NCBI RefSeq assembly: GCF_004118155.1
Contig: NZ_SAIQ01000001.1
Span: forward strand, 868,001 to 932,000
Reading direction: 5' to 3'
Source of the DNA: Edaphocola flava
GTDB lineage: Bacteria; Bacteroidota; Bacteroidia; Chitinophagales; Chitinophagaceae
DNA length: 64,000 nt
Of the stretch, positions 1 to 64,000 are shown in pieces. Both the position numbers and the translations under genes were made by a program. The notes beneath the pieces were generated by a model that was not told the origin of the DNA, made no database searches, and worked only from the letters and a program-made list of their open reading frames with translations. Every line of letters begins with the position of its first letter. Within the stretch, counting starts at the first letter, position 1.

Positions 1-393
1 GGTGACATGGCCGGTGGGCTTGCCGTGCTGGGAGATGTATACAAAATGCAGGTGTACGCCCTGGCGCGATACATCAATCGCGACAGAGAGATCATACCGG
101 AACATATCATTACCAAAGCCCCTTCTGCAGAGCTGCGCCCGGGACAAAAGGACAGCGACAGCCTGCCGGACTACCAGGTACTCGACAGCATTATATACCA
201 GTATGTAGAACGCCGTCAGAGCCCGCAGAACATTACCGGTCAGGGTTATGATCCTGCATTGGTTAAAAGGGTTATTACCATGATCAACCGGAATGAATAT
301 AAGCGCAATCAATTTTGCCCTATCATCAGGGTATCATCCAAATCCTTTGGCATCGGTCGCAGAATACCGATCGTAGGAAAATATTTAGGTTAA
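1..393 (+). CDS. nadE: NAD+ synthetase, C-terminal part (partial at window edge)
   Basis: This is the last 130 residues of a glutamine-dependent NAD+ synthetase; the frame is open from base 1, so the gene starts outside the window. The enzyme amidates deamido-NAD+ to NAD+ with ATP in the cytoplasm. The visible part holds GDMAGGLAVLGDVYK, then KAPSAELRPGQKDSDSLPDY, both conserved in the synthetase domain: the first in the ATP/deamido-NAD pocket, the second in the flexible loop that closes over the substrate. The basic tail with RNEYKRNQFCPIIRVS is typical of the long glutaminase-fused form. The amidotransferase domain itself is not visible. The stop is followed 47 bases later by kynA on the same strand. 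NAD synthesis and tryptophan breakdown meet at quinolinate, but neighbourhood alone does not prove a link. Confidence 0.93.
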   Translation, partial: GDMAGGLAVLGDVYKMQVYALARYINRDREIIPEHIITKAPSAELRPGQKDSDSLPDYQVLDSIIYQYVERRQSPQNITGQGYDPALVKRVITMINRNEYKRNQFCPIIRVSSKSFGIGRRIPIVGKYLG

Positions 394-440
394 AAACATA
401 AACGACAAACCGTAAAAAACGAAGTACAACAATAAAGAAA

Positions 441-1469
441 ATGGATACAAAACAGAGACCACCGGTATATTACAGCGAATATCTGCAACTGGATAAAATC
501 CTGAATGCACAGTTTCCGGAAAGTGCAAAAGAAGGCATAAAGGCAGATGATGAAATGCTGTTTATTATCATTCACCAGGCATATGAACTCTGGTTCAAGC
601 AAATCCTGCACGAGGTCAATATTGTAAGAGAGATCTTCAAACAACCGAACGTACCGGACAACTCTTCCGATATTTTCAATGCTGTATCCCGCCTCAAAAG
701 GGTGATCAAAATAATGGAGATTCTCGTGGCGCAGATCTCTGTACTGGAGACCATGACTCCACTGGACTTCCTGGATTTCAGAGACCTGCTGCGTCCTGCA
801 TCGGGCTTCCAGAGCATACAATTTAAAATTATTGAAGCCCTGCTGGGGCTGGAATATGCAAACCGTTTCGGTCATGAATATTACCTGTCTCAACTGAACG
901 AGGGTGATATTAAAAGAGTAAAAGATGCAGAGCATGAAGTGTCTCTGATTGTATTGCTGAATGGCTGGCTGGAGCGCATGCCTTTTGCCAACCAGGATAA
1001 GTACTGGTCTGAGCATACATTCTGGGATATTTACCGTGCGCAATATGCATCGGGACTATCTCCTAATGAGCAAGCTAACCTGGAAGTATTTGATCAGCTG
1101 TTCATCCAGCCAGAGCGTTATCCGGAAGGTCGCCGCCTGAGTCAGCTGGCTATGAAAAATGCATTGTTCATTATGCTGTACAGGGATTATCCTATGCTGC
1201 ACCTGCCTTTTGAACTGCTGGATCGTTTACTGGAAATAGATGAGCAATTATCGATGTGGCGTTACCGCCATATTCATATGGTACAACGTGCAATCGGTAA
1301 ACGTGTGGGTACAGGAGGCAGCTCTGGTGCCGCTTACCTGAAATCTGCTGCGGAGAGTCATATTATCTTCAAAGAGATTGCAGAGATCAGCTCCTTCCTG
1401 ATGCCTAGAAATGCGTTACCGCAATTACCGGATGTACTGGTTAAGGATCTGAGTTACAATAAAGACTAA
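441..1469 (+). CDS. kynA: Tryptophan 2,3-dioxygenase
   Basis: Haem enzyme that opens the indole ring of L-tryptophan to N-formylkynurenine, the first step of the kynurenine pathway. At 342 residues it is longer than the ~300 of many bacterial homologues. F41 and H45 (FIIIHQAYELWFKQ) line the indole pocket, H277 in WRYRHIHMV is the expected proximal haem ligand, and TGGSSG at 291-296 is the substrate-gating loop. In the segment SGFQSIQFKIIE the position that is Arg in well-studied enzymes (R144 human, R117 Xanthomonas, from memory) is Lys129 (codon AAA at 825-827). No other kynurenine-pathway gene lies beside it in the window. No TAnnTTTG element is evident upstream. Confidence 0.96.
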   Translation: MDTKQRPPVYYSEYLQLDKILNAQFPESAKEGIKADDEMLFIIIHQAYELWFKQILHEVNIVREIFKQPNVPDNSSDIFNAVSRLKRVIKIMEILVAQISVLETMTPLDFLDFRDLLRPASGFQSIQFKIIEALLGLEYANRFGHEYYLSQLNEGDIKRVKDAEHEVSLIVLLNGWLERMPFANQDKYWSEHTFWDIYRAQYASGLSPNEQANLEVFDQLFIQPERYPEGRRLSQLAMKNALFIMLYRDYPMLHLPFELLDRLLEIDEQLSMWRYRHIHMVQRAIGKRVGTGGSSGAAYLKSAAESHIIFKEIAEISSFLMPRNALPQLPDVLVKDLSYNKD

Positions 1470-1560
1470 GCTTAGTTAATTAATTGTAATTAATGCTTCC
1501 GTATCTGTTTGGATGATATAAATGCAGTACATTAGTACACACATAAAAAAACAGTACATT

Positions 1561-2142
1561 ATGAATATCTCTGAATTATTAAACAGTGCTACCGGCCAAC
1601 AAATCGTATCTCAGGTTTCTGAACGATTTGGTCTGGATCAGCAACAGGCAGGCGCTGCAGTGCAGTCCGCCATTCCTATGATCCTGGGTGGTCTGGGTCG
1701 CAACTCACAAACCCCGGAAGGTGCTGCTGCACTGAGCCAGGCATTGGACAACAAACATGATGGTAGTATACTGGATAATATCCAGGGATTTTTTGGAAAC
1801 AGCGATGCCGCTGAACAGGACGGCAATGGTATCCTGGGACATATCTTTGGCAACCAGGTTTCTGAAGTGAATAATGGTGTGGCACAGTCTTCCGGCATCA
1901 GCCTGGCTAAGATAGGACCGATTGTAGCTATGCTCGCACCTATTGTAATGGGTTATCTGAGTAAACAGAAACAACAGAATAATGTATCAAACTCCGGCGG
2001 TCTGGGTGACCTGATCGGTGGCTTAACCGGCGGCGGACAAGGTTCCAAAGGCGGACTGATAGACATGGTATCCGGCTTCCTGGATAAAAACAAGGATGGC
2101 AATATGCTGGACGATATCATGGGTATGTTCGGTAAGAAATAA
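1561..2142 (+). CDS. DUF937 domain protein
   Basis: Protein of 193 residues with a DUF937-type N-terminal half: NISELLNSATGQQIVSQVSERFG, then an Ala/Gly-rich region with repeated GG and the phrase KHDGSILDNIQGFFG. The family's function is unknown. No classical signal peptide; a hydrophobic stretch near residues 117-132 (AKIGPIVAMLAPIVMGYLS) could be one membrane helix or a packed core helix. The start at 1561 was preferred over an in-frame ATG at 1522 because family members begin at the MNI-LL helix. The C-terminus, DDIMGMFGKK, resembles that of the 74-aa protein at 7163. A long perfect palindrome follows the stop, so it is probably monocistronic. Confidence 0.8.
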   Translation: MNISELLNSATGQQIVSQVSERFGLDQQQAGAAVQSAIPMILGGLGRNSQTPEGAAALSQALDNKHDGSILDNIQGFFGNSDAAEQDGNGILGHIFGNQVSEVNNGVAQSSGISLAKIGPIVAMLAPIVMGYLSKQKQQNNVSNSGGLGDLIGGLTGGGQGSKGGLIDMVSGFLDKNKDGNMLDDIMGMFGKK

Positions 2143-2166
2143 GTGAAATTTTAAATTGTGATTGAA

Positions 2167-2214
2167 TATTAACTAACAGGGCATCCTTCATGAAGGATGC
2201 CCTGTTAGTTAATA
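2167..2214. terminator. Perfect palindromic terminator
   Basis: A 48-base perfect palindrome (24-base arms centred at 2190/2191), GC-rich in the middle and A/T at both edges, lies 24 bases after the DUF937 stop. The symmetry lets it act as an intrinsic terminator on either strand. The next gene has its own -7 element at 2238, which supports a transcription break here. Confidence 0.85.
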
Positions 2215-2237
2215 ACACTTTTATGTAAGCTTATTTA

Positions 2238-2245
2238 TATATTTG
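2238..2245 (+). promoter_or_regulatory. -7 element for the 2251 gene
   Basis: TATATTTG matches the Bacteroidota -7 consensus TAnnTTTG. Its last base is 5 bases before the ATG at 2251, so the transcript would begin at or next to the start codon. I see no convincing -33 TTTG at the usual spacing. Confidence 0.6.
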
Positions 2246-2250
2246 TCTCT

Positions 2251-2709
2251 ATGAAAAAGATAGAGCCGATACTCATTACCCTCGTATTTACAGGTGTTGT
2301 TTTAAAACAATTTCATATTGCCGGTCATGCTACTATTATTACCCTAAGTATATTGATATTAGCATTCATATATATGATATTTGGCTTTGCCTTATTTAAC
2401 GATATCCGATTACGGGATATTTTCAAAAAATCAGCCTATCAGCAATTAAATGTTTGGCGTATAATTGGAAGTGTATTCCTGGGTCTGACCTTAAGTACAT
2501 CAGTTGTAGCCATTTTGTTTGGACTACAGGATATGCCAGGGAAAGAATATATGTTATTAATTAGTATGTTAGAACTGGCGCCGGCATTTCTTGTGGTCTT
2601 GTTCAAAACGATACAGCACAAATCAAGTTTTTATATTAAAGTACTTTCAAGGGTATCAGCGGTAATAATTCTTATTGCCCTACTATGGCAATATCCCGGT
2701 ATACTATAA
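2251..2709 (+). CDS. Unknown small membrane protein (four predicted helices)
   Basis: Not recognised. The 152-residue product has about four hydrophobic segments, near residues 5-20, 26-50, 69-88 and 98-118, plus a last one around 130-147, with short charged loops (NDIRLRDIFKK, KTIQHKSSFYIK). No catalytic motif is visible. It has its own -7 element and stops 14 bases before the TatD-like gene, so the two may share a transcript. The reading frame is A/T-richer than the genes around it, which is common for small membrane proteins. It could also be a poorly conserved lineage-specific gene; the frame is clean and the start lies properly behind a promoter, so I accept it as real. Confidence 0.65.
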   Translation: MKKIEPILITLVFTGVVLKQFHIAGHATIITLSILILAFIYMIFGFALFNDIRLRDIFKKSAYQQLNVWRIIGSVFLGLTLSTSVVAILFGLQDMPGKEYMLLISMLELAPAFLVVLFKTIQHKSSFYIKVLSRVSAVIILIALLWQYPGIL

Positions 2710-2723
2710 TCTTTTCCTATATT

Positions 2724-3344
2724 ATGCGCAACATTCATACCCATATTGTTCATCCCCTGGAGGAAGAGGTTGTCAGCCTTTACGAAAATTTTCCTCAATG
2801 CCTGGATCTGTCTTCCTGCAGCCTGGGCCTGCATCCATGGTATCTGGAACAGGCAGAGCGAGACTGGGAGGTGCTGCAGCAGTATGCAACATACTCACAT
2901 GTAATGGCTATTGGTGAATGCGGACTGGATAAGGTCTGCGGTACTCCCTGGGAGCGGCAACAGCAGTATTTTCAATTGCAGATAGGATTGGCCAACCGCC
3001 TAAACAAACCATTAATCATTCATTGTGTAAAGGCATATGCCGAATGCATGGCGGAACTACAGGCCGCCAAAGTGCCAGTGGTCTTTCACGGTTTTAATAA
3101 ATCTATAGAAACGGCACAAATGCTGCTGAGTAAGGGCTACTATCTTTCCTTCGGACATAGCCTGTTCCGGGAGGGCTATGGAGACATTCTGAAGCGGGTA
3201 CCACCGGAGCGCATTTTCCTGGAAACAGACGATAAAACGGACATTTCTATCGAAGATGTATATAAAAGAGCGGCAGAATTGCTCAATTTTCCATTAGATG
3301 CGCTTATTTTGCAGCTGGAAAAAAATTATCAAAATATTTTATAG
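2724..3344 (+). CDS. TatD family metal-dependent hydrolase
   Basis: TIM-barrel metallohydrolase of 206 residues, related to TatD DNases. It starts NIHTHI, giving the HxH metal pair. Then come GLHPWYLEQ, the conserved AIGECGLDK (Glu ligand), IIHCVKA (His), VVFHGFN and the C-terminal ETDD Asp. TatD proteins are 3'-5' exonucleases or general phosphodiesterases; the exact substrate is unknown. It is about 50 residues shorter than E. coli TatD (~260), as is usual for the compact Bacteroidota version. ATG 2724 was chosen over an upstream start at 2685 because the HxH motif normally lies within the first ten residues. It is followed after 2 bases by tcdA. Confidence 0.88.
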   Translation: MRNIHTHIVHPLEEEVVSLYENFPQCLDLSSCSLGLHPWYLEQAERDWEVLQQYATYSHVMAIGECGLDKVCGTPWERQQQYFQLQIGLANRLNKPLIIHCVKAYAECMAELQAAKVPVVFHGFNKSIETAQMLLSKGYYLSFGHSLFREGYGDILKRVPPERIFLETDDKTDISIEDVYKRAAELLNFPLDALILQLEKNYQNIL

Positions 3345-3346
3345 GT

Positions 3347-4069
3347 ATGCAGGATAAAAGTTGGTTGTCGAGAACGACCTTACTTATTGGGGAAGAGGCT
3401 TTAGATAAGCTGGTGAACAGCCATGTTATGGTAGTAGGTCTTGGTGGTGTAGGTTCTTATGCTGCTGAATTTATATGCCGTGCTGGTGTAGGTAAGATGA
3501 CCATTATTGATGGTGATGTGGTAGACCCGACCAATCGTAACCGCCAGCTGCCGGCCCTGGCCACCAATCATGGTGTATCGAAAGCCGATATTATGGCGGA
3601 GCGCCTTAAGGCGATCAACCCCGAACTGGAGCTGATCGTTGTAAAAGAATTTATTACTCCTGAGCGTGTTGAGGAACTGCTGGATACTAATCCGGACTAT
3701 GTGATCGACGCGATTGACAGCTTTACGCCAAAGACTACTTTTATGCGTATAGCCCATAACCGTAATATCCGGTTTGTGAGTTCTATGGGTGCCGGTGGAA
3801 AGGTAGATCCTACCCGACTGAAGGTGACGGAATTGTCTAAAACATACAACTGTCCCTTTGCTATGAAAGTGCGCAAAAGAATGCGCAAATACGGTGTGAA
3901 CGGAAAAGGCGTTACGGTTGTTTTTTCAGATGAAATGCCGATAGAGGAATCACTGATGATGACCGATGGCAGTAACTTTAAGAAGTCATTCTACGGTACG
4001 ATTTCATATGTACCGGCAGCATTTGGCGGCGCTGTTGCTTCCGTTGCGATCAGAGAACTGATGAAGTAA
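3347..4069 (+). CDS. tcdA: tRNA threonylcarbamoyladenosine dehydratase TcdA
   Basis: E1-like enzyme of 240 residues that cyclises t6A37 of ANN-decoding tRNAs to ct6A using ATP. The ThiF/MoeB-type Rossmann core shows VVGLGGVGSYAAEFICRAG at about residues 27-45. The acidic IIDGDVVDPTNRNRQLPA follows, then VSKADIMAERLKAINPE and the DAIDSFTPKT strand. The C-terminal FGGAVASVAIREL helix is typical of the TcdA/YgdL subgroup rather than of ThiF or MoeB, and the zinc-binding Cys pairs of ThiF/MoeB are absent. It lies 2 bases after the TatD-like gene, suggesting translational coupling. Confidence 0.93.
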   Translation: MQDKSWLSRTTLLIGEEALDKLVNSHVMVVGLGGVGSYAAEFICRAGVGKMTIIDGDVVDPTNRNRQLPALATNHGVSKADIMAERLKAINPELELIVVKEFITPERVEELLDTNPDYVIDAIDSFTPKTTFMRIAHNRNIRFVSSMGAGGKVDPTRLKVTELSKTYNCPFAMKVRKRMRKYGVNGKGVTVVFSDEMPIEESLMMTDGSNFKKSFYGTISYVPAAFGGAVASVAIRELMK

Positions 4070-4088
4070 CAATTAGCGGGGTATTGTG

Positions 4089-4096
4089 TACCTTTG
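4089..4096 (+). promoter_or_regulatory. -7 element for asnS
   Basis: TACCTTTG fits TAnnTTTG exactly. A possible TTG start for asnS at 4094 falls inside this element, so that start cannot be on the transcript. The element therefore argues for the GTG start at 4133, with a leader of about 30 bases. Confidence 0.65.
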
Positions 4097-4132
4097 CCCC
4101 ACATTTATTTTATATATAAAATTTCCGCAATC

Positions 4133-5563
4133 GTGAGAACGAAAATTAAAGACATTTTAAACAGCGAATCATTAGATTATACGGTAAACATTAAAGGATG
4201 GGTACGCTCTTTCCGCAATAACCAGTTTATTGCGCTGAATGACGGATCTACTATTCATAATATCCAGATCGTGATTAATCCGGAGCAGGCTGATGAAGCC
4301 GTACTGAAAAATATTCAGACTGGTGCGTCCATGAATATTAACGGTAAGGTTATCGCCTCTCAGGGTAAAGGACAGCGTGTAGAGATCGTTGCGGAAAATT
4401 TTGAAGTTTTAGGCACCTGTAATCCGGAAGAGTTTCCGTTACAAGCCAAGAACAGACCTAGCCTGGAATACCTGAGAGAAATTGCACATCTGCGTTTCCG
4501 TACCAATGTATTCGGTGCGGTATTCCGCGTACGCCACAGCATTGCTTATGCTATCCATAAATTTTTTAATGATAAAGGTTTTGTATACCTGCACACCCCT
4601 ATCGTAACGGCTTCTGATGCCGAAGGCGCAGGTGAGATGTTCCGTGTAACCACACTGCCGTTTGACAATCCTCCGCGACTGGAGAATGGAGAAATCGACT
4701 TTACGGAAGACTTCTTTGGCAAAAGCACTAACCTGACCGTAAGTGGTCAGCTGGAAGCGGAACTGGCAGCGATGTCATTCGGTGAAGTATACACTTTCGG
4801 CCCTACGTTCCGTGCAGAAAACTCTAATACTACACGCCACCTGGCTGAGTTCTGGATGGTGGAGCCAGAGGTTGCGTTCAACGATCTGAAAGATAACATG
4901 AACCTTGCTGAGGAATTCATTCAATATATCATCAGGTATGTGCTGGAGCACAATATGGATGATCTGCAATTTCTGGAAGAAAGACTGGCGAATGAAGAAA
5001 AGCAGAAACCGGCAAATGAGCGCAGTGAAATGAGCCTGCTGGAGAAGCTGAACTTCGTTATCAATAATCAATTCGAGCGCATTACGTATACCGAGGCGAT
5101 CGACATCCTGCTGCAATCAAAACCATACCAGAAGAAACAATTCAAATATGATGTTTCCTGGGGTATAGACCTGCAGAGTGAGCATGAGCGCTTCCTGGTA
5201 GAAAAACACTTTAAAAAACCAGTTATCGTTACCGATTACCCTAAAGATATCAAGGCCTTCTACATGCGCCAGAATGATGATGGCAAAACCGTTGCGGCTA
5301 TGGATATCCTGGCACCGGGTATTGGCGAAATCGTCGGCGGTTCTCAGCGTGAAGAGCGCCTGGAACTGTTGGAAAAACGCATGGAAGAGATGGACATCCC
5401 TACTGAAGAAATGTACTGGTACCTGGACAGCAGACGCTTTGGTACGGCACCACATGCCGGTTTCGGACTGGGCTTTGAGCGTATGGTATTGTTCATCACC
5501 GGTATGACCAACATCCGTGACGTAATTCCTTTCCCGCGTACACCTAAGAACGCAGCGTTCTAA
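4133..5563 (+). CDS. asnS: Asparaginyl-tRNA synthetase
   Basis: Class IIb synthetase of 476 residues that charges tRNA-Asn. The N-terminal OB fold ([21 protein letters not shown]) reads the anticodon. Motif 2 appears as [21 protein letters not shown] and motif 3 as [16 protein letters not shown], with the AsnRS-typical [14 protein letters not shown] in between. The internal region around [16 protein letters not shown] is the insertion usual for this subgroup. The frame is open upstream to a TTG at 4094, but that codon lies in the promoter, so the GTG at 4133 (product starts VRTKIKDIL) is preferred. The ends of the ORF match the family's usual length of about 465-480. Confidence 0.95.
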
Positions 5564-5590
5564 GGTACCGGCCTAAAAAGACATTAATAA

Positions 5591-6586
5591 ATGGACATAT
5601 CCTTATCCTTAATTGTACCTGTGTACAACAGGCCTCAAGAGGTAGAAGAATTATTAAACAGCCTGAGCCATCAGAGCAATAAGCATTTCGAAGTGCTTAT
5701 TGTGGAAGATGGCTCTTCTGTGCCTTGTAGCGATGTGGTGGCCAAATATGCGCCTGTACTGGATGTCAGCTATTACAATAAGCCGAACTCCGGCCCTGGT
5801 CAGAGCCGTAACTATGGGGCAGAAAGAGCGAAAGGTAATTACCTTGTATTCCTGGATTCTGATTGCGTCATTCCACCAGACTATATCAAGGCCGTGCTGG
5901 ATTCTTTAAACAATCAGTATGTAGATGCATTTGGCGGTCCGGATGCGGCCCATGAAGATTTTACGGATTTTCAGAAAGCCATCAATTACTCCATGACATC
6001 TATTATTACAACAGGTGGCATTCGTGGTGGCGGGGAGAAAATGGATAAATTTTTTCCCAGGAGCTTTAATATGGGTTACTCCAAAGAAGTATTCGAGCGT
6101 ACCGGGGGCTTTGCTAAAATCCGTTTTGGCGAAGATATTGATATGAGTATCCGTATCCTGTCCAACGGATTCAAAACAAGATTGATCAGGGAAGCATTTG
6201 TATACCATAAAAGACGCAGCACGTTCAAACAGTTTTTCAAACAGGTACATAACTCCGGCATTGCCCGCATCAACCTGCAGAAAAGACATCCGGGTACGCT
6301 GAAGCTGGTACATACCTTACCGGCTCTATTTACCCTCGGATTTCTGGCCTGTCTTATCGGTGCCATATGGTGCCCCTATTTGTTACTGCCTTTAGTACTG
6401 TTTTTTGTGATTGTATTCCTGGATGCCACACGCAGTACCAAAAGTGTACGTATCGGATGGCTGGCTATGGGTGTAAGCTGGATGCAGCTCGTGGGCTATG
6501 GCAGTGGTTTCATCATCGCCTTTATCCGCCGCAATATCCTGGGTCAGGGGGAATATGCATCTTTCGAAAAAACATTTTACTCTTAA
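5591..6586 (+). CDS. Glycosyltransferase family 2, membrane-anchored
   Basis: Protein of 331 residues with an N-terminal GT-A domain: SLIVPVYNRPQEVEELLNSL, VEDGSS (nucleotide-binding Asp), GPGQSRNYGAERAKG and the FLDSDCVIP metal-binding DxD-type motif near residue 94. FGEDIDMSIRI is the C-terminal acceptor-side ED motif. Two or three hydrophobic segments follow residue 240 (LPALFTLGFLACLIGAIW, LLLPLVLFFVIVFLD, GSGFIIAFI), so the catalytic domain faces the cytoplasm from the inner membrane. The likely substrate is a nucleotide sugar used for a cell-surface glycan; the acceptor cannot be told. Its end lies 16 bases before hemJ. Confidence 0.9.
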   Translation: MDISLSLIVPVYNRPQEVEELLNSLSHQSNKHFEVLIVEDGSSVPCSDVVAKYAPVLDVSYYNKPNSGPGQSRNYGAERAKGNYLVFLDSDCVIPPDYIKAVLDSLNNQYVDAFGGPDAAHEDFTDFQKAINYSMTSIITTGGIRGGGEKMDKFFPRSFNMGYSKEVFERTGGFAKIRFGEDIDMSIRILSNGFKTRLIREAFVYHKRRSTFKQFFKQVHNSGIARINLQKRHPGTLKLVHTLPALFTLGFLACLIGAIWCPYLLLPLVLFFVIVFLDATRSTKSVRIGWLAMGVSWMQLVGYGSGFIIAFIRRNILGQGEYASFEKTFYS

Positions 6587-6602
6587 AGCGTCCCCATTTT
6601 CT

Positions 6603-7151
6603 ATGCTTTATATAAAAGCTTTACATATCATATTTGTAGTGACCTGGTTTGCGGGCATATTTTACATGCCACGCCTGTTTATCTACAATACCGAGGCACA
6701 GGGCAGAGCAGATCTTTCCGCAGAAAGTAAAGGTGTATTGACCCAGCAATTTCAGATCATGATGAAGCGTCTGTGGCGCGGCATTACCATTCCCTCTGCC
6801 GTACTGACGGCCATTTTCGGTCCCTTAACAATGTATCGTTTCGGTTACTTCAGCTCGGTGCCTTCATGGCTCTGGGTCAAGCTGGGCTTCGTCATAGCGC
6901 TCTATATTTATTTCTTCTTTCTGCATGGTATTTTTAAACAGCAGATGCAGGGTATATATAAGCACAGCTCTATGCAGTTAAGGATCTGGAATGAAGTGGC
7001 GACTATTTTCCTGGTCGTGATCGTATTCCTGGTATCGGTAAAAGATAGCATGAGCTGGATCTATGGCCTTATTGGTCTTATAGTATTTGTAGTAGCACTG
7101 ATGAGTGCGATACGTGTTTATAAAGTCATTCGTAGTAAAAAACAATCTTAA
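6603..7151 (+). CDS. hemJ: Protoporphyrinogen IX oxidase HemJ
   Basis: Integral membrane protein of 182 residues in the UPF0093/HemJ family, which oxidises protoporphyrinogen IX to protoporphyrin IX in haem synthesis. The N-terminus YIKALHIIFVVTWFAGIFYMPRLFIY carries the conserved His and the W-F-x-G-x-F-Y-x-P-R-L signature. Four to five transmembrane helices follow, with the conserved LWVKLGFV and FLHGIF elements. The frame is open back to 6498 inside the glycosyltransferase gene, but the family begins at MLYIKA, so ATG 6603 was used; it leaves 16 bases after the upstream stop. hemW, a haem-chaperone-like radical SAM gene, lies about 5 kb away. Confidence 0.93.
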   Translation: MLYIKALHIIFVVTWFAGIFYMPRLFIYNTEAQGRADLSAESKGVLTQQFQIMMKRLWRGITIPSAVLTAIFGPLTMYRFGYFSSVPSWLWVKLGFVIALYIYFFFLHGIFKQQMQGIYKHSSMQLRIWNEVATIFLVVIVFLVSVKDSMSWIYGLIGLIVFVVALMSAIRVYKVIRSKKQS

Positions 7152-7162
7152 AAATATAAGTA

Positions 7163-7387
7163 ATGGAACAATTAGTAAAAGAATTAGTGGAGAAAGCTAA
7201 CCTGACTGAAGAGCAGGCTGCCAAAGCAACTGAAGTTATGGTCGCTTTTGTAAAATCAAAAGTACCGCCGATGTTTCAGGATAAAGTCGATGATATGATT
7301 GCCGGTAAATTTGATATGGGTTCTATTGCCAGCATGCTGGGAGGAAGTCCCCTGGATATGCTGAAAGGGATGTTTGGTAAGAAATAA
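7163..7387 (+). CDS. Small 74-aa helical protein, function unknown
   Basis: A 74-residue protein starting 11 bases after hemJ. The first half is an amphipathic helix pair (EQLVKELVEKANLTEEQAAKA). The second half ends in a Met/Gly-rich tail, GGSPLDMLKGMFGKK. The first half resembles DUF2780-like sequences (an LTEEQAA helix start) but I cannot assign a family. The last residues GMFGKK equal those of the DUF937 protein at 1561, although the rest does not align. No signal peptide. A long palindromic terminator follows, so it closes the run of plus-strand genes. Confidence 0.72.
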   Translation: MEQLVKELVEKANLTEEQAAKATEVMVAFVKSKVPPMFQDKVDDMIAGKFDMGSIASMLGGSPLDMLKGMFGKK

Positions 7388-7397
7388 TTTTCAAAAG

Positions 7398-7443
7398 TAA
7401 AAAGGAATGGGTTGCAGCATATGCTGCAACCCATTCCTTTTTA
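7398..7443. terminator. Perfect palindromic terminator
   Basis: Arms of 23 bases, centred at 7420/7421, with an A-rich left and T-rich right flank. It begins 11 bases after the 74-aa gene stops. Being symmetric, it could also stop transcription arriving from the minus-strand M28 peptidase gene. Confidence 0.88.
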
Positions 7444-7481
7444 TAATAAATAAAATAACTATCCGCTATAAGCAACCTTTT

Positions 7482-7529
7482 TATTCGTCCTTTTGTCCGG
7501 CAACAAAAGGACCAAAAATGCCTTTGTTT
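7482..7529 (-). repeat. Short inverted copy of the 47.95-kb hairpin repeat
   Basis: The reverse complement of this 48-base segment equals 47946..47993 except for one base (position 7518). It contains a hairpin with 10-base arms (7487..7496 and 7503..7512) around a 6-base loop. It sits between the palindromic terminator and the M28 peptidase stop. See the entry at 47606. Confidence 0.85.
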
Positions 7530-7560
7530 CCTTTAAGTGGATGCTCAGTATAAATAATAT

Positions 7561-8910
7561 CTAATCAAAATACTGATCTGCCATGTAGATAAAGCTGGTC
7601 ATGGCTACAGCACCTAGATGTAACTCTCTTTTGTTGACATCCTCAAACACATCTCTACGGCTGTGGTGCATATCGAAATAACGTTGCGAATCAGGCTGTA
7701 ATCCGGCCAGACGGCAACCGGTTTTTCCTAAAGGTCCTATGTCTACACCACCGCCTTCTTCTTCAAAATCATATACACCTAATGGCATAAAAATCGATTT
7801 CCAGTTACGGATTTTATCGCGATCCGCAGCAGATACCTTCAGACTGAAACCGCGTGGTGTATAACCACCCTCATCACTCTCTAATGCAAAAACATGTTTC
7901 TCCTTACGGGCTTTAGCGCTGTCGGCATAGGTTACGCCACCACGTGCACCGTTTTCTTCATTGGCATATAATACCACACGAATGGTATGCTTTGGCTGCA
8001 GACCCAGTTGTTTAAATGTACGCAGTACTTCTATCGACTGCACACAACCCGCACCATCGTCCTGTGCCCCCTCGCCTACATCCCAGGAATCAAGGTGACC
8101 GCCCACAACAATAAAGCCCTCTTTCTGACCCCGCAATTCACCAATCACATTATAAGACAGGGCAGTACCCTTCATACCACAGGTTGATTGTAATGCAGCT
8201 TCTGTCTTACCTGCCTTACACCACTTAGCCAGTGCATCTGCGGTACTGTTTCCGATCGCAATAGCGGGTATCTTGCGCACATCATCATCATATCTCATAG
8301 ACCCGGTATGCGGCACATCTTCCAGGCCGGTCGACAATGATCGTATAATCAAGCCGGAAGCTCCTTTACGCGAAGCAACATTGGCCCCGTTAAAACGGTA
8401 TGAAGCAATATCGGAATATCCGTCAAAGGTCTTTACAAATTCCTGGCGGAAGGCATAGTTCATAAATACAATCTTTCCTTTCACCTTAGCCTCCGGTGCT
8501 GCATTCAACTCTTCCATATTATTGAAGCAAACGATCTCGGCAGTTAAGACCTTACCTTCTGTACCTTCCGAATTGCCCAGAGACAGCATAGGAATGGTTT
8601 GCCACTTACCCTCATATTTTACTCTCAGCGATTCTTCGCCCCGTATCCATTTAGGTACCGTTACCGGCTGCAGCCAGACCTTATCAGCACCGGAACGCTC
8701 CAGCAATGCCTGGCCCCAGGCAATAGCTTTGTCCTGCTGCGGACTGCCGCTCAGTCTATGTCCTATGGTTTTACACAAGACCCTTAAGTTTTCATAGGCC
8801 TCACCGCGCAATAAAATCTCATCACTGATCTTTTTTACGATGGCACTGTCAGACTGTGCATGAGCCGTGGCGGCCAGCAGGCCTAAACATAAGCATAGTA
8901 ATCTTTTCAT
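7561..8910 (-). CDS. M28 family zinc aminopeptidase/carboxypeptidase, secreted
   Basis: Exported metallopeptidase of 449 residues. A signal peptide ends near LLAATAHAQS, residues 11-20. A PA-type inserted domain spans roughly 110-235 (GKIVFMNYAF, KGASGLIIRS). The M28 catalytic core shows the di-zinc ligands H272 (GGHLDSWD), D284 (bridging Asp), E319 beside the general base E318 (ANEENG), D346 (ESDEGG) and a late His in DMHHSRRD. The layout resembles carboxypeptidase Q and dipeptide-cleaving M28 enzymes, so it probably trims peptides in the periplasm. A -7 element at 8930..8937 drives it, divergent from the reductase gene at 9032. Confidence 0.92.
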   Translation of the reverse strand: MKRLLCLCLGLLAATAHAQSDSAIVKKISDEILLRGEAYENLRVLCKTIGHRLSGSPQQDKAIAWGQALLERSGADKVWLQPVTVPKWIRGEESLRVKYEGKWQTIPMLSLGNSEGTEGKVLTAEIVCFNNMEELNAAPEAKVKGKIVFMNYAFRQEFVKTFDGYSDIASYRFNGANVASRKGASGLIIRSLSTGLEDVPHTGSMRYDDDVRKIPAIAIGNSTADALAKWCKAGKTEAALQSTCGMKGTALSYNVIGELRGQKEGFIVVGGHLDSWDVGEGAQDDGAGCVQSIEVLRTFKQLGLQPKHTIRVVLYANEENGARGGVTYADSAKARKEKHVFALESDEGGYTPRGFSLKVSAADRDKIRNWKSIFMPLGVYDFEEEGGGVDIGPLGKTGCRLAGLQPDSQRYFDMHHSRRDVFEDVNKRELHLGAVAMTSFIYMADQYFD

Positions 8911-8929
8911 ATTATTTCTTAATCTGTTG

Positions 8930-8937
8930 CAAATGTA
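8930..8937 (-). promoter_or_regulatory. -7 element for the M28 peptidase
   Basis: On the minus strand this reads TACATTTG, a match to TAnnTTTG, 19 bases before the peptidase start codon. It lies in the 121-base divergent region shared with the gene at 9032. Confidence 0.6.
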
Positions 8938-9031
8938 AGTGTTGTATCAGACAAATTATAATGATAAGGCTGCCGGACAGAAACAGTTAAATAAGAATCA
9001 GTAATTTTACAATTGCACAAAGTACAGACGA

Positions 9032-10066
9032 ATGGGAGATAGCCGCAACTTCATTATTGAACGCGTACAGACGGAGACCAATCAGGCCAAAACTTTTTTT
9101 ATCATACCTGTGGAAGGACAGCAACCGGTCTATAAGCCCGGCCAGTTCTTACACCTGGCCTTTCCAGCCAAAAACAATACGGAGTATCGCTCTTATTCTT
9201 TTTCTTCTATTCCGGAGGAGGGAATGGCTTTTACCGTTAAGGCAATGGAGAATGGCAATATTTCCCGCCTGTTTTATGATCATTATAAAGAGGGGGATGA
9301 GCTTAATGTCATCAACATCGCCGGAAAGTTCGTTTTACCGGATGATCTTTCTGAGATACAACAGGTACTCTTATTTGCTGCCGGAAGCGGCATCACGCCT
9401 GTCTTTTCTTTGATCAAATCCATACTGCTGCATCAGCCACACATCCATATTTTCCTGGCCTACAGCAATAGTAGTCCGCAACAGACTATCTTCTACCATA
9501 CCCTACAGGAGCTGCAACAACAGTTTCCGGAACGGCTGGAGATCGAATTTATCTTCAGCAATAATAAAAACCTGCTTAAGGCAAGGCTGAGCGGCTTCTG
9601 GTTGCAGGAATTGATTGCCCGGCATAAAAAAGCCGACTGGCCCCATATACTGGCCTATACCTGCGGTCCGATAGAATATATGGATACGGTGAAGATTACT
9701 TTATTTACAGAGGGTATGGTACCGGCGCAGTTCTTTATGGAGTACTTTGAAACAATGAGCGAAGAGATGATCATTGCCCCAGAAGACAAAGAAGCCCATA
9801 TGGTGCATATTCATTTTAAAGATACCGACACGACCGTAACCGTACAGTATCCGGATAGTATACTGGATGCCGGTTTAAACGCAGGTCTGCACCTGCCACA
9901 TAGCTGTCGCTCCGGGCAATGCGGTACCTGCGCTGCCCGAATTGTAAAAGGTGAGGTATGGATACAGTATAATGAAGTACTGACCCACAAAGACCTGGAA
10001 AACGGACTGACGCTTACCTGTATGGGATTTCCGATAAACGGTGATGTAACGATTACCTACGATTAA
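9032..10066 (+). CDS. Flavin oxidoreductase with C-terminal 2Fe-2S ferredoxin domain (PaaE-like)
   Basis: Electron-transfer protein of 344 residues in three parts. The FAD-binding barrel (about 1-105) has the RSYSFSS flavin motif at 53-59. The NAD(P)H-binding domain (about 105-235) shows FAAGSGITPVFSLI and YTCGPIEYMD. The plant-type ferredoxin domain (about 255-344) has cluster ligands C292, C297, C300 and C330. This order is that of PaaE, the reductase of phenylacetyl-CoA epoxidase, and of related ring-hydroxylating reductases. No paaABCD genes are near, so the partner oxygenase is unknown. Its stop shares the TTAA at 10063-10066 with the stop of the convergent gene, leaving no room for a terminator. 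Confidence 0.9.
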   Translation: MGDSRNFIIERVQTETNQAKTFFIIPVEGQQPVYKPGQFLHLAFPAKNNTEYRSYSFSSIPEEGMAFTVKAMENGNISRLFYDHYKEGDELNVINIAGKFVLPDDLSEIQQVLLFAAGSGITPVFSLIKSILLHQPHIHIFLAYSNSSPQQTIFYHTLQELQQQFPERLEIEFIFSNNKNLLKARLSGFWLQELIARHKKADWPHILAYTCGPIEYMDTVKITLFTEGMVPAQFFMEYFETMSEEMIIAPEDKEAHMVHIHFKDTDTTVTVQYPDSILDAGLNAGLHLPHSCRSGQCGTCAARIVKGEVWIQYNEVLTHKDLENGLTLTCMGFPINGDVTITYD

Positions 10067-10770
10067 GCAGGGTGTACGAGAAAGATTGTGGGACGCTTAT
10101 GCAGATCCGGTTTTTGTTTGCTCCATTCACCTATCGTGAGTGTTTTTACAGAGGCTGTTTCTGCAGTGATGTCTACCGCAATACATAATTTCGTTTTTTG
10201 CGGATGCAGGGCTTTTAATGCCTCTTCCAATAACTGGTTATTACGGTACGGAGTTTCTATAAAGATCTGTGTTTCCTGTTTTTGCTGGGCGATCTGTTCC
10301 AGCTCTTTTAATGCTTTGCCACGCATGGGCTCCTTTACCGGTAAGTAACCCAGGAAGCGGAATCCCTGACCATTAAAGCCGGAACCCATCAATGCCAGCA
10401 AAATAGAACTCGGCCCTGTATAGGGAATGACTACTGCACCCAATTCCTGGGCACAGGATACGAGCTCACTACCGGGATCGGCCACAGCAGGGCATCCGGC
10501 CTCACTCATCACACCCACATCATAGCCCGCTTTAAGCCATTGACGCAGCAATGCCTTGTCTGTGGTATGCTGCTTGTTTACTTCTGCAAAAGTGATCTCA
10601 TCAATCACAACTTCTTTGTCATATGCCTTAAGCCACCTTCTCGCGGTACGTACCTGTTCTACAAAATAGTATTTCAGGCGACATGCCTGCTGCTTTACTG
10701 CTTCCGGTATGGTATCTGTTGCTTGTTCTGCAAGGGGTACGGGTATGAGGTGTAATCGGCCTAAAGACAT
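10063..10770 (-). CDS. SAM-dependent methyltransferase, RsmI-like (tetrapyrrole methylase fold)
   Basis: Protein of 235 residues in the tetrapyrrole (corrin/porphyrin) methylase superfamily, subgroup close to RsmI, the 16S rRNA C1402 2'-O-methyltransferase. Motifs: LHLIPVPL in place of the RsmI start LYLVATPIGN, then VGVMSEAGCPAVADPGSELV (cofactor loop) and YTGPSSILLALMGSGFNGQGFRFLGYLPV. Bacteroidota usually carry both a canonical RsmI and this shorter paralogue; the changed start motif and the missing C-terminal domain suggest this is the second type. Substrate uncertain. It overlaps the stop of the convergent reductase gene by 4 bases. Confidence 0.85.
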   Translation of the reverse strand: MSLGRLHLIPVPLAEQATDTIPEAVKQQACRLKYYFVEQVRTARRWLKAYDKEVVIDEITFAEVNKQHTTDKALLRQWLKAGYDVGVMSEAGCPAVADPGSELVSCAQELGAVVIPYTGPSSILLALMGSGFNGQGFRFLGYLPVKEPMRGKALKELEQIAQQKQETQIFIETPYRNNQLLEEALKALHPQKTKLCIAVDITAETASVKTLTIGEWSKQKPDLHKRPTIFLVHPA

Positions 10771-10848
10771 ATCTGTTGTTTATTTTCAAACACAAAGAAC
10801 GTCATTTTTCTACAAATCATCCGGTAGCCGATTTCAACAATAACTTAC

Positions 10849-10856
10849 TAGTTTTG
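10849..10856 (+). promoter_or_regulatory. -7 element for the 10861 gene
   Basis: TAGTTTTG fits TAnnTTTG and ends 4 bases before the ATG at 10861. The start codon cannot lie much further downstream because the signal peptide begins there, so the mRNA is predicted to be leaderless. Confidence 0.6.
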
Positions 10857-10860
10857 CAGC

Positions 10861-11499
10861 ATGATCCGAAAAGGAGTTTGTTTCTGTTTATTAATTTGCC
10901 TCGCCTTGCTGTTGCACAGCTGCAGCCAGAAAAGTAATGGACGTGTACATAAACCCAATTACATTCCTGCAGATTCCTTGTCTGCACTGCTTTCCGGACT
11001 GGAAGAGGGAGACATTGTATTGCGTGCGGGCAATGATGTGACCAGCAATATGCTGCGGCAACTGAACCTTAAGGATAAACGGTTTTCACATTGTGGCATT
11101 GTATTTTCCGAATCGGGTGCCTGGTGGGTATACCATAGTATAGGCAGTGAGTCTGCTCCTGACCAGGCCATTAAAAAAGAGCCGCTCATGCATTACTGGA
11201 ATCCTGAAGATAACCTTGCCATCGGCTATGCCCACCTGCATATAAGCCGGCAGGAACGTACAAAGCTCTTACATACTGCAGATAGCTTATATCGCCTGCA
11301 GATCCCCTTCGATATGCAATTTGACCTGAAGAGTGACGATCGCATGTACTGCACAGAAATGGTGGCAAAGTCCATACAGTGGAGTATTCCGGAAGCTCAC
11401 CTGCAACCTACAGATACGCTGGGCAGGCAATACTGGGCGGTAGATAATATCATTCGTAACAGGCTTGTAAGCGCAGTACATTACCTGCAGGTGAAATAA
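10861..11499 (+). CDS. YiiX/YebB-like NlpC/P60 cysteine hydrolase, lipoprotein
   Basis: Lipoprotein of 212 residues with a lipobox LLLHSC (lipidated C21). The mature part is a permuted NlpC/P60-type papain-fold domain of the YiiX/YebB group. It shows the opening EEGDIVLR (48-55), the His in RFSHCGIVF (H77) and the catalytic Cys in MYCTEMVAK (C164), in the reversed His-then-Cys order of permuted members. Such proteins probably hydrolyse amide or ester bonds in peptidoglycan or lipids; the substrate is not known. The -7 element lies directly before the start. A separate promoter precedes the next gene. Confidence 0.85.
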   Translation: MIRKGVCFCLLICLALLLHSCSQKSNGRVHKPNYIPADSLSALLSGLEEGDIVLRAGNDVTSNMLRQLNLKDKRFSHCGIVFSESGAWWVYHSIGSESAPDQAIKKEPLMHYWNPEDNLAIGYAHLHISRQERTKLLHTADSLYRLQIPFDMQFDLKSDDRMYCTEMVAKSIQWSIPEAHLQPTDTLGRQYWAVDNIIRNRLVSAVHYLQVK

Positions 11500-11511
11500 A
11501 GTCAATTTTAT

Positions 11512-11519
11512 TACCTTTG
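11512..11519 (+). promoter_or_regulatory. -7 element for the 11539 lipoprotein
   Basis: TACCTTTG matches TAnnTTTG and sits 19 bases before the ATG at 11539, just after the stop of the YiiX-like gene. The lipoprotein gene can therefore be transcribed separately. Confidence 0.62.
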
Positions 11520-11538
11520 CTGACAATTACGCATTATT

Positions 11539-12018
11539 ATGAACAAATATATTCTGGGTTTATTATGCAGTCTTTTCCTGTTTCTGGGTGGATGCAGGAA
11601 AGATTCTTCTAAAGATGTAGCAGAACGCTTTGCCAATGCTTTTCATCACCGCGACTACAAAACAGCTATGTCTCTGGCTACAGCAACCAGCCGTACACAA
11701 CTGGAAACCATCAGCCAGTTTGCAGGTAACCTTCCGGATGCATCTGCACAGGAGGCCAAAAATATCCTGGTAGTGATGGGTAAAGGTGAGGAGAAAGGCG
11801 ATCGTGCGACGTACTACTATACGACCTCCGACAGTGATATAGAACAGAAGATCAACCTCATAAAAGTTGATGGTAAATGGCAGGTAGAATGGAATAAAAT
11901 GGACAGCCCTGTAGTAGACAAGAAAACAGAAGCTCCGGCTGCTGCTCCCGCAGACTCCAGCGTACAACTGGAAGTTGGTACACCGGAAGGCCTGGATACT
12001 ACCCTGATACGCGAGTAG
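11539..12018 (+). CDS. DUF4878-like lipoprotein
   Basis: Lipoprotein of 159 residues: signal peptide with lipobox LFLGGC (C19). The domain then has the NTF2-like pattern of DUF4878 proteins (KDVAERFANAFHHRDYKTAMSLATATSR at the start, INLIKVDGKWQVEWNKMD at the end). These small periplasmic lipoproteins have no known function. The last 35 residues are low-complexity (APAAAPADSS) and probably a flexible tail. The stop is 1 base from the convergent hemW stop, with no room for a terminator between them. Confidence 0.78.
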   Translation: MNKYILGLLCSLFLFLGGCRKDSSKDVAERFANAFHHRDYKTAMSLATATSRTQLETISQFAGNLPDASAQEAKNILVVMGKGEEKGDRATYYYTTSDSDIEQKINLIKVDGKWQVEWNKMDSPVVDKKTEAPAAAPADSSVQLEVGTPEGLDTTLIRE

Positions 12019-12019
12019 A

Positions 12020-13141
12020 CTAATCAAAAAATAAATCGGCAGCAATGCCATCGGCGAACAGTTTTCCGGCAGCAGTCAGGATATACTGTTCGCCTTTTTG
12101 CTGCACACGCTCACCCAGGAAGGGATCAATTTTCTCCTCCAGCTCTTTCAGATAATCTGTACCGAAACGATTGGTTACATACTGCCGGTCTATACCCCAC
12201 ATGGTGCGTAAAGCGGTTAGGATATACTCATTGAGCTGATCGGCTACAGACAATACTTCCCGTTCTATATTCATGATCCCTGCTTCAATGCCTTTTATAT
12301 ACAGGGCATTATTAGCTACATTCCACTGACGGCTTACCTGGTCGAAAGAGTGAGCAGACGGACCTATTCCAAGATATGACACACCCTTCCAGTAATTGGT
12401 ATTATGTACTGCATACTGCCCGGGTAAAGCGAAATTGGAAATTTCATAATGATCAAATCCGGCAGCGGTAAGAAATGCCGTCATCAGCTCAAACTGCTGT
12501 GCCGCCTGTTCTGTCATTGGTGCAGGCACCTTTCCTTTTCCTACCTGGTGCGCCAGTAAGGTATGCTCCTCTACTGTCAATGCGTAGGCTGATACATGTG
12601 GTATACCGAAACGTACGGCTTTCTGCATATTCTCCATCCAGAGGGCATTGCTTAGGCCCGGTGTACCGTAAATAAGGTCAATCGTTAGATTGCTGTACCC
12701 TGCATCCTGTGCTCTTTTGATGGCAGACTCTGCTTCTCCCGCCGTATGTGCTCGCTGCATAAAACGCAGATCGGACTCTTCAAAGGATTGAACGCCCATG
12801 CTCAGTCTATTGATTGGTGTATGCCGTAAGCCGGACAAAAAGGTATCATTCACATCGTCGGGATTAGCCTCCAGCGTACATTCCTTAAGGTCAAGGGTAT
12901 AATTCCGGTAAATTGTTTCCCATATCAGCGCTAATTCCTTCTCTGAAAGCAGCGATGGTGTGCCACCACCAAAATATACTGTTTCTACAGCTGCTCCGGC
13001 CAGGTAGTCCTTACGCAGCACCAGTTCCCGGCAGATTGCGCTCACCACGTCTTCTTTATATTTCAGTGAAGTGGAAAAGTGGAAGTTGCAATAGTTGCAG
13101 GCTTGCTTACAAAAAGGAATGTGAATATATATACCGCCCAT
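12020..13141 (-). CDS. hemW: Radical SAM haem chaperone HemW
   Basis: Radical SAM protein of 373 residues. C11, C15 and C18 (FCKQACNYC) bind the 4Fe-4S cluster. The fourth Cys that directly follows in coproporphyrinogen dehydrogenase HemN is absent (N19-F20), which places it in the HemW group. Other marks are ETVYFGGGTPSLL, LEANPDD, NRLSMGVQSF and the HemN-C domain after about residue 290. HemW binds haem and is thought to deliver it to respiratory enzymes; it is often misnamed coproporphyrinogen oxidase. It runs opposite to its neighbours. Confidence 0.92.
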   Translation of the reverse strand: MGGIYIHIPFCKQACNYCNFHFSTSLKYKEDVVSAICRELVLRKDYLAGAAVETVYFGGGTPSLLSEKELALIWETIYRNYTLDLKECTLEANPDDVNDTFLSGLRHTPINRLSMGVQSFEESDLRFMQRAHTAGEAESAIKRAQDAGYSNLTIDLIYGTPGLSNALWMENMQKAVRFGIPHVSAYALTVEEHTLLAHQVGKGKVPAPMTEQAAQQFELMTAFLTAAGFDHYEISNFALPGQYAVHNTNYWKGVSYLGIGPSAHSFDQVSRQWNVANNALYIKGIEAGIMNIEREVLSVADQLNEYILTALRTMWGIDRQYVTNRFGTDYLKELEEKIDPFLGERVQQKGEQYILTAAGKLFADGIAADLFFD

Positions 13142-13191
13142 GGATTATGTGAATCTGTATGGCAAATTTCAGTATTTTCGCTGTATTAAAA

Positions 13192-13668
13192 ATGAAAATT
13201 ACTATGCAAAAAATATTGAGCCTCCTGATGATGATTTGCTTTGGTACTGTTGCCGCTGTGGCACAGCAGTCTGCGGCCCCAAAACAACCGGCCTGCTCCG
13301 ATGCTAAAGTGCATGGCAAACTGGTTTCTATCGATAAAGAATGGGAAAGCAAACAATATAAGCTGGTGTACTTCAGTTCTGAAAATGTTCCGAGCAAAGC
13401 TATGGTTCCGTTTAAGTTTGAGGTAAAACAGGGTGAGACTTACCAGATCAACTATGTTGTGGGCGCACACGCATCCAAATACCAGGTAACTGTGGTGGAT
13501 GAGCAGATAAAAGAAGTAGTGAAAGAAAAGGGCAAAACCACAGGCAATGACCAGATGACGGTTGTGAGCAAACAGTTTACAGCTCACTCAAATGGCGTAT
13601 ATATGCTTGTATTTTCACAGCAAACCAAATCAGGCAATTGTGTAGGTATTTCTTTATTGAAAAAATAA
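13192..13668 (+). CDS. Secreted protein of unknown function
   Basis: Not recognised. The product of 158 residues has a signal peptide (KILSLLMMICFGTVAAVAQQ) and a small beta-rich mature domain with regular strand-turn patterns (WESKQYKLVYFSSENVP, GETYQINYVVGAHASKYQVTVVDE, SNGVYMLVFSQQ). This reads like an Ig- or jelly-roll-like fold that could sit in the periplasm. Only two Cys occur in the mature part, near each end (C in PACSDAK and SGNCVG), possibly one disulfide. ATG 13192 was chosen so that the signal peptide is N-terminal; 13204 is equally possible. An upstream TATTTTCG at 13173 is a near match to the -7 element. Confidence 0.7.
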   Translation: MKITMQKILSLLMMICFGTVAAVAQQSAAPKQPACSDAKVHGKLVSIDKEWESKQYKLVYFSSENVPSKAMVPFKFEVKQGETYQINYVVGAHASKYQVTVVDEQIKEVVKEKGKTTGNDQMTVVSKQFTAHSNGVYMLVFSQQTKSGNCVGISLLKK

Positions 13669-13675
13669 ATCCGGT

Positions 13676-14203
13676 ATGAAACGGCTGATCCGTAAACTTT
13701 TCGGCTGGCGTGAGGGTACGCCCTTCAGCTTTTATCTTACCGATTTTGTATTTCGTAAGGTGCTCCGGCAGAATGCTTCGGCCCGATGGCCGGTGCACTT
13801 TACCAGTACTATTCATAACGGAGAGCGCATTACGGTGGGTAAGGATACCTATCCAGGAGACTCTCCGAATAATTATATCAATGCGGCCAATGGTATAGAA
13901 ATAGGTAGCTATACCAATCTGGGGCCGAATGTAAGCCTGATATCTGCCAACCATGATGCTGTTGATAATAGTGTCTCTATACCGGCAGAACCGATACGGA
14001 TAGGGGCATACAGCTGGATCGGCAGTCAGGTTGTTGTATTGCCAGGTGTACAACTTGGCGAATTTACAATCGTAGGTGCAGGAGCTGTAGTAACCAAAAG
14101 TTTTACTGAAGGCTATTGTGTCATTGCGGGTAATCCTGCCCGTATAATCAAGTCCCTCGACAAAGAAAAGTGTTTAGCATTTGCAAGAGAAAACCCTAAA
14201 TAA
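13676..14203 (+). CDS. Left-handed beta-helix acetyltransferase
   Basis: Hexapeptide-repeat transferase of 175 residues: repeated [LIV]-G-x4 turns such as IEIGSYTNLGPNVSLIS, then IRIGAYSWIGSQVVVLPGVQLGEFTIVGAGAVVTKSF and the usual ending VIAGNPARIIKSL. The His in SANHDAV is the likely catalytic base of the CoA-dependent acetyltransferases of the maa/wcaF type. Substrate is probably a sugar of a surface polysaccharide. It overlaps the next gene, a flippase, by 23 bases, so the pair is co-translated and probably part of one glycan pathway. Confidence 0.88.
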   Translation: MKRLIRKLFGWREGTPFSFYLTDFVFRKVLRQNASARWPVHFTSTIHNGERITVGKDTYPGDSPNNYINAANGIEIGSYTNLGPNVSLISANHDAVDNSVSIPAEPIRIGAYSWIGSQVVVLPGVQLGEFTIVGAGAVVTKSFTEGYCVIAGNPARIIKSLDKEKCLAFARENPK

Positions 14204-15596
14204 GATCATTTACAAAGATTCCTTTATCATCTTTTCCATAAGGTTGCTCAGCACCCTGGCGATGATACTGATCGCTTATGCTTTCTCGCACAGCCTGTCT
14301 ACTACAGATTACGGTCGCTATACCAATTACTGGAACCGTTTCTATGCCTTTAATGCTTTTGCAGGGCTGGGTATTGCGGCTTTTATCTTTACTTATTCAA
14401 AAGACAAACTGATCCTGCTCTTGCGGCAGATCAAAAGAGGGCAATATATTGCACTGGCCTTATTTATGCTGGTAGCCAGCATTGCCTTTGCCGGTGTACA
14501 GGCCCGATCGGGATACCCCGCTCTTATCTCCATAGCATTTATGCTGTTGAATACACTGTGTATCATCACAGAATCTGCACTGATCATCTTCCGTAAATTC
14601 CGGCAGATATTCTGGATCAACCTCCTATACCTGATCGCTTTTCTCTGGCTGCATTACCGGCAATTACATGCACCGATATTTGATGCTGCCAGTTTATTCA
14701 GCAGTCTATGTATCCTGTTTGCCGTAAAGTTGCTGGTCAGCGGTTTTTTCCTGTACGAGCGTAATGCGGCACCACAAGCAGAAGAGGTGCCTGCCGAAAC
14801 TAATTACCAGAAATTGTGGTTGCATCTGTATCTGTTCGACATGACGCAGATACTGATGGTCTATGTAGATAAGTTTGTGGTTTCTATTTTGCTGAACGAG
14901 TCTACGGCTGCTATTTATAATAACGGGTCTACGCCCATTCCTCTATTGCCTATTATTTTCTCAGCAGTATCCAGTGCTTCACTGATGCAGTTTTCGAAAT
15001 ATGATAAAGGAGATACCGTAATGCAAACAAGCATTATGCGCAACCTGGCCAGGATATTGTCCAACTTTGCCTTCCCGATCTTTTTCTTTTTTGTGTTTTT
15101 CAGATACGAGTTTATCGTCACTTATTTTTCGAACAAATACATTCCATCGATCCCCATATTCCTGGCTTCGCTTTTCGTCATTCCATTGAGGATGTTCAAT
15201 TACACGATTATTTTCCAGAAGCATGAGCGGGGAGATATTATTAATACCGGGGTACTGCTGGATATAGGTGCTACACTGGCACTGGTGTATCCTTTATACC
15301 TCTTTATGGGCCTTCCGGGTATTGCACTAAGCTTTGTATTGGGCACTTACATACAAGCCGGTTTTTACCTGTATAAGATGACCCGCATTTTACAACAACC
15401 CATACACAGGATTGTACCAATAACCAATCTGGTGATGAAGTTTCTTTTCTATGGGCTGCTGGTCTACGGTCTGTATGAAGGTTTGATCCCTTTTGTGAGA
15501 CCCATAACGGCTATGCTCAGCACCATTTGTGTGACCGCTGTGGTGATACTGGCCATCGTACGCAGAGAATACAGATCTGCACAACACCTCTCATAA
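14181..15596 (+). CDS. Polysaccharide flippase (Wzx/MurJ-like, MATE-superfamily)
   Basis: Membrane protein of 471 residues with about 12-14 hydrophobic helices and no large soluble domain, matching the polysaccharide biosynthesis/O-antigen flippase family. It starts KIIYKDSFIIFSIRLLSTLA, typical of the first helix, and contains HLYLFDMTQILMVYVDKFVVSILL, a hallmark central segment. It likely moves lipid-linked oligosaccharide across the inner membrane. The start is TTG 14181 inside the acetyltransferase gene; the first ATG (14259) would cut into helix 1. Position directly after an acetyltransferase supports a glycan export role. Confidence 0.87.
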   Translation: MQEKTLNKIIYKDSFIIFSIRLLSTLAMILIAYAFSHSLSTTDYGRYTNYWNRFYAFNAFAGLGIAAFIFTYSKDKLILLLRQIKRGQYIALALFMLVASIAFAGVQARSGYPALISIAFMLLNTLCIITESALIIFRKFRQIFWINLLYLIAFLWLHYRQLHAPIFDAASLFSSLCILFAVKLLVSGFFLYERNAAPQAEEVPAETNYQKLWLHLYLFDMTQILMVYVDKFVVSILLNESTAAIYNNGSTPIPLLPIIFSAVSSASLMQFSKYDKGDTVMQTSIMRNLARILSNFAFPIFFFFVFFRYEFIVTYFSNKYIPSIPIFLASLFVIPLRMFNYTIIFQKHERGDIINTGVLLDIGATLALVYPLYLFMGLPGIALSFVLGTYIQAGFYLYKMTRILQQPIHRIVPITNLVMKFLFYGLLVYGLYEGLIPFVRPITAMLSTICVTAVVILAIVRREYRSAQHLS

Positions 15597-15614
15597 TACA
15601 CCATAAAGAGTTTT

Positions 15615-15646
15615 TTTGAGCGCTTAGGGAATAAGCGCTAATTTTG
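15615..15646 (+). promoter_or_regulatory. hflX promoter with an inverted repeat in the spacer
   Basis: TTTG at 15615..15618 and TAATTTTG at 15639..15646 match the -33 and -7 elements, 20 bases apart. The spacer holds an 8-base perfect inverted repeat (AGCGCTTA at 15619..15626 and TAAGCGCT at 15632..15639) with a 5-base centre. It occupies the spacer almost exactly, as an operator would. Confidence 0.65.
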
Positions 15647-15670
15647 CTACATATTAAAAACGATTAGGAT

Positions 15671-16858
15671 TTGATAGAGAATAAGAATATCCTGGACCAG
15701 GAAGTGGATGCTGTACTGGTGGGATTGATCCAAAAGGATCAGAATGAGCGACAGGTAATGGAATACCTGGATGAGCTGGCTTTCCTGGCAGAGACTGCCG
15801 GTGCAAAGACCATGAGGAAATTTGTACAGAAATTGCCACACCCTGATAGCCGCACGTTTATCGGGAAAGGTAAGCTGGAAGAAGTTGCGGCTTATGTAAA
15901 AATGAAAAATATAGGCCTGGTTATATTCGATGATGAACTGACCGGCTCACAGATCAGTAATGTACAGAAAGAAGTAGGGGTTAAGGTTATTGACCGTTCG
16001 GATCTGATCCTGGATATTTTTGCCCGCAGAGCCAAAACGGCACAGGCCAAAACACAGGTCGAACTGGCCCAGTACCAGTACATCCTGCCACGCCTGAGAG
16101 GGATGTGGAGTCACCTGGAGCGCCAGGGAGGGGGTATCGGTTCTCGTGGTCCGGGTGAAACGGAGATCGAGACTGACCGTCGTCTGGTAAAAGATAAGAT
16201 CAACTTACTGCGCAAACGCCTTCAGGAGATTGACAAACAATCTCAGACTCAGCGCCAGCAAAGAGGAACCTTTATCCGCGTAGCCCTGGTTGGCTATACC
16301 AATGTGGGGAAGAGTACGCTGATGACGGTATTGAGTAAATCGGATGTATTTGCAGAAAATAAACTGTTTGCCACACTGGAAACCACTACCCGTAAGGTGG
16401 TGTTTGAGCAGACTCCTTTCCTGCTGAGCGATACGGTTGGGTTTATCCGTAAGCTGCCGCATCACCTTGTAGAAAGCTTCAAATCAACACTGGATGAAGT
16501 TAGAGAGGCGGATATCCTGTTACATGTGGTGGATGTATCACACCCTAAATATGAAGATCAGATTGGTGTTGTGGACAAAACCCTGCAGGAAATTGGTGCA
16601 TTTGATAAACCGATCGTACTGATCTTTAATAAAATGGACCAGTATATCAGAGAAACCTTTGATGAATTCCTGACAGAAGAGGTAAAAGAGGACTTGCTGA
16701 AACAATTGTACCGCCGCTGGGATAACCTGACGCACGGTAATGCTTTGTTTATTTCTGCTACAGAACTGTCTAATATCGAACGCCTGCGGGAGACTTTATT
16801 ACACAAGGTAAAAGAGCTGTACAGCATCCGTTACCCATACATGACCAACTTCTTCTAG
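15671..16858 (+). CDS. hflX: Ribosome-associated GTPase HflX
   Basis: GTPase of 395 residues. The N-terminal HflX domain shows DSRTFIGKGKLEEVAAYVK and the glycine-rich GIGSRGPGETEIETDRR linker. The G domain follows at about 205: P-loop GYTNVGKSTLM (G1), DTVGFIRKLPHHLVESFKSTL (G3) and NKMD (G4). HflX binds the 50S subunit, splits stalled or heat-damaged ribosomes and dissociates hibernating dimers. The start is TTG 15671, 24 bases after the -7 element; no ATG occurs before residue 32. pdxJ follows 3 bases after the stop, so they form one operon. Confidence 0.95.
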   Translation: MIENKNILDQEVDAVLVGLIQKDQNERQVMEYLDELAFLAETAGAKTMRKFVQKLPHPDSRTFIGKGKLEEVAAYVKMKNIGLVIFDDELTGSQISNVQKEVGVKVIDRSDLILDIFARRAKTAQAKTQVELAQYQYILPRLRGMWSHLERQGGGIGSRGPGETEIETDRRLVKDKINLLRKRLQEIDKQSQTQRQQRGTFIRVALVGYTNVGKSTLMTVLSKSDVFAENKLFATLETTTRKVVFEQTPFLLSDTVGFIRKLPHHLVESFKSTLDEVREADILLHVVDVSHPKYEDQIGVVDKTLQEIGAFDKPIVLIFNKMDQYIRETFDEFLTEEVKEDLLKQLYRRWDNLTHGNALFISATELSNIERLRETLLHKVKELYSIRYPYMTNFF

Positions 16859-16861
16859 ACT

Positions 16862-17590
16862 ATGAACCAGACCAAATTATCGGTTAACGTAAATAAAATT
16901 GCCACCCTGCGCAACAGCCGCGGTGGCAATAACCCTAACCTGTTGCAGGTAGCCCTGGATTGTGAGCGTTTTGGAGCAGATGGCATTACGGTACATCCGC
17001 GCCCGGATGAGCGCCATATCCGCTATGCAGATGTGTATGAGTTGAAACAGGCGATCAGTACTGAATTTAATATCGAGGGTAATCCTAAGGAAGATAAATT
17101 TGTACAACTGGTACTGGACAATAAACCGGCGCAGGTAACTCTTGTGCCTGATGCTACCAACCAGCTTACCTCAAATCACGGCTGGGATACGATTAAGGAA
17201 CAGGCTTTTTTACAGGAAATCATACCAGTATTTAAGCAGGAAGGTATACGCGTATCGGTATTTGTAGATCCGGTGGTGGATATGGTGAAGGCGGCAAAAG
17301 ACTGTGGTACGGATCGTATAGAACTGTATACTGAGGCCTATGCTGCATATTTTCCCAAAGATAAAGAATCGGCCATAGCGGCTTATATAGCTGCTGCAAA
17401 AGCCGCACAGGAGGTATCACTGGGCCTGAATGCGGGACATGACCTGGACCTGCATAACCTTACTTATTTTGCGCAGCACATTCCTGGTCTGCTCGAAGTA
17501 TCGATCGGCCATGCACTGGTCAGCGATGCTTTGTACATGGGCTTACAGAATACAGTAGCCATGTATAAGCGTTGCCTGGGCGCATATTAA
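16862..17590 (+). CDS. pdxJ: Pyridoxine 5'-phosphate synthase PdxJ
   Basis: TIM-barrel enzyme of 242 residues that condenses 1-deoxyxylulose 5-phosphate with 3-amino-2-oxopropyl phosphate to pyridoxine 5'-phosphate, the last ring-closing step of the DXP-dependent vitamin B6 route. Conserved parts: LSVNVNKIATLRNSRGG at the start, DGITVHPRPDERHI with the active-site His and Arg, CTLVPD-like VTLVPD, RVSVFVDP and the phosphate-binding GLNAGHDLDLHN. It is co-transcribed with hflX (3-base gap) and ends at a strong terminator. pdxA is not in the window. Confidence 0.96.
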   Translation: MNQTKLSVNVNKIATLRNSRGGNNPNLLQVALDCERFGADGITVHPRPDERHIRYADVYELKQAISTEFNIEGNPKEDKFVQLVLDNKPAQVTLVPDATNQLTSNHGWDTIKEQAFLQEIIPVFKQEGIRVSVFVDPVVDMVKAAKDCGTDRIELYTEAYAAYFPKDKESAIAAYIAAAKAAQEVSLGLNAGHDLDLHNLTYFAQHIPGLLEVSIGHALVSDALYMGLQNTVAMYKRCLGAY

Positions 17591-17616
17591 ATCAGAAAAA
17601 CAGCTGGATATATTCA

Positions 17617-17677
17617 GTCCAGTATAGTACAGCAGAAAAATATTTTTCACTGTACTATACTGGACTTTTCTTTTTTT
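17617..17677 (+). terminator. Intrinsic terminator after pdxJ
   Basis: Perfect 16-base arms (17617..17632 and 17650..17665) with an A/T-rich loop, followed by a run of mostly T from 17666 to 17677. It begins 26 bases after the pdxJ stop. Confidence 0.92.
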
Positions 17678-17785
17678 ACGTCTTATATTTAGGAAATAAA
17701 ATAAAATATGCTTGAATTGATCTTTACAAATATGTAGCATTTCATATCGGATTTCATTTTTTTGATGTTTGCCAAAATCAGCGAC

Positions 17786-18391
17786 ATGAATAGTAAAATC
17801 TTATCAACCCTGCTCCTGCTCTGCTTTCTCTCTACATCTGCAACAGCACAGCAAACCAGGTACGGGTCCAATATCATACGCCTTACACCACTATCAGGAT
17901 TTGGTCAGACTTTTAATGAATATGACGGGCACTGGTCCATAGGTATGTCTTATGAGTATATCCTGGGCAGACAACAACGTATCGGGATTTGCATACCATT
18001 CTATTACGGACTAAATGTACAAACAGAGGTAGTCTTGTCTAATGGCATCACTATTGATAACTATGCATACCTCTGGAACCCTGGTGTGAAATTCTACCCC
18101 TTTGGCCAGACAAGGCTGAACTATGCGCTGGGACCGTCTGTATTTGCTGCTTATGGCGATGCAAGTACCTATATAGGTATGGGTCGTACGGAGATTGCTA
18201 CCTACCGGAAGTACGGAATGATGATCAATAATTATCTTCATTTCAATTGCACGCCTTTATTCAATATTGGTATGGAGCTGGCCATCGGCATCAGCCCGAT
18301 CAATAAACGTAAGGTTGCCTTCCAGCAGGAGCAATCACTGGAGACCGCTTCTTTTATTAAATTAGGTTTCCAGGTAGGCTTTCGTTTCTGA
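17786..18391 (+). CDS. Outer-membrane beta-barrel protein, tandem paralogue 1
   Basis: Exported protein of 201 residues: signal peptide to SATAQQ (about residue 24), then beta-strand alternation throughout and a C-terminal GFQVGFRF ending in Phe, the typical BAM recognition strand. It shares the frame of the two genes that follow (NIIRLTPLSGF, GVKFYPFGQTRLNYALGPS, MMINNYLHFN, ELAIGISPINK) but is the most divergent of the three. A small 8-stranded barrel is likely; its function is unknown. The start at 17786 was preferred over 17762 because it puts the signal peptide at the N-terminus. Confidence 0.78.
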   Translation: MNSKILSTLLLLCFLSTSATAQQTRYGSNIIRLTPLSGFGQTFNEYDGHWSIGMSYEYILGRQQRIGICIPFYYGLNVQTEVVLSNGITIDNYAYLWNPGVKFYPFGQTRLNYALGPSVFAAYGDASTYIGMGRTEIATYRKYGMMINNYLHFNCTPLFNIGMELAIGISPINKRKVAFQQEQSLETASFIKLGFQVGFRF

Positions 18392-18407
18392 TCCGTATCA
18401 TTATTTC

Positions 18408-18415
18408 TATCTTTG
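18408..18415 (+). promoter_or_regulatory. -7 element before paralogue 2
   Basis: TATCTTTG fits TAnnTTTG. It lies 17 bases after the stop of paralogue 1 and about 95 bases before the ATG at 18511, leaving a fairly long leader. Paralogues 2 and 3 can thus be expressed apart from paralogue 1. Confidence 0.6.
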
Positions 18416-18510
18416 CCCTAAGGCGTGTCACGTTTTTTACGTCTATACAAAAAGAGCTATAATTGCATATTACAGATTTAAGTATTTTTTCACCGTTAAA
18501 CGAGCTATCT

Positions 18511-19122
18511 ATGTCTAAAAAAATCGCCCTTACACTATTGAGTGCTGTTGCCTTATGTAGCACCACCTCTCTGTCTGCCAGACCACCTGTGCAACAAGCC
18601 TCTGCCAGACCTCTGTATGGCCCGAATGTCGTACGCTTCACGCCAGTAACGGTTTTTGATAATTCTGTAGGTATTGGTTTTGCCTATGAGCGCATTCTGG
18701 ACAAGGAGGGTAAAATAAGCGTCAATATCCCTATATACCTGGGCATAAATACGAACAGCGGTTATTACAGCGGACCTGGCTATAACAACAATACCAATTA
18801 TTCCATGTTATTGAATCCTGGTGTTAAATTCTATCCTGCCGGGCAGAGAAGAGTAACTTATGCACTGGGTGCATCTTTATTTACTATGATGGGTGAAGAC
18901 GATTATTATTATGGCGGTCCTGCAGATAAAGCAGATTATCTTAAAGCCGGCATCATGATTAATAACTATGTTCACTTCAACATTACGCCGAAATTTAACC
19001 TGGGCCTGGAGTTAGGTGTGGGCCCGAGCTACATCAATCAGTACAAAACCGTTAATTACACTAATAATGAGGGTATCGGTTTTAGTGCACAGTTCGGCTT
19101 CCATATGGGCTTCCGTTTCTAA
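18511..19122 (+). CDS. Outer-membrane beta-barrel protein, tandem paralogue 2
   Basis: Exported barrel of 203 residues. Signal peptide (KKIALTLLSAVALCSTTSLS), then YGPNVVRFTPVTVFDNSVGIGFAYERILDKEG, GVKFYPAGQRRVTYALGASLF, AGIMINNYVHFN and LELGVGPSYINQ, closing with FHMGFRF. It shares these blocks nearly word for word with paralogue 3. Loops differ in length and are rich in Tyr, Gly and Asn (YYSGPGYNNNTNYS), as expected for surface loops of a small porin-like or adhesive barrel. ATG 18511 was used; an upstream in-frame start at 18463 would bury the signal peptide. Confidence 0.8.
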   Translation: MSKKIALTLLSAVALCSTTSLSARPPVQQASARPLYGPNVVRFTPVTVFDNSVGIGFAYERILDKEGKISVNIPIYLGINTNSGYYSGPGYNNNTNYSMLLNPGVKFYPAGQRRVTYALGASLFTMMGEDDYYYGGPADKADYLKAGIMINNYVHFNITPKFNLGLELGVGPSYINQYKTVNYTNNEGIGFSAQFGFHMGFRF

Positions 19123-19145
19123 TTTAATTATAAATACTAAAAACA

Positions 19146-19730
19146 ATGTTCAAAAAATTACTTTCAGCACTGCTCGTACTGGTTATGGCAACCGGAGCAG
19201 CTACTGCTCAGCAAAACAATTATGGTCCTAATATTATCCGTATTATGCCGCTTACCGCTTTTAACGGAGGCGTGGGTCTGGGGGCATCTTATGAGCGTAT
19301 CCTGGACAAAGATGGCAAAATAGGACTGAACATACCGTTCTCCCTGGGTTTTCGTAACAACGGTGATTATAACAATGATATGAACGCCACATTCATGGTT
19401 AATCCTGGTATTAAATTCTATCCGGGTGGTCAGCGTAAGGTAACTTATGCCCTGGGTGCGTCTTTATTTGCATCTTTCGGGACAAACAATGGTTATCGTT
19501 ATGATATAAACCAAAGCTATCAGTATGTAAATGCCAATACGCTGCAAGCTGGTATTATGGTGAACAACTACCTTCAATTCAACCTGTCTCCGAAAGTAAA
19601 TATCGGACTGGAACTGGGTGTGGGACCTGCCTACATCGATCAGGAGAGAGATGTTACGAATCATATTACATACAACAACGGACTGAATGTAATGGGGCAA
19701 TTCAGCTTTCATATCGGTTTCAGATTCTAA
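19146..19730 (+). CDS. Outer-membrane beta-barrel protein, tandem paralogue 3
   Basis: Exported barrel of 194 residues that starts 23 bases after paralogue 2, without its own recognisable promoter. The signal peptide ends near GAATAQQ. The shared blocks are GPNIIRIMPLTAFNGGVG, ASYERILDKDGKIGLNIPF, GIKFYPGGQRKVTYALGASLF, AGIMVNNYLQFN and LELGVGPAYIDQ. It ends FHIGFRF with terminal Phe. Sequence blocks, length and order all indicate recent tandem duplication with paralogue 2. A terminator follows. Confidence 0.8.
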   Translation: MFKKLLSALLVLVMATGAATAQQNNYGPNIIRIMPLTAFNGGVGLGASYERILDKDGKIGLNIPFSLGFRNNGDYNNDMNATFMVNPGIKFYPGGQRKVTYALGASLFASFGTNNGYRYDINQSYQYVNANTLQAGIMVNNYLQFNLSPKVNIGLELGVGPAYIDQERDVTNHITYNNGLNVMGQFSFHIGFRF

Positions 19731-19754
19731 AAAAATACATATCAATGAAACTAT

Positions 19755-19784
19755 GGGGATTACCGGATGGTAATCCCCTTTTGT
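19755..19784 (+). terminator. Intrinsic terminator after the barrel cluster
   Basis: Perfect 10-base arms (19755..19764 and 19769..19778) around a 4-base loop, followed by TTTTG and more T. It separates the three barrel genes from gldF. Confidence 0.88.
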
Positions 19785-19789
19785 TTTTA

Positions 19790-19797
19790 TATTTTTG
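19790..19797 (+). promoter_or_regulatory. -7 element for gldF
   Basis: TATTTTTG matches TAnnTTTG, directly after the terminator and 17 bases before the ATG at 19815. Confidence 0.55.
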
Positions 19798-19814
19798 TGA
19801 CAGATATTCAATGC

Positions 19815-20549
19815 ATGAAAAGTATTTATTTTAAAGAGCTGAGCTCTTTTCTCAGCTCCGTGGTGGGTTATGTGGTCTTACTGGTATTCCTGGTGGTGCT
19901 GGGTTTATTTTTATGGGTGCTGCCCGACAGCAATTTCCTGGATTACGGCTATGCCAGTATGGAACAATTCTTTACAATTACCCCCTGGTTAATGTTATTC
20001 CTGATACCGGCCATAACCATGCGCTCGTTTGCAGATGAATTTAAGGGAGGCACTATTGAATGGCTTTCGACCAAGCCGCTAACCTTGCACCAGATTGTGG
20101 GTGGTAAGTTCTGGGCATCGTTTACCCTTGTGGTTATTGCCCTGATTCCTACATTGATCTATGTATTTGCGATTAACTGGTTAGCTATCGAAAATGCGAC
20201 CCTCGATTTCGGCGCGATTACCGGGGCTTATATCGGTTTATTACTGCTGATTGCCTCATTTGTTTCTATAGGTATTTTCTGCTCTACACTTACAGATAAC
20301 CAGATCGTGGGTTTCCTGCTGGCACTGATTCTGTGCTGGCTGCTCTATAGTGGCTTTGAAGCCATAAGCCGCTTACCGGTATTCTCCGGCGGTGCAGATT
20401 ATTATATTCAGCTGGTGGGCATGGACGCCCATTACAATTCGATCAACCGCGGGGTGATCAATACTAAAGATGTAATCTATTTCCTGAGTATAACTGCTGT
20501 ATTCTGGCAGCTGACCATATTTTCATTAAAGCGTAAAAAACTCAACTAA
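19815..20549 (+). CDS. gldF: ABC transporter permease GldF
   Basis: Membrane protein of 244 residues with six hydrophobic helices (first VVGYVVLLVFLVVLGLFLWV), matching the ABC-2-type permease GldF of gliding bacteria. Conserved features: KELSSFLSSVVGYVV at the start, FADEFKGGTIEWLSTKPLTLHQIVGGKF and the last segment with LIFSLKRKK-like TIFSLKRKK. In Flavobacterium GldF works with GldG and the ATPase GldA and is needed for gliding, but other roles exist outside gliders. Here neither gldG nor gldA is adjacent: rsgA follows after 5 bases. ATG 19815 was preferred over 19767 because the family starts MKSIYFKEL. Confidence 0.85.
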   Translation: MKSIYFKELSSFLSSVVGYVVLLVFLVVLGLFLWVLPDSNFLDYGYASMEQFFTITPWLMLFLIPAITMRSFADEFKGGTIEWLSTKPLTLHQIVGGKFWASFTLVVIALIPTLIYVFAINWLAIENATLDFGAITGAYIGLLLLIASFVSIGIFCSTLTDNQIVGFLLALILCWLLYSGFEAISRLPVFSGGADYYIQLVGMDAHYNSINRGVINTKDVIYFLSITAVFWQLTIFSLKRKKLN

Positions 20550-20554
20550 TCTTA

Positions 20555-21481
20555 TTGGAAGCGATCATATATAAGTCGACAGGAAGTTTTTATACCGCCA
20601 TAGATGATACGGGAAAGGTGTGGATTGCACGCGCCCGGGGTAAATTCAAAATAGATAAAAGCATTAAATCTACCAATCCGATTGCTGTGGGTGACCAGGT
20701 TACCCTGCAACCGGAAAGCGAGCAGGACAGTACGGCCATCATTACAAAAATTGGCCAGCGGCACAATTATATGGTCCGCACTTCGCCGCATAACCGCCAC
20801 CACAAACATATTGTTGCGTCGAATATAGACGAAGCTATTGTGGTAGCAACGATTCATAGCCCGCGCACCTCTAACGGTTTCCTGGATCGCTTCCTGATTA
20901 CTGCAGAAGCATATCATATTCCTGCTACCATCGTGTTTAATAAAGCCGATCTGATAGAGGGAGCATATGTGGCCGAATGGGAGGAAAGAAAACAATTATA
21001 CGAAGCGATCGGTTATCCTACATTTACCATTCAGGCTACTGACCCTACAAGTGTGCAAACGCTGAAAGATCACCTTGCAGGTAAGACCACTCTGATCAGT
21101 GGTCACTCCGGTGTGGGTAAGAGTACGCTTATCAATGCGCTCCTGCCTACTCTGGACTTAAGGGTTCAGGAGGTTTCTGACTGGAGTGGTAAGGGACAAC
21201 ACACAACTACTTTTGCAGAAATGTTTGAGCTGAGCAACGGAGGTAAAATTATAGACACACCGGGTGTAAAAGAATTCGGGATTGTGGATATTGACCAATA
21301 CGAACTGGCACAATACTTTCCGGAGATGCGTGCCAGGATGCCGGATTGCAGGTTCAACAACTGTCTGCATATAAACGAGCCGGACTGTGCGGTGAAAGAA
21401 TCTCTGGGAGCCGATATCAGCATTTCCCGTTATGAAAGCTACCTGAATATCCTGGAGTCATTACCCAAAAACAATTATTAG
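20555..21481 (+). CDS. rsgA: Ribosome biogenesis GTPase RsgA
   Basis: Circularly permuted GTPase of 308 residues that checks maturation of the 30S subunit. An OB fold comes first (YKSTGSFYTAIDDTGKVWIARARGKFK, then VAVGDQVTLQ-like AVGDQVTL). G4 (FNKADL) precedes G1 (GHSGVGKSTLINALLP) and G3 (DTPGVKEFG), the diagnostic order for this family. The C-terminal zinc knuckle contains PDCRFNNCLHINEPDC. The start is TTG 20555, 5 bases after gldF. It opens a four-gene plus-strand run. Confidence 0.95.
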   Translation: MEAIIYKSTGSFYTAIDDTGKVWIARARGKFKIDKSIKSTNPIAVGDQVTLQPESEQDSTAIITKIGQRHNYMVRTSPHNRHHKHIVASNIDEAIVVATIHSPRTSNGFLDRFLITAEAYHIPATIVFNKADLIEGAYVAEWEERKQLYEAIGYPTFTIQATDPTSVQTLKDHLAGKTTLISGHSGVGKSTLINALLPTLDLRVQEVSDWSGKGQHTTTFAEMFELSNGGKIIDTPGVKEFGIVDIDQYELAQYFPEMRARMPDCRFNNCLHINEPDCAVKESLGADISISRYESYLNILESLPKNNY

Positions 21482-21485
21482 AAGT

Positions 21486-21923
21486 ATGAATCCTGCAGCA
21501 CTGCACGTCATCAGGAGTCAGCATCCTGATTATTTAAAAGTACTGGTATTAAGACAGAAAGTATTGCGCGCACCGCTGGGCATGAACCTTTATGATGAAG
21601 ACCTGAGCCGTGAAATAGACGAGCATATATTTATCTATAAAGAAAATGAAACTATAAAAGGTTGTCTGCTACTGGCACCGGTTGCGGTTCAGAAAGGAAA
21701 GTTGCGCCAGATGGCTGTTTCAGAAGAGGAGCAAGGCAAAGGAATAGGTGCAGCCCTGATCCGGTTTGCAGAAGAATTTGCCAGAAGCAAACAGTACAAA
21801 ACATTCGAATTACATGCCCGTATATCTGCCCTTCCGTTTTATGAAAAACTGGGCTACGAAGCAATAGGAGCACAGTTTACAGAAGTTGGCATTCCACATG
21901 TAAAAATGATCAAACAGTTATAA
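21486..21923 (+). CDS. GNAT N-acetyltransferase
   Basis: Protein of 145 residues with the GNAT fold. The acetyl-CoA pyrophosphate-binding loop is EEQGKGIGAALIRFAEEFA (about 81-99), preceded by the strand LRQMAVSE, and FYEKLGYEAIG is the usual C-terminal strand. It resembles ElaA-like and other stand-alone acetyltransferases of unknown substrate. It lies between rsgA (4-base gap) and holA (4-base gap) and probably shares their mRNA. Confidence 0.85.
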   Translation: MNPAALHVIRSQHPDYLKVLVLRQKVLRAPLGMNLYDEDLSREIDEHIFIYKENETIKGCLLLAPVAVQKGKLRQMAVSEEEQGKGIGAALIRFAEEFARSKQYKTFELHARISALPFYEKLGYEAIGAQFTEVGIPHVKMIKQL

Positions 21924-21927
21924 CAAA

Positions 21928-22959
21928 ATGGCTAAGGCAACGAAAGAGAAAGTAGATACTTTAGGAGAGTTCAACCGGCTGATGGCGGTGTTGAAGTCTC
22001 GTCAATACAAGAATATTTATTTACTGGAAGGAGAAGAGCCGTATTATATAGATCTGCTGCTGGACTATTTTGATAACCAGATCCTGGATGCAGATCAGAA
22101 AGATTTTAACCTGATTACCCTGTATGGTAAGGACAGCGAATGGAGTGAGATAGTCAATGCCTGTAGCCGCTTTCCGATGTTTGCAGAACACACTATTGTG
22201 ATCTTAAGGGAGGCTGCCCAGTTGCGCCAGCCCGATCAGCTGATTCCCTACTTCGAGCAACCGTCTGCCAGTACTATACTGGTAATCGATTATCGCGGTA
22301 AGGAGACAAACAGTAAAGACAAATGGGTAAAGCCCCTGAAGGATAAAGCTGTTATTTTCAAAAGCAACAGGCTGGCCGAAGATGATATACCTTCATGGAT
22401 ACAGCAATATGGCGCCATGCAACAATATAAGGTATCTGCTGAACTGGCAGAAATGCTGGCCGGATACCTGGGCAATGACCTGCAGAAAATAACGAATGAA
22501 CTGGAGAAGGTAAAGATCAATGAGCCGAATATGGCTGAGCTTACCGCAGAAATGATAGAACGTTATGTGGGCATCAGCCGGGAGTATAATTATATGGATC
22601 TGCCCAAAATGATTTTTACTAATGACAAAGTGCGCATAAGCCGTATGCTTACTTATTTTGTGGCTAACCCCAAAAGTGCTCCTCTGCCTGCGCTGATGGC
22701 AACATTCTATACGTTTGCCGACCGTACTTATCGCTGCTATTCTGTGCCAGATGATTATAACAACCCGGAGAGTCGTGCATTGTATTATTACCGTTCATAC
22801 TCCCGGATGTTTTCCGTTACGACAATACATAAATTCATTGCCCTGCTGAATGAATTTGCTTTAAAAGCAGTGGGCATCAATATCTCAAACAAAGACGACA
22901 GTGAATTATTAAAAGAGCTGGTCGGTAAATTAAACGCATTATTATACCCTCAAGGATAA
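21928..22959 (+). CDS. holA: DNA polymerase III delta subunit
   Basis: Clamp-loader subunit of 343 residues. LKSRQYKNIYLLEGEEPYYIDLLLDYF is the start of domain I of HolA; VIDYRGKETNSKDKWVKPLKDKAVIF continues the AAA+-like domain. HolA lacks a working P-loop, which fits the absence of GxxGxGKT here. The middle region SAELAEMLAGYLGNDLQKITNELEK is the conserved domain II helix pair. Delta opens the beta clamp. Its place between a GNAT and an SDR gene is operonic (13 bases to the next). Confidence 0.93.
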   Translation: MAKATKEKVDTLGEFNRLMAVLKSRQYKNIYLLEGEEPYYIDLLLDYFDNQILDADQKDFNLITLYGKDSEWSEIVNACSRFPMFAEHTIVILREAAQLRQPDQLIPYFEQPSASTILVIDYRGKETNSKDKWVKPLKDKAVIFKSNRLAEDDIPSWIQQYGAMQQYKVSAELAEMLAGYLGNDLQKITNELEKVKINEPNMAELTAEMIERYVGISREYNYMDLPKMIFTNDKVRISRMLTYFVANPKSAPLPALMATFYTFADRTYRCYSVPDDYNNPESRALYYYRSYSRMFSVTTIHKFIALLNEFALKAVGINISNKDDSELLKELVGKLNALLYPQG

Positions 22960-22972
22960 AAAAACAATTATC

Positions 22973-23758
22973 ATGAATTTAGATCTGACAAATAAAAGAG
23001 CGCTTGTTGGCGGCAGTACCCAAGGTATAGGATTAGCCATTGCGAAAGAATTATCTTTGCTGGGTGCAAGTTGTACCCTGATTGCCCGTAATGAAGATAG
23101 CCTTAAAACGGCTGTTGCGACATTGGATACAAGTAAAGGACAGGTACATGAATACCTGGTAGCAGACTATAGCGATTATCAGAAAGTAGCTGCTACAGCA
23201 CAGGAATATGTGGCCGGAAAGCCGGTGCATATCCTGATCAATAATAGTGGTGGCCCTGCTGCGGGACCAATCGTAGATGCGCAGCCAGAAGCATTCCTGG
23301 CTACTTTCCAACAGCACCTTATCTGTAACCAGCTGCTGACGCAGGCAGTGATTCCTTCAATGAAAAAAGACGGGTATGGCCGTATTGTAAATGTGATCTC
23401 TACTTCTGTAAAAATACCTTTGAAAAACCTGGGTGTATCCAATACAATTCGTGGTGCAGTAGCTTCCTGGGCTAAAACAATGAGCAATGAACTGGCTCCG
23501 TTTGGCATTACCGTAAACAACGTATTACCAGGTGCAACCGCAACTGCACGCCTGAGCAACATTATCGATAATAAAGCCAGCAAAACCGGCATGGATAAGG
23601 ATGCGGCGGCACAGGAAATGATTGAAGAGATACCGATGAAGCGCTTCGGTCAGCCAGAAGAGATTGCTTCACTTGCAGCTTATTTATGTTCTCCGGCTGC
23701 GGCATATCTTACAGGGGTAAGTATCCCTGTGGATGGTGGCAGAACAGGAAGCCTGTAG
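22973..23758 (+). CDS. Short-chain dehydrogenase/reductase
   Basis: Rossmann-fold NAD(P)-dependent oxidoreductase of 261 residues. TGxxxGIG appears as GGSTQGIGLAIAKE (12-25), NNSGGP in place of NNAG is at about 90, and the catalytic Ser-Tyr-Lys set is modified: VISTSVKIPLKNLGVSNTIRGAVASWAKTMSNEL carries Ser but no clear YxxxK. The tail CSPAAAYLTGVSIPVDGGRTGSL is typical of 3-oxoacyl-ACP-reductase-like SDRs. The missing Tyr-x3-Lys suggests altered chemistry or binding only. The likely role is unknown; it ends the rsgA-holA operon at a terminator. Confidence 0.85.
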   Translation: MNLDLTNKRALVGGSTQGIGLAIAKELSLLGASCTLIARNEDSLKTAVATLDTSKGQVHEYLVADYSDYQKVAATAQEYVAGKPVHILINNSGGPAAGPIVDAQPEAFLATFQQHLICNQLLTQAVIPSMKKDGYGRIVNVISTSVKIPLKNLGVSNTIRGAVASWAKTMSNELAPFGITVNNVLPGATATARLSNIIDNKASKTGMDKDAAAQEMIEEIPMKRFGQPEEIASLAAYLCSPAAAYLTGVSIPVDGGRTGSL

Positions 23759-23779
23759 AGCAGTACAATAATTTCAAAA

Positions 23780-23836
23780 AATAACAGGGATCAGAAAACG
23801 AACAATTCGCTCGTTTTCCGATCCTTGTTATTTTTT
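23780..23836 (+). terminator. Intrinsic terminator after the SDR gene
   Basis: Arms of about 22 bases (23780..23801 and 23811..23832) with two mismatches, rich in A on the left and T on the right, followed by T. It closes the rsgA to SDR operon. Confidence 0.85.
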
Positions 23837-23888
23837 AGCTAAAACCATTTCACTTGTTTTTACCGTATATAGTGGAAACTCGTTAATT

Positions 23889-25811
23889 ATGAAGAAAATT
23901 ATTTTACTATTATCCGTTTCCATCGCGTGCACAACAGCGAAAGCACAATCCATTATCGGTATCACTACCGATGATAAAATATTTGAAATGGCACAGGCAA
24001 ACAGTCCTGGCACCATTACCACTCCTATAAGTATAACCGGTATTAGCGCAGGCCAGACCATTGCCGGGATCGACTATCGGCCAAATACCGGCGAATTATA
24101 TGCACTAGGGTATAACGCTGCTTTGAGCAGCGGCAATGCAAGATTGTATGTAATTAATAAAACGACAGGAGCTGCCACAGCCATTGGCCCTAATGCTATT
24201 GATCTCAATCTAGGCAATGGCAGTATCAGTATTGACTTTAACCCTACTGTAGACCGCATACGGATTGTAGGTGCAAATGGTAAAAATTACCGTTTACACC
24301 CTGTAACCGGTGCAATTGTAGCGACAGATGGAGATCTGGCCTATGCAACCGGCGATGTAAATAGCAGTACAGTTGCGCAAATCGGAGCTTGTGCCTATAC
24401 AAACAGTTATATAGGCAGTGAATCTACCACACTGTACGACTATGACAAAAACCTGAATATACTGGCTACACAGGTTCCTCCAAACAATGGTACACTCAAT
24501 ACAATTGGCAGCTCGGGTATTATGGTAAATAATACAGTCCCGAGTTTGGGTATGGATATATACTTCGACCCGGTGTCCAAGACGAACATGGCTTACCTTA
24601 ATGCTAATACCGGAAGTGGCAGTAATGATAATCTTTACTCGCTTAATCTGACTACAGGATCTGCAACATTGGTAGGGCAGATCGGTACCGGTATTAATGT
24701 AAAAGACATAGCTGTGGTCATTGACAGAACTGTTCCAGCCACCTACAGCGGCCAGCTGGTATATGGTCTGACTACTAATAACCGTAACCTTATTAAATTC
24801 TCTACCGGTAATCCAGAACTGATACGAGAGCTGTTACCGATTAGCGGTGTAACTGCCGGACAAGTAATTGTCGGAATGGATGTACGCCCTGCGGATCTGG
24901 GATTGTATGCTTTGGGCTATAACAGCATGAGCCGGGAGTATCAGGTGTATCAGATCAATACCAGCAACGGTGTGGCAACTGCGGTAAATACTACACCCGG
25001 AATGATCAATTTAGGAACTGGTGAAAAGATCAGTTTTGATTTTAACCCTACTGTAGACCGTATACGGGTTGTCTCAACAAATGATTCGAACTATCGCATA
25101 AACCCTGCAACAGGTGCCATAGGTGCCTTGGACACCAACCTGGCCTTTGCAGCTACTGATATACATGCTGGCGTCAATCCTCACATAGGCTCTGTAGCAT
25201 ACATCAATAGTTATAAGGGTGCTACAACTACTGCTATGTATGGTATTGAAGATTCTTTACAGTCGCTTGTGCAGATCAATCCTCCTAACCAGGGTACTAT
25301 CATTACTATTGCCGATAATATCCTGATGTTTAATCCTGCAGATTTGACTTCTGATATAGATTTCTATTATGACTCTGTCAGTATGATGAATATGGGTTAT
25401 CTCCATGCCAATACCAATACCTCGGTTAATGATAAATTATACAGCATTAATACCAATGGCACGGTAACATTGATTAATGATATAGGAATGGGCATTCCGG
25501 TATCAGATATTGCAGTACAATTGACGTTCACTAACACTTCTACTAATAGTATTGCAGAGCTGCCCCAGAAAGCATTGTACGCAGTATATCCTAACCCGGC
25601 CTATGATGAGCTACATATTGTCTTCTCTGAAAATACAGCACAGCAAATGGTTCTAAATATTACGGACATAAGTGGCAAAACAGTGTTACAACAATCTATA
25701 GCCAAAGGTGCTTCCGAGATAAGCATATCGGTAAATGCACTGAGCAATGGACTTTATTTCCTGAATAGCTCCATACCAGGTGCAAAAGCAGTATCATTTA
25801 TGAAGCAATAA
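23889..25811 (+). CDS. Secreted DUF4394 protein with T9SS sorting domain
   Basis: Secreted protein of 640 residues. A signal peptide ends near TAKAQS (about 20). Two DUF4394 units follow: residues 20-275, with GITTDDKIFEMAQ and FNPTVDRIRIVG..NYRLHPVTGA, and 285-545, with FNPTVDRIRVVS..NYRINPATGA. The two phrases match nearly word for word about 280 residues apart, which shows internal duplication; the fold is probably beta-propeller. The last 75 residues (VYPNPAYDELHIVF, ISGKTVLQQ, LSNGLYFL) are a type A T9SS sorting domain, so the protein is carried across the outer membrane and probably surface-bound. A long palindrome follows the stop. Confidence 0.92.
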   Translation: MKKIILLLSVSIACTTAKAQSIIGITTDDKIFEMAQANSPGTITTPISITGISAGQTIAGIDYRPNTGELYALGYNAALSSGNARLYVINKTTGAATAIGPNAIDLNLGNGSISIDFNPTVDRIRIVGANGKNYRLHPVTGAIVATDGDLAYATGDVNSSTVAQIGACAYTNSYIGSESTTLYDYDKNLNILATQVPPNNGTLNTIGSSGIMVNNTVPSLGMDIYFDPVSKTNMAYLNANTGSGSNDNLYSLNLTTGSATLVGQIGTGINVKDIAVVIDRTVPATYSGQLVYGLTTNNRNLIKFSTGNPELIRELLPISGVTAGQVIVGMDVRPADLGLYALGYNSMSREYQVYQINTSNGVATAVNTTPGMINLGTGEKISFDFNPTVDRIRVVSTNDSNYRINPATGAIGALDTNLAFAATDIHAGVNPHIGSVAYINSYKGATTTAMYGIEDSLQSLVQINPPNQGTIITIADNILMFNPADLTSDIDFYYDSVSMMNMGYLHANTNTSVNDKLYSINTNGTVTLINDIGMGIPVSDIAVQLTFTNTSTNSIAELPQKALYAVYPNPAYDELHIVFSENTAQQMVLNITDISGKTVLQQSIAKGASEISISVNALSNGLYFLNSSIPGAKAVSFMKQ

Positions 25812-25822
25812 TAAGCAAACCG

Positions 25823-25876
25823 GTTATAATATAAACAGAGGGATGTCTGAAGACATCCCTCTGTTTATATTATAAC
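25823..25876. terminator. Perfect palindromic terminator between convergent genes
   Basis: Perfect 26-base arms (25823..25848 and 25851..25876) around a 2-base centre. It lies between the DUF4394 gene stop and the parE stop (minus strand) and can serve both. Confidence 0.92.
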
Positions 25877-25887
25877 TTTACTATTCT

Positions 25888-27798
25888 CTAGGCAATCTCT
25901 TCTTCCTTAACAATCTCTTCCTCGCCCATTACCATTTCTTTTTCTACAACCAGGTTATCGATAATAAACTTCTGGCGCTGTGGGGTATTATTACCCATAT
26001 AGTATTCCAGCAGTTTCTGTATAGGCGCATCTTTGGAGATCAATACTGGGTCTTTACGCATATCCTCCCCGATAAAGTTACCGAACTCGTCCGGAGAAAT
26101 CTCTCCCAATCCTTTGAATCGGGTAATCTCTGGCTTACCTCCCAGTTTATACACTGCTTTCTGCTTCTCTTCTTCTGAATAGCAATAAATAGTTTCCTTC
26201 TTATTGCGCACACGGAATAATGGCGTCTCCAGTATGTATATATGACCATTACGCACCAGGTCAGGGAAGAACTGCAGGAAGAATGTCATGATCAGCAAAC
26301 GAATGTGCATCCCATCGACATCGGCATCGGTTGCAATTACAATGTTGTTGTATCGCAGGCCATCCATACCGTCTTCAATATTCAATGCGTGTTGCAGCAG
26401 GTTGAACTCCTCATTCTCATATACCACCTTTTTGGTAAGGCCAAAACTGTTCAGCGGCTTACCTCTCAAACTGAATACGGCCTGAGATTCTACATCACGG
26501 CTTTTGGTAATAGATCCGCTCGCAGAGTCACCCTCAGTAATGAAAATAGTGGATGTCAGTTGCTTTTCCTGCAATGCTTCTTTATTCTTTCCGCTTACCT
26601 CTTCATTAAGGTGCACACGGCAATCTCTTAATTTCTTATTGTGCAGATTGGCTTTTTTCGCTCGCTCATTTGCGATCTTACGGATGCCTGAAAGTTCTTT
26701 ACGCTCACGCTCACTCTGTTCAATCCTTTTTTTCAGGGCATCTGCTACGGCCACATTTTTATGCAGATAATCATCCAGTGCCTTCGAGAGAAAGTCCAGT
26801 ACAAAGCTCTTCATGGACGGGCCATCGGGCGCTATAGTAAGGGAGCCCAGTTTTGTTTTTGTCTGACTTTCAAATACCGGTTCCTGCACTTTTACCGCAA
26901 CTGCAGCACAGATCGTCTGGCGTATATCAGAAGCATCATAGTCCTTTTTAAAGAAGTCTCTTATTGTCTTTACATAAGCCTCTCTGAATGCCTGCTGATG
27001 GGTACCACCCTGGGTTGTATGCTGCCCGTTTACAAAGGAAACGATGTCTTCTCCGTAACTTCCGGTATGTGATATGGCTACTTCAATATCTTCTCCTTTC
27101 AGGTGAACGATCGGATAGCGCAGATCATCTTCATTAGTCTTATTCTGCAACAGATCCAGCAGACCGTTTTTGGAAACGTATTTTTTACCATTCAGGTATA
27201 TTGCTAAACCGGCGTTCAGGTAACAATAGTTCCATATCTGGTTCTGTACATAATCCATAATGAAGTGATAGTTCTTAAACACCGTATTGTCCGGTGTAAA
27301 TGTCACTTCAGTACCATTAGCTTCTTCCGTTTTTGTTTCTTTACCTTCTTCGAGCAATTCTCCTTTCGCAAACGTAGCAGTTTTGCATTTTCCCTCACGA
27401 TAAGCGGTAACAGAAAAGGCAGAGCTCAATGCATTCACGGCTTTGGTACCCACACCATTCAGACCCACCGATTTCTGGAAGGCCTTGCTATCGTATTTTG
27501 CACCGGTATTGATCTTACTCACTACATCTACCAGCTTACCCAAAGGAATACCGCGACCAAAGTCTCTTACGGTAACCACACCTTCCTGGATAGTGATATT
27601 GACTTGCTTACCAAATCCCATGGTATACTCATCAATACAGTTATCTACAACTTCTTTCAGCAGAATGTAGATCCCGTCATCCATACTGCTCCCATCACCA
27701 AGCTTACCGATATACATACCGGGGCGGAGGCGTATGTGTTCTTTCCAGTCAAGGGATTTAATACTACTCTCATCGTAGTTGCTTTGCATTTCACTCAT
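25888..27798 (-). CDS. parE: DNA topoisomerase IV subunit B
   Basis: Type IIA topoisomerase ATPase subunit of 636 residues. The GHKL fold shows [16 protein letters not shown] (Asn and Asp near 50), DFGRGIP and [14 protein letters not shown]. The TOPRIM part contains [16 protein letters not shown] and [18 protein letters not shown] (ParE-like, where GyrB usually has RGKILN) and the overall length support ParE over GyrB, though some uncertainty remains. It decatenates daughter chromosomes with ParC. parC is not in the window: downstream of parE the next gene is convergent. A -7 element sits at 27834. Confidence 0.9.
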
Positions 27799-27833
27799 AT
27801 GACGACTTCACTGATTTTATTAAAATATGATGG

Positions 27834-27841
27834 CAAATTTA
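27834..27841 (-). promoter_or_regulatory. -7 element for parE
   Basis: On the minus strand this reads TAAATTTG, a match to TAnnTTTG, about 35 bases before the start codon of parE. Confidence 0.55.
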
Positions 27842-27863
27842 ACTAATTGTGGCGGCTTTATAT

Positions 27864-28427
27864 TTAAGTATTTGCCCAGTTCTTCAATATATTTAATCCC
27901 GACTCGGTCAGAACCGACTCCGGATGAAACTGTACACCGGTACAGGAGTACTTCTTATGACGGAAGGCCATAATAATGCCCTCATCAGTTGTGGCAAGGA
28001 TCTGCAGGTCTGGCTTGTCTTCCATTCCTGTTGCCAGTAAAGAGTGGTAACGCATCACCTGTAAGGGACTTGATAGTCCGGAAAATATATGCTGTCCATT
28101 ATGTTGTATCTGACTCGTCTTACCATGCACAGGAAAAGGAGCTTTAGTGACCTTGCAGCCGAAATATTGTGCCAGCGCCTGATGACCGAGACATACGCCC
28201 AGGATTGGGATTTTATCATGAAAATAATCAATCACAGACATCGTAATCCCGGCATGTTCCGGATCTTTGGGACCTGGTGATAAAATAATGCGTTCCGGGT
28301 TCAGCTTAATGATTTCATTCAAACTCAACTCATCGTTACGGATCATGCGCACATTCTGATGCACCTGCTTCAGATAATCCGCCAGGATATCCGAGAAAGA
28401 ATCGTAATTATCAATCAGTAACCACAT
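27864..28427 (-). CDS. pabA/trpG-like: Glutamine amidotransferase, anthranilate/aminodeoxychorismate synthase component II
   Basis: Class I amidotransferase of 187 residues. It has IDNYDSF at the start, ILSPGPKDP, the nucleophile Cys in GVCLGHQAL (about 79) and the catalytic His-x-Glu in VQFHPESVLT. It supplies ammonia to a chorismate-using partner for tryptophan or folate synthesis. No trpE or pabB lies beside it, so the partner is elsewhere and the pathway cannot be decided from the sequence. Its start codon abuts the cvpA stop on the same strand (next base), indicating translational coupling; parE follows downstream. Confidence 0.9.
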   Translation of the reverse strand: MWLLIDNYDSFSDILADYLKQVHQNVRMIRNDELSLNEIIKLNPERIILSPGPKDPEHAGITMSVIDYFHDKIPILGVCLGHQALAQYFGCKVTKAPFPVHGKTSQIQHNGQHIFSGLSSPLQVMRYHSLLATGMEDKPDLQILATTDEGIIMAFRHKKYSCTGVQFHPESVLTESGLNILKNWANT

Positions 28428-28964
28428 TTACGGCAGATGATTATTTACCTTATCAAACATGCTGCCCAGTTCGGTATAGCTTTCTTTTACAAATGGTAAT
28501 AATTTACCAATAATATCAAAACCTTTAGCTGCGAAGGGTTCTACTATGGCGTAAGTCTTCGATCCGGCTTTGGTTTCCGGCCTGATCAGGCTTACTTTAT
28601 CGGCCAGCCACAATACACTGCTCCAGCCAAAGGTCACTATAATACCATACACAAGGGCTCCGGCCATTTTATTGGCCCAACCAAGCTTTACTGTTTTCAA
28701 GCCCTTATCTATCGTTCGCGCAATCATATTAATGATAAATATAATCGCTATAAATACGACTAAATAAGAAAGCATCGGTATCCAGGGACTTAATGACGAT
28801 TGCTCATTAAATAAATAAGCGGATAATTTATGAGAAAACTTCAAGGCACCCAGCATGGCAATGATGACTGCGGCCAGCGAAAAGGCAGCAAAGACCAGTC
28901 CTTTCCGGTATCCCTTCATCATAAACCATACCAATAGTACAAGATATATAAAATCAATGGGCAT
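28428..28964 (-). CDS. cvpA: CvpA family membrane protein
   Basis: Membrane protein of 178 residues with four hydrophobic helices (for example LVLLVWFMMKGYRKGLVFAAF and LSYLVVFIAIIFIINMIARTIDKGL). The last part is a hydrophilic tail. The pattern matches CvpA/colicin V production proteins, inner-membrane proteins tied to envelope stress and cell-envelope upkeep. The exact role is not known. It has a -7 element at 28989 and is followed by the pabA-like gene with no gap. Confidence 0.85.
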   Translation of the reverse strand: MPIDFIYLVLLVWFMMKGYRKGLVFAAFSLAAVIIAMLGALKFSHKLSAYLFNEQSSLSPWIPMLSYLVVFIAIIFIINMIARTIDKGLKTVKLGWANKMAGALVYGIIVTFGWSSVLWLADKVSLIRPETKAGSKTYAIVEPFAAKGFDIIGKLLPFVKESYTELGSMFDKVNNHLP

Positions 28965-28988
28965 AAATATGCAGGTATTTTAAAGATT

Positions 28989-28996
28989 CAAAAGTA
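28989..28996 (-). promoter_or_regulatory. -7 element for cvpA
   Basis: On the minus strand this is TACTTTTG, a match to TAnnTTTG, 24 bases before the cvpA start codon. Confidence 0.6.
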
Positions 28997-29020
28997 CGAA
29001 AACGAAGGTTCCATAAAACA

Positions 29021-29052
29021 AAAGATTCAAACCAATGATGGCTTGAATCTTT
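29021..29052 (-). terminator. Intrinsic terminator after the yqeY-like gene
   Basis: Ten-base arms (29021..29030 and 29043..29052), extended inward by a few more pairs, lie directly downstream of the yqeY-like stop. On the minus strand the stem runs into a T-rich stretch (TTTTGTTTTA). Confidence 0.7.
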
Positions 29053-29084
29053 ATATCCATTCTGAGCTATATAATATTATTATA

Positions 29085-29534
29085 TTACGCTAAAAGTCTT
29101 TTTACTGTTTCGGAGATCAATTTGCCATCAGCGCGGCCCGCAAGTTTTTTGGAGGCAGATCCCATCACTTTACCTAAGTCGGCAGCACTGGTTGCACCTA
29201 CTTCTGCAATGATTGCTTTAACCTCAGCTTCCAGCTCTTCGTTACTTAATTGCGCAGGCAGAAACTTGTTGATGATTTCAATCTCTTCCTGCTCTTTTTG
29301 TGCAAGGTCAGTTCTGTTTTGCTGTGTAAAAATCTCCAGAGAATCCTTGCGCTGTTTCGACATTTTAGTTAATAACTTTAATTCATCTGCCTCGCTCAAA
29401 GATTCTTTCGCTCCACTGGCTGTTTGTTCAACCAATATTGCCGCCTTTATTGCTCTAAGGGTACGCAAAGCCACTTCGTCTTTAGCACGCATAGCCGCTT
29501 TGAGTTCTTCCATTACTTTTGCTTCTAAACTCAT
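29085..29534 (-). CDS. GatB/YqeY domain protein
   Basis: Small soluble protein of 149 residues. The opening SLEAKVMEELKAAMRAKDEVALRTLRAIKAAI and the segment KQRKDSLEIFTQQNRTDLAQKEQEEIEIINKFLPAQLS match the YqeY family. KVMGSASKKLAGRADGKLISETVKRLL is the tail domain shared with the tRNA-binding end of GatB. The family's function is not fixed; it may contribute to tRNA or amidotransferase-related work. A -7 element at 29552 precedes it and a terminator follows, so it is monocistronic. Confidence 0.9.
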   Translation of the reverse strand: MSLEAKVMEELKAAMRAKDEVALRTLRAIKAAILVEQTASGAKESLSEADELKLLTKMSKQRKDSLEIFTQQNRTDLAQKEQEEIEIINKFLPAQLSNEELEAEVKAIIAEVGATSAADLGKVMGSASKKLAGRADGKLISETVKRLLA

Positions 29535-29551
29535 GATTATTAAAATTTAAG

Positions 29552-29559
29552 CAAAAGTA
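29552..29559 (-). promoter_or_regulatory. -7 element for the yqeY-like gene
   Basis: Minus-strand TACTTTTG matches TAnnTTTG, 17 bases before the start codon at 29534. Confidence 0.6.
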
Positions 29560-29620
29560 AACCTTAAAAAATACATTGAAAATATTTTGTTGAAATTATA
29601 TCATTCTATTAAATTTTATT

Positions 29621-29628
29621 TATCTTTG
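29621..29628 (+). promoter_or_regulatory. -7 element for the 29669 T9SS gene
   Basis: TATCTTTG matches TAnnTTTG. About 40 bases of leader separate it from the ATG at 29669. Confidence 0.65.
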
Positions 29629-29668
29629 GTTTAAAATTGTTTAACTTCAATAAAAACTTTTTAAGAGC

Positions 29669-30613
29669 ATGAAAAAAATATTATCTACTCTAGCTTTAGC
29701 GACAATTGGCGCTTTTAGTTCTTATGCGCAGAACATTGATCTGCAAGCATTCGTATTCATCGACACAACCGGTAATCCATTAACAGATACTGCTGATCGT
29801 ACAAACACAATGAATGTAAGCATCAACCAAGGTCAGACTTTTACCGGAACAGATGCTTATGCTGTTCCTAACGGTGCTACTACTGATAGTATCTACGGTA
29901 TTTACGGTATGTTCACTAACGGTCCTGATGCCTTAGGTAACGGTGACAAAATTTTATTCTCTTATTCTGGCGGTCGCTTCCTGAGAGAAGATGAGGCTAT
30001 TGCACAAGGAGTACCATTTGCAGATAAGTATTTCTGGCTGAACCAAATTACTTTAAGCAGTGCAGTAGAATCACCTAGTACTGTTGCAAGCTTCTCCAAA
30101 TTAGCAGTTGACAGTATTGGTCTGTTAATGGACTGGGATATGTGGGTTGACAGTGGTAAAATGTCTTTAAAAGGTAAACCACATGATACTTACGTAAATG
30201 GTAAAGCTTATGGCTTCTTCTTCCGTGTCTATGGTTTAGGAGACGATGCTGACAACCCAGGAAACATTGATGCTAATAAAAAGAACAACCTGTATGTTCA
30301 GAAAGTAATCTGGAATGGAGGTGGCGTTGGTCTGAAAGATATGCTGGCTAAAACTAAGCGTGAAAACTTAGTTGTATATCCTAACCCAGCTACAAGCGAA
30401 ATCTCTTTTGATTATAACTTCAAAGTTAATACTACTGCTGTATTAACCATCAGAGACATTACTGGTAAAACAGTTCGTGTAAATAACTATGGTCGTCAAG
30501 TTGCTGGTGCCAGAAACTTCAAATATGATATTTCTGGTTTAGCTGCTGGTACTTACACCGTTGAATTCGTTACTGGCGAAACTAACGCTGTGAGCAAAGT
30601 AGTTATCAAGTAA
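29669..30613 (+). CDS. Secreted T9SS cargo protein of unknown function
   Basis: Protein of 314 residues with a signal peptide (KKILSTLALATIGAFSSYAQ) and a C-terminal type A T9SS sorting domain over the last 75 residues (VVYPNPATSEISFDY, IRDITGKTVRV, LAAGTYTVEF, KVVIK). The middle is beta-rich and not recognised: YGIYGMFTNGPDALGNGDKI, DKYFWLNQITLSSAVES and LLMDWDMWVDSGKMSLKG. The codons GGT, GCT, AAC and TTC are strongly preferred, as in highly expressed genes. It has its own promoter and a clean terminator. Confidence 0.82.
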   Translation: MKKILSTLALATIGAFSSYAQNIDLQAFVFIDTTGNPLTDTADRTNTMNVSINQGQTFTGTDAYAVPNGATTDSIYGIYGMFTNGPDALGNGDKILFSYSGGRFLREDEAIAQGVPFADKYFWLNQITLSSAVESPSTVASFSKLAVDSIGLLMDWDMWVDSGKMSLKGKPHDTYVNGKAYGFFFRVYGLGDDADNPGNIDANKKNNLYVQKVIWNGGGVGLKDMLAKTKRENLVVYPNPATSEISFDYNFKVNTTAVLTIRDITGKTVRVNNYGRQVAGARNFKYDISGLAAGTYTVEFVTGETNAVSKVVIK

Positions 30614-30634
30614 TCTGATAATAACCAAGACAAT

Positions 30635-30669
30635 AAAAAGGGCGCTATTCAATGAATAGCGCCCTTTTT
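30635..30669 (+). terminator. Intrinsic terminator after the T9SS gene
   Basis: Arms of 17 bases (30635..30651 and 30653..30669) with A on the left, a GC-rich core, and a closing T run. It starts 22 bases after the stop of the 29669 gene. Confidence 0.93.
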
Positions 30670-31107
30670 ATGTCTTTCTTGTATGTGGCGGTTTTTTGGA
30701 TAATGTGGTTGATTACCCACCCAAGATAAGGGCGGCATTATGAATTACAATGCCATAGCAATGCTCCACAGATACCCTATTATCCTCTTACTTATTGTAT
30801 AAACTTACTCCATTTAAACTATATACACTACTTGAGCCCAAATAGTTCAATATTTCAAGAGTGTACTCCGGAAGATTATACAATCCTACAACAGAAGCTT
30901 ATAACCGTCTAAATTATAGTCAAAAACATTATTCAATAAGACATAGCTCACTTAGTATACACTATAATCTGGGTAACCTCTAACTATACGCTATTACTTA
31001 TAAACACGACTATCACATTTGGATAAATCTATCTAACTTCCATATAGAGACTTAAAACAAGGGATCAATTTTTATACTATACTAACTAAAACAGGTTGTT
31101 TAAAAAA
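30670..31107. other. A/T-rich stretch without a gene
   Basis: About 440 bases between two terminators contain no open reading frame of any length on either strand, no tRNA-like fold, and no clear -7 element. A/T runs and short TATAC-like words are common. I see only a weak 6-base hairpin near 30733..30753. It may be the worn remains of a lost gene, but no homologous sequence can be recognised from reading alone. Confidence 0.6.
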
Positions 31108-31168
31108 ATTACTACATAAAAGTAAAGGCCATGATTTATTATCATGGCCTTTACTTTTATGTAGTAAT
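31108..31168. terminator. Perfect palindromic terminator after susD
   Basis: Perfect 28-base arms (31108..31135 and 31141..31168) around a 5-base A/T loop, 9 bases from the susD stop on the minus strand. The arms end in A/T on both sides, so it works on both strands. Confidence 0.92.
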
Positions 31169-31176
31169 AAGTACTA

Positions 31177-32745
31177 TTATGGATTTTGATAAACTCCTAA
31201 GTTCTGATTTAATTCAGATCCAGGAATTCTCCAGTTAATCTTATCATCTGTAGCGTTAATCACCATGTTATCAGAACCGATAATTCCAGATAAGAAGCCA
31301 GAAGAACCTCTGTTAATAGCAGCTAAAGAAGTTACACCGTTAAATCTAGCCATTTGACGCTTAGCATCGAAATATCTAAAGCCTTCACCCCATAATTCGA
31401 CACGTCTTTGACGCCAGATTTCATGAACGATCTGATCTTTATTTACAAAAGCCGTAGTTGTATAGTTTGGATCACGAGTAACACCGAACTGGCCCAATAA
31501 AGTTAAGGCATCAGTAGTATTCCCTTGTTGTGCTAAAGCTTCTGCTTCAATCAAATACATCTCAGCAGTTCTCATCATCGGATAATCTGCGATGAAGCTG
31601 GTTTTAGAATTAGCATAAAATTTAAGCTGAGATTTACGAGCCAAGTTACCTGATGGGTTAGATAACCACCATTGTCTTCTTACGTCAGAATCAGGAATTC
31701 TTGTTAAAGTTGTATCGATAGTGCCAGCACCAAAGAAGATCGCGTTACCAATAATTTTCTGAGAACCAGTTGCATAAGCATTTAATGCAGGATCCATATG
31801 AGACATAAATGACGCATAAACACCATTTTGCTCAGCATTGATTACTAAACCCCATATCCACTCTCTGTTAGATACTTGGTTAAAACCATTAAGCAATTCA
31901 GTACCATTCATCAGTGACCAGCCCTGACGAGCGGCATTTGCCATAGTAGCTGCTTTAGGCCAGTCTTGCTCATACATTGCCGCTCTTGCATATATACCTC
32001 TAGCAACATTGATGTTGATCTGAGATTTATCACGACGGGCAGGAGTTCCCGGTTTCTCAAAATAAGCAATAGAAGAATCCAAATCACGATTGATCTGATC
32101 AATTACTTCAGTCAAACTTGCACGCGGATTACCAACTTTCGTAGGCTCAGTGTAAATAGGTACCCCTAAAGCTTGTGAAGGGGGCACTGCGGCCTTAACA
32201 CCAGTTCTTGAACCAGGATTAGCTACAACATATTTACCATCAATGCTGTTATATGGGTACTGATAACATTGAATCAGTTGCAGGTATGCCCAGCCACGGA
32301 AAGCATAAGCTTGCGCTTTGATTTCGTTTCTATCTTCTTCTTCACCTGTGGCCGCATCAATATTTTGCAGAATGAAGTTTGCATTATTGATCACAGCATA
32401 GTAAATACTCCATTGGTATGAACTTCCACCACGGGCATCATTCCAACGTACAGCAGAAGTAATGAACCAGTTTGATCCATAAGCAGACAAACCCATATCT
32501 TCACACATTAATTCATATGTCATGTTGATAGAAGGTATGCTGAACTGATCGTGATCATCAGCATCAAACAGTCTTCTAGTCATACCGTTAATCACAGAAC
32601 GGGCACCACTAACTGTTTTGAATACATCCTGTGTAATAGCCTGATCGGTAGGCTTTGTATCCAGGAAAGATTTTTTACAAGAGGTTGCACCTAAAGCTAA
32701 TGCTAGAGATAAACCCGCAAACCCTAATATTTTATTGATTTTCAT
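31177..32745 (-). CDS. RagB/SusD family outer-membrane nutrient-binding lipoprotein
   Basis: Surface lipoprotein of 522 residues. Lipobox ending GATSC (lipidated C23), then KKSFLDTKPTDQ, the usual N-terminus of SusD proteins. TPR-like helices follow (QAYAFRGWAYLQLIQCYQYPY). The C-terminal domain holds EMYLIEAEALAQQGNTTDAL and the last HEIWRQRRVELWGEGFRYFDAKR, both SusD_RagB hallmarks. It caps the SusC barrel directly upstream. No glycanase lies near, so the ligand may not be a glycan. Codons are strongly biased to GGT, GCT, AAC, as in high-expression genes. Confidence 0.95.
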   Translation of the reverse strand: MKINKILGFAGLSLALALGATSCKKSFLDTKPTDQAITQDVFKTVSGARSVINGMTRRLFDADDHDQFSIPSINMTYELMCEDMGLSAYGSNWFITSAVRWNDARGGSSYQWSIYYAVINNANFILQNIDAATGEEEDRNEIKAQAYAFRGWAYLQLIQCYQYPYNSIDGKYVVANPGSRTGVKAAVPPSQALGVPIYTEPTKVGNPRASLTEVIDQINRDLDSSIAYFEKPGTPARRDKSQININVARGIYARAAMYEQDWPKAATMANAARQGWSLMNGTELLNGFNQVSNREWIWGLVINAEQNGVYASFMSHMDPALNAYATGSQKIIGNAIFFGAGTIDTTLTRIPDSDVRRQWWLSNPSGNLARKSQLKFYANSKTSFIADYPMMRTAEMYLIEAEALAQQGNTTDALTLLGQFGVTRDPNYTTTAFVNKDQIVHEIWRQRRVELWGEGFRYFDAKRQMARFNGVTSLAAINRGSSGFLSGIIGSDNMVINATDDKINWRIPGSELNQNLGVYQNP

Positions 32746-32768
32746 TTTAATTTAATTATTTGAGTGAA

Positions 32769-35700
32769 TTACAGTCCAACATTAACACCAACTACATAAG
32801 TTCTATATGGGAAGTATGTAAAGTTAGTCGCTCCGAAGAAAGAAGATTGTACATCCAGACCTGTTCTAGCAGTAAAATTCAGTACATTATCCATTGCATA
32901 ATAAATTCTTACACTCTTGAAAGAAGAGCGTGATAACATTTTTGGAGTTAAAGTATAGCCAAGGTTTACATTTCTTAATTTCAAGAAGCTATTGCTTACC
33001 AGGAAACGACTAGAAGCGGAACCAGCATTAGTACCTGCACTACCATAAGAGAATTTAGGAACAACATTTGCATTATTTTCATCACCAGATTGGCTCCATG
33101 CATTAATCATATCAGCATGAATTGCATTACCACGGGTCTCAGCACCACCACTCATCAACAGTGCGTAAGTACCATCATAGTTCTGGCCACCCAGACCAAA
33201 TGTAAATGTGAATGATAAGTCGAAGTTTTTATAGCTAATTTGATTAGACATTGAACCTTCAAGATCTCTGAAAGGAGATTTGAATAATTTTCTGTCTTCT
33301 GTAGTCAAGCTATTATAGTCAGTGGTTACAGAACCATCTTTCTTATACCATTGAGATACACCATTAGAACTAACACCAGCATATTCATATGTAAAGTAAG
33401 AACCAACAGGTAAGCCTTTTGCTAAGATATCAATTCCGCCAATCAGAGAGTCTTCGCCCTGAATCTGAGTAATCTGGTTTTGGTTATGTGCCAGGTTTAC
33501 TCTTGTATTCCAGTTGAATTTTTTAGAACGTACCCAGTCATAAGATACCTGCAGTTCAACACCACGGTTTCTCATAGAACCAACGTTTGCGTAATAACCA
33601 GAAGTACCAACAGATAATGCTAAGGGCTGAATATATAACAGGTTGTTAGAACCTTTGTTATAGAAATCCAGGGAAGCAGTCAGTCTGTAATTCTTTGTTG
33701 CAACGTCGATACCTAAGTCCATTTCAACCTGGCCTTCCCATTTCAATTTATCATTACCATAGTTAGCAAAAATCAGACCTGGATTACCAGCATTAGGATA
33801 AGAAGCGAAACGATCTAACCATGAATAGTAACCATTGATCGCGTCATTACCGGTAACACCCCAGCTGAAGCGCAATTTCAACATTTCAAGTTTATCTTTC
33901 ATGCCGCTCATGAAAGATTCTTCAGAAATCAACCAACCAGCACCGGCAGCACCAAAGTTACCCCAACGAGACTGAGGGCTGAAACGAGAAGACCCGTTTC
34001 TACTGAATGAACCGTTCAAGAAGTATTTCTTTTTGAAGCTATACTCAGCCTGACCAAAATATGTTTCAATTCTCAGACGATCAACTTGAGAACCAGAACC
34101 TTCACCAACAGCAAAAGCAGCACCTTCAGTAAAGCCAGGAGCGAAAGCACCTGTTCTACGCATATAAGTGAATGAATTCTTCCAGTTGTATGCCTCGTGA
34201 CCAACAGTCAAAGAGAATGTATGCTGAGAAGAGTCATTCTGGTTCAGGTTGTTAGCCTGTGGTTTCCAGGTTAAAAACTGGTTGAATGTGTAGTTAATGT
34301 TTGTAGTAGATTGTCTGGTAGTTCTACCCAGTACATTAGCAGCATCACCGTACTCAGAGTTATAATAGTTTAACTGATCACCGGAATAATAGTTTACGGA
34401 GAACTGTGTTTTTGCAGTCAGGTCTCTGTAGATTTTTGCCTCTAAGTATCCAACACCGTTACCATTTAGAGCAAGTGTATTAGGCTTATTATAAGTTAAT
34501 GCAGCAACAGTATTCGTATTCAAACCGAATGGTCTTAATTCAGTATTACCGTGCGCAGTACCGGTAGTGTTATAACCGAAGTCATATACAGGAGTACCAT
34601 CTGCCTGATACATTCTGTTACCATTTGCATCGTAACGGTATACCGGGTAGATTGGACCCATTTGCATTGCACCAAAGAAAGGGTTAGAATATGCAGTACC
34701 TGAACCTAAGAAGAACAATTGATCTTCATAAGCAGTCTGAATTTTAAACCCAGTTTTTAACCAGCTGTTAATTTTAGAGTTAACATTTAATAATGCTGTA
34801 ATACGACTATAGTCAGAGTTCTTAACGATACCCTGATCTCTTGTATAACCTAAAGAGAAATAGTAATCACTTTTATTGTCTCCGTTAGAAACAGACAAGT
34901 TGTAGTTCTGACGGATACCAGTACGTTTCAGTTCATTTTCCCAGTTATCTGTCCATAACAAACTTGCATCAGGATTAACTTTACCGTCAATCATTAATTT
35001 ATCGTTAGGAACATTATATGCATTGTAACCACCCAGGAAATCAACAAAATCTTCTGAGCTTGTACCAGTTGTAGACTGATCTGCATAACCTTTCCAGGCC
35101 ATTTCATAGTAGTCCTTAACCCCTAAAGTTTTATAAGCAGGGATAAAACGCTGTAAAGCACCTACAGAAGCATCAAAACTAATTCTTGGACGCTCAGATT
35201 TTTCACCACGTTTAGTAGTAACCAGGATTACGCCATTCGCTGCACGCGCACCATATACCGCTTTAGTAGTCGCATCTTTCAGGATAACGATATCTTTGAT
35301 ATCAGAAGGGTTAATTGTATTTAACGCACCGGAATAAGGAGCACCATCCAATACGATCAGCGGGGAGCTGCTCGCACTCAAAGAACCCATACCACGCACC
35401 ATGATATCAGGGTTAGAGCCAGGCTGACCGCCGCCACTGGTAACTAATACACCCGGAGCAGCACCATCTAAAGCCGCAGCTACACTGGTAACTGGTCTTT
35501 TAGCGATTTCCTTAGCAGTAACTGTACTGATCGCACCTACATAAGTTCTTGGATCTAATTTGGTACCATATACTGTAACCTCGTCGGTTTCTGTAGAAGC
35601 ACCTGCACTAAATGAAAAATCTACAGTGTTGTTATTGCTTCTAATTCTAACTTCTTGCTTTTCGTTACCAAATGATGAAAAGATCAAAGTGTTCGCATCA

Positions 35701-35894
35701 TTCGGTACAGAAATGCTGTAGTTACCATCATCATCACTCAGTGCAGAGATGTCTGTACCTTTAACTGTGATTACAGCACCAGATATAGCTTCTCCGTCTT
35801 TATCCTTAACGGTACCTGTAATTACTTTCGTCTGGGCGAAAGCTGTTTGCGTGATGGCTGAGACCACTGCAAACGAGAGTAGCATTTTCTTCAT
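32769..35894 (-). CDS. SusC/RagA family TonB-dependent outer-membrane transporter
   Basis: TonB-dependent transporter of 1041 residues. A signal peptide (LSFAVVSAITQTAFAQ) is followed by a carboxypeptidase-regulatory-like domain (about 22-105: VITGTVKDKDGEAISGAVITVKG). The plug follows (about 115-235), with VTSVAAALDGAAPGVLVTSG-type motifs and the SusC signature NPSDIKDIVILKDATTKAVYG. The 22-stranded barrel continues to the C-terminus. It pairs with susD 23 bases downstream. It imports a large solute, energised by TonB-ExbBD. No dedicated regulator (hybrid two-component, ECF sigma/anti-sigma) is next to it. Confidence 0.96.
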   Translation of the reverse strand: MKKMLLSFAVVSAITQTAFAQTKVITGTVKDKDGEAISGAVITVKGTDISALSDDDGNYSISVPNDANTLIFSSFGNEKQEVRIRSNNNTVDFSFSAGASTETDEVTVYGTKLDPRTYVGAISTVTAKEIAKRPVTSVAAALDGAAPGVLVTSGGGQPGSNPDIMVRGMGSLSASSSPLIVLDGAPYSGALNTINPSDIKDIVILKDATTKAVYGARAANGVILVTTKRGEKSERPRISFDASVGALQRFIPAYKTLGVKDYYEMAWKGYADQSTTGTSSEDFVDFLGGYNAYNVPNDKLMIDGKVNPDASLLWTDNWENELKRTGIRQNYNLSVSNGDNKSDYYFSLGYTRDQGIVKNSDYSRITALLNVNSKINSWLKTGFKIQTAYEDQLFFLGSGTAYSNPFFGAMQMGPIYPVYRYDANGNRMYQADGTPVYDFGYNTTGTAHGNTELRPFGLNTNTVAALTYNKPNTLALNGNGVGYLEAKIYRDLTAKTQFSVNYYSGDQLNYYNSEYGDAANVLGRTTRQSTTNINYTFNQFLTWKPQANNLNQNDSSQHTFSLTVGHEAYNWKNSFTYMRRTGAFAPGFTEGAAFAVGEGSGSQVDRLRIETYFGQAEYSFKKKYFLNGSFSRNGSSRFSPQSRWGNFGAAGAGWLISEESFMSGMKDKLEMLKLRFSWGVTGNDAINGYYSWLDRFASYPNAGNPGLIFANYGNDKLKWEGQVEMDLGIDVATKNYRLTASLDFYNKGSNNLLYIQPLALSVGTSGYYANVGSMRNRGVELQVSYDWVRSKKFNWNTRVNLAHNQNQITQIQGEDSLIGGIDILAKGLPVGSYFTYEYAGVSSNGVSQWYKKDGSVTTDYNSLTTEDRKLFKSPFRDLEGSMSNQISYKNFDLSFTFTFGLGGQNYDGTYALLMSGGAETRGNAIHADMINAWSQSGDENNANVVPKFSYGSAGTNAGSASSRFLVSNSFLKLRNVNLGYTLTPKMLSRSSFKSVRIYYAMDNVLNFTARTGLDVQSSFFGATNFTYFPYRTYVVGVNVGL

Positions 35895-36042
35895 ACCCTT
35901 TTTAGATTATTGAAAAATTTAAATTTTTATTTTCTATAACATATTAACACAGCATTATCTTAAAATGTAACAACACTTCTCAATAATGCTGCGCTAAATT
36001 AACTAAAAAATAATACAATTTGTATTTTTTTTATAAAACTTA

Positions 36043-37872
36043 TTACTTATTGATAACAATTCTTTTTGTAAGTTGACTATTGTCTACCAACACGTTAACC
36101 ATGTAAACACCATTCGCGGCATAGTCAATTGACATTTTGTAACTATTATTAGTAACCTGGTTCACGCTTGCTTTGCTCACCACCTTTCCTAATACATCAT
36201 AAATTACGATAGATGCATTTTTAGGCGTAGCAAAGTTGAACTGAATTGTGATATTACCATCAGCACTTGGATTAGGATATACCTGGAAAGCAGAATTATC
36301 CATTTGATCCAGGCCTCTGATACCTACAGCATTTGTACAGTTGCTTACCGGAACCGTTTCTACGGCCATTACGTTGCTACCGCTTGGATCCAAAGCATCT
36401 TTCAGACGGCTTTGTGCACCGGCAAAAGCAGGGAAGTTCGTTTGATCGAACGGATTTTCCCAACCTACAGGAATTTTAGAATACTGAGAAGAAACACCGA
36501 AATCTTTACCATCCAGGTTACAAGATGCATCAGGACCACCGGATAATACACCAATGATTCTACCGTACACATCGAATAAGCCAGAACCTGAAGATCCGCC
36601 AGCAGTACCACCGGTTAAGGTATTAATATTCCAGTGCGTATTAGATACTGCGGTCTGGTTGAAGGTACCGTTACCGGCAACTTCCAGTGCAGCTGACAAT
36701 TTCATCAGGTCACCGCCAGGATGGTGCATACCAATGAAGTAGTTATATTCATCTTCCATTTCTGCAACAGAATAACCGGCTTTTCTAGACCAGCCAGCCA
36801 AGTGTGCATTAGTAATTGGAGACAGGTTATCATTCAGCTCTAACAACAGGAAATCCTGTACCAGAGAAGGATGCGCAGGATTACCTGCCATCGAAGGGTA
36901 GTTACTTCTGGATACGAATTTCGCACCGCCAGTCAAGGTTGGGGCATTTATGGCATTAGGTAATCCGGTACCATTACAGTTAGTTGCTTTGAAATTAAAA
37001 CGGAACTGCCAGTACTGGAAGTGTGCGTTTGTTCTTTGGTTATCACCATCACAGTGTGATGCAGTGATAAATAAAGGACGACAAGTAGTACCATAGTTAC
37101 GTGTATTGTTGATCAGTGTACCGCTACAGAAACCGATATCAGCGAACGTAGAATCCGGAGAAATCAGAATTCTCGCTACACCTGTTCTTTCATCAGCATA
37201 ATCATTTGCAGCAGGACAGATCGCATTTACGTGACATTGAGCAGACTGGCCAATTACTGGTGGGTTAACAGGATCAATCTGGGTACTGCTGTATTGTGCT
37301 ACATCATTATCCAGACCTCTGTATAAGGCACCAGCATTTTTAATGCGGTATTGAATATCGCTTACATTTACGTTAGGATCAATATCCATTTCGATATTCA
37401 CAACGCTACCCTGTACAGGTTCATTGGAGAATCTGCCATCAGCAACATTATGGTCTGCAGTGTATGCACCCAAAATCTGGCGACCGTTTGCATTGCTTAC
37501 AAACAATCTAACCCCTTTCGGCAAGTGGAACTGATCATAATATAAAGTGATCGCTTGTGCTTCCGGAATTTCTACAGAAAGTTTCCAGATACGAGTACCA
37601 TCAGCAAGATAAGTCCAGCTACCGGTTTTTTGAAAATCCAGATCAGCAGGTATTGTAGTACCAACTCTGTACATCTTCACCGCATTCGCTGCTTGTGCAT
37701 CTTCCAGAGCCAGACGCTCATAATCCGGTTTTTGCAATATTACATGCTTATTAGCAATCGTCACATAGTCTCTAACACTAGCGGACAATGGGAATCCTCC
37801 TGCTCCAACCTGAGCCTGCGCAGTAAGACCGCCAAGACACGAAAGCAAGGTAATAAAATACAACTTCTTCAT
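36043..37872 (-). CDS. Secreted trypsin-fold serine protease with T9SS sorting domain
   Basis: Secreted endopeptidase of 609 residues. A signal peptide ends near AQAQ (about 21). An N-terminal beta domain covers roughly 60-195. The trypsin-like domain spans about 205-475, with H273 in LFITASHCDGD, D340 in LVQDFLLLEL and the nucleophile S428 in GGSSGSGLFD. Several Cys may form disulfides. The pattern resembles lysyl endopeptidase (Achromobacter protease I-like), but the specificity pocket cannot be settled. The last 75 residues (VYPNPSADGNITIQFNF, YDVLGKVVSKA, AANGVYMVNV) are the T9SS type A domain. It lies just upstream of susC on the same strand. Confidence 0.92.
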   Translation of the reverse strand: MKKLYFITLLSCLGGLTAQAQVGAGGFPLSASVRDYVTIANKHVILQKPDYERLALEDAQAANAVKMYRVGTTIPADLDFQKTGSWTYLADGTRIWKLSVEIPEAQAITLYYDQFHLPKGVRLFVSNANGRQILGAYTADHNVADGRFSNEPVQGSVVNIEMDIDPNVNVSDIQYRIKNAGALYRGLDNDVAQYSSTQIDPVNPPVIGQSAQCHVNAICPAANDYADERTGVARILISPDSTFADIGFCSGTLINNTRNYGTTCRPLFITASHCDGDNQRTNAHFQYWQFRFNFKATNCNGTGLPNAINAPTLTGGAKFVSRSNYPSMAGNPAHPSLVQDFLLLELNDNLSPITNAHLAGWSRKAGYSVAEMEDEYNYFIGMHHPGGDLMKLSAALEVAGNGTFNQTAVSNTHWNINTLTGGTAGGSSGSGLFDVYGRIIGVLSGGPDASCNLDGKDFGVSSQYSKIPVGWENPFDQTNFPAFAGAQSRLKDALDPSGSNVMAVETVPVSNCTNAVGIRGLDQMDNSAFQVYPNPSADGNITIQFNFATPKNASIVIYDVLGKVVSKASVNQVTNNSYKMSIDYAANGVYMVNVLVDNSQLTKRIVINK

Positions 37873-38305
37873 AAAAGAGTTTAAAATCGTGAACTTTTAA
37901 AAAATAAGGTTTGTAAATGTAGGGCTTATTTTGTAAATATAAGACAATTTTTCAAATCTGAACGGCATATCTGCTATATTTTCTATGATACTTATTCCTT
38001 CCATTTCTTTCAATTTATTCGAATTATTGAACAGAAAAGTATCTCCATTTCAAAGCATGAAATTGTAACAAATGACATCTATTGCCAATCCCTTTACGAC
38101 AAAGGTTTTCCACATTTTTTTAAAAATGTGTATATTTTTTAATAAAAAATTTCACTACGTAAAAATTACTTTTTAATATTGTGCAAGAATTCGTTCTTAC
38201 TAACCCATTTTATACAAAAGTTCAGTGTAGCATACGCTGAACTTTTTATTTTTACATTCCGCTCAAACAAAGGCCCCTACAGCGTTTCAACGGTTAGCCA
38301 TTTCA
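37873..38305. other. Intergenic region with two hairpins
   Basis: These 433 bases separate the protease (minus) and a pseudouridine synthase (plus). Two structures stand out: 38111..38130 (9-base arms, TT loop, followed by T) and 38216..38252 (see the next entry). No -7 element of consensus form is evident on either strand between 37980 and 38300. A small transcript ending at 38252 is conceivable, but I cannot show its start. Confidence 0.5.
38216..38252 (+). terminator. Terminator-like hairpin in the 38-kb intergenic region
   Basis: Ten-base arms (38216..38225 and 38237..38246) plus four more inner pairs, one of them G-U, and a short loop. T-rich sequence follows. No annotated plus-strand gene ends just before it. 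It may end an unseen small RNA or act as an attenuator of the gene at 38306. Confidence 0.55.
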
Positions 38306-38908
38306 ATGATGAAAACTTTTTCCTACATTTTGTTTTACAAACCCTTTCAGGTCTTGTCTCAGTTTTCTGCAGAGGGCGATAAAAAAACACTCGCAAATTT
38401 TTTCAGCGACATTGAAAAAAATATTTATCCTGTAGGTCGTCTCGACTATGATAGTGAAGGCCTGATCTTACTCACAAACGATACAAAAATAAATCAGCAA
38501 TTGCTGAGCCCAGCAGCAGCACATCAGAAGACATACTACGTACAGGTTGAAGGTATCCCGTCGAAAGAGATGCTGCAACAATTAACCGAAGGCGTAGTTA
38601 TTTCTGTAAATGGCAAGCCGCATAAAACAGCTCCTGCAAAAGTTTCTGTAATTACCGAACCGGAGGCTATTCCGGAACGAAATCCTCCCATACGTTTCCG
38701 CAAAAATATTCCTACTAGCTGGATTGCACTGAGCATTACAGAAGGCAAAAACCGGCAAGTCCGCAAGATGACCGCAGCCGTAGGCCTGCCAACACTAAGA
38801 CTGATCCGTCAAAGCATAGGCAGTGTAGAAATCGGCAGTATGCAGCCAGGAGAATTTATATACCTGCGCCCCAATCTTGTAAAGAAATTATTCCTCCCAA
38901 TCTCCTAA
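38306..38908 (+). CDS. rRNA pseudouridine synthase (RluE/RsuA type)
   Basis: Protein of 200 residues in the RsuA/RluB/E/F family. The catalytic Asp lies in GRLDYDSEGLILLTND (about 41-56). KTYYVQVEGIP and the late ITEGKNRQVRKMTAAVGLPTLRLIRQSIG are conserved in the RluE subgroup, which makes pseudouridine 2457 in E. coli 23S rRNA. The N-terminal S4 domain found in RsuA and RluB is absent, which also fits RluE. The start codon is one of two adjacent ATGs (38306 or 38309). Confidence 0.9.
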   Translation: MMKTFSYILFYKPFQVLSQFSAEGDKKTLANFFSDIEKNIYPVGRLDYDSEGLILLTNDTKINQQLLSPAAAHQKTYYVQVEGIPSKEMLQQLTEGVVISVNGKPHKTAPAKVSVITEPEAIPERNPPIRFRKNIPTSWIALSITEGKNRQVRKMTAAVGLPTLRLIRQSIGSVEIGSMQPGEFIYLRPNLVKKLFLPIS

Positions 38909-39017
38909 ATGACCCATTAATAATTTCGCAACAATTGCGTAATGATAGTGTAATAGGCATCTAACATTTCCGTAATAGGTTTAAGGTTACTTCGCATAAA
39001 CCTTTATACCAATTCTT

Positions 39018-39863
39018 ATGGCAAGATCCTTGTCTGTAGCGGTTATTAGTGATGTACACCTGGGTACGTACGGATGTCATGCCACCGAATTACTCAATTA
39101 TCTGAGGAGTATTAATCCCCAGATACTAATCCTCAACGGCGATATTATTGACGGATGGCAGTTCAGTAAAAGATACTTTCCCCAAAGCCACTTTGAAGTC
39201 ATCAATGAAATCTTTAAAAAGGTCTCTGAGGGTACACGCGTGGTGTATATCACCGGTAATCATGATGAAATCCTGAGAAGATACTCTGATATGGAAATCG
39301 GCAATATCCTACTGACCGATAAATTTCTACTGAACATTGATGGCAAAAAGATGTGGATCTTTCATGGTGATGTTTTTGATAATACCACAAAAGGATCCGC
39401 TAAAATTATTGCCAAACTGGGCGGAAAGGGATATGACCTGCTCATACTGCTAAACCGTGCTATCAACTTTTGCTTAAAGCTGATGCACAAGAACAAAGTA
39501 TCTCTATCCAAAAAGGTGAAAAATGGTGTAAAAAAGGCGATTACTTATATTCACAACTTCGAACAGACCATAGCAGATCTGGCGATTGAAAAGAAGTATG
39601 ACTATGTGATCTGTGGCCATATACACCAGCCCTTGATTAAAAATATCAGTCAGGAAGATGGGTCTGTCACCTATCTGAACTCCGGCGACTGGATCGAAAA
39701 CCTCACCGCACTGGAATATAATAACAATGAATGGTCTCTGTATCAGTATACAGAATGTGAGTTTGCAGATATTCCCAAATCAAAAAAAATGTACAAGAAA
39801 TACGAGGTAAACCTGGAAATGGATATCCTCCAATACATACATTCCACAAAGACGGCAATATGA
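39018..39863 (+). CDS. UDP-2,3-diacylglucosamine diphosphatase-like metallophosphoesterase
   Basis: Calcineurin-fold phosphoesterase of 281 residues. The metal-binding set is visible in order: DVHLG (D-x-H), GDIIDGW, GNHD, HGDVFD and the GHIHQP pair. LpxH-type enzymes cleave UDP-2,3-diacylglucosamine to lipid X at the cytoplasmic membrane in lipid A synthesis. The residues RRYSDMEIGNILLTDKFLLNIDGKKMWIFHGD follow the Bacteroidota LpxH-like pattern; a related phosphatase role cannot be ruled out. It overlaps the next gene by 4 bases (ATGA), so the two are translationally coupled. Confidence 0.85.
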   Translation: MARSLSVAVISDVHLGTYGCHATELLNYLRSINPQILILNGDIIDGWQFSKRYFPQSHFEVINEIFKKVSEGTRVVYITGNHDEILRRYSDMEIGNILLTDKFLLNIDGKKMWIFHGDVFDNTTKGSAKIIAKLGGKGYDLLILLNRAINFCLKLMHKNKVSLSKKVKNGVKKAITYIHNFEQTIADLAIEKKYDYVICGHIHQPLIKNISQEDGSVTYLNSGDWIENLTALEYNNNEWSLYQYTECEFADIPKSKKMYKKYEVNLEMDILQYIHSTKTAI

Positions 39864-40894
39864 GGATTTTCTATGCGGTACAGGCCACTGGCAACGGGCA
39901 CATCAGCAGAGCAATGGAGATACTTCCCGCACTATCACAATATGGAGAAGTAGATGTTTTTCTAAGCGGAAACAATGCAACGCTAAAGGCAGATTTACCT
40001 GTTATAATGCGCAGTAAAGGCATTAGCTTACATTACACTTCAAAAGGGAAAATAAACTTCTTAAAAACGGCGCTGAATATAGATCCATTGCACGTTATAA
40101 AGTATGCAAAAGAGCTACCGCTGAAGCAATACGATCTTATCATTAACGACTTTGAAAGCATTACCTCTCTTGCTTGCAAATGGCAGCGCGTACCATCTGT
40201 TCATTTCGGGCATCAGGCCAGTTTTGCCTCACCCAAGACGCCAAGACCCCGGCATAAAAACTTCATGGGAGAAGCGATCTTAAAGTACTATGCGAGCGGA
40301 ACAGTTTCAGTGGGACTGCATTTTGCAGCATACGACCAGTATATACTACCGCCGGTAATTAAAACAGAGATCTGGACTGCACAACCGACAAAACAGGATT
40401 TTATCTGTGTATATCTACCTTCCTGTTCAGATGAAATGCTGCTCCCCTATTTATCACAGATAAAGGATTGCAGTTTCCATGTATTTTCCCGGCAAACTTC
40501 TTTCATCACAACGAAGCAAAACTGTACTTTCTTTCCTGTAGATAAATCATTGTTCAACCTCAATCTTACGCACTGCCAGGGAATCATTACCAATGCCGGT
40601 TTTGAAACTCCAGCTGAAGCTATGGCCCTGAACAAAAAGATACTGGCGATTCCTATTGGCGGGCAATATGAACAGCAGTGCAATGCTGCTGCACTGGCCA
40701 GACTGGGCGTATCTACGCTAAATAAAATAGACCTTCATTTCACAGAAAAGGTCCGCCAATGGCTGGACCTTCCTGATACAGTTTATGATCACTCCTTTAA
40801 CCGCTCTACTGCTCATATAATTCAAGAAATGATGCAGATAGCAGAAAAGGAGCAGGTATTTACTTCACAATCTCATCAACTACTTTTTGAGTAA
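39860..40894 (+). CDS. Glycosyltransferase (GT-B fold, MurG/GT28-like)
   Basis: Protein of 344 residues. The start IFYAVQATGNGHISRAMEILPAL carries the GNGHxxR glycine loop of MurG- and GT28-like enzymes. ITNAGFETPAEAMALNKKILAIPIGGQYEQQCNAAAL (about 245-280) is the nucleotide-sugar binding segment. It belongs to the group of glycosyltransferases next to LpxH-like genes. The start codon overlaps the phosphatase stop by 4 bases. Substrate unknown; a lipid sugar acceptor is plausible. Its 3' end overlaps the convergent M1 peptidase by 35 bases. Confidence 0.86.
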   Translation: MRIFYAVQATGNGHISRAMEILPALSQYGEVDVFLSGNNATLKADLPVIMRSKGISLHYTSKGKINFLKTALNIDPLHVIKYAKELPLKQYDLIINDFESITSLACKWQRVPSVHFGHQASFASPKTPRPRHKNFMGEAILKYYASGTVSVGLHFAAYDQYILPPVIKTEIWTAQPTKQDFICVYLPSCSDEMLLPYLSQIKDCSFHVFSRQTSFITTKQNCTFFPVDKSLFNLNLTHCQGIITNAGFETPAEAMALNKKILAIPIGGQYEQQCNAAALARLGVSTLNKIDLHFTEKVRQWLDLPDTVYDHSFNRSTAHIIQEMMQIAEKEQVFTSQSHQLLFE

Positions 40895-42740
40895 GCGGAT
40901 GATAATTGGGTCTGGCAAGGGTATAGATTTCTGAAGCCATTTGTTTGCCTTCAGCAGTCTTCATCATCTCTTTATATAAAGGCTGCAAGAACTTCTCTCT
41001 GCCGGTTACATAAAGGAAAGAGCGCATTGCGGGGTATGCAGGCGTATACTTTGTTTTTATAGACAAAAGATACCAGAGATCAGCCTTTTCACTGTTCTGT
41101 GTCTGTGTAAGATGATATACCTGATCCAGGTCTTTCATCTGCTCCAGATTGATGTTTGAAGTAACCATCTGGCGCAGGAAATGCATCCATTCATAAGTAC
41201 TCCATTGTACAGCCGGTAAAGCAGCAGCTTTAGTACCGGTAGTAAACTTTTTCGCCACAGAATCAACTTTTACGAAACGCTCCATATCTGCTCTCGGACA
41301 GCTTTTCGGAATGCCGGCACTATATACCCATTCATTGATATTTATCTTCATCTTCCAATCAGGATTCTGATCCAGCAGATGCTTGTTCAGATAATCAATG
41401 AAATCTTTTGTGTTCATTGTCTTGAAGGCATTATCGTTGAAATATTGAGTAAGGAAAGTATCCATTTTTGCACGGCCAACGGTCAGTTCAATAAGCTTCA
41501 GCAAATGTGCTCCTTTTTCATAGGCAATGTCGGTAAGCCCGTCATCTGGATTACGTCCTTTCAGGTTCAGCCGCAGGTGTGTATCTTCAGGTTTATCTTT
41601 CAGATCTTCCATAGTAGCCACAAGGTCCTGATAGCCCAGTTCCCATTGCATATCAGTATACGATTTACCTTGCATGGCTTCTGTAATACGACGCTCGAAA
41701 TACATGGTAAATCCTTCGTTCAGCCAGAAATCATTCCAGGTATGATTGGTCACCAGATTACCACTCCAGTTATGTGCCAGTTCATGTGCAATCAGGTTGA
41801 CCAGCGATTTATCTCCGGCCAGGATAGTAGGGGTACAGAATGTTAGTTTAGGATTCTCCATACCTCCGATCGGGAAGCCTGAAGGCAGTACCAGTATATC
41901 GTATCTTCCCCAACGATATGGTCCATATAATTCTTCGGCCGTATGCACCATCTTACCTACATCTGTAAACTCGTTATACGCTTTGGCCAATATGGACGGC
42001 TCGGCATAAACACCTGTACGGTCATCAATAGATTTAAATCCGATATCACCAACGGCCAGAGCCATCAGGTAAGCAGGTATCGGCTTATCCATATGGAAGG
42101 TATAGACGCCATCTGCCGCTTTCTGTTGTGGATTGGTTGCACTCATCAGGGCCATCAAACCCTTCGGAACAGTGACTTTTGCATCGTAGGTATAACGTAC
42201 GCCAGGACCATCCTGCACCGGTATCCAGGTACGGGCATGTATACTCTCCGATTGTGTGTAGAGGAATGGGTGCTGCTTGCCGAAAGTTTGCTCCGGCGCC
42301 AGCCATTGCAACGCAGTCGCTTTATCGGTGGTATGGTAGTAAATCTTAACTGACTTATTTTCTGGCTTGATGGTTACATTCAATGCAGTACCCAGTACAG
42401 AATCCGGGTTACCCAGTGTATATGCAGCTTTGGTTACACCATCCAGGAAAACACTGTCAATAACCAGGTCTTTCGTATCAAAAATAATCTGGCTTTTTTT
42501 ATACGGATTTTCGATATCCCAGAGGGCACTTCCTGTGATCATTTTTGTATCAAAACTCACCTCAATATCCAGGAACAGATGTGTGCCCTTTACACTGTCT
42601 GCATTGCTTTGTGTATGGTAATCTTTATTGTCGAAAGCAGCTTCTGCTGCCAGTGACTGTCCTTTATCCTTATCGCCCGACTGTTTACAGGCAAGAAGCG
42701 TACAAGCCGCCGCAGAAAGGAGAAGTAGTATTTTATTCAT
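40860..42740 (-). CDS. M1 family metallopeptidase, lipoprotein (leukotriene A4 hydrolase-like)
   Basis: Lipoprotein of 626 residues with lipobox LLAC (C18). It has the M1 layout: an N-terminal beta domain, GGMENP (about 292-297, amino-group recognition), HELAHNWSG with H319, E320 and H323, and E342 in FWLNEGFTMYFERR as the third zinc ligand (HEXXH-x18-E). The C-terminal helical domain matches the LTA4-hydrolase type. It removes N-terminal residues from peptides, probably in the periplasm or at the outer membrane. Its 3' end overlaps the convergent glycosyltransferase by 35 bases. A -7 element precedes it at 42783. Confidence 0.93.
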   Translation of the reverse strand: MNKILLLLSAAACTLLACKQSGDKDKGQSLAAEAAFDNKDYHTQSNADSVKGTHLFLDIEVSFDTKMITGSALWDIENPYKKSQIIFDTKDLVIDSVFLDGVTKAAYTLGNPDSVLGTALNVTIKPENKSVKIYYHTTDKATALQWLAPEQTFGKQHPFLYTQSESIHARTWIPVQDGPGVRYTYDAKVTVPKGLMALMSATNPQQKAADGVYTFHMDKPIPAYLMALAVGDIGFKSIDDRTGVYAEPSILAKAYNEFTDVGKMVHTAEELYGPYRWGRYDILVLPSGFPIGGMENPKLTFCTPTILAGDKSLVNLIAHELAHNWSGNLVTNHTWNDFWLNEGFTMYFERRITEAMQGKSYTDMQWELGYQDLVATMEDLKDKPEDTHLRLNLKGRNPDDGLTDIAYEKGAHLLKLIELTVGRAKMDTFLTQYFNDNAFKTMNTKDFIDYLNKHLLDQNPDWKMKININEWVYSAGIPKSCPRADMERFVKVDSVAKKFTTGTKAAALPAVQWSTYEWMHFLRQMVTSNINLEQMKDLDQVYHLTQTQNSEKADLWYLLSIKTKYTPAYPAMRSFLYVTGREKFLQPLYKEMMKTAEGKQMASEIYTLARPNYHPLTQKVVDEIVK

Positions 42741-42782
42741 ATTAGATATTATCAGATTATCGTGGGTTTACATTGCCCGAAA

Positions 42783-42790
42783 CAAAACTA
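42783..42790 (-). promoter_or_regulatory. -7 element for the M1 peptidase
   Basis: Minus-strand TAGTTTTG matches TAnnTTTG, about 42 bases before the start codon at 42740, in the divergent region shared with the photolyase gene. Confidence 0.6.
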
Positions 42791-42851
42791 CTGAATTAAT
42801 TTTCTTTATCCCCATGCTGACTTAATTTCGTGTTATTCAAGCAATGAACAT

Positions 42852-44165
42852 ATGGAGCAGATCAATATATTCTGGCATCGGAGAGACCTTAGAGCAGATG
42901 ATAATGCAGGACTGTATTACGCATTAAAGCAACAGAAGAATGTGTTACCGGTATTTATTTACGATACCGATATACTGGACGAATTAGGTGACAAAACTGA
43001 TGCCCGGGTAAGTTTTATACATCAATCTGTTGAGCAACTTGGGGAATTTTATGCAACACAGGGTTCAGGCTTACATACGTTTAAGGGCCGCCCTGCCGAA
43101 GTTTTTGCTGCACTGGCACGGCAATACAAGATTGGAGCTATTTATTGCAATGAAGATTATGAGCCCTATGCCCTTAAACGGGATCAGGCCATTGCACAAT
43201 GGTGTGCGCAAAATGATATATCCTTTCATTCTTATAAAGATCAGGTCATATTTTCTGCACAAGAAGTACTTAAATCTGATGGAAATCCATACACAGTGTT
43301 TACTCCATACAGCAAAGTGTGGAAGGCCAAATTGAATGACTTCTTTACACGCTCCTACCCGACGGAAACATACTACGCATCCCTGATTCAGCTGAACTCA
43401 AAGCCGGTGTCTTTAAGCCTCGAGGTACTCGGATTTGAACAAACAAGAATAGCCCTACCAGGTAAAAATATTAAGGCCACACAAATACGGGAGTATCACT
43501 TAACCCGTGATCTACCCTACCTTATAAACGGAACAACACGTCTGGGTATACACCTCCGGTTCGGAACGCTTTCTGTCCGCAAACTCGTAAGGCATATTAT
43601 ACCTCTGAATGAAACCTTTCTGAATGAGCTGATCTGGAGAGAATTTTTCCAGTCTATTTTATGGCATTTCCCACAGGTAGTACAACAATCTTTTAAGCCG
43701 CAGTACGATCATATCCGCTGGCGTAACAATGAGCAGGAGTTTGCTTTATGGTGCCAGGGCAATACCGGCTTTCCGATTGTAGATGCAGGTATGCGTGAAC
43801 TCAATGCTACAGGGCATATGCATAACCGTGTACGCATGATCGTGGCCAGCTTTCTGGTTAAGGATCTGTTGATTGACTGGAGATGGGGCGAAGCATACTT
43901 TGCAGAGAAACTACTGGACTATGAACTGGCTGCAAATAATGGAAACTGGCAGTGGGCTGCTGGTTGCGGATGTGATGCGGCACCTTATTTCCGGGTATTC
44001 AATCCAGAATTGCAGCAAGATAAATTTGATCCGGATAAACAATATATCAAGAAATGGGTACCGGAATACGGAACAGGAAATTATGCGGAGCCCATGGTAG
44101 ACCATAAAGCGGCAAAGGAGCGCTGCATCAGCGCACATAAAGAGGCTTTGCAACAGGCAAAATAA
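42852..44165 (+). CDS. phrB: Deoxyribodipyrimidine photolyase
   Basis: Light-driven DNA repair enzyme of 437 residues. The N-terminal antenna domain starts IFWHRRDLRADDNAGLYYAL, typical of class I photolyases. The FAD-binding helical domain has LNELIWREFFQSILWHFP and the hallmark GFPIVDAGMRELNATGHMHNRVRM (about 305-328). The Trp electron path and the flavin contacts lie in DLLIDWRWGEAYFAEKLLDYELAANNGNWQWAAGCGCDA. The latter is very close to CPD photolyases, so repair of cyclobutane pyrimidine dimers is likely; cryptochrome activity cannot be excluded. Confidence 0.94.
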   Translation: MEQINIFWHRRDLRADDNAGLYYALKQQKNVLPVFIYDTDILDELGDKTDARVSFIHQSVEQLGEFYATQGSGLHTFKGRPAEVFAALARQYKIGAIYCNEDYEPYALKRDQAIAQWCAQNDISFHSYKDQVIFSAQEVLKSDGNPYTVFTPYSKVWKAKLNDFFTRSYPTETYYASLIQLNSKPVSLSLEVLGFEQTRIALPGKNIKATQIREYHLTRDLPYLINGTTRLGIHLRFGTLSVRKLVRHIIPLNETFLNELIWREFFQSILWHFPQVVQQSFKPQYDHIRWRNNEQEFALWCQGNTGFPIVDAGMRELNATGHMHNRVRMIVASFLVKDLLIDWRWGEAYFAEKLLDYELAANNGNWQWAAGCGCDAAPYFRVFNPELQQDKFDPDKQYIKKWVPEYGTGNYAEPMVDHKAAKERCISAHKEALQQAK

Positions 44166-44173
44166 AACAGGGA

Positions 44174-44788
44174 CTAATGTTGTCCCTGTGAATAACTTAC
44201 GCCGGCTAAAACAGCCACCTGCAAACGGTTTGTGGCTGGTGGAATAGGGCAATTATAATGTACACTGTATGCACAATAGGGATTATATGCTTTGTTGAAA
44301 TCCACAGTCAATATACCATTACGGATATCTTTTACCGAAAGATCAATATACCTTCCTGCACCATAGGAGGTATGTCCACTGGTCTTATCTGTAAACGGTA
44401 AAAATAGCCCGTCAGGATCTTGTGCATGCGGAGGATCGGCCTGGTATATAATCAGGCTTACAGCAGTATCTTTCAGCGTAAAATCCAGTTTACCATATTC
44501 CTTAAAGTATTTTGTCTTCTTTGCGGAAGTAGGCATCGCCAATGTTGCACCACTGTCGATTGGGGTAAACCGTGCATCGACTATATAGTCCTTACTCAAA
44601 GGATAAAAGGTAATGCCCTTGAAGTCAGCTTTCTCTTCCGGATGCAATGGTGTGGTACTATCCTGCTCCCAGAAAACCTTCAGCTCTTGCTGAAAATCGC
44701 CGGCAGGCTTCAGGACCGGGTCAGTAGCTGTACCAGCACAGGATTGCAACAGAAGCGCAGCAACAATGATCGTAATTATAAAACGCAT
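44174..44788 (-). CDS. DUF1684 lipoprotein
   Basis: Lipoprotein of 204 residues with lipobox LLLQSC (C17). The domain matches DUF1684: FKGITFYPLSKDYIVDARF, then YKEYGKLDFTLKD-like YFKEYGKLDFTL, GRYIDLSV and the ending DFNKAYNPYCAYSVHYNCPIPP. DUF1684 proteins are widespread with no firm function; the conserved NPYCAY-x4-CPIPP segment suggests metal or ligand binding. Its stop lies 8 bases from the convergent photolyase stop. A weak 9-base hairpin at 44802..44827 lies between it and fhs. Confidence 0.85.
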   Translation of the reverse strand: MRFIITIIVAALLLQSCAGTATDPVLKPAGDFQQELKVFWEQDSTTPLHPEEKADFKGITFYPLSKDYIVDARFTPIDSGATLAMPTSAKKTKYFKEYGKLDFTLKDTAVSLIIYQADPPHAQDPDGLFLPFTDKTSGHTSYGAGRYIDLSVKDIRNGILTVDFNKAYNPYCAYSVHYNCPIPPATNRLQVAVLAGVSYSQGQH

Positions 44789-44839
44789 AGACTATACATA
44801 AAGCTCCATGACATGAGCCATGGAGCTGATGAATAAATA

Positions 44840-46510
44840 TTAAGACAATCCGGTAATGACACCATTGTTATCGATATCCATACCTGCAGATGCCGGCACT
44901 TCAGGCAAGCCCGGCATACGCATCATCTGGCCAATGACCGGAATAATGAAACCTGCTCCGGCTGCCACTTCAAATGTGCGTACATTAATCACAAAGCCTT
45001 CCGGACGGCCCACTTTCTTTTCATCATCTGAGAAAGACTTCTGGGTCTTGGCCATACATACCGGAAACTTATCAAAGCCTAACTTCGCAAATGTCTTCAT
45101 CTGGTTTTTGGCCTCTGCACTGAATACAACCTCAGCCGCTCCGTATATTTCTTTGGCAATGATATTGATCTTCTCTTCGATGCTCAGGTTCCAGTCATAT
45201 AATTTGCGATATGCATTCTTGCCTTCTTCGATAGAAGCAACTACAGCCTCTGCCAATGCGGCTGTACCAGCACCACCTTCAGAGAAACCTCTGGAGACTA
45301 CTGCTTTGACACCCAGGCTGGCACATTTATCAATTACAAAATTGACTTCTGCATCGCTGTCGGCCGGGAAATGGTTAATGGCCACAACAGGATTCAGGCC
45401 GAATTTCTTACAGTTTTCAATATGTTTTTCCAGGTTAGCAAAACCATTCGCTACCCTTACCAGATCTGGTGTGTTATATTCTTCTTTTTTGGCACCACCA
45501 TGATGTCTCAGGGCACGGATAGTGGCCACCAGTACCATCGCCTTCGGAGCAATATTTCCGGTAGGGCATTTAATATCCAGAAATTTTTCTGCACCAAGAT
45601 CGGCGCCAAATCCGGCTTCTGTCACTGCATAATCTGCAAGAGACATACCCGTCTTGGTAGCAATAATAGAATTCGTTCCCTGTGCAATGTTGGCGAATGG
45701 TCCGGCATGTACGATTGCAGGATTACCCTCCAGGGTTTGTACCAGGTTAGGCTTAATGGCATCTTTCAACAGGATCGCCATAGCACCCTGTGCTTTCAGG
45801 TCGCGCGCAAATACGGGCTTGCGGTCGTAGGTATAGCCAACGAAGATATTACCCAGTCTGTTTTTCAGGTCTTCAAAATCCTTAGCCAGACAAACGATCG
45901 CCATTACTTCGGAAGCCGCGGTAATGTTGAACCCATCTTCTCTTGGCACACCATTTGCCTTACCACCCAATCCTATTACGATCTGGCGCAGCGCACGGTC
46001 ATTATTATCCATTACCCGCTTCCAGACTATGGTACGCGGATCGATATCAACTCCGCTGGAACGATGCTGGAGATCATTATCAATTAGTGCAGAAAGCAGG
46101 TTATTGGCCTTTTCAATAGCAGAGAAATCTCCGGTAAAGTGCAGGTTAATATCGACCATTGGAATTACCTGAGAATATCCGCCTCCGGCAGCACCACCCT
46201 TAATGCCGAATACTGGCCCCAGTGAAGGTTCCCTCAGTACGGCAATAGCTTTTTTGCCTATTTTATTCAGTCCGTCCGTGAGGCCGATGCTTACCGTAGT
46301 TTTTCCTTCTCCGGCGGGTGTCGGGGTAATAGCAGATACCAGGATGAGGTTGCTGTTTTTTACTTTTTCTTCATCAATAAAACTAAGCGGTAGCTTAGCT
46401 TTATGCTTACCATAATATTCCAGGTCATCGGCTGAAATACCAATAGTAGCTGCGATATCGCGAATATGTTTAATGTGCGCACTTTGCGCAATCTCTAAAT
46501 CCGTAAGCAT
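44840..46510 (-). CDS. fhs: Formate-tetrahydrofolate ligase
   Basis: Protein of 556 residues, the usual size, that makes 10-formyl-tetrahydrofolate from formate, THF and ATP. The P-loop-like segment is TPTPAGEGKTTVSIGLTDGL, followed by LREPSLGPVFGIKGGAAGGGYSQVIPM, the family signature. Other conserved parts: FTGDFSAIEKANNLLSALIDN, GFNITAASEVMAI and FPVCMAKTQKSFSDD. The start at 46510 (LTDLEIAQ) was preferred over 46546 because the -7 element at 46534 lies between them. It feeds one-carbon units to purine and formyl-methionine synthesis. Confidence 0.95.
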   Translation of the reverse strand: MLTDLEIAQSAHIKHIRDIAATIGISADDLEYYGKHKAKLPLSFIDEEKVKNSNLILVSAITPTPAGEGKTTVSIGLTDGLNKIGKKAIAVLREPSLGPVFGIKGGAAGGGYSQVIPMVDINLHFTGDFSAIEKANNLLSALIDNDLQHRSSGVDIDPRTIVWKRVMDNNDRALRQIVIGLGGKANGVPREDGFNITAASEVMAIVCLAKDFEDLKNRLGNIFVGYTYDRKPVFARDLKAQGAMAILLKDAIKPNLVQTLEGNPAIVHAGPFANIAQGTNSIIATKTGMSLADYAVTEAGFGADLGAEKFLDIKCPTGNIAPKAMVLVATIRALRHHGGAKKEEYNTPDLVRVANGFANLEKHIENCKKFGLNPVVAINHFPADSDAEVNFVIDKCASLGVKAVVSRGFSEGGAGTAALAEAVVASIEEGKNAYRKLYDWNLSIEEKINIIAKEIYGAAEVVFSAEAKNQMKTFAKLGFDKFPVCMAKTQKSFSDDEKKVGRPEGFVINVRTFEVAAGAGFIIPVIGQMMRMPGLPEVPASAGMDIDNNGVITGLS

Positions 46511-46533
46511 GGGATGTATATTATTTTGGAGTA

Positions 46534-46541
46534 CAAAGCTA
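46534..46541 (-). promoter_or_regulatory. -7 element for fhs
   Basis: Minus-strand TAGCTTTG matches TAnnTTTG. The ATG at 46510 lies 23 bases further, while the longer possible start at 46546 would lie upstream of the transcript; this settles the fhs start. Confidence 0.65.
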
Positions 46542-46688
46542 CGCATTAAGCGTGAAGATGTATGATATTGGATATCCGATTATTTCTACTATTTGAATTT
46601 ATTATTCCCTCTTCATTTTATGAGATTTATCACATTTTTAGTGGCTAAAATTTGCGAAATTTACGGTGTACACTAAAATGGATTTTTT

Positions 46689-47522
46689 ATGAAAACGATT
46701 ATTGTTCCGGTAGATTTCTCTCATGCTTCTGTAAACGCTGCAGAGTATGCCAGTCAGATGGCCGGTCATATGCGGGCTGATAAAATAGTATTGTACCATA
46801 CCTATGGTGGTTCTTACCAGATCCTGGATGCCGGTACTGAGATTATTCGTTCTGAAATCAACTCCCAGTTACAACATCTTTCAGATGCATTGATTCCGCT
46901 TGCCGGAAATGACGTAAAATTTGAGCTGGTGGCCGGTGATGGTTTCCTGATAGATGAGATATTGGAACTGGTCGACAAATACAATGCTGACTTGATTGTG
47001 ATGGGTATAACCGGTAAAAATGCGCTTGAACATAAACTGATTGGCAGCAATACGCTGCGCGTGGCCAGCGATTCGGCCTGCCCGGTATTGATTGTGCCTT
47101 CGGAGGCCAGCTTTAAGGAAGTAAAAAAGGTAGCCTTGTCTATGAAGTTTAAGGCGGGTATACTTGATGAAACGCCTTATGACCATATCCGTAATATGAT
47201 CAAAGACCTGAATGCAGAGCTGGTGATCCTGAATGTTGCAGATGAAAGCCATAGGGTAAACCCGCAGAATATACAATCCGGTCTTACCGCGACACACATT
47301 ATGTTCGATGATATAAATGCAAGCATTGAGTTCCTGGGCGAAGATCGTGTTGTGGAAAGGGTTACGGATTATGTACAGCAGCATGAAGTTCAGATGCTGA
47401 TCTCGATAACCCATAAACTCGGATTCCTGGAATCCTTATTTAAAGGATCAGTAACCAAGCAACTTGCTTTTCACACTCATGTTCCACTAATGGTATTCAA
47501 AGCGATTCAACCGGAGGAGTAA
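46689..47522 (+). CDS. Tandem universal stress protein
   Basis: Protein of 277 residues with two UspA-type domains (about 1-145 and 150-275). The first starts KTIIVPVDFSHASVNAAEYASQMA and carries the ATP-binding pattern G-x2-G-x9-G-S (GITGKNALEHKLIGS), so it likely binds nucleotide. The second has a shortened, degenerate loop (HKLGFLESLFKGSVTK) and may not. Tandem USPs are often linked to stress or dormancy; no partner gene is near. A TTTGCG-rich region lies upstream, but the TA..TTTG spacing is not exact, so no promoter is called. Confidence 0.9.
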   Translation: MKTIIVPVDFSHASVNAAEYASQMAGHMRADKIVLYHTYGGSYQILDAGTEIIRSEINSQLQHLSDALIPLAGNDVKFELVAGDGFLIDEILELVDKYNADLIVMGITGKNALEHKLIGSNTLRVASDSACPVLIVPSEASFKEVKKVALSMKFKAGILDETPYDHIRNMIKDLNAELVILNVADESHRVNPQNIQSGLTATHIMFDDINASIEFLGEDRVVERVTDYVQQHEVQMLISITHKLGFLESLFKGSVTKQLAFHTHVPLMVFKAIQPEE

Positions 47523-47605
47523 TGCTGCGATGTTTCTTTAACTGAGTATCCACTTAAAGGAAACAAAAACTAATATTATGATTTAAATAGTCTATTTATA
47601 TCTTT

Positions 47606-47993
47606 TGGTACCTTTTGCCTTGATGCAAAAGGTACCGCCAAAAAATCAAGGCTTTATAAATCCCTGGCTAAAAATCAATGTGTCGGTCGGTCACAAACCA
47701 GACTCGCTACTCTCAGACAGTGGTTTCCGACTTAATCGACCGAGCCAATGATTTTATTAACGCCGGATTTATAAGGCCATTCTAAGCGATCTGTACTTGT
47801 ACGGATCGCTTGTTGTTTTCATCACAGCGATAGCCATTTTGGTTGGAGATGCGATCGTTGAGCAGCGAACGCATTACACGTTAAGCTCAGACGATCAATG
47901 CACGCAACGGTACAAAATGGCGGTGCAACGCAATCGCCTTGATGAAAACAAAGGCACTTTTGGTCCTTTTGTTGCCGGACAAAAGGACGAATA
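47606..47993. repeat. Train of hairpins (repeat-like structured element)
   Basis: A stretch of about 390 bases contains five hairpins in a row. A is 47607..47636 (12-base perfect arms). B is 47650..47778: outer arms 47650..47663 and 47765..47778, one mismatch, with further pairing inside. C is 47784..47811 (13 pairs, one G-U). D is 47815..47949 (10-base outer arms and partial inner pairing). E is 47963..47988 (10-base arms). The last 48 bases recur inverted at 7482..7529. One 65-codon frame runs through the second half (47797..47994) but ends exactly with the repeat, so I regard it as spurious. It looks like a multi-copy intergenic element, possibly transcribed. Confidence 0.72.
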
Positions 47994-48020
47994 GAATAGT
48001 CACCTACATGCGGATAATCA

Positions 48021-48081
48021 AGTTTACTTTATATAAAAATGGCACTATCACTGATAGTGCCATTTTTATATAAAGTAAACT
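48021..48081. terminator. Perfect palindromic terminator, 30-base arms
   Basis: The longest palindrome in the window: arms 48021..48050 and 48052..48081 pair perfectly around one base. It begins 5 bases from the stop of the repeat protein (minus strand), for which it is the natural terminator. Confidence 0.92.
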
Positions 48082-48085
48082 GTCT

Positions 48086-49222
48086 TTAGAATGTTTTTCC
48101 TTTATAGAATACTTTGTACATATTCTGACCGAAGCGGTACTGGATCACATCATAATCCAGTCTCCACTCTGCTACGGAAGCACTGGTCACATCAAAAATA
48201 TCGCCTTCGGTAAACACCCGCAGTACATTAGCCGTATTCACATAGGCCAGTGAGTTATAAGCCACCTTATAGGATTGCGGATAGTACGCATCCAGGGTAT
48301 AGATCTTTCCTTTGTAAAATACTTTAAAATAACCACTCGCATCCCTATAGGCCACTACATTATCTCCGACTTTATAATCAGGGTTAAAATAGCCTACAGT
48401 ATTGGTTTCTCCATTATAGAATATTTTAAAATAGCCGTCATTGCTTACATAAGCGACCAGGTTATCTCCGGCCTTATAACTCGTCGGAGTAAAAGATTCG
48501 AGCTCGGTAACCTCTCCTTTATAGAACACTTTAAAATTACGGTTGGCATCTACATACGGAACTACATTACGACCTACATCGAAGCTGGTAACAGTATAGG
48601 TTTCCAGTTCATTCAACTCGCCCTTATAAAAAACTTTAAAGCGATTGGCATAGTTTACAAATGCTGCGATGTTATCCGATACTTTTACAGAAGGCAACTG
48701 CCCGTCTGCAATGCTCAGGCCATCATTGACTACACTGGTATCAATGTCCAGGGTATTGCCTCCACCCAGGAAGGATTCAATCTCTACAATATTGCCACCG
48801 TAATATGCTTTGTACAGGGAGCGTACATTATCGAAGAACAACACTACACTATCTCCAACTGCATAGGTGGACATATAATTGGACAGTCTTGTTGTTGTAC
48901 CATTTTCCCATACAAACAGCGCATTGTTATTGCGATAGGCAACCAGGTTGTCTGTCACCTTAAAATCGGATGTAAAGCCCTGGTTGATCAGTTGTACGCC
49001 GCCTTTGCTGTAAATTTTAAAATTGCGGGTATTGTCCAGGTAAGGAATGGCTACTCTGCCTATATCATACCGAACCGGAAGCAGGCTTTCAATTTTACGG
49101 TCAATGCCATTATCCCAAACCATAAACTGGTTCTGAAAGTTGGTGTAAGCCGATACGGGTTGTGCCATTACTTTGCTGCCTATGCTGCATAAAATGGCCA
49201 GAAGCGTATAAACATATTTCAT
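48086..49222 (-). CDS. Secreted protein of ten 35-residue repeats
   Basis: Exported protein of 378 residues. Signal peptide (YTLLAILCSIGSKVMAQ), then nothing but a repeat of about 35 residues. Each unit opens with a motif like FKVFYKGE (variants FKIYSKGG, LFVWENGT, YKAYYGGN, FKIFYNGE, LRVFTEGD) and then runs ..LESFTPTSYKAGDNLVAYV.. . There are ten openings; the fourth unit carries an extra ~23 residues, and the last stops after YKVFYKGKTF. The regular Tyr, Phe, Gly and Val spacing suggests stacked beta-hairpins or a propeller. No T9SS domain or lipobox. Function unknown. ATG 49222 was chosen over 49285 so the signal peptide is N-terminal. Confidence 0.8.
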   Translation of the reverse strand: MKYVYTLLAILCSIGSKVMAQPVSAYTNFQNQFMVWDNGIDRKIESLLPVRYDIGRVAIPYLDNTRNFKIYSKGGVQLINQGFTSDFKVTDNLVAYRNNNALFVWENGTTTRLSNYMSTYAVGDSVVLFFDNVRSLYKAYYGGNIVEIESFLGGGNTLDIDTSVVNDGLSIADGQLPSVKVSDNIAAFVNYANRFKVFYKGELNELETYTVTSFDVGRNVVPYVDANRNFKVFYKGEVTELESFTPTSYKAGDNLVAYVSNDGYFKIFYNGETNTVGYFNPDYKVGDNVVAYRDASGYFKVFYKGKIYTLDAYYPQSYKVAYNSLAYVNTANVLRVFTEGDIFDVTSASVAEWRLDYDVIQYRFGQNMYKVFYKGKTF

Positions 49223-49297
49223 TATAAAAGGAAATTTTATAAGCAGTAAAGATAATCGAAATATTCCAGAATGCTTATAATGCATATGAGCAATATG

Positions 49298-50872
49298 CTA
49301 ATGCATATTGCTCATATCTACTTTTGCTTTACTGCTTTTTGCAAACAGTATAATTGGGATACCCACCAGGAATACAATACCAATGCCCATAAATACATCC
49401 ATGTAGGATAATACTACTGACTGTTTCATGATATTTCCTTCCAGTGCTGTGTAGGCCATTTGTCTTGCTATATTCAAAGGACTACCCGAACTCATAAATT
49501 GCGCCACCATACCCTCAAATCGCTGCTGGAATGCAAGATTATCTGGGCGTATATGACCAATCATATCCATTCTGTGTACGGCGTTCTGATGGCTCATATA
49601 TGTTGTTATCAGTGCCACACCAAACGATCCGCCCAACTGACGCATCATTCCCGTAAAGGAAGCACCCTCTCCGATCTCTTTTCCTTTCAATGTACTCAGT
49701 GAAAGTGTGGTGATCGGGATGAACAGCATACTTAAAGCGAAGCCACGGAACATCAGTAACCAGAAGAAGTGTTCTTTACCAGTATCCGGTGTAAGAATGT
49801 TGTGTCCCCATACACTGTAGACAAAGAAGAGGAAAAACCCTGTAGCGGCTATGTATTGCTGCTTCACGCCTCTCTGGATCATCTGACCTACAATAGGCAT
49901 CATAAAGGCTGTCATTAATGCTGCCGGCACCATGATCAGACCTGCCTGGAAGGCAGTCCAGCCTAAAGAGCTCTGCAGGTATAAGGGGATAATGAATGTT
50001 GAACCATAGAGTCCGAAACCGAGGATAAAGGTAAGTACTACCCCGATCTTAAGGTTACCATCCTTCAGTACCTTGAGGTTTACAATAGGATTGGCACAGG
50101 TCATTTCTCTCCAGATAAACAGGTAGAAACTTACTGCTGATACAATGGATGTGATCAGGATTGTCGGGTCACTGAACCAGTCAGATTCCTGCCCCCTTTC
50201 CAGTACAAACTGTAAGCAGCCTACCGCTGCGGTAAGAAACAGAATCCCCCACCAATCCACTTGCTTAGCACTTTTCTTGGTGCCGCCATAGTTCGGATTA
50301 CGGACATATTGCAATGCCAGTATTGCGGCGATAATTCCTAAAGGAATATTGATATAAAAGATATAAGGCCAGCTGTAATTCTCTACCAGGTATCCGCCTA
50401 ATGGTGGTCCTAAAGTAGGGCCGATAATTACACCCATACCATATAAGGCCTGAGCCATACCGCGCTTTTCTTTAGGGAATACCTCGGTAATAATTGTCTG
50501 AGAAGTTACGAGTAAGGCACCGCCACCGACACCCTGCAGGAAGCGGAACAATACCAGCTCCCACATCGTTGACGCATTACCACATAATAAGGAACATATG
50601 GTAAAGAGAATAACAGATCCGGCAAAATAGTTACGACGGCCAAACTGTTGTGACAACCAGCTTGTCATCGGGATAATGATTACATTGCCGATGGCATATG
50701 CCGTAATCACCCAGCCGATCTCGCTCAATGTTGCGCCCATATTACCTTTCATTTCATTCAGGGCCACATTCACGATCGTCGTATCCACGATTTCTAAGAG
50801 CGCACACATGATAGCGGTAACTACGATAATCACCCGCCTGCTGCCGTACTCTACTAAAGAGTCTTGTTCCAT
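49298..50872 (-). CDS. DHA2 family drug:H+ antiporter (EmrB/QacA type)
   Basis: Inner-membrane transporter of 524 residues with 14 hydrophobic helices. Motif C-like signatures (GVGGGALLVTSQTIITEVFPKEKRGMAQALYGMGVIIGPTLGPPLGGYLVENYSW, quoted in part as the family mark) and the opening LDTTIVNVAL-like DTTIVNVALNEM fit DHA2. With the HlyD and TolC genes upstream it forms a tripartite pump that spans both membranes. It is the last gene of the tetR-tolC-hlyD-MFS operon (27 bases after hlyD). Substrates are probably drugs, bile salts or detergents; the exact range is unknown. Confidence 0.93.
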   Translation of the reverse strand: MEQDSLVEYGSRRVIIVVTAIMCALLEIVDTTIVNVALNEMKGNMGATLSEIGWVITAYAIGNVIIIPMTSWLSQQFGRRNYFAGSVILFTICSLLCGNASTMWELVLFRFLQGVGGGALLVTSQTIITEVFPKEKRGMAQALYGMGVIIGPTLGPPLGGYLVENYSWPYIFYINIPLGIIAAILALQYVRNPNYGGTKKSAKQVDWWGILFLTAAVGCLQFVLERGQESDWFSDPTILITSIVSAVSFYLFIWREMTCANPIVNLKVLKDGNLKIGVVLTFILGFGLYGSTFIIPLYLQSSLGWTAFQAGLIMVPAALMTAFMMPIVGQMIQRGVKQQYIAATGFFLFFVYSVWGHNILTPDTGKEHFFWLLMFRGFALSMLFIPITTLSLSTLKGKEIGEGASFTGMMRQLGGSFGVALITTYMSHQNAVHRMDMIGHIRPDNLAFQQRFEGMVAQFMSSGSPLNIARQMAYTALEGNIMKQSVVLSYMDVFMGIGIVFLVGIPIILFAKSSKAKVDMSNMH

Positions 50873-50898
50873 AAAATTTTGAATGGATGATTAAATAA

Positions 50899-52014
50899 TT
50901 ATTTCAAATGCACATCGACAAATACGCTCATACCTGAACTTAATTTCTTCAGGAAATCCGGGCTTACCTTATCCGTAAAGTCGATTCTTACCGGAACTCT
51001 TTGTACAGTTTTTACAAAGTTGCCAGAAGCATTATCCGGAGGTAACAGAGACGTTTTTGCACCTGTTGCCGGTGAGAATGAGGTCAGTGTACCTTCCAGT
51101 TTCTGGCCAGGGAATGCGTCTACTGTTACCGTTACGCGCTGTCCGACTTTCATTTTGGTCAGCTGTGTTTCTTTAAAGTTCGCTACTACCCATTTTTTAT
51201 CATCCGGTATGATCTGAAATAAAGACTGTCCAGGTTGTACCATTTGCCCGGGCTGGATATTTACGGTACCTACATAACCATCTACCGGAGCCAGGATTAC
51301 AGTATAGCTCAGATTCAGTTCTGCAGAAGCGATGCCTGCTTCAGCCTGCGCAATTGCTGCATTAGCTACTGCTACCTGACCGCGGTTTATACCACTCTGA
51401 GAAGCTACAGAAGCAGTTTGCTTCATTGCTGCTTGTTTCTGTGCATTCAGAATACCTAATTGTTTCTGTGCAATCTGGTACGCGGCTTCGGCCTGCTCAA
51501 ACTGTTGCTGTGTAACAGAGTGATCTTTGATCAGATTCTGGAAACGTTCGTAATCTTTCTGCGTTCTCCACAGGTTCACTTTTGCACTTTCGATCTGTGC
51601 ATCGATAGTACCGGTATTGGCTTGTGATGAAATTACATTCGTCTCAGTAACAGAAGAACCCGCCGCAGCTACGCTGACATTGCTTTTTGCAGATACCAGT
51701 CGGGCTTGCGCCTCTTCCAGTTTAACTACGTAATCTCTGTCATCAAGGATAACTAATGTATCTCCTTTCTTAACCATCTGGTTGTCCTGAACCCTGATAT
51801 CTGCAACATAACCTCCTACGCGCGGAATTACCGGGCTGATGCGGCTACTGATCTGTGCATCATCTGTATCTTCATGTTTCTGTCCTTCTGAGTATTTATA
51901 GAAACCGTAACCACCGCCTAATATTACCAACGCCCCGAATATGACTGCAAATTTTTTGCTTTGCTTTTTCTTTGAAGCAGTTTCCACGTCGTGTTGTGCT
52001 TGATTATTTTTCAT
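50899..52014 (-). CDS. HlyD/EmrA family membrane-fusion protein
   Basis: Periplasmic adaptor of 371 residues. One N-terminal membrane helix (FAVIFGALVILGGGYGFYK) anchors it. The lipoyl/barrel-sandwich half-motifs VGGYVADIRVQDNQMVKKGDTLVILD and ILAPVDGYVGTVNIQPGQMVQPGQSLFQII flank a long coiled-coil hairpin (about 110-240), rich in Ala, Gln and Glu. It links the DHA2 pump to TolC. The lineup EDTDDAQISSRISPVIPRVGG is typical of EmrA. It starts 35 bases after the tolC stop. Confidence 0.93.
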   Translation of the reverse strand: MKNNQAQHDVETASKKKQSKKFAVIFGALVILGGGYGFYKYSEGQKHEDTDDAQISSRISPVIPRVGGYVADIRVQDNQMVKKGDTLVILDDRDYVVKLEEAQARLVSAKSNVSVAAAGSSVTETNVISSQANTGTIDAQIESAKVNLWRTQKDYERFQNLIKDHSVTQQQFEQAEAAYQIAQKQLGILNAQKQAAMKQTASVASQSGINRGQVAVANAAIAQAEAGIASAELNLSYTVILAPVDGYVGTVNIQPGQMVQPGQSLFQIIPDDKKWVVANFKETQLTKMKVGQRVTVTVDAFPGQKLEGTLTSFSPATGAKTSLLPPDNASGNFVKTVQRVPVRIDFTDKVSPDFLKKLSSGMSVFVDVHLK

Positions 52015-52048
52015 TTTGATATTTATTGTACTTTATTTTTTAAATGAA

Positions 52049-53410
52049 TTATTTTTTTTGAGGATAATAAGACTGGTACAGTGTACCGGTAGTGAGCAGT
52101 AATTTCTGATAAGCCACTTTGCTGTCTACTTTAGCGAATTCGTAGTTTACATTAGCCTGCAGTTTGCTGGCATCAGCATCCAGTAATTCGGTTGCGGTAG
52201 CCAGGCTATTGTCGTACTTATTTTTAACGATCTTGTAGTTCTCATTTGCGAGGTCAATAGCGCGAGACAATACTTCTACTTTCTTCACACTCTCCAGGTA
52301 ATCCTGGTATGCTTTATGTGTCTGCAGTTTTACACCGTCTTTCAGTTCTTCCTGGGCCAGGCGCACATCTTCCTGCTGTGCCACACTCTGCTTTACCTTC
52401 GCTTTATTCTTGTACAGATCCGCGATATTGTAACTAATACCTACTCCAACATTCATGGCATTGGTTACGGTAAGTGCATCATGAATGTCTATCGCCGCAT
52501 AACCACCGCTGGCTGCTATTGTAGGCAGGTAGTTGCCTTTGGTGACCTTAGTATTGTATACTGCTGCCTGCGCTCTGTTGTCCAGTGCTTTCATATCGGA
52601 ACGGTTGGCCAGGGCTGCAGATTCATAGTAATCCATGGACTGCACTTCTGGTTGTATCGCTTCTTTATCTCCGGCAATCGTTACATCAGTCTGCTCATTA
52701 ATACCCACCATCAGATCGAAATTATAGTTTGCGATCTTTTTATTGTTCTCTGCATCGAGCACTGATAATTCCATGTTTTTTTCCTGCAATTGAATGTTCA
52801 GTAGGTCATTTCTCGGAATCAGGCCATTCTTTTCCAGATTGGAAAAGTCTACAACTCTTTGTTGTGCTGTTTTTAAATGCTCTTTTACCAGGTCCAGGTA
52901 TGTTTGCGCTTTGTACAGGTTGTAATACGCTTCAATGGTATTTTCTACAACTGCATCTTTCTGATGTTCAAAATCCAGCACTGCTGCTTTTTGCAGGTAT
53001 TTTGCGGCCTGTACACCATTATTGATTTTGCCACCAGCATAAATCGGAACAGATGCAGTAGCCATTCCTAAGGCAATCTGGTTTACTTTAATACTTCCAC
53101 CCTCAGACTGTCCGCCATTATCTCCCGAAGACATGGCCTTCAGTAATGGTCCTGTTACAGTCGGTGTGTTCAGTCGCATGTATTGCCCGTTGATCTTCAG
53201 ATCCGGCAGGCGACGATCACGTGCTTCTTCCAGTTGAGCAGAAGCCTTGTCCACAGCAATGTTGCTTCTTTTCAATGCTTTGTTGTTCTGAATACCTAAT
53301 TCAATGGCTTCAGTAAGGCCCATATTGCGCTGCTCCTGAGCGCCGGCAACTGTGCTAAAAGTCATCAGCGCCGCAAATGCACATACGGATAATCTATTTT
53401 TCTGTATCAT
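52049..53410 (-). CDS. TolC family outer-membrane efflux protein
   Basis: Outer-membrane channel of 453 residues with a signal peptide (SVCAFAALMTFSTVAGAQ). Two OEP halves are evident: LTEAIELGIQNNKALKRSNIAVDKASAQLEEARDRRLPDLKING opens the first, and YYESAALANRSDMKALDNRAQAAVYNTKVTKGNYLPTI the second. Coiled-coil segments with heptads (YLQKAAVLDFEHQKDAVVENTIEAYYNLYKAQ) fit the periplasmic tunnel. It completes the tripartite pump. Its start codon overlaps the end of tetR by 17 bases. Confidence 0.93.
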   Translation of the reverse strand: MIQKNRLSVCAFAALMTFSTVAGAQEQRNMGLTEAIELGIQNNKALKRSNIAVDKASAQLEEARDRRLPDLKINGQYMRLNTPTVTGPLLKAMSSGDNGGQSEGGSIKVNQIALGMATASVPIYAGGKINNGVQAAKYLQKAAVLDFEHQKDAVVENTIEAYYNLYKAQTYLDLVKEHLKTAQQRVVDFSNLEKNGLIPRNDLLNIQLQEKNMELSVLDAENNKKIANYNFDLMVGINEQTDVTIAGDKEAIQPEVQSMDYYESAALANRSDMKALDNRAQAAVYNTKVTKGNYLPTIAASGGYAAIDIHDALTVTNAMNVGVGISYNIADLYKNKAKVKQSVAQQEDVRLAQEELKDGVKLQTHKAYQDYLESVKKVEVLSRAIDLANENYKIVKNKYDNSLATATELLDADASKLQANVNYEFAKVDSKVAYQKLLLTTGTLYQSYYPQKK

Positions 53411-54041
53411 TGGTTAAATATGCTTTTAGCATTATTTTTAATTCTTTACTTAATTTTTTCACCACTTTTTGCTGGTACAGCTCTTCGTTATCTTCAGGAA
53501 TATTATAAACCAGGCTGTAATACGGAGTATTGGAGATCACCTGATTTATGGATCCGATCATTACACATGCCAGCATTATTACGTCAATATCTTTACGGAA
53601 CAGGCCCGTCATCTGTCCTTTCCTGATCACAGATTCAATTGTTTTACGATTTTCCATCCGGCTCTTCACCACTTTAGCAAAAATCACAGAATCCTTATCC
53701 ACTTCCTTCGTTGTTTCGCGGATCATGATCTTATTGAACTGGCGGCTTTTGTAGAATGAGGTCACAAAGAAATCGACAAAACGCTCGATCATCTGAAAAG
53801 GCTCCAGCTTATCATTAGCGATTATGGCATCAATCTTAGAGGTTTTTTCGCTTAAATGCTGGTCGAAAATCGCTTCCAGCAGTTCTTGTTTGGACCCGAA
53901 ATAATAAGAGATCATCGCAAGATTAACACCAGCCTCATCGGCAATATTACGTACCGAGGTTTTAGTGAAACCCTGGTCAGCAAAGAGCCGCAATGCTACC
54001 TCCATAAGGTGCAACTGCTTATCGTTATACTGACTTTCCAT
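53394..54041 (-). CDS. TetR/AcrR family transcriptional regulator
   Basis: Repressor of 215 residues. The N-terminal helix-turn-helix (HLMEVALRLFADQGFTKTSVRNIADEAGVNLAMISYYFGSKQELLEAIF, about 10-58) matches TetR_N. The C-terminal ligand-sensing domain is all-helical and unique to the protein. It is the first gene of the efflux operon and starts just inside an inverted-repeat region at 54045..54102, so it probably represses itself and the pump until a substrate binds. ATG 54041 was used; the longer start at 54092 would lie across the operator. Confidence 0.92.
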   Translation of the reverse strand: MESQYNDKQLHLMEVALRLFADQGFTKTSVRNIADEAGVNLAMISYYFGSKQELLEAIFDQHLSEKTSKIDAIIANDKLEPFQMIERFVDFFVTSFYKSRQFNKIMIRETTKEVDKDSVIFAKVVKSRMENRKTIESVIRKGQMTGLFRKDIDVIMLACVMIGSINQVISNTPYYSLVYNIPEDNEELYQQKVVKKLSKELKIMLKAYLTNDTEK

Positions 54042-54044
54042 AGT

Positions 54045-54102
54045 AATTAAACGTTTGTTTGAAAAGCAAAAGTAAAATAAAAAACTAAACAAACGTTTAA
54101 TT
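54045..54102 (-). promoter_or_regulatory. tetR-operon promoter flanked by a perfect inverted repeat (operator pair)
   Basis: 54045..54060 and 54087..54102 are exact inverted copies of 16 bases (each with core AAACGTTT), 26 bases apart. Between them, minus-strand TACTTTTG at 54074..54067 is a match to TAnnTTTG. The distal copy holds a TTTG, 15 bases from the -7 element, that could be the -33 element. The proximal copy would cover the start site, so a bound TetR dimer on either copy would block RNA polymerase. Confidence 0.8.
54067..54074 (-). promoter_or_regulatory. -7 element of the tetR operon
   Basis: Minus-strand TACTTTTG (TAnnTTTG), centred between the two operator copies and 25 bases before the tetR start codon. 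Confidence 0.65.
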
Positions 54103-54133
54103 GGTTTATTTTTTTACAATTTTATCACAAAAA

Positions 54134-54159
54134 GGACCGGCACCATAAGGTGCCGGTCC
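54134..54159 (-). terminator. Intrinsic terminator after the 54177 gene
   Basis: Perfect 11-base GC-rich arms (54134..54144 and 54149..54159) with loop ATAA. On the minus strand a T run follows, so it terminates transcription coming from murF and the 54177 gene, ahead of the tetR promoter. Confidence 0.88.
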
Positions 54160-54176
54160 ACATATAATAGCTACAA

Positions 54177-54401
54177 TCAGGCTGTTTTTTTAGGAAAGAT
54201 TAAATGATAAATCTGTATAATCCCGATCAGACCATTGGAGATAATGATGGGCATTTTCCAACCCAGCAGGATACCATATGCTACAAATAAGATGCAGCCC
54301 ACCAGGTTGATGATGCGTACGATTTTCAATTGCCTGGGCATAAATGAGATAACCAGGAAGGCCATAGCCAGATAACCTACAATCTCTATCTGCTGATCCA
54401 T
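54177..54401 (-). CDS. Small inner-membrane protein (YgjV-like)
   Basis: A 74-residue protein with about three hydrophobic helices (IVGYLAMAFLVISFMP, IINLVGCILFVAYGILL, MPIIISNGLIGIIQIYHLIF) and few charges. The short pattern GYLAMAFLVISFMPRQ and the Asn-Gly between helices resemble YgjV-type and PQ-loop/SWEET-like small membrane proteins. Substrate or role cannot be named. It lies 30 bases after murF on the same strand and closes that transcript at the terminator at 54134. Confidence 0.7.
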   Translation of the reverse strand: MDQQIEIVGYLAMAFLVISFMPRQLKIVRIINLVGCILFVAYGILLGWKMPIIISNGLIGIIQIYHLIFPKKTA

Positions 54402-54430
54402 AAAGAGGATTATTTATTAATTAAAAGAGG

Positions 54431-55717
54431 TTAAAGGGCTTCCAGCACCACTTCCATTTTGGAGCCACGGGAACCTTTTACCAGTACAACACTATTGACA
54501 ATGGGGTTACGACTGATCCAGTCATAAGCCTCTGCAGATGTAGCAAACCATTGGTACTGGTCCTTCACCGATTCAAACTCCTCACCGACCAGCAGTACTT
54601 GCTCAAAATTCAGATGCTTTGCAAGATCCACCAGCGATTTATGCTCCTCGTAGCAACTCTCTCCCATTTCCTTCATAGCGCCCAGCAACAACCATTTGCT
54701 TTTGTCTGTGTGCAGGGTAGCCATATTTTCCAGTGCCAGTTTCATACTACTCGGATTAGCATTGTAGGCATCCAGTATAATTGTATTGGTTCCTTTTTCG
54801 AGTAATTGTGAGCGGCTGTTAGAGGGTTGGTAAGCTTCCAATGCCGATTTGATGGTATCAATATCCATATCGAAATAGGTACCGATCGCTACGGCAGCAA
54901 GCACATTGGGCAGGTTATAATCACCTACCAATTGGGTTTGTATGGTGGTTTCCATACCCGAACTCAATACGGCCAGCTTCAGCAGTCCGCTGCTTTGCAG
55001 GGGCTTACCGATAATTTTAGCATTAGTCGTACCATATGTATATTGATGGGCTATGCCCTGAGCCATTTCGCCCAGGTAGTCAAGATCGCTGTTGATAAAG
55101 ATCGTTCCCTGATGTTCGCGTATATAGTCATATAGCTCTCCTTTTGCTTTACGCACACCTTCCACACTCCCAAAACCTTCCAGGTGGGCTTTCCCTACAT
55201 TATTGATCAGACCAAAATCGGGTTCTGCTACAGTACAGTAAAAAGCGATTTCTTTCTGGTGATTGGCCCCCATCTCTATAATGGCCATTTCTGCATCTTT
55301 CCTGATTTTGAGTATGGTCAGCGGTACGCCGATATGATTGTTCAGGTTGCCTTCTGTAGCATAGGTACGGTACTTTGCCGAGAGGACTTTTGTTACCAGT
55401 TCTTTAGTCGTTGTCTTACCATTGGTACCGGTAATGGCAATAAAAGGGATGGTGAATTGACGGCGATGATGCAAGGCCAGCTGTTGCAAGGTCTCCAATA
55501 CATCAGCCACTAAGATACAACGCTCGTCTACGACAGCATCTGCTTCATCTACGATGCAGTAAGCAGCTCCGGCATCTAGAGCTGTTGCTGCAAAACGGTT
55601 GCCGTTAAAATTAGCTCCTTTAAGGGCGAAATACAGATCTCCCGATTTAAGTTTGCGGGTATCGGTTTGCACATCCGGGTGCTGCAGGTATATCTTATAT
55701 AAAGAAACAATATCCAT
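54431..55717 (-). CDS. murF: UDP-N-acetylmuramoyl-tripeptide--D-alanyl-D-alanine ligase
   Basis: Mur ligase of 428 residues that adds D-Ala-D-Ala to the cytoplasmic peptidoglycan precursor. Domain order: N-terminal UDP-binding part (QTDTRKLKSGDLYFALKGANFNGN), ATP P-loop AITGTNGKTTTKELV, then EMGANHQKEIAFYC with the catalytic Glu and carbamylated-Lys region, and the C-terminal domain with LDAYNANPSSMKLALE. The ending GSRGSKMEVVLEAL (K in GSR-x4-E) is typical. It follows tilS by 14 bases and may be translated from the same mRNA. Confidence 0.95.
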   Translation of the reverse strand: MDIVSLYKIYLQHPDVQTDTRKLKSGDLYFALKGANFNGNRFAATALDAGAAYCIVDEADAVVDERCILVADVLETLQQLALHHRRQFTIPFIAITGTNGKTTTKELVTKVLSAKYRTYATEGNLNNHIGVPLTILKIRKDAEMAIIEMGANHQKEIAFYCTVAEPDFGLINNVGKAHLEGFGSVEGVRKAKGELYDYIREHQGTIFINSDLDYLGEMAQGIAHQYTYGTTNAKIIGKPLQSSGLLKLAVLSSGMETTIQTQLVGDYNLPNVLAAVAIGTYFDMDIDTIKSALEAYQPSNSRSQLLEKGTNTIILDAYNANPSSMKLALENMATLHTDKSKWLLLGAMKEMGESCYEEHKSLVDLAKHLNFEQVLLVGEEFESVKDQYQWFATSAEAYDWISRNPIVNSVVLVKGSRGSKMEVVLEAL

Positions 55718-55731
55718 GTTCCAAAAATAAA

Positions 55732-57096
55732 TTAGTCTTGTTTACAATAATTCAGGTGTATTATTTTTTGTGCACCGGCACGCACTTTATATCGCTCATC
55801 GCTACGCATGCCACACACCCACACTACTTTCTTGCTATCTTCCAGTACCCATATATGCTCTTTTTCATGCAATGGCACTTTAGCATCGATCAGTATTTTC
55901 TTGACTTTCTTTTTCTTCATTCCCATACCGAAGGGATAGAAATAATCTCCTTCTTTCCATGGGCGCAGGATCAACGGAAAAGTCAGCTGGTCTGCATTCA
56001 AATATAAATCATTTGGACCGATCTGCGTCGCTACGGGCAGTTCATGGACAGACTTTATCTGTATATCGAAACCCGGGCCCTGTATCTGTTGCTGCCCTTC
56101 TTCTATCAGGATATGCCCACTCTCTTCTGTTTTTCGGGCAGTAATGATGAAAAAGTTGCGATCTTTGATCAGGCGGTAATCGCCCATAGGTATATAATGT
56201 CCAGAAATGCTGTGCATCATATGCAGCACATCCGGCACCTGTGCCGGTGTGAGCCCGAATGGCTTCAGCAATTCATAGGTAATTGTAGCCAGGGGCTTGC
56301 AGTGTACCAGCTTACGCAACGGGATGCGCCAATCCTTGCCCGATTGCATCAGTAATGATTTACGATAGCGCTCCACACCCTGACGATATAACTCTTCTGC
56401 TTCTGCGAAGCGCAGGGTATTGTCGAAAAGGCTTTGCTGTGCATTGGGGAAAATCTCCTGCACCTGCGGCAGCAGATGATGCCTTACTTTATTGCGCAGA
56501 TAATCATCTTTCTCATTGCTGGCATCTTCTCTCCATTCAAGATTGATCTCTTCTGCGTATGTTTTAAGCTGTTCTTTTGTAAAAGGCAACAAAGGACGAA
56601 TAATGCGTTTCTGCTCCGGCAATATACCATGCAAACCAGCCATGCCCGTACCCTTAAAGAAATTCATCAATAATGTTTCTACGCTATCCTGCTGATGGTG
56701 GGCCGTAGCGATACAATCGTAGTTAATCTCCTTTCGCAGGGTTTCAAACCAGTCATAACGCAATTGTCGTGCGACCAGTTGTATATTCCCCCCTTCTGCT
56801 TCAATAACTGTTGTAGTATCAAAATCTTTGCTGTAGTACTGCACTTCATTGACAGTACACCATTCCTGCACCAGGGCAGCGTCTGCATCTGATGCGGCCG
56901 CCCGAAGATGAAAATTGCAGTGTGCTACAGCAATTTCAAAACCGGCAAGCCCGTATGGCGATTGTGCAAAGTATTTTTTAGCCTGAACGAACAGGCTGGC
57001 CATTGCCATACTATCCAGTCCTCCGCTCACAGCCAGTATAATCTTACTGTGCCTCCAGTTATATCGATCTATAATATTAATCAGTTGCTCCAACAT
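55732..57096 (-). CDS. tilS: tRNA(Ile)-lysidine synthase
   Basis: Enzyme of 454 residues that turns C34 of tRNA-Ile2 (CAU) into lysidine so that it reads AUA. The PP-loop SGGLDSMAMASLF (about 22-34) activates the base with ATP. VAHCNFHLR, YDCIATAHHQQDSVETLLMNF and GMAGLHGILPEQKRIIRPLLPFTKEQ are conserved TilS motifs. The C-terminal TilS domains 2 and 3 follow (LRPWKEGDYFYPFGMGMKKKKVKKIL). Start at 57096 (LEQLINIIDRY) was preferred over 57120 because the -7 element at 57106 lies between them. Confidence 0.94.
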   Translation of the reverse strand: MLEQLINIIDRYNWRHSKIILAVSGGLDSMAMASLFVQAKKYFAQSPYGLAGFEIAVAHCNFHLRAAASDADAALVQEWCTVNEVQYYSKDFDTTTVIEAEGGNIQLVARQLRYDWFETLRKEINYDCIATAHHQQDSVETLLMNFFKGTGMAGLHGILPEQKRIIRPLLPFTKEQLKTYAEEINLEWREDASNEKDDYLRNKVRHHLLPQVQEIFPNAQQSLFDNTLRFAEAEELYRQGVERYRKSLLMQSGKDWRIPLRKLVHCKPLATITYELLKPFGLTPAQVPDVLHMMHSISGHYIPMGDYRLIKDRNFFIITARKTEESGHILIEEGQQQIQGPGFDIQIKSVHELPVATQIGPNDLYLNADQLTFPLILRPWKEGDYFYPFGMGMKKKKVKKILIDAKVPLHEKEHIWVLEDSKKVVWVCGMRSDERYKVRAGAQKIIHLNYCKQD

Positions 57097-57105
57097 ATGC
57101 GGCAA

Positions 57106-57113
57106 CAAAGGTA
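57106..57113 (-). promoter_or_regulatory. -7 element for tilS
   Basis: Minus-strand TACCTTTG matches TAnnTTTG and ends 9 bases before the ATG at 57096. The mRNA leader would be only a few bases. The upstream in-frame ATG (57120) would lie before the transcript start. Confidence 0.65.
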
Positions 57114-57121
57114 CATACAAT

Positions 57122-57153
57122 AAAAAAACCTCTTCAGAAAGAAGAGGCTTTTT
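57122..57153 (-). terminator. Intrinsic terminator after the 57173 gene
   Basis: Seven-base arms (57129..57135 and 57141..57147) flanked by A on the left and T on the right. On the minus strand it is followed by a run of T. It lies 20 bases after the OmpH gene stop and just before the tilS promoter. Confidence 0.78.
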
Positions 57154-57172
57154 ACAAAAAATATTTAAAGGC

Positions 57173-57667
57173 TTATTTAGCGCCTAATTTAGCTTTGATC
57201 TGAGCAGTTATGTTATCTGCATCTTTAGCATACAGGATACCTTCAGAGTTCAGGATGTAATCATAACCGTTTGCTGTACCGTAATCTTTGATCGCTTTTT
57301 GCGCTTTTTCCAGTACTGGTTTGATTAATTCTTCACGTTTTTTCTCAACTTTCTCCTGAGAAGATTGATCATAATCCTGAATACGTTTTTGCAGGTCCAT
57401 GATCTCTTTATATTTTACTTCTTTAACTGCTTCAGACATTGTTTTTTCACCTTTAGTGAATGCATCAGCTTTAGTCTGGTATTCAGTCATCATTGTTTTT
57501 CCAGCGTCTTCAAAAGTTTTGGCATAAACCTCCAAATCTTTATTTGCCTTTACCATATCAGGCATGGTTGCTAACAGTTCAGAAGCATTTACATAACCGA
57601 TTTTTTGTGCACTCGCGCCAATCGTCATCAGAACCCCAACAATGGCTAATACAAAGATTTTTCTCAT
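57173..57667 (-). CDS. OmpH/Skp family periplasmic chaperone (copy 1)
   Basis: Exported protein of 164 residues. Signal peptide (RKIFVLAIVGVLMTIGASAQ) then KIGYVNASELLATMPDMVKANKDLEVYAKTF, the start of OmpH. The middle (about 45-125) is a long helical region, rich in Lys, Glu and Gln, that forms the two tentacles of Skp; the end returns to YDYILNSEGILYAKDADNIT. Skp keeps outer-membrane proteins unfolded on the way to BAM. A -7 element sits at 57701 and a second copy lies upstream. Confidence 0.88.
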   Translation of the reverse strand: MRKIFVLAIVGVLMTIGASAQKIGYVNASELLATMPDMVKANKDLEVYAKTFEDAGKTMMTEYQTKADAFTKGEKTMSEAVKEVKYKEIMDLQKRIQDYDQSSQEKVEKKREELIKPVLEKAQKAIKDYGTANGYDYILNSEGILYAKDADNITAQIKAKLGAK

Positions 57668-57700
57668 TTCTTGTTTAATTTATTTGGTTTTTTGTGTGTG

Positions 57701-57708
57701 CAAATATA
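57701..57708 (-). promoter_or_regulatory. -7 element for OmpH copy 1
   Basis: Minus-strand TATATTTG matches TAnnTTTG, about 33 bases before the start codon at 57667. It gives copy 1 its own promoter inside the gap from copy 2. Confidence 0.58.
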
Positions 57709-57720
57709 TAGTAATATATT

Positions 57721-58236
57721 TTATTTTTTGGTAATCATCTTTAAAATATCTTCACTTTTATCCAGCTTAGGATCAGCGTAAAATATGGTAATTCCACCCG
57801 ACTTATCATAAATGATATCATAACCTCTTGAAGCTGCGTAAGACTGAACAGAGTTAAACACTTTATCCTGAATCGGCTTGATCAGTGTCTGGCGTTTTTT
57901 GAACAATTCTCCTTCATAACCGAAGTATTTTTTCTGCAGATCTTTGGCTTCTTTCTCTTTGGTTACAATCTCTTCTTCTCTTTTAGCCCTCATAGCTTCT
58001 GAAAGCATGGCGCGCTCGGCCTGATAGCTTTTATACATCTGGTCTACACTCTGCATTTTAGCATCTACTTCTTTCTGCCAGCCATCAGAGATATTGTCCA
58101 GTTGCTTTTGTGCAGAACTGTATTCCGGTATTTTCTCCAGGATATATTTAGAATCAATTACACAATATTTCTGTGCCTGTGCGGCAAATCCGGTACCGAT
58201 GAACAGTAAAGCGGCAACGATTAGTTTTTTCATCAT
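57721..58236 (-). CDS. OmpH/Skp family periplasmic chaperone (copy 2)
   Basis: Exported protein of 171 residues: signal peptide (KKLIVAALLFIGTGFAAQAQ) then KYCVIDSKYILEKIPEYSSAQKQLDNIS. The central coiled coil (about 50-125: AERAMLSEAMRAKREEEIVTKEKEAKDLQKK) and a closing ASRGYDIIYDKSGGITIFY are shared with copy 1 in kind, though the two are clearly diverged. Such pairs are common in Bacteroidota. It may chaperone the window's own barrels. Of two adjacent ATGs, 58236 was used; an in-frame ATG at 58260 would add a run before the signal peptide. Confidence 0.87.
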   Translation of the reverse strand: MMKKLIVAALLFIGTGFAAQAQKYCVIDSKYILEKIPEYSSAQKQLDNISDGWQKEVDAKMQSVDQMYKSYQAERAMLSEAMRAKREEEIVTKEKEAKDLQKKYFGYEGELFKKRQTLIKPIQDKVFNSVQSYAASRGYDIIYDKSGGITIFYADPKLDKSEDILKMITKK

Positions 58237-58309
58237 GATATTTTTTGCTTTTGGATGCACTAAATTACTTTAAGTTTAATGAAAGCAGGTCTTTAACGGC
58301 TAATTTTCA

Positions 58310-59134
58310 CTATTTCTTTACAACATTACAGGTTCTGGCCTTGATTTCCTTGCCAAAAAAGAGGCTGGCATGTGCCTCGAAATCAGCGGCATCGCCTGTG
58401 GTAAAGAATAATTCCGTTCCGCTCTTGTCCATGCGCGTCTCCATTTCCGGATGTCTTTGCAGGTAATCGGCAAGACTATCGGCTACTAATTCGCCCTGGC
58501 TGATTATACTAACGGAATCTGGCACGAATTGTTGTAATATGGGTGTTAAAATGGGATAATGTGTGCAGGCGAGCAGTATAGCATCAATTTGTTCATCCTG
58601 TTCCAGCAATTGCGATACATCACTGCGAATAATCAATTGTGCGGCTTCGGTCTGGTAGGCATTCGCCTCAACTAATGGCACCCAGAGAGGACAGGCATGC
58701 TGCTGCACTTCCATTTCGGGGGCAAAGTTCTTGATCTCGATCAGGTAAGATTCTGACTGTACTGTACCCATTGTACCTAATATACCGATATGCTTACTAC
58801 GGGAGTATTGTCCGACCACCTCTGCTGTGGGGCGAATAACGCCCAGCACCCTCTTATGTGCTCCCAGGCGGGGCAGATCATGTTGCTGAATGGTCCGCAA
58901 GGCTTTTGCGGAGGCAGTATTGCAGGCCAGGATCACCAGTTCGCAACCATTCGCAAACAGCCATTCCACGCATTCCAGCGTATATTCATATACCGTTTCA
59001 AAAGATCGGTTACCATAAGGTGCACGGGCATTGTCGCCGAGATAAATGTAGTTATACTCCGGCATACGGGCAGCAATGGACTTAAATACGGTAAGCCCGC
59101 CATAGCCTGAATCGAAAATACCTATTGATGCCAT
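58310..59134 (-). CDS. murI: Glutamate racemase
   Basis: Cofactor-independent racemase of 274 residues that supplies D-Glu for peptidoglycan. IGIFDSGYGGLTVFK at the start has the acid-base pair region. The first catalytic Cys is in ILACNTASAKALR (about 73-75) and the second in AILLACTHYPIL (about 185-189). The start at 59134 (ASIGIFDSG) was preferred over 59173. murF lies about 3 kb away, showing that peptidoglycan genes cluster loosely here. It precedes the AraC-like gene in divergent orientation. Confidence 0.94.
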   Translation of the reverse strand: MASIGIFDSGYGGLTVFKSIAARMPEYNYIYLGDNARAPYGNRSFETVYEYTLECVEWLFANGCELVILACNTASAKALRTIQQHDLPRLGAHKRVLGVIRPTAEVVGQYSRSKHIGILGTMGTVQSESYLIEIKNFAPEMEVQQHACPLWVPLVEANAYQTEAAQLIIRSDVSQLLEQDEQIDAILLACTHYPILTPILQQFVPDSVSIISQGELVADSLADYLQRHPEMETRMDKSGTELFFTTGDAADFEAHASLFFGKEIKARTCNVVKK

Positions 59135-59275
59135 GAAAAATCGGTTGTAAGGACTGCAAAATACACAATACAAACGGATTTATACATATCAGCTATTTAA
59201 TTGTTCCTTAACATTAATGACAAAAAATGACAAAGCCAGACCTGTAACAGGACTCAGAAAACAGACTTTATGTAT

Positions 59276-59283
59276 TATCTTTG
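59276..59283 (+). promoter_or_regulatory. -7 element for the AraC regulator
   Basis: TATCTTTG matches TAnnTTTG in the divergent region between murI and the AraC-like gene, about 48 bases before the ATG at 59331. Confidence 0.6.
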
Positions 59284-59330
59284 CCGGATTATGCCTGTGA
59301 TGTGATTCACTTAGTTAATTCAGATTTGAC

Positions 59331-60302
59331 ATGAAAACGATAGGAGAAAATACACCATCACTTACCCTTGAAAACTGTTCTAAATGTGTTGCCCAGGATG
59401 CGGGCAGTATGCATGTGTGCCATATCGGCAAAGGCTCTGTTCAGGAAGTGTTCCTGAAAGACTTTTCGATCTGCTATGGCAATGTAGATATGATGCGGGA
59501 ACGCCTGATTAACTATGAGTATGCAGAGCCTAGCGTAAAAATGCTGTTTCAGTTCTGTGGATCCAGGATTGTAAAGATTGATGGGTTCAAAGAAGATGTA
59601 GAAATGTCCTGCAACAGCCATACACTTCTGTATACTAATATTAATGCTGGTCAGGTACATTATTCCGGTTGTGAACAGCAAAAGTTTCTGGAGGTTAATT
59701 TCAAACCGTCTTTCCTGATTCCTTATCTGCCTAACGAAACAATATTCAGCAAATTTCTCTCCCGCATAAAGGATCAGAAAAATGCAGTATTGTCCGGCAC
59801 GAAAGGCCTCGTATCTGTTCCGATGCAGCAGGTGATCGACAGCATTTTTGACAGTAAGCGTAACGGTGCATTACAGCATTTATTCCTCGAAAGTAAGGTG
59901 AAAGAACTCTTACTTCTCCAGATCGAAAGCTACCTTAAATCTGCGGCTGAAGACAAAGCTGCGGTACATAAATATCATGTAGACAAGATTTACCAGGCAA
60001 AGGCAATTATCGAAGCCAATATAGGCCATCCCTGCTCGCTGATCGATCTTGCGCACCAGGTAGGCACTAATGAATGCACGCTTAAAAAAGGTTTCCGTGC
60101 TTTACTGGATACCAGTGTCTACAGTTACTGGAACGATCTGAAAATGCAAAAGGCTTATAAAATGCTCCAGGAAAGTGATGCTTCTATAGCAGATATTGCG
60201 CTGGATACCGGATTTAAAACGCCTCAGCACTTCTCTACTGCCTTCAAAAAGAAATATGGTATAACACCCGGAAAGGTAAGGACCGAACCGGTTGCAAAAT
60301 AA
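59331..60302 (+). CDS. AraC family transcriptional regulator
   Basis: Regulator of 323 residues. The C-terminal third (about 225-320) has two helix-turn-helix motifs of AraC type: CSLIDLAHQVGTNECTLKKGFRALL and SIADIALDTGFKTPQHFSTAFKKKYGITPGKVR. The N-terminal 220 residues form an effector or dimer domain, not a classical cupin by eye. This domain organisation is widespread in Bacteroidota as stand-alone regulators. No target can be named: the nearest genes are murI and the acyltransferase group on the other strand. A perfect terminator follows. Confidence 0.9.
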   Translation: MKTIGENTPSLTLENCSKCVAQDAGSMHVCHIGKGSVQEVFLKDFSICYGNVDMMRERLINYEYAEPSVKMLFQFCGSRIVKIDGFKEDVEMSCNSHTLLYTNINAGQVHYSGCEQQKFLEVNFKPSFLIPYLPNETIFSKFLSRIKDQKNAVLSGTKGLVSVPMQQVIDSIFDSKRNGALQHLFLESKVKELLLLQIESYLKSAAEDKAAVHKYHVDKIYQAKAIIEANIGHPCSLIDLAHQVGTNECTLKKGFRALLDTSVYSYWNDLKMQKAYKMLQESDASIADIALDTGFKTPQHFSTAFKKKYGITPGKVRTEPVAK

Positions 60303-60309
60303 GATATTC

Positions 60310-60354
60310 AATTAAAAAGCGGCTCCTGTATTGTACAGGAGCCGCTTTTTAATT
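60310..60354. terminator. Perfect palindromic terminator between convergent genes
   Basis: Perfect 21-base arms (60310..60330 and 60334..60354) around TTG, A-rich on the left and T-rich on the right. It ends the AraC gene (plus) and can also end the acyltransferase gene (minus). Confidence 0.93.
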
Positions 60355-60370
60355 ATCGTGTTTTGATTAT

Positions 60371-61306
60371 TTATTGTTGCTGGAAAGTGCTGACATGCCT
60401 TTCCGCTTTGGTCGGAAAGATATCCTTAATGGTAATCAGGATACAGGTTTCTTCTACATCTCCGAAATCAGGGTTATTTGCCGTATCGAATGTTTTCATC
60501 GTGCTACTCAGGTTCATATAGTTATTGATCAGCGGAGGTATATTTTCACCACGCTCCTTCACAAAGTTATTGAGCAGTAGGTGTCCTTTCTTGTACTCCT
60601 GCCCCTGCAGCTGATTCAGGAAATCATTTACAGGACTCACAATATTTACTTTCAGCTCCGGCTTCGCCTGCAGCAGGTTATCCTTATCCGGGAAGTAATA
60701 CTGCATAAAGGCCATAATATGATCTCTGGCCAACAGGTCGAAGGTCTTATACATGGTTACTTTACCAAAGAAGTACTTAATATCAGGGTGCAGTACGACT
60801 AGTGCCCCCAGTCCATCCCAAAGATTGTCCAGGCTGAAAAGCCCTTTTTTACCTCCGTCTTTTCCCTGGTACAAGGGTTGTACGAAACTGCGACCCAATT
60901 CTATGGTATCCGGCAGGTAATTCTTTATAAACTGTTCTGAAAAATCAAAGTAATGTGTGGTAGACAGGTGTACTTTACCTGCTTCGTCAATGGCATCCTT
61001 GCATTTAATATAACGATACCCACCAATAATTTCCTTATCCTCAGGGTTCCATACAATCAGCTGCTGATAACTGTACGGTCCTTCATCATTCTCGTCCAGG
61101 TCATAAGGTTTTCCGGTGCCCCCGCCGCCGTCACGGAAGGCCCACTCGCGCAGGCGGCCGATCTCCAGCAATACATTAGGGGCATTGTCTGCATTTACAA
61201 TATATATTTCATTGCCCCCTTTATTGGTTTTACGCAAAAAGGTATGCTCGTTCAGCTCCTGCTCTAATAATGCTCTGGATACCGGTGCTATGATCTCTTC
61301 CATCAA
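60371..61306 (-). CDS. GNAT-type N-acyltransferase (glycine/ornithine lipid, GlsB/OlsB-like)
   Basis: Protein of 311 residues with a PF13444-like GNAT domain: EIYIVNADNAPNVLLEIGRLREWAFRDG, the Glu-Leu-Gly-Arg segment TIELGRSFVQPLYQ (about 139-152) and LDNLWDGLGALVVLHPD. In the OlsB/GlsB family this domain moves a 3-hydroxyacyl chain from ACP to the amino group of ornithine or glycine. In Bacteroides the glsB-glsA pair makes glycine lipid (established, from memory). The next gene upstream on this strand is a PlsC-like acyltransferase, matching the second step. I infer an aminolipid role; the amino acid is unknown. Confidence 0.72.
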   Translation of the reverse strand: MMEEIIAPVSRALLEQELNEHTFLRKTNKGGNEIYIVNADNAPNVLLEIGRLREWAFRDGGGGTGKPYDLDENDEGPYSYQQLIVWNPEDKEIIGGYRYIKCKDAIDEAGKVHLSTTHYFDFSEQFIKNYLPDTIELGRSFVQPLYQGKDGGKKGLFSLDNLWDGLGALVVLHPDIKYFFGKVTMYKTFDLLARDHIMAFMQYYFPDKDNLLQAKPELKVNIVSPVNDFLNQLQGQEYKKGHLLLNNFVKERGENIPPLINNYMNLSSTMKTFDTANNPDFGDVEETCILITIKDIFPTKAERHVSTFQQQ

Positions 61307-61381
61307 AATCTTGTAGAATATAGAATAGGTTAAAATTAATCAGGTCTAAATTTAATATTAATATTTGTAATCTCTATGACC

Positions 61382-62269
61382 TTATTTTCCCTTTGAGGGC
61401 TGCTGGTACACAAATGTACGGGCATACTCTTCAAAGCTGAGTTCTGGGTTTTTGCCCATTGCATATACGTATGTTCTCATACACTCTGCCCACTCATCCG
61501 GCTTGCGGCTATTGTCAAATACGGTATAAGGTATAGGCTTTCCAAAATGTATGTGCGTACTGTTATTGCGCAGTTTATACATTTCATTTGGGAGATAAAG
61601 CATTTCAATATTGGCCTTTATCCCTAACATTTTACGGAAACTGCTGAGTCGGTAAAAGAATTTGCTGAGCTTGCCCTGTACCAGAACAGGGATAACAGGT
61701 TGCTTATATTGTACTGCCTTTCTGATAAAGCTGCGGTTCCAGGGAAGATCCTGTATCACGCCATCTATTTTACGGCTTACCAGTCCGGCAGGGAAGATCA
61801 TCGTTACATTGCCACCGGCATATATCTGATCTATCCGGCGCAGGTTCTGGGCTGCATTAGCACCTACTTTATTTACAGGTACGAAAAGGGAACCAAAGTT
61901 CTCTAGCCGTGTAAGGATGTCATTAACCAGGAAGTGGATATCTTTTCTTACCTTACTCACTATCTGTATCAATGCCATACCGTCGATACCACCAAGCGGG
62001 TGATTAGAGGCGATGATACAACCTCCTTCCGTCGGCACATTTTCCAGGCCCGACCAGGTGATCTTTGCACTTACCTCTTCCAGTGCGGCTTCCAGGTATT
62101 CAAATTCAAACTTATGGTGATTTGCATTTTCGAAGCGGTTTATATCCTCTTCATGTACAATATTCTTGATGTAGTTAACCAGAAAGCTGGGTGTCCACTT
62201 ATGGGCAGACGGATTTTTATCCCGGAAGATCTTATCTATATCCACATATTTCTTAAATGCCATACTCAA
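61382..62269 (-). CDS. PlsC-like O-acyltransferase (GlsA/OlsA-like)
   Basis: Protein of 295 residues. The acyltransferase motif is ASNHPLGGIDG, with His90 and Asp96, thus H-x5-D rather than the usual H-x4-D; the extra residue is also known from hemolysin/OlsA-type members. GNVTMIFPAGLVSRK (block III, about 172-186) and the last VIPVLVQGKLS follow. In aminolipid pathways this step adds a second acyl chain to the hydroxyl of the first. It lies between the GNAT gene (75-base gap) and the hydroxylase-like gene (57-base gap). Confidence 0.85.
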   Translation of the reverse strand: MSMAFKKYVDIDKIFRDKNPSAHKWTPSFLVNYIKNIVHEEDINRFENANHHKFEFEYLEAALEEVSAKITWSGLENVPTEGGCIIASNHPLGGIDGMALIQIVSKVRKDIHFLVNDILTRLENFGSLFVPVNKVGANAAQNLRRIDQIYAGGNVTMIFPAGLVSRKIDGVIQDLPWNRSFIRKAVQYKQPVIPVLVQGKLSKFFYRLSSFRKMLGIKANIEMLYLPNEMYKLRNNSTHIHFGKPIPYTVFDNSRKPDEWAECMRTYVYAMGKNPELSFEEYARTFVYQQPSKGK

Positions 62270-62326
62270 CTTATTGAACCTTGCAAATTAGTGAATTTAT
62301 GCGGCTTGTATTACAAATATGGGCGT

Positions 62327-63181
62327 TTAGCGGAGAAATTTTGCATTTCTGTTAGTACTCCACTCTGGCGGCATCAGGGCCAAAAGAATCTTTTCCCGGA
62401 TCGTTTTTGCCGCCCGCATCTCTGCAAACAGTTTACGGAAAGCATATAGCTGCACATCCCAGAATCCCTTGGGCTCATGGCCTATGGAGCCGTATACTGG
62501 TTTGGCCTCTTCTGCCACGAAAGTGCCGAAAAGCTTATCATAAACATTCATAAACTCGCCGTAATTCTTATCGATATACTCCGGGTTGCGTGCATGGTGT
62601 ACATGGTGTGCCGAGGGGTCAATCATAATCCAGTTCACCAATGGTATTTTAGACACCAGATCTTCATTGATATGTATAAATGTACCCCAGATTTTAAGCA
62701 ATGAGTATGTGATCACGAAGACGACTGGCTCTACACCAAACAAGGGTATAAGCAGGTATAATGCATCTGTGCTGATGACGTCAAATATAGAGTTCCTCAC
62801 CCCTGTAGAAGTATTCATATGTAATGCAGAGTGATGCACTTCATGCAGGCACCAGAAAAAGCGCACTTTATGGCTCAGGTAATGGGAGCAGTATTGCAGG
62901 AATGTGTAGAGGAAGAAGCACAACGCAAACTGGTACCAGCCCGGAAGGAGGTTTATAAAACGATGCTGATACAAATAGGGATTAACCCGGGCGAGCAGTA
63001 TATACTGAAGACTTGTCTGGGTCACAATGACCAAGAGACCAGACAGGACATTGATGCGAACTTCCCTTAAAAGAAAGCGCTTGTTGTTATAAAGATTGTA
63101 TGCAAATTCCAGTGCTATAAAACTGATGACATAGACTGGCAAAAACTGTTTCAATGATTGGTAAAAGGCGATCTGATTCAT
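62327..63181 (-). CDS. Sterol desaturase / fatty acid hydroxylase family membrane protein
   Basis: Di-iron membrane enzyme of 284 residues. Histidine boxes: H100-x3-H104 (CSHYLSH), H113-x2-H116-H117 (CLHEVHHSALH), and H192-x2-H195-H196 (AHHVHHARN). HINED (170-174) and NYGEFMNVYDKLFGTF follow. About four hydrophobic helices surround them. Family members hydroxylate or desaturate lipids with O2; OlsE, which hydroxylates ornithine lipids, is one of them. A -7 element at 63232 makes it the first gene of the candidate lipid operon. Confidence 0.9.
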   Translation of the reverse strand: MNQIAFYQSLKQFLPVYVISFIALEFAYNLYNNKRFLLREVRINVLSGLLVIVTQTSLQYILLARVNPYLYQHRFINLLPGWYQFALCFFLYTFLQYCSHYLSHKVRFFWCLHEVHHSALHMNTSTGVRNSIFDVISTDALYLLIPLFGVEPVVFVITYSLLKIWGTFIHINEDLVSKIPLVNWIMIDPSAHHVHHARNPEYIDKNYGEFMNVYDKLFGTFVAEEAKPVYGSIGHEPKGFWDVQLYAFRKLFAEMRAAKTIREKILLALMPPEWSTNRNAKFLR

Positions 63182-63231
63182 AAATGATCATATTTTATTA
63201 TATCCTCTCCAACGTCCAGATAATTTCTCCA

Positions 63232-63239
63232 CAAATTTA
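63232..63239 (-). promoter_or_regulatory. -7 element for the hydroxylase-like gene
   Basis: Minus-strand TAAATTTG matches TAnnTTTG, 50 bases before the start codon at 63181. Confidence 0.55.
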
Positions 63240-63285
63240 ATGAATCAGGATATTAATAACATCTATTAACCTTCATTTATGAAAT

Positions 63286-63314
63286 AAAAAAAGGGTACCC
63301 TATTCAGGGTACCC
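63286..63314 (-). terminator. Intrinsic terminator after the DUF6607-like gene
   Basis: Perfect 9-base arms (63293..63301 and 63306..63314) with a 4-base loop; on the minus strand a T run follows immediately. It lies 21 bases after the stop of the DUF6607-like gene. Confidence 0.88.
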
Positions 63315-63335
63315 ATCACATTGTGAAAAGAAAGT

Positions 63336-64000
63336 TTATTTGATAGTGATGTACTTCATCATTACTTTTTCAATTTCTTTTTTGCGTGCTGCATCTTTCA
63401 GTTGTTTTTGCTCTACTACATCCAGTGCCTCATACATTAATTTATCATCTACCGCTTTAACCAGGGTCAGTGTGTTACCTTTGGACATTTGCTCATTCCA
63501 TACCGCTACAACATCTTTCCAGAATTCTTTTTTCTCAGCAGTCCAGAATTTAGCGGCAGCATCACATTTACTGTCTTCTACACGCACATATTTGTTATAT
63601 CCCTTTTCGTATGCCAGTACATTATCAGCAGCGCCTTCTTTGCGAATGATCTTTTTATTGTCCTGCTCATGCATATATCCTTTAGAAGAAACGATAAGGC
63701 GATTAGTACGCTCCATTACGTTATAATCGCTGCGTTTAGTATACTCTCTGCGAGGTAAAGGTGCATCTGCAGTGTTCAGCCAGAAAAGCTGACCATTAGT
63801 CTCTACCCATTTAGAAGTACCCTGGTAGCGTGGTGCATCATCTACTTCCCATACCGTTTGCGTCCACTCACCTTTTACAGCAGCTGCGCTTAATGGTGCT
63901 TTTTTGATCCACTTCTGATCGCCGTTATAGCTCCATAAGTTTGTTTTTTCAAACTCCCAGTCTTCTCTCCAGTGCTTGATCACCTGACCACCGGCAACGA
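63336..64000 (-). CDS. DUF6607-like protein, C-terminal part (partial)
   Basis: The frame is open to the window edge, where codons continue through VAGGQVIKHWREDWEFE, so the gene starts outside. About 221 residues are seen. The pattern (VIKHWREDWEFEKTNLWSYNG, WTQTVWEVDDAPRYQGTSKW, LPRREYTKRSDYNVMERTNRL) resembles DUF6607 proteins, secreted beta-rich proteins of unknown role. A GTG at 63983 in this frame is internal. The last residues are rich in Lys and charged helices. Confidence 0.72.
   Translation of the reverse strand, partial: VAGGQVIKHWREDWEFEKTNLWSYNGDQKWIKKAPLSAAAVKGEWTQTVWEVDDAPRYQGTSKWVETNGQLFWLNTADAPLPRREYTKRSDYNVMERTNRLIVSSKGYMHEQDNKKIIRKEGAADNVLAYEKGYNKYVRVEDSKCDAAAKFWTAEKKEFWKDVVAVWNEQMSKGNTLTLVKAVDDKLMYEALDVVEQKQLKDAARKKEIEKVMMKYITIK

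What the first reader, a model, noticed from the sequence alone, without database searches (positions are those of the whole stretch)
47606..47993. Hairpin-train repeat element with an inverted partial copy 40 kb away
Five successive hairpins fill 390 gene-free bases, and the last 48 bases recur inverted at 7482..7529 with one mismatch. Both copies lie directly beside palindromic terminators. This fits a dispersed, structured intergenic element (a miniature mobile element, a REP-like repeat or a non-coding RNA family). The 65-codon frame inside it ends exactly at the repeat boundary, so ORF callers may have annotated its copies as small proteins.
Basis: seen in the sequence. Interest (0 to 1): 0.72.

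Follow-up and report, generated by a model that had tools for sequence, protein, structure and literature searches.

The report
Mobile element carrying folded Bacteroidota repeat
The flagged hairpin train is a small non-coding jumping element present in dozens of copies, and half of it belongs to a family of folded DNA repeats found across many bacteria of one phylum, whose shape is kept while the letters change and whose function is unknown.

Summary
[quoted passage not shown] At least 40 places carry its core. Its ends are imperfect inverted repeats flanked by 8-bp target duplications (0.79 identity, 0.48 re-paired). Three copies have natural empty sites in E. aurantiacus. The 7.5-kb copy is a 96-bp deletion derivative with a perfect duplication. 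The likely mover is an IS1595-family transposase: a 14,678-bp E. aurantiacus transposon has nearly the same ends; another genus gives a second case.

The interior is not filler. Its left half (47605..47778) matches a covariance model that hits 77 of 244 Chitinophagaceae and 69 of 395 Bacteroidota genomes at E<=1e-10. In 88 distinct copies 89.9% of cells pair, against 42-55% for slid structures, and a hairpin loop covaries with a downstream strand (69 of 82; shuffled 39.9). Rfam 15 has no match. G-T and A-C variants are about equal, which hints at structure kept as DNA. Function is inferred, not shown.

The parts
47541..48022 (+). complete MITE copy, 482 bp (unit A, small hairpin, inverted unit B, between terminal inverted repeats)
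   Evidence: family alignment; same site occupied in E. aurantiacus (L071/L107)
47533..47540 (.). left target-site duplication, decayed (TTTCTTTA)
48023..48030 (.). right target-site duplication, decayed (TTTACTTT); lies at the foot of the neighbouring palindrome
47541..47568 (+). left terminal inverted repeat; the family consensus ACTGAGTATCCGCTTAAAGGAAACAAAG differs at 3 of 28 positions from the ends of the 14.7-kb E. aurantiacus transposon
47999..48022 (-). right terminal inverted repeat (read inward ACTGACTATCCGCATGTAG... in the family)
47605..47778 (+). unit A: member of the Bacteroidota-wide structured repeat family (hairpin 1, A-rich linker, long hairpin 2 with conserved CTAAAA / CTTAACGC internal loop)
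   Evidence: R1 match 145.7 bits, E 4.9e-40 (this same copy, as L052, was one of the seeds)
47611..47632 (+). hairpin 1, CCTTTTGCCTTGATGCAAAAGG
47619..47624 (+). hairpin-1 loop CTTGAT, complementary to 47645..47650
   Evidence: loop-tail covariation across the family
47645..47650 (+). ATCAAG, partner of the loop (pseudoknot or alternative hairpin)
47783..47812 (+). small middle hairpin
47815..47993 (-). unit B: second long hairpin plus end hairpin in inverted orientation; only its end hairpin resembles the R1 model (20.7 bits)
47965..47986 (+). end hairpin CCTTTTGTTGCCGGACAAAAGG
47797..47994 (+). 65-codon open frame, intact in 8 of 55 copies, not taken as a gene
7454..7549 (-). 96-bp internal-deletion derivative of the MITE with both ends
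7446..7453 (.). target-site duplication ATAAATAA of the small copy (one side)
7550..7557 (.). target-site duplication ATAAATAA of the small copy (other side)

Best explanation
The finding is a non-autonomous DNA transposon (MITE) of the genus Edaphocola, about 480 bp, with many shorter deletion derivatives. SHOWN: defined inverted ends, 8-bp target duplications, empty sites in a sister species, high copy number, no conserved reading frame. INFERRED with good support: it is moved in trans by an IS1595-family DDE transposase that recognises the ends ACTGA(G/C)TATCC...; such a transposase sits in a 14.7-kb cargo transposon with nearly the same ends and duplication length in E. aurantiacus, and in a 4.0-kb relative in another genus. 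SHOWN: the left half of its interior is one member of a repeat family of about 165-230 nt spread through Bacteroidota, as dispersed or clustered copies, whose pairing is preserved while the stem sequence turns over. INFERRED, weaker: this unit is maintained as folded DNA (a hairpin or cruciform with a loop-tail pairing) that some cellular or transposition protein recognises by shape; in Edaphocola a unit and a diverged inverted partner were captured between IS1595-type ends and then spread by that transposase.
For: MITE: TSD identity 0.79 at k=8 against 0.48 sd 0.019, maximum 0.544 of 1000 re-pairings, 60 copies with both ends of 88 loci examined. End pattern 88 hits against 4 for the reversed pattern. 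Empty sites for L002, L007 and L011. Perfect TSD on the 96-bp copy. Partner: 14,678-bp transposon, 28-bp perfect TIRs, TSD TAATTGAT on both sides, MITE left-end consensus 25 of 28 identical; IS1595 domains. Second case: 4,036 bp in G125, TSD TAATGCTT on both sides, transposase about 50% identical, starting 158 bp inside one end against 160 bp in E. aurantiacus; measured only against the 62 distinct ends of 40 MITE copies of the window's genome, its ends have 1 and 3 mismatches of 24, the best of 4 shuffles 6-7. Structure: paired columns 2.8 times less variable than unpaired using a single-sequence fold (p 1e-8); 31 of 48 pairs with changes on both sides in 8 seeds (shuffled 13.6); 913 such cells against 275.5 shuffled in 88 distinct copies, 89.9% of cells paired against 42-55% slid; loop-tail 69 of 82 against 39.9, maximum 51 of 10,000. 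Distribution. Control: 39 loci taken for other reasons, 154 kb, best 19.2 bits.
Against: The window's genome gave no match to the partner transposase at E<=1e-20, only a 240-bp left-end remnant. The partner's ends begin ACTGA, not GG as stated for the related Merlin elements. More distant relatives of the transposase (G176, G184, G236, 40-41%) show no such ends in the stretches held. Empty sites could also be precise losses. Of one-sided changes under the single-sequence fold 107 types break the pair and 45 keep it, no clear excess of pair-keeping. In one search the count of pairs with changes on both sides (41 of 48) is only modestly above its shuffles (33.5). The folded-DNA reading rests on weak strand symmetry; minus strands fold more stably in 88 of 88, which symmetry alone does not explain. 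Unit B is only weakly like the model. No protein partner for the repeat family was found. CM E-values are rough; a plain palindrome reaches 26.7 bits and hairpin 1 alone about 38 bits, so low-scoring hits are unreliable.
Confidence: 0.72

Rival explanations
1. The phylum-wide unit is a transcribed non-coding RNA (or 3'-UTR structure) with a hairpin-loop pseudoknot; the MITE merely carries one.
For: Compensatory changes, an A-rich linker and loop-tail covariation as in H-type RNA pseudoknots (the analogy is recalled), MITE copies near gene 3' ends (13 of 24 convergent).
Against: Single changes from Watson-Crick pairs go to G-U in 38 types and to A-C in 45; across 88 copies G-T 141 (64 of them one conserved pair) against A-C 117; no Rfam family. 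No expression data were available either way.
Confidence: 0.2
2. The interior is inert; its palindromes stay perfect because template switching during replication copies one arm onto the other, not because of selection.
For: Strand-symmetric, mostly Watson-Crick maintenance is what quasi-palindrome correction would give (process recalled).
Against: Unpaired motifs are conserved too (CTTGA loop, TCAAG, CTAAAA / CTTAACGC internal loop, AACTC...CTCA.ACAG apex), and R1 hits at E<=1e-10 occur in 16 family labels.
Confidence: 0.2
3. The unit is the unusual REP of a Bacteroidetes TnpA_REP (RAYT) transposase, subclass 2.6, moved as single-stranded DNA.
For: [quoted passage not shown] the own genome has one Y1 transposase over the Pfam cut-off.
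Against: No R1 match in the 3.3 kb around the own Y1 gene; no HUH-Y1 motif in 103 loci, and tblastn with that one gene found only a fragment in L253, which is flanked by a different repeat. Diverged Y1 genes could be missed, and the paper's figure was not visible.
Confidence: 0.15
4. Copies are attC-like recombination sites of an integron, since they sit in same-strand clusters about 330 bp apart.
For: Clusters in several genomes; structure conserved, sequence not.
Against: The gaps between the five copies in L256 are 128-263 bases and no ORF of 50 codons or more lies wholly in them; clusters in L256 and L257 lie between ordinary genes (ORFs listed from 50 codons in L256 and from 70 in L257). 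Only these two clusters were checked for ORFs.
Confidence: 0.03
5. A small protein gene is repeated (the 65-codon frame).
For: Open frame at 47797..47994.
Against: Intact in 8 of 55 copies; one-base indels are common.
Confidence: 0.01

Closest known systems
Bacterial MITEs (RUP, NEMIS, ERIC, EFAR, Nezha; as listed in PMC3733652, passages seen). MITEs of Bacteroidota are described in PMC4596501 (Porphyromonas gingivalis) and PMC9769881 (Cardinium), search listing only
   Same: short inverted ends, no coding capacity, strong secondary structure, often next to genes
   Different: longer (467-484 bp in most full-length copies), and the interior belongs to an independent structured repeat family found across a phylum; not compared letter by letter with the P. 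gingivalis and Cardinium MITEs
IS1595 family and Merlin (PMC8101967, PMC12561309, passages seen); nearest named transposase in the plasmid collection ISBbi1, 39.8% identity
   Same: Zn-ribbon and DDE_Tnp_IS1595 domains, 8-bp duplications, AT-rich in the MITE
   Different: ends begin ACTGA instead of GG; 14.7-kb and 4.0-kb forms with further genes
REP/REPIN elements and RAYT (TnpA_REP) subclass 2.6 of Bacteroidetes (PMC6006769, passages and section 25 seen)
   Same: dispersed folded repeats, several copies per genome, sometimes clustered
   Different: about 165-230 nt with a loop-tail pairing; no complete RAYT seen beside the copies examined
attC sites of integrons (recalled)
   Same: structure conserved while sequence varies
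   Different: no cassettes in the two clusters checked

Membership tests
MITE | terminal inverted repeats | tested here: met
MITE | target-site duplication of fixed length | tested here: met
   8 bp; perfect on the 96-bp copy
MITE | no coding capacity | tested here: met
   the 65-codon frame is intact in 8 of 55 copies
MITE | size 70-300 bp as given in PMC3733652 | tested here: inconclusive
   most full copies 467-484 bp (one 515 with a replaced segment), short derivatives 96-295 bp
MITE | ends shared with a full transposon | tested here: met
   25 of 28; second case
IS1595 family (partner transposase) | DDE_Tnp_IS1595 domain and Zn ribbon | tested here: met
   PF12762 80.6 bits, PF12760 29.6 bits; NF033547 187.1 bits
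IS1595 family (partner transposase) | 8-bp target duplication | tested here: met
   TAATTGAT/TAATTGAT; TAATGCTT
IS1595 family (partner transposase) | ends beginning GG (seen stated for Merlin; a typical rather than defining trait for IS1595, recalled) | tested here: not met
   ends begin ACTGA; the filing rests on the protein, not on the ends
IS1595 family (partner transposase) | transposes the MITE in trans | not testable with these tools
   needs an excision assay
REP/RAYT | Y1 transposase gene flanked by the repeat | tested here: not met
   own Y1 gene; 103 loci, one motif and one tblastn query; not a survey of all Y1 genes
REP/RAYT | 20-40 bp palindrome (size given in PMC3733652) | tested here: not met
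   unit is about 165-230 nt
REP/RAYT | GTAG or CGTC tag | not tested
   -
Rfam families | match at gathering score | tested here: not met
   window; 17 loci
integron attC | cassette genes between sites | tested here: not met
   L256, L257 only:
integron attC | integrase gene nearby | not tested
   -

The most novel reading that the evidence does not exclude
The inner unit founds a class of its own: a Bacteroidota-wide mobile or regulatory element recognised as folded single-stranded or cruciform DNA, in which architecture (hairpin with loop-tail pairing, A-rich linker, long hairpin with a fixed CTAAAA / CTTAACGC internal loop) and not sequence is inherited, independent of RAYT and integrase systems, and open to capture by ordinary transposons such as the Edaphocola MITE.
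Probability: 0.35. Interest if true: 0.88.

Novelty: new variant of a known kind. Interest (0 to 1): 0.73.

Why it matters
If right, a sizeable share of Bacteroidota genomes (69 of 395 sampled) carries a folded repeat that has no match in Rfam 15 and that I did not find described in the searches made. It also gives a clean MITE with its likely IS1595 partner, and a covariance model with which the family can be annotated.

Tried and rejected
Own Y1 transposase as mover: one PF01797 gene in the genome, not beside an element end, flanked by other repeats. Rejected for the MITE.

3.3-kb end pair at C1:732174-735456: holds a PolX-like gene and a sugar-dehydrogenase-like gene (names by recall), no transposase seen; one of the ends belongs to a separate short derivative (L032).

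IS1595 element at G000:C9:11595: sits between a MITE left end and core, but has its own ends (GGCA.TAATATAC) and TSD CTATTTAT, so it is a nested insertion into a MITE copy, not the partner (read by eye).

G002:C1:765857 IS1595 gene: no convincing MITE-type ends. An automatic search for ends with a 7-8 of 8 TSD around 16 IS1595 loci and 10 relatives found nothing convincing within the stretches held. ISBbi1 of a plasmid: no end pair within 700 bp.

Exact hairpin pattern across the phylum found only 5 of 296 genomes: too strict; replaced by the covariance model.

Integron-like arrays: rejected for two clusters. RAYT link: no support. Strand of action: not settled.

Mended on checking: the first control for the G125 ends was partly circular, because the pattern list held the G125 end itself; it was replaced by a control with MITE ends only. 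The result stands.

Rows dropped: the TSD test used 60 of 88 loci, the other 28 lacking a recognisable end pair; some of the 60 are the same ancestral insertion in two species. Alignment A1 used 55 of 58 loci; L114, L124 and L126 were dropped as too short a match. Seed alignment A3 used 8 sequences of 6 genera; L061 was dropped as misaligned; L060, L063, L064 and L178-L180 share hairpin 1 but not the tail motif and were not used. A4 used a chosen set of 59 loci, matches at E<=1e-15, 100 matches, 88 distinct rows counted. The loop-tail test used 82 of 88 (6 without a readable tail). The terminator test used 24 of the first 30 loci. Counts at E<=1e-10 for searches were made by hand from their tables; at E<=1e-4 the tools report 105 of 244 and 103 of 395. 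The two samples overlap in a few genomes, the own genome among them. At most 40, 11 or 6 candidates per genome were scored, so copy numbers are lower bounds. The A3 structure was predicted on A3 itself and A4 is fitted to the model, so both lean to it; the slid and shuffled controls are the guard.

Full report
OBSERVATION. The stretch 47606..47993 lies between ORFs and is strongly folded on both strands (z -11.5 and -10.35). Its last 48 bases recur inverted at 7482..7529 with one mismatch, and both places lie next to perfect palindromes. The 65-codon frame exists (47797..47994) but is intact in 8 of 55 aligned copies.

COPY NUMBER AND ENDS. Searching the window's own genome (3.54 Mb, 15 contigs) found 40 places with the core, the number the tool scored out of 91 first-look candidates, at 89-100% identity. 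The end pattern occurs 88 times at up to 2 mismatches against 4 for the reversed pattern. In 60 copies with both ends (of 88 loci examined, from three genomes, some of them shared insertions) the 8 bases outside the left end match the 8 outside the right end at 0.79 of positions, against 0.48 (sd 0.019, maximum 0.544) in 1000 re-pairings; at other lengths from 4 to 12 the observed values lie much nearer the null, none above 0.47. Nine short derivatives of 101-295 bp with both ends are in that set, another is in L032, and the window's 7.5-kb copy is a 96-bp one with the perfect duplication ATAAATAA.

MOVEMENT. Its pieces hold the undisturbed sites of three copies of the window's genome (L002, L007, L011), while other copies, including the one at 47.5 kb, are shared. 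The simplest reading is that the family moved after the two species split and that the window copy is older; precise loss is not excluded. Of 24 copies with flanking ORF calls, 13 lie between convergent genes, 8 tandem and 3 divergent, against 6, 12 and 7 of 25 intergenic gaps of the window; 11 of 24 have a terminator-like hairpin within 60 bp, against 0.135 of 460 random intergenic points of the window.

PARTNER. A scan of five genus genomes for IS1595-family genes led first to a false lead, an IS1595 element nested inside a MITE copy with its own ends, and then to a 14,678-bp transposon in G001 whose two ends are identical 28-mers, ACTGAGTCTCCGCTTTTAGGAAACAAAG, 25 of 28 equal to the MITE left-end consensus, flanked by TAATTGAT on both sides. 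Its transposase has both IS1595 domains. In the same-family genome G125, another genus, a 4,036-bp transposon with a transposase about 50% identical and split by a frameshift has ends ACTGACTATCTACAT.TAG.CAACAAAA and the duplication TAATGCTT on both sides. Against the 62 distinct ends of 40 MITE copies of the window's genome these two ends have 1 and 3 mismatches of 24; the best places in 4 shuffles of the same 19.9 kb have 6-7. The transposase starts 158 bp inside one end, 160 bp in G001. The window's genome shows only a remnant of the G001 transposon (L158, 240 bp at 93.3%). Published descriptions seen in passages give the IS1595 family usually 8-bp duplications (PMC8101967), and for ISApl4 preferably A/T-rich ones (PMC12561309).

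STRUCTURE WITHIN THE GENUS. In 55 copies (33, 17 and 5 from G000, G001 and G002) the consensus fold has 101 pairs, 11 with changes on both sides (shuffled mean 2.3, 0 of 500 as high). Using the fold of the single window sequence, paired columns vary less than unpaired ones (0.033 against 0.094, p 1e-8). Against strict constraint, one-sided changes break the pair in 107 types and keep it in 45. Single changes away from Watson-Crick pairs give G-U in 38 types and A-C in 45 (p 0.51): no strand preference.

STRUCTURE ACROSS THE PHYLUM. A match of about 60 bases in other genera proved to be part of a whole unit with the same architecture and different stem letters. Eight seeds of six genera gave 48 pairs, 31 with changes on both sides (shuffled 13.6; 88.5% of cells paired against 41-53% slid). 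A covariance model (R1) then hit 105 of 244 Chitinophagaceae genomes (61 of 101 genera) and 103 of 395 Bacteroidota genomes (51 of 171 genera) at E<=1e-4. Because a plain palindrome of the window scores 26.7 bits (17617..17709) and hairpin 1 alone about 38 bits (L260), I recounted by hand at E<=1e-10: 77 of 244 and 69 of 395, the latter in 16 family labels. In 39 loci taken for other reasons (154 kb) the best score was 19.2 bits. In 88 distinct copies from a chosen set of 59 loci, 913 cells have changes on both sides against 275.5 shuffled, and 89.9% of cells pair against 42-55% slid; 41 of 48 pairs have such a change, against 33.5 shuffled. The six-base loop of hairpin 1 and a downstream ATCAAG-like word are exact complements in 69 of 82 copies where both could be read (shuffled mean 39.9, maximum 51 of 10,000), with CTTGAT/ATCAAG, CTTGAA/TTCAAG and CTTGAC/GTCAAG as the main types. 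Rfam 15 has no match at its gathering scores in the window or in 17 carrier loci. Copies of one genome are nearly alike with sharp edges (G122, G184), and the MITE end pattern is absent from those two genomes. Some genomes have same-strand clusters about 330 bp apart; the two clusters checked have no genes in between.

HOW IT MAY WORK. Shown: the Edaphocola element is a MITE, and half of it is such a unit. Inferred: the IS1595 transposase acts in trans. Inferred, weaker: the unit is kept as folded DNA. G-T pairs number 141, of which 64 are one conserved pair, and A-C pairs 117; structured RNAs usually hold more G-U (recalled). Against this, the minus strand folds more stably in 88 of 88, and replication-borne palindrome correction could give the same symmetry without selection. 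[quoted passage not shown] this is the nearest published lead and is not excluded.

VERDICT. The MITE alone would be a new member of a known kind. The phylum-wide structured unit, without a match in Rfam and not found described in ten literature searches, raises it to a new variant, possibly more.

Noticed in passing
L159:87-14764 (G001, E. aurantiacus): 14.7-kb IS1595-type transposon with cargo: a TIR-domain protein (Pfam) weakly like a retron-associated TIR protein (NCBIfam, below cut-off), an aspartyl-protease-like protein, a LuxR-type response regulator and a large protein with a weak secretion-tail match.
   Followed up: partly
L172:14806-18841 (G125): 4.0-kb relative with a frame-split IS1595 transposase and other ORFs, one with weak repressor-type matches below cut-off.
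   Followed up: partly
L172:5457-7722 (G125): a second pair of facing MITE-like ends, 4 and 5 mismatches of 24, about 2.3 kb apart, without an obvious target duplication.
   Followed up: no
L033:746-4964 (G000:C9): about 4.2-kb IS1595 element with passenger ORFs inserted inside a MITE copy, TSD CTATTTAT.
   Followed up: partly
L031:1318-1908: single Y1 (RAYT-like) transposase gene found in the genome, flanked by GC-rich inverted repeats (GCGCACGCGCCCTCGCGTGTGCC); similar sequence recurs inside the MITE copy L038.
   Followed up: partly
L256:3542-5242, L257:8632-9501, L258, L259, L260, L261: same-strand clusters of the structured unit, start-to-start about 310-350 bp in places.
   Followed up: partly
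L011 flanks: left and right target duplications read TTAAGTAA and TTACTTAA, reverse complements of each other; the empty site has TTAAGTAA.
   Followed up: no
L178, L179, L180 (other Bacteroidota families): hairpin 1 joined to long hairpins that lack the CTAAAA / CTTAACGC loop but close with the same AAGGCC, perhaps a sister type.
   Followed up: no
G127 and G199 (genus g2, same family): the MITE end pattern at one mismatch occurs 4 and 5 times outside Edaphocola, once as a facing pair 265 bp apart (G199:C1:928493-928757).
   Followed up: no
window 17617-17709: palindrome that scores 26.7 bits with the structure model; most likely a plain terminator, a warning on low scores.
   Followed up: partly
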